Source of the DNA: Anaerolineales bacterium
GTDB taxonomy: Bacteria > Chloroflexota > Anaerolineae > Anaerolineales > E44-bin32
Length of the DNA: 9,565 nucleotides
Direction: 5' to 3'
Assembly: GCA_011772595.1 (NCBI GenBank)
Contig: WVZH01000228.1
Span: 71,018 to 80,582 of the forward strand
Below are positions 1 to 9,565 of the stretch, in pieces. The notes under the pieces are model-generated. The model was not told the origin of the DNA. It saw nothing but the letters and a program-made list of their open reading frames with translations, and searched no databases. The translations under genes were made by a program, and so were the position numbers. Position 1 is the stretch's first letter. Every line of letters begins with the position of its first letter.

Positions 1-183
1 TATGATGTGCGCCTCGCCCACGCTTGTCACGCCGGTTCCTAAATTCGCAGGATTGTAGTGCGATATGGTGACTGTAGCAACGAGGCGGCCTCGAGGAACG
101 AGGAGGTCTTCGGATGTCTACACCGCGTTCTCTTTCATCTACCTCGGAGACGAGGCCGGCGGGATCGGTGAGCTCATCCAGTG
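1..183 (+). other. Possible degraded 3' end of a plus-strand gene
   Basis: No intact gene is visible here. Frame 1 reads a short open stretch to TAA at 40-42, then reopens with coding-like codons (YGDCSNEAASRNEEVFG) to about 112. Frame 2 then continues in coding style (DVYTAFSFIYLGDEAGGIGE) to TGA at 181-183, with many third-position C or G codons. This pattern suits a gene end broken by a frameshift and a stop. Alternatively, an AGGAGG at 101-106 lies seven bases before an ATG at 114, which opens a 31-codon serine-rich ORF ending at 209, antisense to the end of the next gene. I recognise no family in either reading, and chance is a real possibility. Confidence 0.25.
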
Positions 184-605
184 AGAAGCGGGCCCAACAC
201 CTCGCCTGACGCAGTCAGCCCTAAGGCAATGAAGGGGGTGGCGCCCCATGCGAAACCCATCGCGACAAGCCACCGCTCGGGGGTTGGCATTTCGGTGAAC
301 CCGACTACAGAAAAGAGCACCATTAACCAAACCGTCATCAGAGGGAACGTCGTCAGTGCGTTTAGCAGGAACGTGGCGGGGCGTTTGTTTCCTTGGATGC
401 GACCTTGCGCCCAACGCCAGGCCATCGCAGACCACGTCGCCAGACTGTAGGCCATGAGCACGAAGGTGAGCGCCACCATCAGCCCTGGGTCCATTTGCCA
501 ACCGACGAATGCTCCCTCTTCGGTGAAATAGCTCATGATGGCAAAGACATTGGCGGCCAAGCTTACCAATCCAGTTACGATGAGGAAGACGTTTGAACGT
601 TTCAT
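174..605 (-). CDS. Small four-helix integral membrane protein, function unknown
   Basis: A 143-residue protein with four hydrophobic segments at about residues 6-27, 40-63, 78-103 and 112-140. Short charged loops lie between them (WRWAQGRIQGNKRP after helix 2), so it should sit in the cytoplasmic membrane. The ATG at 605 is preceded by GAGGT about six bases away, a good ribosome binding site. It starts nine bases after the stop of the polymerase-like gene and may be co-transcribed with that cassette. However, the polymerase stop lies beyond a repeat, so the original spacing was probably wider. No catalytic or binding motif is apparent. I do not recognise the family; it resembles generic small polytopic proteins of unknown function. 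Confidence 0.8.
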   Translation of the reverse strand: MKRSNVFLIVTGLVSLAANVFAIMSYFTEEGAFVGWQMDPGLMVALTFVLMAYSLATWSAMAWRWAQGRIQGNKRPATFLLNALTTFPLMTVWLMVLFSVVGFTEMPTPERWLVAMGFAWGATPFIALGLTASGEVLGPLLTG

Positions 606-614
606 CTCGATACC

Positions 615-3086
615 TCAAAGGGATACATAATTTTTGCTACTGTTGTTTACGCGGGGATCAGGGATCTGGGACAAGGGATTGGGAAGAACGTAGGGATTAG
701 GGATCAGGGACTGGGTATCGCCCTTCGTGTTGATGCTACAAACTTGATCCCTATGCTCTTCCTGATCCCCGATCCCTAATCCCTGCTCCCTGTCCCAAGC
801 GGTGGGCCTCAGCGCCCACAAGGGTGCGCCAATATCCACGCCCGGCGGCGGCAGCACGCCTGGCGACCCCCAGTAGCCGGCGTTGGCCAGCAGCCAAGTT
901 TCCAGTGTGGCGCGGTCCACGCCGACGGCGGCGAAGACGCTCTCCACAGCGCGCAGCATGAGTTCGGTGTAGGCTGCCCGGTCGTAGGGTATCTCGCCTT
1001 CGATCCGCTCCCAGGCACGCGCCTTCTCCGGCCCCGGCACCAGCAGGAAGCGCAGCCGTTCCCCTGGGCTGAGCTCCACGCCCTGGCGTGTCAGTTCCAC
1101 TGCAACGCGGGCGGCGACGGTGCGCACGACGTATTCGTCCGGGCGACGCGACAGGCGGTGGGTGACGACCAAATCGCGCGCCGGGACGAGGCCGGCGCGC
1201 AGCAGGTGCAGGCGCTGCGCCGCGTAGGACACCGCTGTCGGCATGGCGGCGCGAAACCCGCGCGCGTCGCGACCCTGAGCCAGGATGTTGAGCATTTCGA
1301 GTTGCGTTTCCTTGATGTAGGGCGGCGTGTCACGGCGGCGAGCCTCGATGCCGCGCACCTTGAGCGAGCCGTCCTCGTAGGCGCCGAAGTAACGGTTGGC
1401 GACGGTTACGCGCGGCTCGGTGCGCGAGGGCAGAAAGGCCAACCAGCGGTAGATCCCCTCCAGGCCGATTTGCAAGCCGGTCTCGGCGCGAATCGTCTCC
1501 AGCAGAGCTTCATAGTCCGGTCGCCCTTGCGCCTGCGGCTTGTGGATCCACAAGCCGTCTACGTACAGGTGCAGGACGCGAAAGCCGCGCGCTTCGACCA
1601 ATTCTTTGGTCCTCAGCAGTACCTCGCGTCCGTAGGCGTTGACGGCTTCGTGGGCTTCGATGCGTCCAAAGCGGGCGTTCTTGTAGCCCAGGTAACCAAA
1701 GCAGGTCACCAGGAGCCACTTGTGGGCCGAGTAGCGCCGCCGGTAGGTCTCCGCTTGCGGGGCGTCCTCGGGCAGCGCCCGTATCTGCGCCTTATAGCGG
1801 TTGCGCTTCTCGAGCAGCGGCGCCAACGTCTCCGGCACCAAACCCTGACGGTGGTGACAGACGGGCGTACCCAACTCAGGGATCGGCTCGCCCGGGCAGC
1901 ACGCTGCACCGACGGTCTCGGGGGAGATGTTGAAGTGCACCATGATGCTGGGATACATCGCGGTGAAGTCGAGTTCGGCGACGTGCTCGTGCAAGCCAAG
2001 GATGGGGGCATAGACGAGGCCGCCCTTGTCGGCGAGCAGCAGATCACTACCGCTCTTGAGTGTTTCGGGTTGGCGTTTCTGCCAGGGCACCAACACGCCG
2101 CGTCGCAGGGCGGTGTTGACCTGCATGGCGCTGATCCCCGTGCCGGTGGAAACACGCGCCACGGTCTGGATCGGCAAGTTGGTGAGGCGTGCGATCTCCA
2201 GGATCCCGTCCATGCCGTAATCGTTGGCCAGGAAGGCGTTCTGGCGGTCGAGGTGCCAGCGTCCGAAGAGCAGGTGCTGCTCGTTGCGGAAAATCACTCG
2301 GCCATATGAGAAGTAGGAAGAGGCCGGCTTGTGCTGCACTTGCTTGGCGCGGTCGCGGTTGAGTTGCAGTGGGATGCCGTAGTGGCGGGAGAGTTGGAGC
2401 AGGCGAGGGAGGATGTAATTGTCGCCATAGGTGCTCACCAGCGCGTCCGGGTCGTAGCGTTCGACCAGGTGGCGCACGCCGAGCAGCAGCTGCCGGCTCT
2501 TCGTGCGCGGGAAACGAAACGTTTGCCCCTCGATCTCCACCAGCAGGTCGCCGCGGTGGCCGCGACCCGGGTCGCGGCTCTCGCCAGCGAGCTGTAGGGT
2601 CATCACGCGCAGCGGCGGGAGGCGATAGTCGATCTCCCAGGGAGTGTCGAGTGCCTCGATGCGTCGTATGCGGCCTTGCTGGTGTTCGACGGTGCAGTAG
2701 GCCAGCGGGAACACTTCCCGTGCTAGAGCGTAGCGCTGTGGTAGTGGAATGTCGGCGTCGTAGTACGTCAGATCGGGGCGCAAATCGGCTGTCTGTCGGA
2801 ACAAGCGCGGCAGCAGCCCCGGCACGCGCACGCCGACCTCCAACGCCTCAACAGCGCGATCGAGGAACAAGTCCATGCGTTCCACGCGACGAAGCGTCAC
2901 CGGCGCTCGCTGAGCGCGCAGCATCTGGCAGACGGCGCGCAGTTCTTGGCGAGGTCCGCGCGCGTAGAAACAGGGGGTGAAGGTGTCCCGCAGGAGGTGC
3001 GCGTCGCCCTGCTCGTCGATCAGCCACACCGCCATGCCGTCTCCGGCGGGATAGACGTCGAAGAGCCAACCGAACAACGATGTCAT
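615..3086 (-). CDS. Family B DNA polymerase homologue with degenerate catalytic motifs (PolB2-like)
   Basis: An 823-residue family B DNA polymerase homologue. Motif A is intact (ELDFTAMYPSI, D373). Motif B is K456WLLVTCFGYLG, where the usual KxxxNSxYG has lost N and S. Motif C is Y508-V-D-G-L-W513, so the second aspartate of YxDTDS, a metal ligand in active enzymes, is leucine. KVRGIEARRRDTPP (576-589) matches the family's KxRGxE-RRD palm/thumb element. The exonuclease region is recognisable but eroded: Exo I reads LQLAGE (164-169) without the DxE pair, and Exo II reads TYGDNYILP (219-227) without the second D. It may therefore be a structural or lesion-bypass factor with little or altered activity, like the inactivated archaeal PolB2 family. 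Its ATG shares one base with the preceding stop (TGATG), suggesting coupled translation. About 59 C-terminal residues from W764 on are encoded by the 653-796 repeat; the native end is probably near residue 760. Confidence 0.9.
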   Translation of the reverse strand: MTSLFGWLFDVYPAGDGMAVWLIDEQGDAHLLRDTFTPCFYARGPRQELRAVCQMLRAQRAPVTLRRVERMDLFLDRAVEALEVGVRVPGLLPRLFRQTADLRPDLTYYDADIPLPQRYALAREVFPLAYCTVEHQQGRIRRIEALDTPWEIDYRLPPLRVMTLQLAGESRDPGRGHRGDLLVEIEGQTFRFPRTKSRQLLLGVRHLVERYDPDALVSTYGDNYILPRLLQLSRHYGIPLQLNRDRAKQVQHKPASSYFSYGRVIFRNEQHLLFGRWHLDRQNAFLANDYGMDGILEIARLTNLPIQTVARVSTGTGISAMQVNTALRRGVLVPWQKRQPETLKSGSDLLLADKGGLVYAPILGLHEHVAELDFTAMYPSIMVHFNISPETVGAACCPGEPIPELGTPVCHHRQGLVPETLAPLLEKRNRYKAQIRALPEDAPQAETYRRRYSAHKWLLVTCFGYLGYKNARFGRIEAHEAVNAYGREVLLRTKELVEARGFRVLHLYVDGLWIHKPQAQGRPDYEALLETIRAETGLQIGLEGIYRWLAFLPSRTEPRVTVANRYFGAYEDGSLKVRGIEARRRDTPPYIKETQLEMLNILAQGRDARGFRAAMPTAVSYAAQRLHLLRAGLVPARDLVVTHRLSRRPDEYVVRTVAARVAVELTRQGVELSPGERLRFLLVPGPEKARAWERIEGEIPYDRAAYTELMLRAVESVFAAVGVDRATLETWLLANAGYWGSPGVLPPPGVDIGAPLWALRPTAWDREQGLGIGDQEEHRDQVCSINTKGDTQSLIPNPYVLPNPLSQIPDPRVNNSSKNYVSL
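653..796. repeat. Inverted heptamer-array repeat, copy 1, inside the polymerase 3' end
   Basis: The left arm (653-715) is a G-rich string of heptamers such as GGGATCA, GGGATCT and GGGATTA. The right arm (744-796) is the C-rich counterpart. The arms match in order even across the non-repeat piece: GGAAGAACGTAGGGAT on the left against GGAAGAGCATAGGGAT on the reversed right arm, so this is one long imperfect hairpin. Runs of GGG spaced three or four bases (653-677 and 693-715 on plus, 767-796 on minus) fit the G-quadruplex pattern. The copy is read through in frame by the polymerase gene. Likely roles are a 3'-end structure, a terminator, or a non-autonomous repeat. Confidence 0.85.
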
Positions 3087-3499
3087 CAGTCCTCCCGGGG
3101 TCGGGTGTGCTTGCTGGGGCGGTTGGGCTCTGGGTCTGGGAGTGGTGATGCACCTAGTGCCTGGCCCGAGTCAGCCGCGTCTATGGAGGTTTGTGGAGAG
3201 GGAAGCGGCGGAGACTGATCCGGGTCCGGGTGCATCATCACTACCAGACGCTGGAGGTCGTCGAGGCGCTGTCGCAGGCGGCGCACCTCCTTGTGTTCCT
3301 CCACCAGCATGGCCAGCAACATGGTCTCGAAGGGCAGCAGGTGGGAGGCGTAGGCAGCGGCGGCCAAATGGTGGCGAGAGGCCGCTAGGAGGTCGTCGAG
3401 CGCGCGTTGGTCTTCCAGACGCAACGCGCGCCGAAAACGGCTCAGGGATTGTTGCTCCTGCAGGAAGGCGTTGGTGATGGAGGGTAGTGTTCGGCCCAT
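3086..3499 (-). CDS. Small helical protein of the RecA-like/PolB cassette, function unknown
   Basis: A 137-residue protein in two parts. Residues 1-88 are predicted almost entirely helical and rich in Arg, Leu and Ala (SRFRRALRLEDQRALDDLL, then LAMLVEEHKEVRRLRQRLDD, with coiled-coil spacing). Residues 90-137 are proline-, serine- and aspartate-rich and probably disordered. No enzyme motif is present. The ATG at 3499 has GAGG about eight bases upstream, and its TGA overlaps the polymerase ATG by one base. Position between a RecA-like gene and an inactivated polymerase suggests an adaptor that links the two or binds DNA; this is inference from context. The disordered tail could carry a short peptide for a clamp or partner, but I see no clear clamp-binding consensus. 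Confidence 0.8.
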   Translation of the reverse strand: MGRTLPSITNAFLQEQQSLSRFRRALRLEDQRALDDLLAASRHHLAAAAYASHLLPFETMLLAMLVEEHKEVRRLRQRLDDLQRLVVMMHPDPDQSPPLPSPQTSIDAADSGQALGASPLPDPEPNRPSKHTRPRED

Positions 3500-3518
3500 G
3501 GGTTACCTCAAGGAAATA

Positions 3519-3604
3519 GGGATTAGGGTCGGGGATTAGGGATTAGGATTGTGGGATCTGGAAGTATGTGGTTTCCTGATCCCAGATCCCTATTCCCTGA
3601 TCCC
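3519..3604. repeat. Inverted heptamer-array repeat, copy 2, between RecA-like gene and helical-protein gene
   Basis: The left arm (3519-3561) holds GGGATTA-type heptamers and the right arm (3581-3604) is four exact heptamer-spaced CCC runs. GGGATCTGG at 3553-3561 pairs exactly with CCAGATCCC at 3582-3590 across a 20-base loop. Both arms fit the G-quadruplex pattern on their own G-rich strand (3519-3541 plus, 3581-3604 minus). The stop codon of the RecA-like gene (3606-3608) abuts the right edge, and the left edge lies about 20 bases from the next start. It therefore fills nearly the whole gap inside the cassette and could reduce or tune downstream expression. Confidence 0.85.
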
Positions 3605-3605
3605 T

Positions 3606-4205
3606 TTAGAAGAGTTGTGGCTGCTCCGCCAGTGCTCCTTCCGGCGCGCGCAACAGCCAGGCGATGTCCGCTGCCACCTGGAGATGGTCCAACAGCGCCC
3701 AGCGCTCCTTGACCAGCGCGCGCGGTTCGCGCGCGCCGACGATCACCGGGCCGACCGCAGCCAGCCGTTTCAGGTGGGTGATCGTGGTCGCCAGCAGGCG
3801 TTCGCAGTCGCGTAACGGTACGCTCTCGTCGTAGAAGGTCGTCAGCAGATCGAGGACGAAGAGCGGTTCGGGAGCGCTGGGTGTGTTCTCGATCAACTCG
3901 GCCAGTTGGAAGCAGGTGAAGGCGCGCGATAGGCGGATGCGCTCCAGCGCCGCGTAGGGGTGTTTGCACATGCGCCGCGCCAGGCGGGCGATGAAGTAGC
4001 CATCAAAACGGTTGCCCCCGTCGAAGACGCGCACGGGTCGACCGCCCACGGCCAAGGTGGTGAGCATCGCCAAGAGCGCCCGGGTTGGCGTGTCGGCGCC
4101 CCAGAAGAGGGCGATGCGCGGTTGAAGCAGCGCTTCCAGCAGTGCCGGATCCTTGGCCGGCAGCGGGAGGTGCATGAGCGCAAACGGATCGTTTTCTTCT
4201 TGCAT
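3606..4205 (-). CDS. RadA/RecA-like ATPase homologue lacking the Walker A lysine
   Basis: A 199-residue single-domain RecA-fold protein. The Walker A position reads ALFWGADTPTRALL (32-45) with no GK[ST]. The segment VRVFDGGNRFDGYFIARLAR (58-77), followed by RIRLSRAFTCFQLAELI (89-105), matches the order in RadA/Rad51, where an acidic strand and N-R-F are followed by 'I-x-V-A-R-A-F-x-x-x-x-Q'. A Walker B-like strand LFVLDLLTTFYDE follows (115-127). It probably does not hydrolyse ATP normally and may act as a Rad55- or ImuA-like accessory protein that touches the recombinase filament. I chose the ATG at 4205 because AGGAGG lies seven bases upstream (4213-4218); a longer frame from 4340 has no such signal and would read through the operator. 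It is the first gene of the cassette, behind a LexA box. Confidence 0.85.
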   Translation of the reverse strand: MQEENDPFALMHLPLPAKDPALLEALLQPRIALFWGADTPTRALLAMLTTLAVGGRPVRVFDGGNRFDGYFIARLARRMCKHPYAALERIRLSRAFTCFQLAELIENTPSAPEPLFVLDLLTTFYDESVPLRDCERLLATTITHLKRLAAVGPVIVGAREPRALVKERWALLDHLQVAADIAWLLRAPEGALAEQPQLF

Positions 4206-4212
4206 CGAGGAT

Positions 4213-4218
4213 CCTCCT
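4213..4218 (-). promoter_or_regulatory. Ribosome binding site fixing the RecA-like start
   Basis: AGGAGG on the minus strand, seven bases before ATG 4203-4205. It decides in favour of the 199-residue product over the 45-residue N-terminal extension. Confidence 0.8.
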
Positions 4219-4255
4219 GAGATCTCCGAGCAGGGACGTACGCCGCTCCGGAAAT

Positions 4256-4269
4256 CGAACATTTGTTCT
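4256..4269 (-). promoter_or_regulatory. LexA (SOS) operator overlapping the cassette promoter
   Basis: CGAACATTTGTTCT on the plus strand contains GAAC-N4-GTTC, the core of the Gram-positive/actinobacterial LexA box (consensus CGAACRNRYGTTYC). It lies about 52 bases before the start of the RecA-like gene. A likely -10 (TATAGA, minus strand 4272-4267) overlaps its right half, with a weak -35 (TTTCTT, 4295-4290) 17 bases further up. Bound repressor would cover the -10 to +1 region. The LexA assignment rests on the motif match and on the repair-like genes it precedes; the lexA gene itself is not in the window. Confidence 0.72.
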
Positions 4270-4301
4270 ATATGGTAGTCGAAGGGGAAAAGAAAACCAT
4301 C

Positions 4302-4314
4302 CCACCCAGGGTGG
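4302..4314 (-). terminator. Possible weak terminator after the acyltransferase
   Basis: CCACCC-A-GGGTGG forms a short stem that is followed on the minus strand by GATGGTTTTCTTTTCC. It lies between the acyltransferase/repeat end and the LexA-controlled promoter, where a terminator is expected. The loop is too tight for all six pairs, so the real stem is four or five pairs; the T-tract is interrupted. Confidence 0.3.
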
Positions 4315-4358
4315 AACCGAGGGGGGGATGTGCGTATCACCTATGAGGGGGAGTAAAA

Positions 4359-4436
4359 GGGGATCAGGGAACAGGGATCAGTACACTGATATCATAGATC
4401 GCTCTTCCAGATCCCTAATCCCTGATCCCTAATCCC
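4359..4436. repeat. Inverted heptamer-array repeat, copy 3, at the acyltransferase 3' end
   Basis: The left arm (4359-4380) is GGGGATCA-GGGAACA-GGGATCA. The right arm (4407-4436) carries CCC runs at exact seven-base spacing (4413-4415, 4420-4422, 4427-4429, 4434-4436). On the minus strand the right arm is a textbook G3N4 x 4 quadruplex pattern; the left arm has only three G-runs. The reversed right arm continues GGGATCTGGAAGAGC, close to the GGATCAGGAAGAGC of copy 1 and the GGGATCTGGAAG of copy 2, so the three copies share a core. The acyltransferase stop codon lies inside it. Confidence 0.85.
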
Positions 4437-5095
4437 TGTTCTTCCAGCAATTCCAGTAACCGGGGATGCCCGGTATACACGCCCCAATATTTTTCGGGGA
4501 GAAGTAGCGCGATTCTGCACATGATCTCGTCGGTGTTGCGGCGTAGATCGGCGTGGCGTGTCTCTTCGTTGAGAGGTGGGAGATGGAAAGGTTTGCCGAT
4601 GCGCAGGTCGATTTTGGGGCGGCGGAGGCGAGCCAGCATTTGGAAGGTCGCTTCGGTGCCCGCGATGCCGATCGGTACGATGGGGGCGTGGGATTCGTGC
4701 GCAAGGAAGGCGGCGCCGGTCTTGCTGCGTATGAGCGAGCCCACCTTGCTGCGGGTGCCTTCCGGCGCCAAACCGAAGATGTATCCCTGATGGATGCGTG
4801 TAACACCAAGTGAGAGCGCGTCGCGGTCGACTTGGCCGCGCCGAATAAAGATGCCGCCGTAAAGGCGAATGAGGTTTCCGTAGATAAGATGCCGTTCGTA
4901 TTTCTCGGCGGCCCACCCGGTCATCCGAGGCCCTTGTAGAATCGAGAAGACCAATGCGCCATCGACGATGCTCATGTGGTTAAACACGAGGATGTAGGGG
5001 CCTTGGGTCGGAAGATTCTCGTAGTCGTAGATGGAGAGCCGTGTCAGGAGCGCGAATACCACTCTCAGAAGCCAGCGTGAGACGCGAAAGAACAC
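4415..5095 (-). CDS. plsC: 1-acyl-sn-glycerol-3-phosphate acyltransferase family protein (PlsC-like)
   Basis: A 226-residue lysophospholipid acyltransferase of the PlsC family, which transfers an acyl group to lysophosphatidate or a similar acceptor at the inner membrane. All four family motifs are present: the catalytic NHMSIVD (about 39-45), GGIFIRRG (about 79-86), FGLAPEGTRS (about 106-115) and VPIGIAG (about 140-146). The N-terminal WLLRVVFALL is a hydrophobic membrane-association segment. The start is GTG at 5095 with AAGGAG about six bases upstream. The last residues (EEQGLGIRD) come from repeat copy 3, so the native C-terminus was probably near ELLEE. It is transcribed away from the GNAT gene through a shared symmetric promoter. 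The exact acceptor cannot be read from sequence: phosphatidate synthesis and aminolipid O-acylation are both possible. Confidence 0.88.
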   Translation of the reverse strand: MFFRVSRWLLRVVFALLTRLSIYDYENLPTQGPYILVFNHMSIVDGALVFSILQGPRMTGWAAEKYERHLIYGNLIRLYGGIFIRRGQVDRDALSLGVTRIHQGYIFGLAPEGTRSKVGSLIRSKTGAAFLAHESHAPIVPIGIAGTEATFQMLARLRRPKIDLRIGKPFHLPPLNEETRHADLRRNTDEIMCRIALLLPEKYWGVYTGHPRLLELLEEQGLGIRD

Positions 5096-5132
5096 GAAGA
5101 ACTCCTTCCACTTGTCAAATGGATGATACCCG

Positions 5133-5162
5133 ATTGTAGAGGGTTTTGGGGAGTGCTACAAT
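5133..5162. promoter_or_regulatory. Symmetric divergent promoter shared by plsC-like and GNAT genes
   Basis: ATTGTAG (5133-5139) and CTACAAT (5156-5162) are perfect inverted repeats. Read on the plus strand they give TTGTAG - 17 bases - TACAAT, a good -35/-10 pair for the GNAT gene at 5190. Read on the minus strand they give the same TTGTAG - 17 - TACAAT for the acyltransferase at 5095. Predicted leaders are about 20 and 30 bases. The two promoters occupy the same DNA, so RNA polymerase could fire only one at a time. The palindrome could equally be a repressor operator. Confidence 0.6.
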
Positions 5163-5189
5163 CAAGTGGAGTTCGTTTGGGAGGTCGTC

Positions 5190-6317
5190 ATGATTACGGT
5201 TCATCAAGTTGACACCCGCGAGAAGCGTCAGGTACGTCGTTTTATCGATTTTCCCTTTCGGCTTTATGAGAAACATCCGCTGTGGGTGCCGCCGATTCGT
5301 ATCGACGTCGCAACGCGGATGAACCGCGAAAAACATCCTTTCTATGAGCATTCAGACGCTGAGTTCTTTCTCGCCGTCCGCGATGGAGAGGACGTCGGGC
5401 GCATCGCGCTACTGGAGAACAAACCCTACAATCAGTATCACACAAAGGAGCAGGCGCAGTTTTATTATTTTGAATGTCTAGGAGACTTGGAGATCGCTCG
5501 GGCGCTCTTCGCACACGCGGATGAATGGGCGCGTGCCCGCGGCCTCAATCAGGTTGTCGGCCCCAAAGGATTCGGTCCACTCGATGGGTATGGTATGTTG
5601 GTGGATGGTTTCGAGCATCGGCCGGCGATGACCATGATGAACTACAACCCACCCTATTATCCGAAGTTCATGGAGGAACTCGGGTTCCAGAAGGAAGTTG
5701 ATTTTGTCTCTTGTTATCTGGGGGCTGATACGTTCAGACTGCCTGAGAGAGTGCATCGCATTGCCGAACGTGCCGCCAAGCGTAGCGGATTGGCGGTGAA
5801 GCGTTTTGATAGTAAACGCGAATTACGCGCATGGGCGCCGAGAATTGGGAAGACATACAACGATTCGTTCGTGGAAAATTGGGAATATTATCCGTTGAGC
5901 GAGAATGAGATCGATTATGTTCTCAACGAAATCCTGACCGTCACTGATGCGCGGCTGATCAAGGTCATCACACATGGGGATCAAGTCGTTGGCTTCCTCT
6001 TCGGGTTCCCGGACGTCTCGGCGGCCATCCAACGCAGCAAGGGTCGCCTCCTTCCCTTCGGAATCCTCGACCTGCTTATCGAAATGAAGCGCACCAAATG
6101 GATCGCCTTGAATGGAGCCGGGGTTCTGCCCGAGTATCACGGACGTGGTGGCAACGCCTTGCTTTACTCGGAGATGGAGAAGACCATACACGAGTTTGGC
6201 TACCAACACGCCGATCTGACCCAGGTCGCAGAGAGCGCCGTACAGATGCGTGCCGACCTGGAAAATGTGGGTGGCGTGCCTTACAAGAACCACCGAGTTT
6301 TCGTTCGCGATCTATAA
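5190..6317 (+). CDS. Tandem GNAT-fold acyltransferase-like protein, substrate unknown
   Basis: A 375-residue protein with two GNAT-like halves. The N-terminal half (about 10-180) runs from FIDFPFRLYEKHPLWVPP through AEFFLAVRDGEDVGRIALL to a strongly conserved-looking GPKGFGPLDGYGMLVDGF. The C-terminal half (about 200-375) contains VVGFLFGFPDVS and the acyl-CoA-binding-type loop EYHGRGGNALLYSEME (about 315-330). Similar proteins of about 380 residues are annotated as GNAT-family or YghO-like without known substrate. I prefer ATG 5190 because GGGAGGT lies just upstream (5179-5185); a GTG at 5166 in the same frame would overlap the predicted transcription start. It is divergent from the PlsC-like gene under one promoter, which hints at a shared lipid-acylation job, but this is inference. 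Transcription probably ends at the hairpin after 6336. Confidence 0.82.
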   Translation: MITVHQVDTREKRQVRRFIDFPFRLYEKHPLWVPPIRIDVATRMNREKHPFYEHSDAEFFLAVRDGEDVGRIALLENKPYNQYHTKEQAQFYYFECLGDLEIARALFAHADEWARARGLNQVVGPKGFGPLDGYGMLVDGFEHRPAMTMMNYNPPYYPKFMEELGFQKEVDFVSCYLGADTFRLPERVHRIAERAAKRSGLAVKRFDSKRELRAWAPRIGKTYNDSFVENWEYYPLSENEIDYVLNEILTVTDARLIKVITHGDQVVGFLFGFPDVSAAIQRSKGRLLPFGILDLLIEMKRTKWIALNGAGVLPEYHGRGGNALLYSEMEKTIHEFGYQHADLTQVAESAVQMRADLENVGGVPYKNHRVFVRDL

Positions 6318-6335
6318 AAGTGAGTTAAAAACCCG

Positions 6336-6369
6336 TGCTGCGTAGCGCCCAATCGGGCGCCACGCAGCA
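6336..6369. terminator. Strong bidirectional hairpin between convergent genes
   Basis: TGCTGCGT-a-GCGCCC-AATC-GGGCGC-c-ACGCAGCA: fourteen pairs with one mismatch and a four-base loop. On the minus strand it is followed by CGGG and then TTTTT (6331-6327), so it suits the Yip1-family gene best. On the plus strand only a weak T-rich stretch (GCATTCTT) follows, so it may end the GNAT transcript less efficiently. Confidence 0.8.
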
Positions 6370-6424
6370 AGCATTCTTAAGATCTCTTGAGGAGGATATT
6401 CTTCGAACTGTGTGAGTAACGCTG

Positions 6425-6997
6425 CTAGGTGAGAAAACCTCCGAGTGCGGCCGCACTCAGACCGAGGACTCCCAAGATAAGTCCGGCAACGAACATGATC
6501 GCAAAGAAGGCTATCCAACCGACGACTACAGTGACGATGGTCTGCACCCATTCCAGGTCCAATGCCTCCTTGGCGGCAACAAACCATGCGATCAGGCCGA
6601 GTAACCAGGCGAGGATGAAGGCGGGTGCCGTTACACACTGCAGTACTTCTGAGAAGGCGACAACTGCACCGAAGACGCCCAGGATGTTCCACACGTAGGC
6701 CAAACCGAGCGTTCGTACGAGTTCGTCGAAGTTGACTTCAGCGTAGAACACCGTGCGCCCCACCCAGCTGATAATCAGGGCGGCAATTGCGAACCCGATG
6801 AGCGCAAAAATGGTTCCCACAATGGTTCCAGCCAACCAGGAGAACAAGTTGCTCGACGCTCGTGTTCCGAGTTGGTTGAAAAAGGCGACTACCGCCACGA
6901 TCATCCAGGCTGTCGTGGTGAATGTGGTGTCGTTCTCCACCTCGGCGTAGACACTGGTTCGAAAGGTGAAAGCTCCAATGATGCGTTCTGTAAGCAT
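6425..6997 (-). CDS. Yip1-family integral membrane protein
   Basis: A 190-residue polytopic protein resembling bacterial Yip1-domain proteins. It begins with an amphipathic segment (MLTERIIGAFTFRTSVYAEVENDTT written in part: residues 1-25), including the acidic EVEND typical just before the first helix. About five hydrophobic spans follow, at roughly 29-42, 54-78, 96-117, 122-142 and 150-183. The bacterial family has no defined reaction; members are membrane proteins often found near trafficking- or envelope-related genes. The ATG at 6997 has a perfect AGGAGG six bases upstream (7004-7009). It is convergent with the GNAT gene and ends at the shared hairpin. An upstream gap of about 100 bases contains an AT-rich TTTAATTAAA and a GGTTTT-G-AAAACC palindrome (7054-7066), so it may have its own promoter. 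Confidence 0.75.
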   Translation of the reverse strand: MLTERIIGAFTFRTSVYAEVENDTTFTTTAWMIVAVVAFFNQLGTRASSNLFSWLAGTIVGTIFALIGFAIAALIISWVGRTVFYAEVNFDELVRTLGLAYVWNILGVFGAVVAFSEVLQCVTAPAFILAWLLGLIAWFVAAKEALDLEWVQTIVTVVVGWIAFFAIMFVAGLILGVLGLSAAALGGFLT

Positions 6998-7099
6998 GAT
7001 TCTCCTCCTAGTTTAATTAAATTTCAGATAATCGTTCGCCTTTAGCATGTCTCGGTTTTGAAAACCCCGTATACCCCCTTTCGTTTCCAAGTGGATGTG

Positions 7100-8098
7100 T
7101 CAATCCAGCTTCGTCTTCATCCAACCGCTGGTGTTGTGGAAGTCGGCAACAGCGCTTCCCGGTGGGACGATCTCATCGAGGGCGGCAGCAGTATCAGCCT
7201 CCAGGTGCATGTCGAGCACGCCGAGCGCATCCTCCAGATGCTCCTCGGTTCTCGGACCGATGATGGGTGACGTCACGGCGGGCTGGTCTCTAACCCAGAG
7301 GAGTGAAAGTTGGGAGGGTGTGATTCCAACTGAGGCAGCTAGCTCGGAGACCTTTCGTCCCGCATCTATACCTTTCTTGGTCACACGCTCGGCCGCCCAG
7401 GTCCCGATGCGAGCTGCACGCGATCCTTTCGGGTGCTGGTCGAATTCCTTGTAGCGACCTGCAAGAACTCCTATTGCTAGCGGGGAGAAGGGAAGAATTG
7501 CGATATTGTAGCGCAGCGCCATGGGTACCAGCTCGTTTTCGATACGCCGATCCAGCAGGTTGTAGGGTGGTTGCTCGGTCACGTACCGAGATAGTCCATA
7601 ACGTTCACTGATCGCCAGCGCCTCCATCACCATCCACGTGGGGAACGTCGAGCAGCCGATGTAGCGCACCTTTCCCTGGTGGACAAGATCGTCAAGGGCG
7701 CGTAGGGTCTCGTCTTGTGGAACGTCGAAAACGGGACGATGGATCTGGTATAGATCAATCCAATCGGTCTGCAGGCGGTTTAGGGACCCCTCCACGGCGT
7801 GCAGGATGTGAAGCCGAGAGTTGCCGAAATCGTTGGGGTCGCCCGATTGAGGATAATGGACTTTGGTGGCAAGGATGACCTTATCGCGTCGGCCGTCTGA
7901 CAGGGCCTTGCCGATAACGCGCTCGCTTTCGCCTTGCACATACGTGTTCGCCGTGTCGATGAAGTTGATCCCCTGATCGAGAGCCTTGTGAAGCATGCGT
8001 ATGGCTTCCTTTTCCGGGGTTGGACCGCCGAAATTCAACGTTCCCAGACAGAGAGGAGATACGCGAACCCCTGTGCGACCGAGCAATCGAAATTCCAT
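7100..8098 (-). CDS. Aldo/keto reductase, NADP(H)-dependent
   Basis: A 332-residue TIM-barrel aldo/keto reductase of usual family length, cytosolic, reducing aldehydes or ketones with NAD(P)H. The family signature GRTGVRVSPLCLGT is at 7-20. The catalytic tetrad is complete: D48 and Y53 in FIDTANTY, K79 in ATKVHY, and H120 in YQIHRP. The C-terminal cofactor element SPIIGPRTEEHLEDAL lies near 277-292. It resembles the YghZ/AKR11-12 group; the substrate cannot be assigned from sequence. The ATG at 8098 has AAGGGG about eight bases upstream. It follows the AAC(3)-family gene by 60 bases on the same strand and may be co-transcribed with it, though inverted repeats in that gap could interrupt or process the message. 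Confidence 0.92.
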   Translation of the reverse strand: MEFRLLGRTGVRVSPLCLGTLNFGGPTPEKEAIRMLHKALDQGINFIDTANTYVQGESERVIGKALSDGRRDKVILATKVHYPQSGDPNDFGNSRLHILHAVEGSLNRLQTDWIDLYQIHRPVFDVPQDETLRALDDLVHQGKVRYIGCSTFPTWMVMEALAISERYGLSRYVTEQPPYNLLDRRIENELVPMALRYNIAILPFSPLAIGVLAGRYKEFDQHPKGSRAARIGTWAAERVTKKGIDAGRKVSELAASVGITPSQLSLLWVRDQPAVTSPIIGPRTEEHLEDALGVLDMHLEADTAAALDEIVPPGSAVADFHNTSGWMKTKLD

Positions 8099-8122
8099 TG
8101 GTGGGTCCCCTTTCGATCGATG

Positions 8123-8186
8123 TTCCGGAAGCCCATAGCTACCCGGAAGTTTGATGGCTCACGACTTATGATTCTGTGAGAGCCAT
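8123..8186 (-). other. Two inverted repeats between AAC(3)-like and reductase genes
   Basis: ATGGCTCAC (8154-8162) pairs with GTGAGAGCCAT (8176-8186) with a two-base bulge; on the minus strand this stem overlaps the stop codon of the upstream gene. A second pair, TTCCGG (8123-8128) and CCGGAA (8143-8148), follows. There is no T-run, so intrinsic termination is doubtful. RNA processing or attenuation is possible. Confidence 0.35.
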
Positions 8187-8968
8187 TGCAGCGCGAAGTC
8201 GACGGCGTCTCGTTGTGGAAAGAGGCGCGCCTGCGCCGATCCGATTTTCCCTTTTATGACATGTGAGCTGGCTTCGAAATCTATGCCCATCCGTTCGAAG
8301 GGTTCGTCATCGAGATAAATGTCTTCATACATTTTCCAGACGCGGCGACCGTCCTGCATAATCGGTGCGCCCTGCTGGATGGGTTTTGGATTGGGCATGC
8401 GGTATTCTGCAAGGTGGAAGGAGCTGTTGTTATCGTACCCCACGCCGAGTAACAACACCCAACCGCCGAGATCGTAGATGCGTGCCAGGGGCGAGGCCTC
8501 ACCCATGTCGCTGCCCAGGGCGTGATCGGCGGTGACGAAGGAGGCGTTTGCTCCCCAGGCAGCGAAGGAGGACGTGGGGTGAGCACTGCGTAGCACGCCC
8601 GGCCAGGTGCGGAAAACCTCGACGATGCGCCCCATTTGGCGGGTAGGCGTGGTGCGCGGATCGTATGCAGGCATAGTCTTGCGGATGATCGCCCACCATG
8701 CCTCCGGCACGGGTGGGTTTTCCCATTTCGCTGGATCGCTGAGGTCGCCGGAATGGGTCGGCATCACCAGCGTTCCCTCCGGAGTGATCACGTCCATCAG
8801 TGCTTGCACTACGGTAACCGGGCCACCGCATACCCAACCCAGCGAGCTAAGGGAACTATGGACGAGCACGGTCATTCCGGCTTCTAAGCCAAGATGTTTA
8901 AAGTCGCGTATGAGCGTCTTCCCCGTGCGAGGCTCGGGGGATTTACGGATGGATTCAGCTTCGCTCAT
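8159..8968 (-). CDS. AAC(3)-family aminoglycoside N-acetyltransferase-like protein
   Basis: A 269-residue member of the antibiotic N-acetyltransferase family, which uses acetyl-CoA to acetylate the 3-amino group of 2-deoxystreptamine aminoglycosides. Family landmarks are in order: VLVHSSLSSLGWVCGG (34-48), LVMPTHSGDLSDP (67-79), HPTSSFAAWG (130-139) and LLLGVGYDNNSSFHLAEYR (172-190), with the His185 and Glu188 expected at the active site. Length is normal. Many chromosomal relatives, such as the YokD type, do not confer resistance and have unknown substrates, so resistance should not be assumed. The ATG at 8968 has no convincing Shine-Dalgarno; a -10-like CATAAT ends ten bases upstream, which hints at a leaderless message. 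The reductase gene follows on the same strand. Confidence 0.88.
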   Translation of the reverse strand: MSEAESIRKSPEPRTGKTLIRDFKHLGLEAGMTVLVHSSLSSLGWVCGGPVTVVQALMDVITPEGTLVMPTHSGDLSDPAKWENPPVPEAWWAIIRKTMPAYDPRTTPTRQMGRIVEVFRTWPGVLRSAHPTSSFAAWGANASFVTADHALGSDMGEASPLARIYDLGGWVLLLGVGYDNNSSFHLAEYRMPNPKPIQQGAPIMQDGRRVWKMYEDIYLDDEPFERMGIDFEASSHVIKGKIGSAQARLFPQRDAVDFALQWLSQNHKS

Positions 8969-8978
8969 CGGTGGTTCT

Positions 8979-9003
8979 ATTATGACATGAATCGCCGGGT
9001 CAA
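8979..9003 (-). promoter_or_regulatory. Tentative promoter for a leaderless AAC(3)-like transcript
   Basis: On the minus strand TTGACC (9003-8998) is followed by CATAAT (8984-8979). The spacer is 13 bases, shorter than the standard 16-18, so only the -10 may be real. Initiation would fall within a few bases of the ATG. Confidence 0.3.
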
Positions 9004-9013
9004 ATTTATCTTT

Positions 9014-9565
9014 TCAGTACCAACTGACTTCGCGGACATGGATCTTGGCTTCGGGACCAGCCTGATTATCCAAAATCTCAATCCGCAAGGAAGAGGTTAG
9101 GAGGGTTTCGCTGGAGAATGGGATTTCAACCACAGGGTCCATCTCCAGATTGACGAATTGACGGACGAATTCCGGACCACCGGATCCGTCCGCAGGCGCG
9201 GGGCGCACTGTGACTGTGAAATCGGCCATTGAGCCCACGGTGAGTCGCAACCCGCGGAGGTTTTGAGGTTTTGGGAGATGGATTTCTAGGACAAACGGAT
9301 TGGCGCGTTCCCCACGGACCAGTGTTTCGAAATTACCATCGAAAAGATCGCGGACCATCCCTGCGTCAAGACGGGAGTGAAGTACACGTAGAGATTGTCC
9401 TTCGAATTCAACGTCCTCCTCGACAGGTTTTTGGCGTTCGAGGAAAATCTCTTCCACATCGTCTACGTAGGCGATGCGAGCGAAGAAGAATGCAGGTTTA
9501 CCTGTGGGATCGTCAATCGTATGCACAAGATCAATCGAGGCTAGCAATGGACTTGAGCTCGCTCG
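9014..9565 (-). CDS. C-terminal part of a larger protein with a discoidin (F5/8 type C)-like domain; start outside the window
   Basis: The frame is open to the window edge (reading R-A-S-S-S-P before the first possible TTG start), so about 183 C-terminal residues are visible. The region RDLFDGNFETLVRGERAN, followed by PFVLEIHLPKPQNLRGLRLT, has the pattern of F5/8 type C carbohydrate-binding modules: a 'L-x-D-G-x' start, then alternating strands and 'L-R-x-L-x-L'. The protein ends in a strand, VREVSWY. Such modules bind glycans or membranes, and in environmental bacteria they often end membrane glycosyltransferases or secreted enzymes. The catalytic part of this protein is outside the window, so the function is unassigned. 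It ends 45 bases before the AAC(3)-like gene on the same strand. Confidence 0.6.
   Translation of the reverse strand, partial: RASSSPLLASIDLVHTIDDPTGKPAFFFARIAYVDDVEEIFLERQKPVEEDVEFEGQSLRVLHSRLDAGMVRDLFDGNFETLVRGERANPFVLEIHLPKPQNLRGLRLTVGSMADFTVTVRPAPADGSGGPEFVRQFVNLEMDPVVEIPFSSETLLTSSLRIEILDNQAGPEAKIHVREVSWY

Follow-up and report, generated by a model that had tools for sequence, protein, structure and literature searches.

The window analysed here, a stretch of 9,565 nucleotides from an Anaerolineales bacterium, contains a cassette of three genes, which all lie on the minus strand in the order iRadA, PPB2 and PolB2 and are surrounded by ordinary chromosomal genes (Table 1). The stop codon of the PPB2 gene and the start codon of the PolB2 gene share one base (TGATG). 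The start of iRadA is the ATG at position 4205, as the sequence AGGAGG lies 7 bases ahead of it and the aligned relatives begin there too. The GTG at position 4340, given in the ORF list as start of the RecA-like gene, was rejected, since it makes the gene too long. Thus, the three same-strand genes of the initial annotation, for a RecA-fold protein without P-loop lysine, a small helical protein and a family B polymerase with an altered motif C, are indeed seen in the window.

Table 1. Coordinates of the cassette genes and associated features in the window.
Feature	Position	Strand	Description
iRadA	3606..4205	-	199 aa, RadA/Rad51 fold, no P-loop lysine, C-terminal end QPQLF (beta-clamp-type motif)
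PPB2 homolog	3086..3499	-	137 aa, small helical protein, N-terminus MGRT
PolB2 (bacterial G2 group) DNA polymerase	615..3086	-	823 aa, LDFTAMYPSI as intact motif A, HLYVD as motif C
PolB2 motif C HLYVD	1557..1571	-	residues 506-510; Tyr in place of the first Asp of DTD, second Asp retained
Shine-Dalgarno-like AGGAGG upstream of iRadA start	4213..4218	-	read from the sequence
LexA-type operator GAACAAATGTTC	4257..4268	-	core GAAC-N4-GTTC, exact match; 16-mer TAGAACAAATGTTCGA on the minus strand

The polymerase matches the Pfam family DNA_pol_B with an E-value of 3.5e-27 and the NCBIfam model of type B polymerases with an E-value of 5.3e-117, the latter being under the model's own cut-off. Its motif C reads HLYVDG, in which the first aspartate is gone and the second is present, and this HxxxD signature is shared with the archaeal PolB2 protein Dpo2, to which a kinship had rightly been proposed. 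The PolB tree leaves out 10 stretches with short matched segments as well as the copies L105, L116, L120 and L121. The D(K/R) motif, which belongs to the loop of PolB2 contacting PPB2 in the mutasome and was assigned here by motif matching, reads WHLDRQN (D280, R281); among 61 covered rows, D stands at position 280 in 56 and R at position 281 in 37. The 3'-5' exonuclease domain can be predicted to be inactivated: the ExoI stretch (profile positions 129-195) fails to align with the best solved PolB, and the ExoII region reads TYGDNYILP, the isoleucine of which presumably occupies the position where the family motif has an aspartate. A C-terminal beta-clamp motif was found in none of the 45 PolB2 rows tested. 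Y-family polymerases are present in 9 of 10 close genomes and therefore PolB2 is no replacement for them.

The first partner, iRadA, has a RadA/Rad51 fold, has lost the ATPase residues and lacks the N-terminal helical domain. By sequence its similarity to archaeal RadA is weak (best E-value 0.0016), and its predicted fold reaches a best E-value of 1.7e-7 in the PDB, where all 50 matches listed are titled RadA, Rad51, DMC1 or Rad51 paralogs. At the place of the P-loop it carries WGADTPTR without any lysine, in the loop between a strand (residues 31-36) and a helix (residues 40-53), a position that is taken from the predicted model, and the sequence match to RadA begins only at residue 58. In the described mutasomes a beta-clamp motif ends either iRadA or PolB2 and rarely both, and in the window it is the C-terminus of iRadA which bears it. 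Glutamine and leucine of this QxxLF end are invariant in the 25 aligned relatives (25 of the 120 listed); 15 of 51 iRadA sequences lack the motif even when a loose pattern is applied. PPB2 is a small protein with three predicted helices (residues 8-23, 28-49 and 54-89, mean pLDDT 77), and its MGRT start was found in 50 of 51 PPB2 sequences.

Judged by these sequence features, the cassette is the already described bacterial (G2) PolB2 operon, the “PolB2 mutasome” iRadA-PPB2-PolB2 (PMC4104785, PMC11791011). Both share the gene order, the three families, the MGRT arm, the loss of the first motif C aspartate and of the exonuclease motifs, the D(K/R) motif and the QxxLF end of iRadA, and nothing essential differs (PMC11791011, PMC4104785, PMC12926913). 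Hence, the cassette is not a new system as the initial annotation had suggested: a link between the three families in bacteria was reported in 2014, in some cases with lexA in the operon (PMC4104785), and in 2025 the complex was modeled as a heteropentamer of one PolB2, one iRadA and three PPB2 and was named (PMC11791011). A lexA linkage is reported for some bacteria; a search of the PolB2 loci examined turned up no lexA gene, but the window has a LexA-type operator. Moreover, many of the relatives have an extra LuxR-type gene, a term that the main text of PMC11791011 does not contain. iRadA was detected in 51 of the 65 sequences examined, the window included and with a weak and short match (19.6 bits) in L013, and in all 51 PPB2 sits between its two partners, which supports that the three genes are kept together. 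Four genome loci (L014, L016, L029 and L057) have PolB2 with no detectable iRadA, although some 5 kb of their upstream sequence is available. An evenly drawn sample of 301 genomes of the phylum gave 17 PolB2 copies in 16 genomes, one of which (G001) had been part of the first set; both partners are matched in 16 of these copies, and the remaining one is cut by a contig end.

By published description, the Dpo2 protein of S. islandicus is like the polymerase of the window in having an HxxxD motif C, no exonuclease and an operon with a RadA-like and a small helical partner. Dpo2 is reported to be damage-inducible and responsible for damage-induced mutagenesis in S. islandicus, and has been shown to be an extender polymerase, which polymerizes robustly and prolongs primer ends that are mismatched or face a lesion (PMC8764526). 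In the archaeal PolB2 members the damage regulation is archaeal and the clamp motifs are of the PCNA type, whereas the window has a LexA-type box and a beta-clamp motif. A RecA-fold partner together with a polymerase for error-prone repair is also found in the ImuA-ImuB-DnaE2 mutasome, which is under LexA control. However, that system has a C-family polymerase, an inactive Y-family protein and no PPB2. The cassette does not belong to it, as its polymerase is of family B and a scan of the 10 window proteins yielded neither a Y-family (ImuB) nor a C-family (DnaE2) match. A comparison of the PolB2 mutasome with E. coli Pol V (UmuD'2C-RecA) is drawn in PMC11791011: Pol V too joins a polymerase and a RecA-family protein to a small multimeric subunit bearing an N-terminal arm, and its SOS induction would be shared by the cassette. 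Pol V differs in its Y-family polymerase, its active RecA, and UmuD' in the place of PPB2. The suggested functional parallel to ImuABC thus finds support and extends to Pol V.

A putative LexA-type operator, its motif being taken from relatives of the host, precedes the operon, with GAACAAATGTTC standing 51 bp ahead of iRadA as the first gene. Using a matrix trained on lexA promoters, the operator GAACATTTGTTC scores 20.1 bits, a value that none of 200 shuffled versions of this region attained, and these shuffles preserve the upstream composition. The window contains two GAAC-N4-GTTC sites versus 0.19 expected (two being reached in 1 of 200 shuffles), the second of which (5676-5687) falls inside an unrelated coding gene. 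Because the core is short and has this second copy in a coding gene, the single match alone is not improbable, and the operator gains its significance from the comparison with relatives. A first scan of the 300 bp before iRadA gave 26 of 49 operons within one mismatch (control 9.4%) and 9 exact matches (control 0.6%), from which the box seemed to be missing in many distant relatives; this was revised, as in 22 of the 49 operons the box precedes a LuxR-type gene. With a cut-off of 11 bits, the box stands before 35 of 49 operons, the window included, compared with 16 of 2558 control windows (0.6%), which are random draws from the same loci and mostly coding. This n of 49 stems from 51 loci, of which L027 and L048 are without upstream sequence, and the box positions and the leader gene were already known when the 35 were counted, with a leader-gene profile seeded only from five box-bearing loci. 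In the clade of the window all 12 operons have the box with a shuffle p ≤0.005, and for a box before iRadA 13 of 37 distant loci reach p <0.05. Upstream of the lexA-like genes of the same genomes GAAC-N4-GTTC occurs exactly in 29 of 30 loci and in 30 of 30 when one mismatch is allowed, and a GCAC half-site variant likewise occurs before lexA-like genes. The comparison supports the LexA-type control proposed in the initial annotation, which had also suggested testing whether gene order and box are conserved: the outcome is positive, the exceptions being the 14 operons under the cut-off, several of them far below, and the four PolB2 loci lacking a detectable iRadA. What is new here is the conserved, putatively LexA-type box before bacterial PolB2 operons, which suggests that the cassette is switched on upon DNA damage.

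The small LuxR-type HTH gene lies between box and iRadA in those 22 operons and in none of the window's clade. Tentatively, it can be imagined that in many Anaerolineae lineages LexA directly controls the LuxR-type protein, which might delay or amplify the mutasome output, whereas in the window's clade LexA would act on iRadA directly, and that phage PPB2-PolB2 may assemble with host iRadA.

That the operon is real but not controlled by LexA, the box being a coincidence or the site of another regulator, appears very improbable to us, even though the short core with its second copy and the 14 operons under the cut-off would fit it. The same applies to recA, which is expected to carry a LexA box: among the seven of 10 fetched loci that include the recA start, a box lies upstream in three (L100, L103 and L104, each with a box pair) and in none of L095, L096, L097 and L101; G001, in which only a C-terminal piece matches recA and the adjoining stretch reads N, was set aside. 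Against it stand the complete conservation in the window's clade, the excess over control windows and the occurrence of the same core and of the GCAC variant ahead of lexA-like genes. The polymerase was initially regarded as inactivated, and as a scaffold it would recruit, together with iRadA and PPB2, another polymerase to damaged forks. For this, ImuB is a precedent of an inactive polymerase within a mutasome (PMC12926913), the first motif C position is Asp in 0 of 62 covered rows, and the bacterial PolB2 members in the cited literature are known from sequence and models only. However, the lysine of motif B and the aspartate of motif A (each 63 of 63), like the second aspartate of motif C (62 of 62), are invariant in the covered rows of 64 aligned, L062 being omitted from this count, and Dpo2 is reported to polymerize robustly with the same HxxxD (PMC8764526). 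Since the motif C of the window is the PolB2 signature of the active Dpo2, the dead-polymerase reading, which we consider unlikely, was set aside: by analogy to this Sulfolobus extender with the same motif C change, PolB2 is probably not dead.

A mobile-element replication module without a role in repair, with the chromosomal copies as remnants of phages or plasmids, is suggested by two viral contigs, L064, where PPB2 and PolB2 adjoin holin and endolysin genes, and L063, where PolB2 follows tail genes. Leptospira phage records also carry cassette genes, and the plasmid PolB matches listed (15 of 134 records) are haloarchaeal with 32-33% identity over 85-88% of the length. In one phage contig bearing PPB2-PolB2 iRadA was not detected. 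Nevertheless, we give this explanation very little credence, as the neighbors in the window are ordinary chromosomal genes, the LexA-type box and the absent proofreading suit repair, and many chromosomal loci carry an intact operon.

Taken together, the three genes look like an error-tolerant DNA-copying complex that was long ago borrowed from archaea, and it is very likely that the cassette is a LexA-repressed bacterial PolB2 mutasome operon on an Anaerolineae (Chloroflexota) chromosome, which would be induced by damage and the PolB2 of which would extend mispaired or lesion-facing ends. RecA on single-stranded DNA would trigger self-cleavage of LexA and thereby free the operator at 4257-4268, leading to joint production of iRadA, PPB2 and PolB2. 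Following the published model, one PolB2 would bind one iRadA via a RadA-like oligomerization motif in the loop preceding D(K/R), and the PPB2 trimer would put one MGRT arm beside the active site. The QPQLF end of iRadA may then tether the complex to the beta clamp, and PolB2, without proofreading and with the motif A and the second motif C aspartates retained, would extend the mispaired or lesion-facing primer ends.

Two of the loci are from records that carry strain names in their titles, Ornatilinea apprima P3M-1 and Longilinea arvoryzae KOME-1, and the boxes of both are among the weaker ones (both 9.3 bits, below the cut-off). The analysis corrects the view of PolB2 as a dead polymerase, and with the conserved LexA-type operator in this Chloroflexota group the prediction of a damage-inducible, PolB2-dependent mutagenesis becomes directly testable.

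The initial annotation had described three same-strand genes behind an operator, and this observation is confirmed: iRadA, a RecA/RadA-like protein without the P-loop lysine, PPB2, a small helical protein, and PolB2, a family B polymerase, are arranged in tandem on the window's minus strand, with a LexA-type box ahead of them. An AGGAGG sequence is located 7 bases before the iRadA start codon, and the PPB2 stop and the PolB2 start share one base, which suggests coupled translation of PPB2 and PolB2. According to a Pfam scan the operon is flanked by ordinary chromosomal genes (acyltransferase, GNAT, aldo/keto reductase, and Antibiotic_NAT, with a Yip1 match below the cut-off). The Antibiotic_NAT (aminoglycoside 3-N-acetyltransferase) family protein, encoded at 8159-8968 on the minus strand, belongs to an environmental bacterium, and resistance is not claimed. 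Three hairpin-like elements built of degenerate AGGGATY heptads are present at gene ends of the window (650-801, 3510-3605, 4357-4437), for which GGGATYAGGGAT has seven matches in the window versus none in shuffles. The element at 650-801 crosses the C-terminal codons of PolB2, and a copy is found in the related locus L001 at 7290-7306, close to the end of the PolB2 gene.

Genes of the PolB2 operon and its operator in the window
Feature	Position	Strand or placement	Basis
iRadA (RecA-like protein)	3606-4205	-	gene reading of the window
PPB2 (small protein)	3086-3499	-	gene reading of the window
PolB2 (family B polymerase)	615-3086	-	gene reading and family matches
Perfect GAAC-N4-GTTC palindrome	4257-4268	51 bp before the iRadA start codon	sequence match

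A reading of the cassette as a novel LexA-driven system is not borne out, since this is a known kind of system, already described in the part of PMC11791011 that was consulted. There, iRadA-PPB2-PolB2 is the sole gene order in bacteria, PPB2 carries an MGRT N-terminus, iRadA is devoid of the ATPase residues, and PolB2 has a D(K/R) motif, an exonuclease domain without active site and in most cases no first Asp of motif C, while a clamp motif sits in iRadA or PolB2. In the predicted model of the window iRadA the P-loop place is occupied by WGADTPTR, and the predicted fold (pLDDT 85) matches RadA, Rad51, DMC1 and Rad51 paralogues; a profile search from iRadA reaches RadA (E 0.0016). The protein ends with QPQLF, of which Q and L are invariant in 25 aligned relatives, and a clamp-type end of iRadA is found with a loose pattern in 36 of 51 loci. 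PPB2 is predicted to form three helices (pLDDT 77), and a fold search with it gave no informative match. MGRT is present in the window PPB2 and in 50 of 51 PPB2 overall. PolB2 shows HLYVD as motif C and WHLDRQN for D(K/R), and its remaining catalytic Asp pair is invariant in a 64-row alignment (63/63 and 62/62 covered rows).

Conservation of the three-gene order was surveyed in 65 sequences, namely 62 genome loci, two viral loci and the window. It holds for all 51 in which iRadA was detected, as PPB2 lies between iRadA and PolB2 in each, but not for four loci (L014, L016, L029, L057) with undetectable iRadA despite ~5 kb of upstream sequence. The other iRadA-less sequences among the 14 comprise six with PolB2 at a contig edge, L030 with PPB2 as edge fragment only, L062 with a PolB2 fragment, and two viral contigs. 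An even draw across Chloroflexota revealed PolB2 in 16 of 301 genomes with 17 copies, one of them from the genome of L001 and thus already in the first locus set; both partners were matched for 16 copies, and the remaining one is truncated by the contig end. Among the copies of this draw, L111 has MGNT in place of MGRT. In locus L119 (448-1501) iRadA and PPB2 matches (the latter weak, E 3e-4) share one open frame, an apparent fusion resembling those reported in some bacterial operons, and in L050 (Longilinea arvoryzae) ~1.7 kb between iRadA and PPB2-PolB2 (3012-4739) is an apparent insertion inside the operon.

PolB2 matches at E 1e-10 or better comprise 5844 proteins from 7997 scored candidates. 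The 120 best matches listed have at least 71% identity, and wherever their source name identifies an organism, it is Anaerolineales, Anaerolineaceae or Chloroflexota. From a scan with one genome per species, 60 of 62 loci are titled Chloroflexota or members; the bacterial L057 is outside these. L058 is labeled archaeal (Ca. Methanofastidiosum), yet is placed among Chloroflexota rows of the PolB2 tree, which transfer or misbinning may explain; this contig contains a Chloroflexota-type operon including a LuxR-type leader gene. The window itself falls into an 11-row set (support 100) with L001 as neighbor (81% identity). Among plasmids, the best 15 of 134 records with PolB matches are all haloarchaeal (32-33% identity over 85-88% of length). 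Partner genes were looked at in two of these regions: PolB is adjoined by PPB2 (E 8e-18) and iRadA (E 8e-9) matches in L128, and L129 has a PPB2 match (E 4e-16) and a weak iRadA match (E 0.001). In the IMG/VR viral contig L064/L122, PPB2-PolB2 (L122 6001-8639) is near holin and endolysin genes (PHROG matches), iRadA was not detected within the available sequence, and the L064 PPB2 gives hits to two PHROG families that lack an assigned function. L063 carries PolB2 from 4997 after genes matching PHROG tail families, and L123 iRadA-PPB2 from 5058 at the contig end. Judged by sequence, these IMG/VR contigs can be regarded as carrying phage-borne PolB2 modules. L124 and L125 have PPB2-like genes, with PolB2 absent from the stretch examined. 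Two Leptospira phage records (L126 3207-6259, L127 3198-6454) match all three proteins, with an iRadA-like protein, PPB2 (MGRT; annotation partial) and PolB2 ordered as in the operon.

The proposed LexA-type control gains comparative support, and the operon is very probably a LexA-repressed PolB2 mutasome operon of the bacterial G2 group. GAAC-N4-GTTC is the LexA motif of Bacillus subtilis and Gram-positive bacteria (PMC3323433, consulted in part); a limited literature search on the LexA/SOS box in Chloroflexi/Anaerolineae and on PolB2 with LexA found no paper on this operator. The motif was derived from genomes of relatives, 28 of 30 of which encode a LexA DNA-binding domain. It is exact upstream of lexA-like genes in 29 of 30 loci, and within one mismatch in all 30. 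In the genomes that belong to the window's clade, 9/9 lexA loci have a second box, GCAC-N4-GTTC, starting 23 bp on at the opposite strand, and the GCAC half-site variant also precedes several PolB2 operons of this clade. With a 16-column matrix trained on lexA sites only and dinucleotide shuffles for significance, a box was found at 0.005 or less in all 12 operons of the clade, including the window, and at <0.05 in 13 of 37 outside. In many of the latter operons the box lies ~480 to 690 bp upstream of iRadA, preceding an extra gene. Counted from the first operon gene, a scheme designed after this pattern was already noticed, a box of at least 11 bits precedes 35 of 49 operons (19/22 HTH-led, 16/27 iRadA-led); among 2558 control windows taken at these loci, 16 reach that score. 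The 14 operons without box at this cut-off count against LexA control, as does recA, with a box in 3 of 7 loci covering its start.

The extra leader gene, located between box and iRadA (e.g., L023 ~291-689, also L020, L039, L059), encodes a protein of ~130 residues whose C-terminal part is a LuxR-type HTH; the two tested match Pfam GerE (E 5e-15 and 1.7e-15). It is first in 22 of 49 operons and in none of the 12 of the window's clade, and HTH-led operons occur in both the small set L011-L015 and the large 50-row set of the tree, which was rooted only at the midpoint. The terms LuxR, helix-turn-helix, phage, virus, Chloroflex and box are all absent from the main text of PMC11791011.

The initial annotation had assumed an inactivated polymerase, which is not supported. 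In the part of PMC8764526 consulted, Dpo2 of Sulfolobus islandicus, from the group with motif C altered to HxxxD, polymerises robustly and lacks exonuclease; it inserts poorly opposite lesions and is efficient in extension of mismatched and lesion-facing ends. According to the authors, the bacterial G2 group may behave alike, and the metal is bound by the second Asp of motif C while the first points away. Like Dpo2, the window PolB2 retains the second Asp, and by this analogy it is probably not dead. Within a system of known kind, modest novelty lies in the conservation of the operator, in the LuxR-type gene that leads many operons and in the copies carried by phages.
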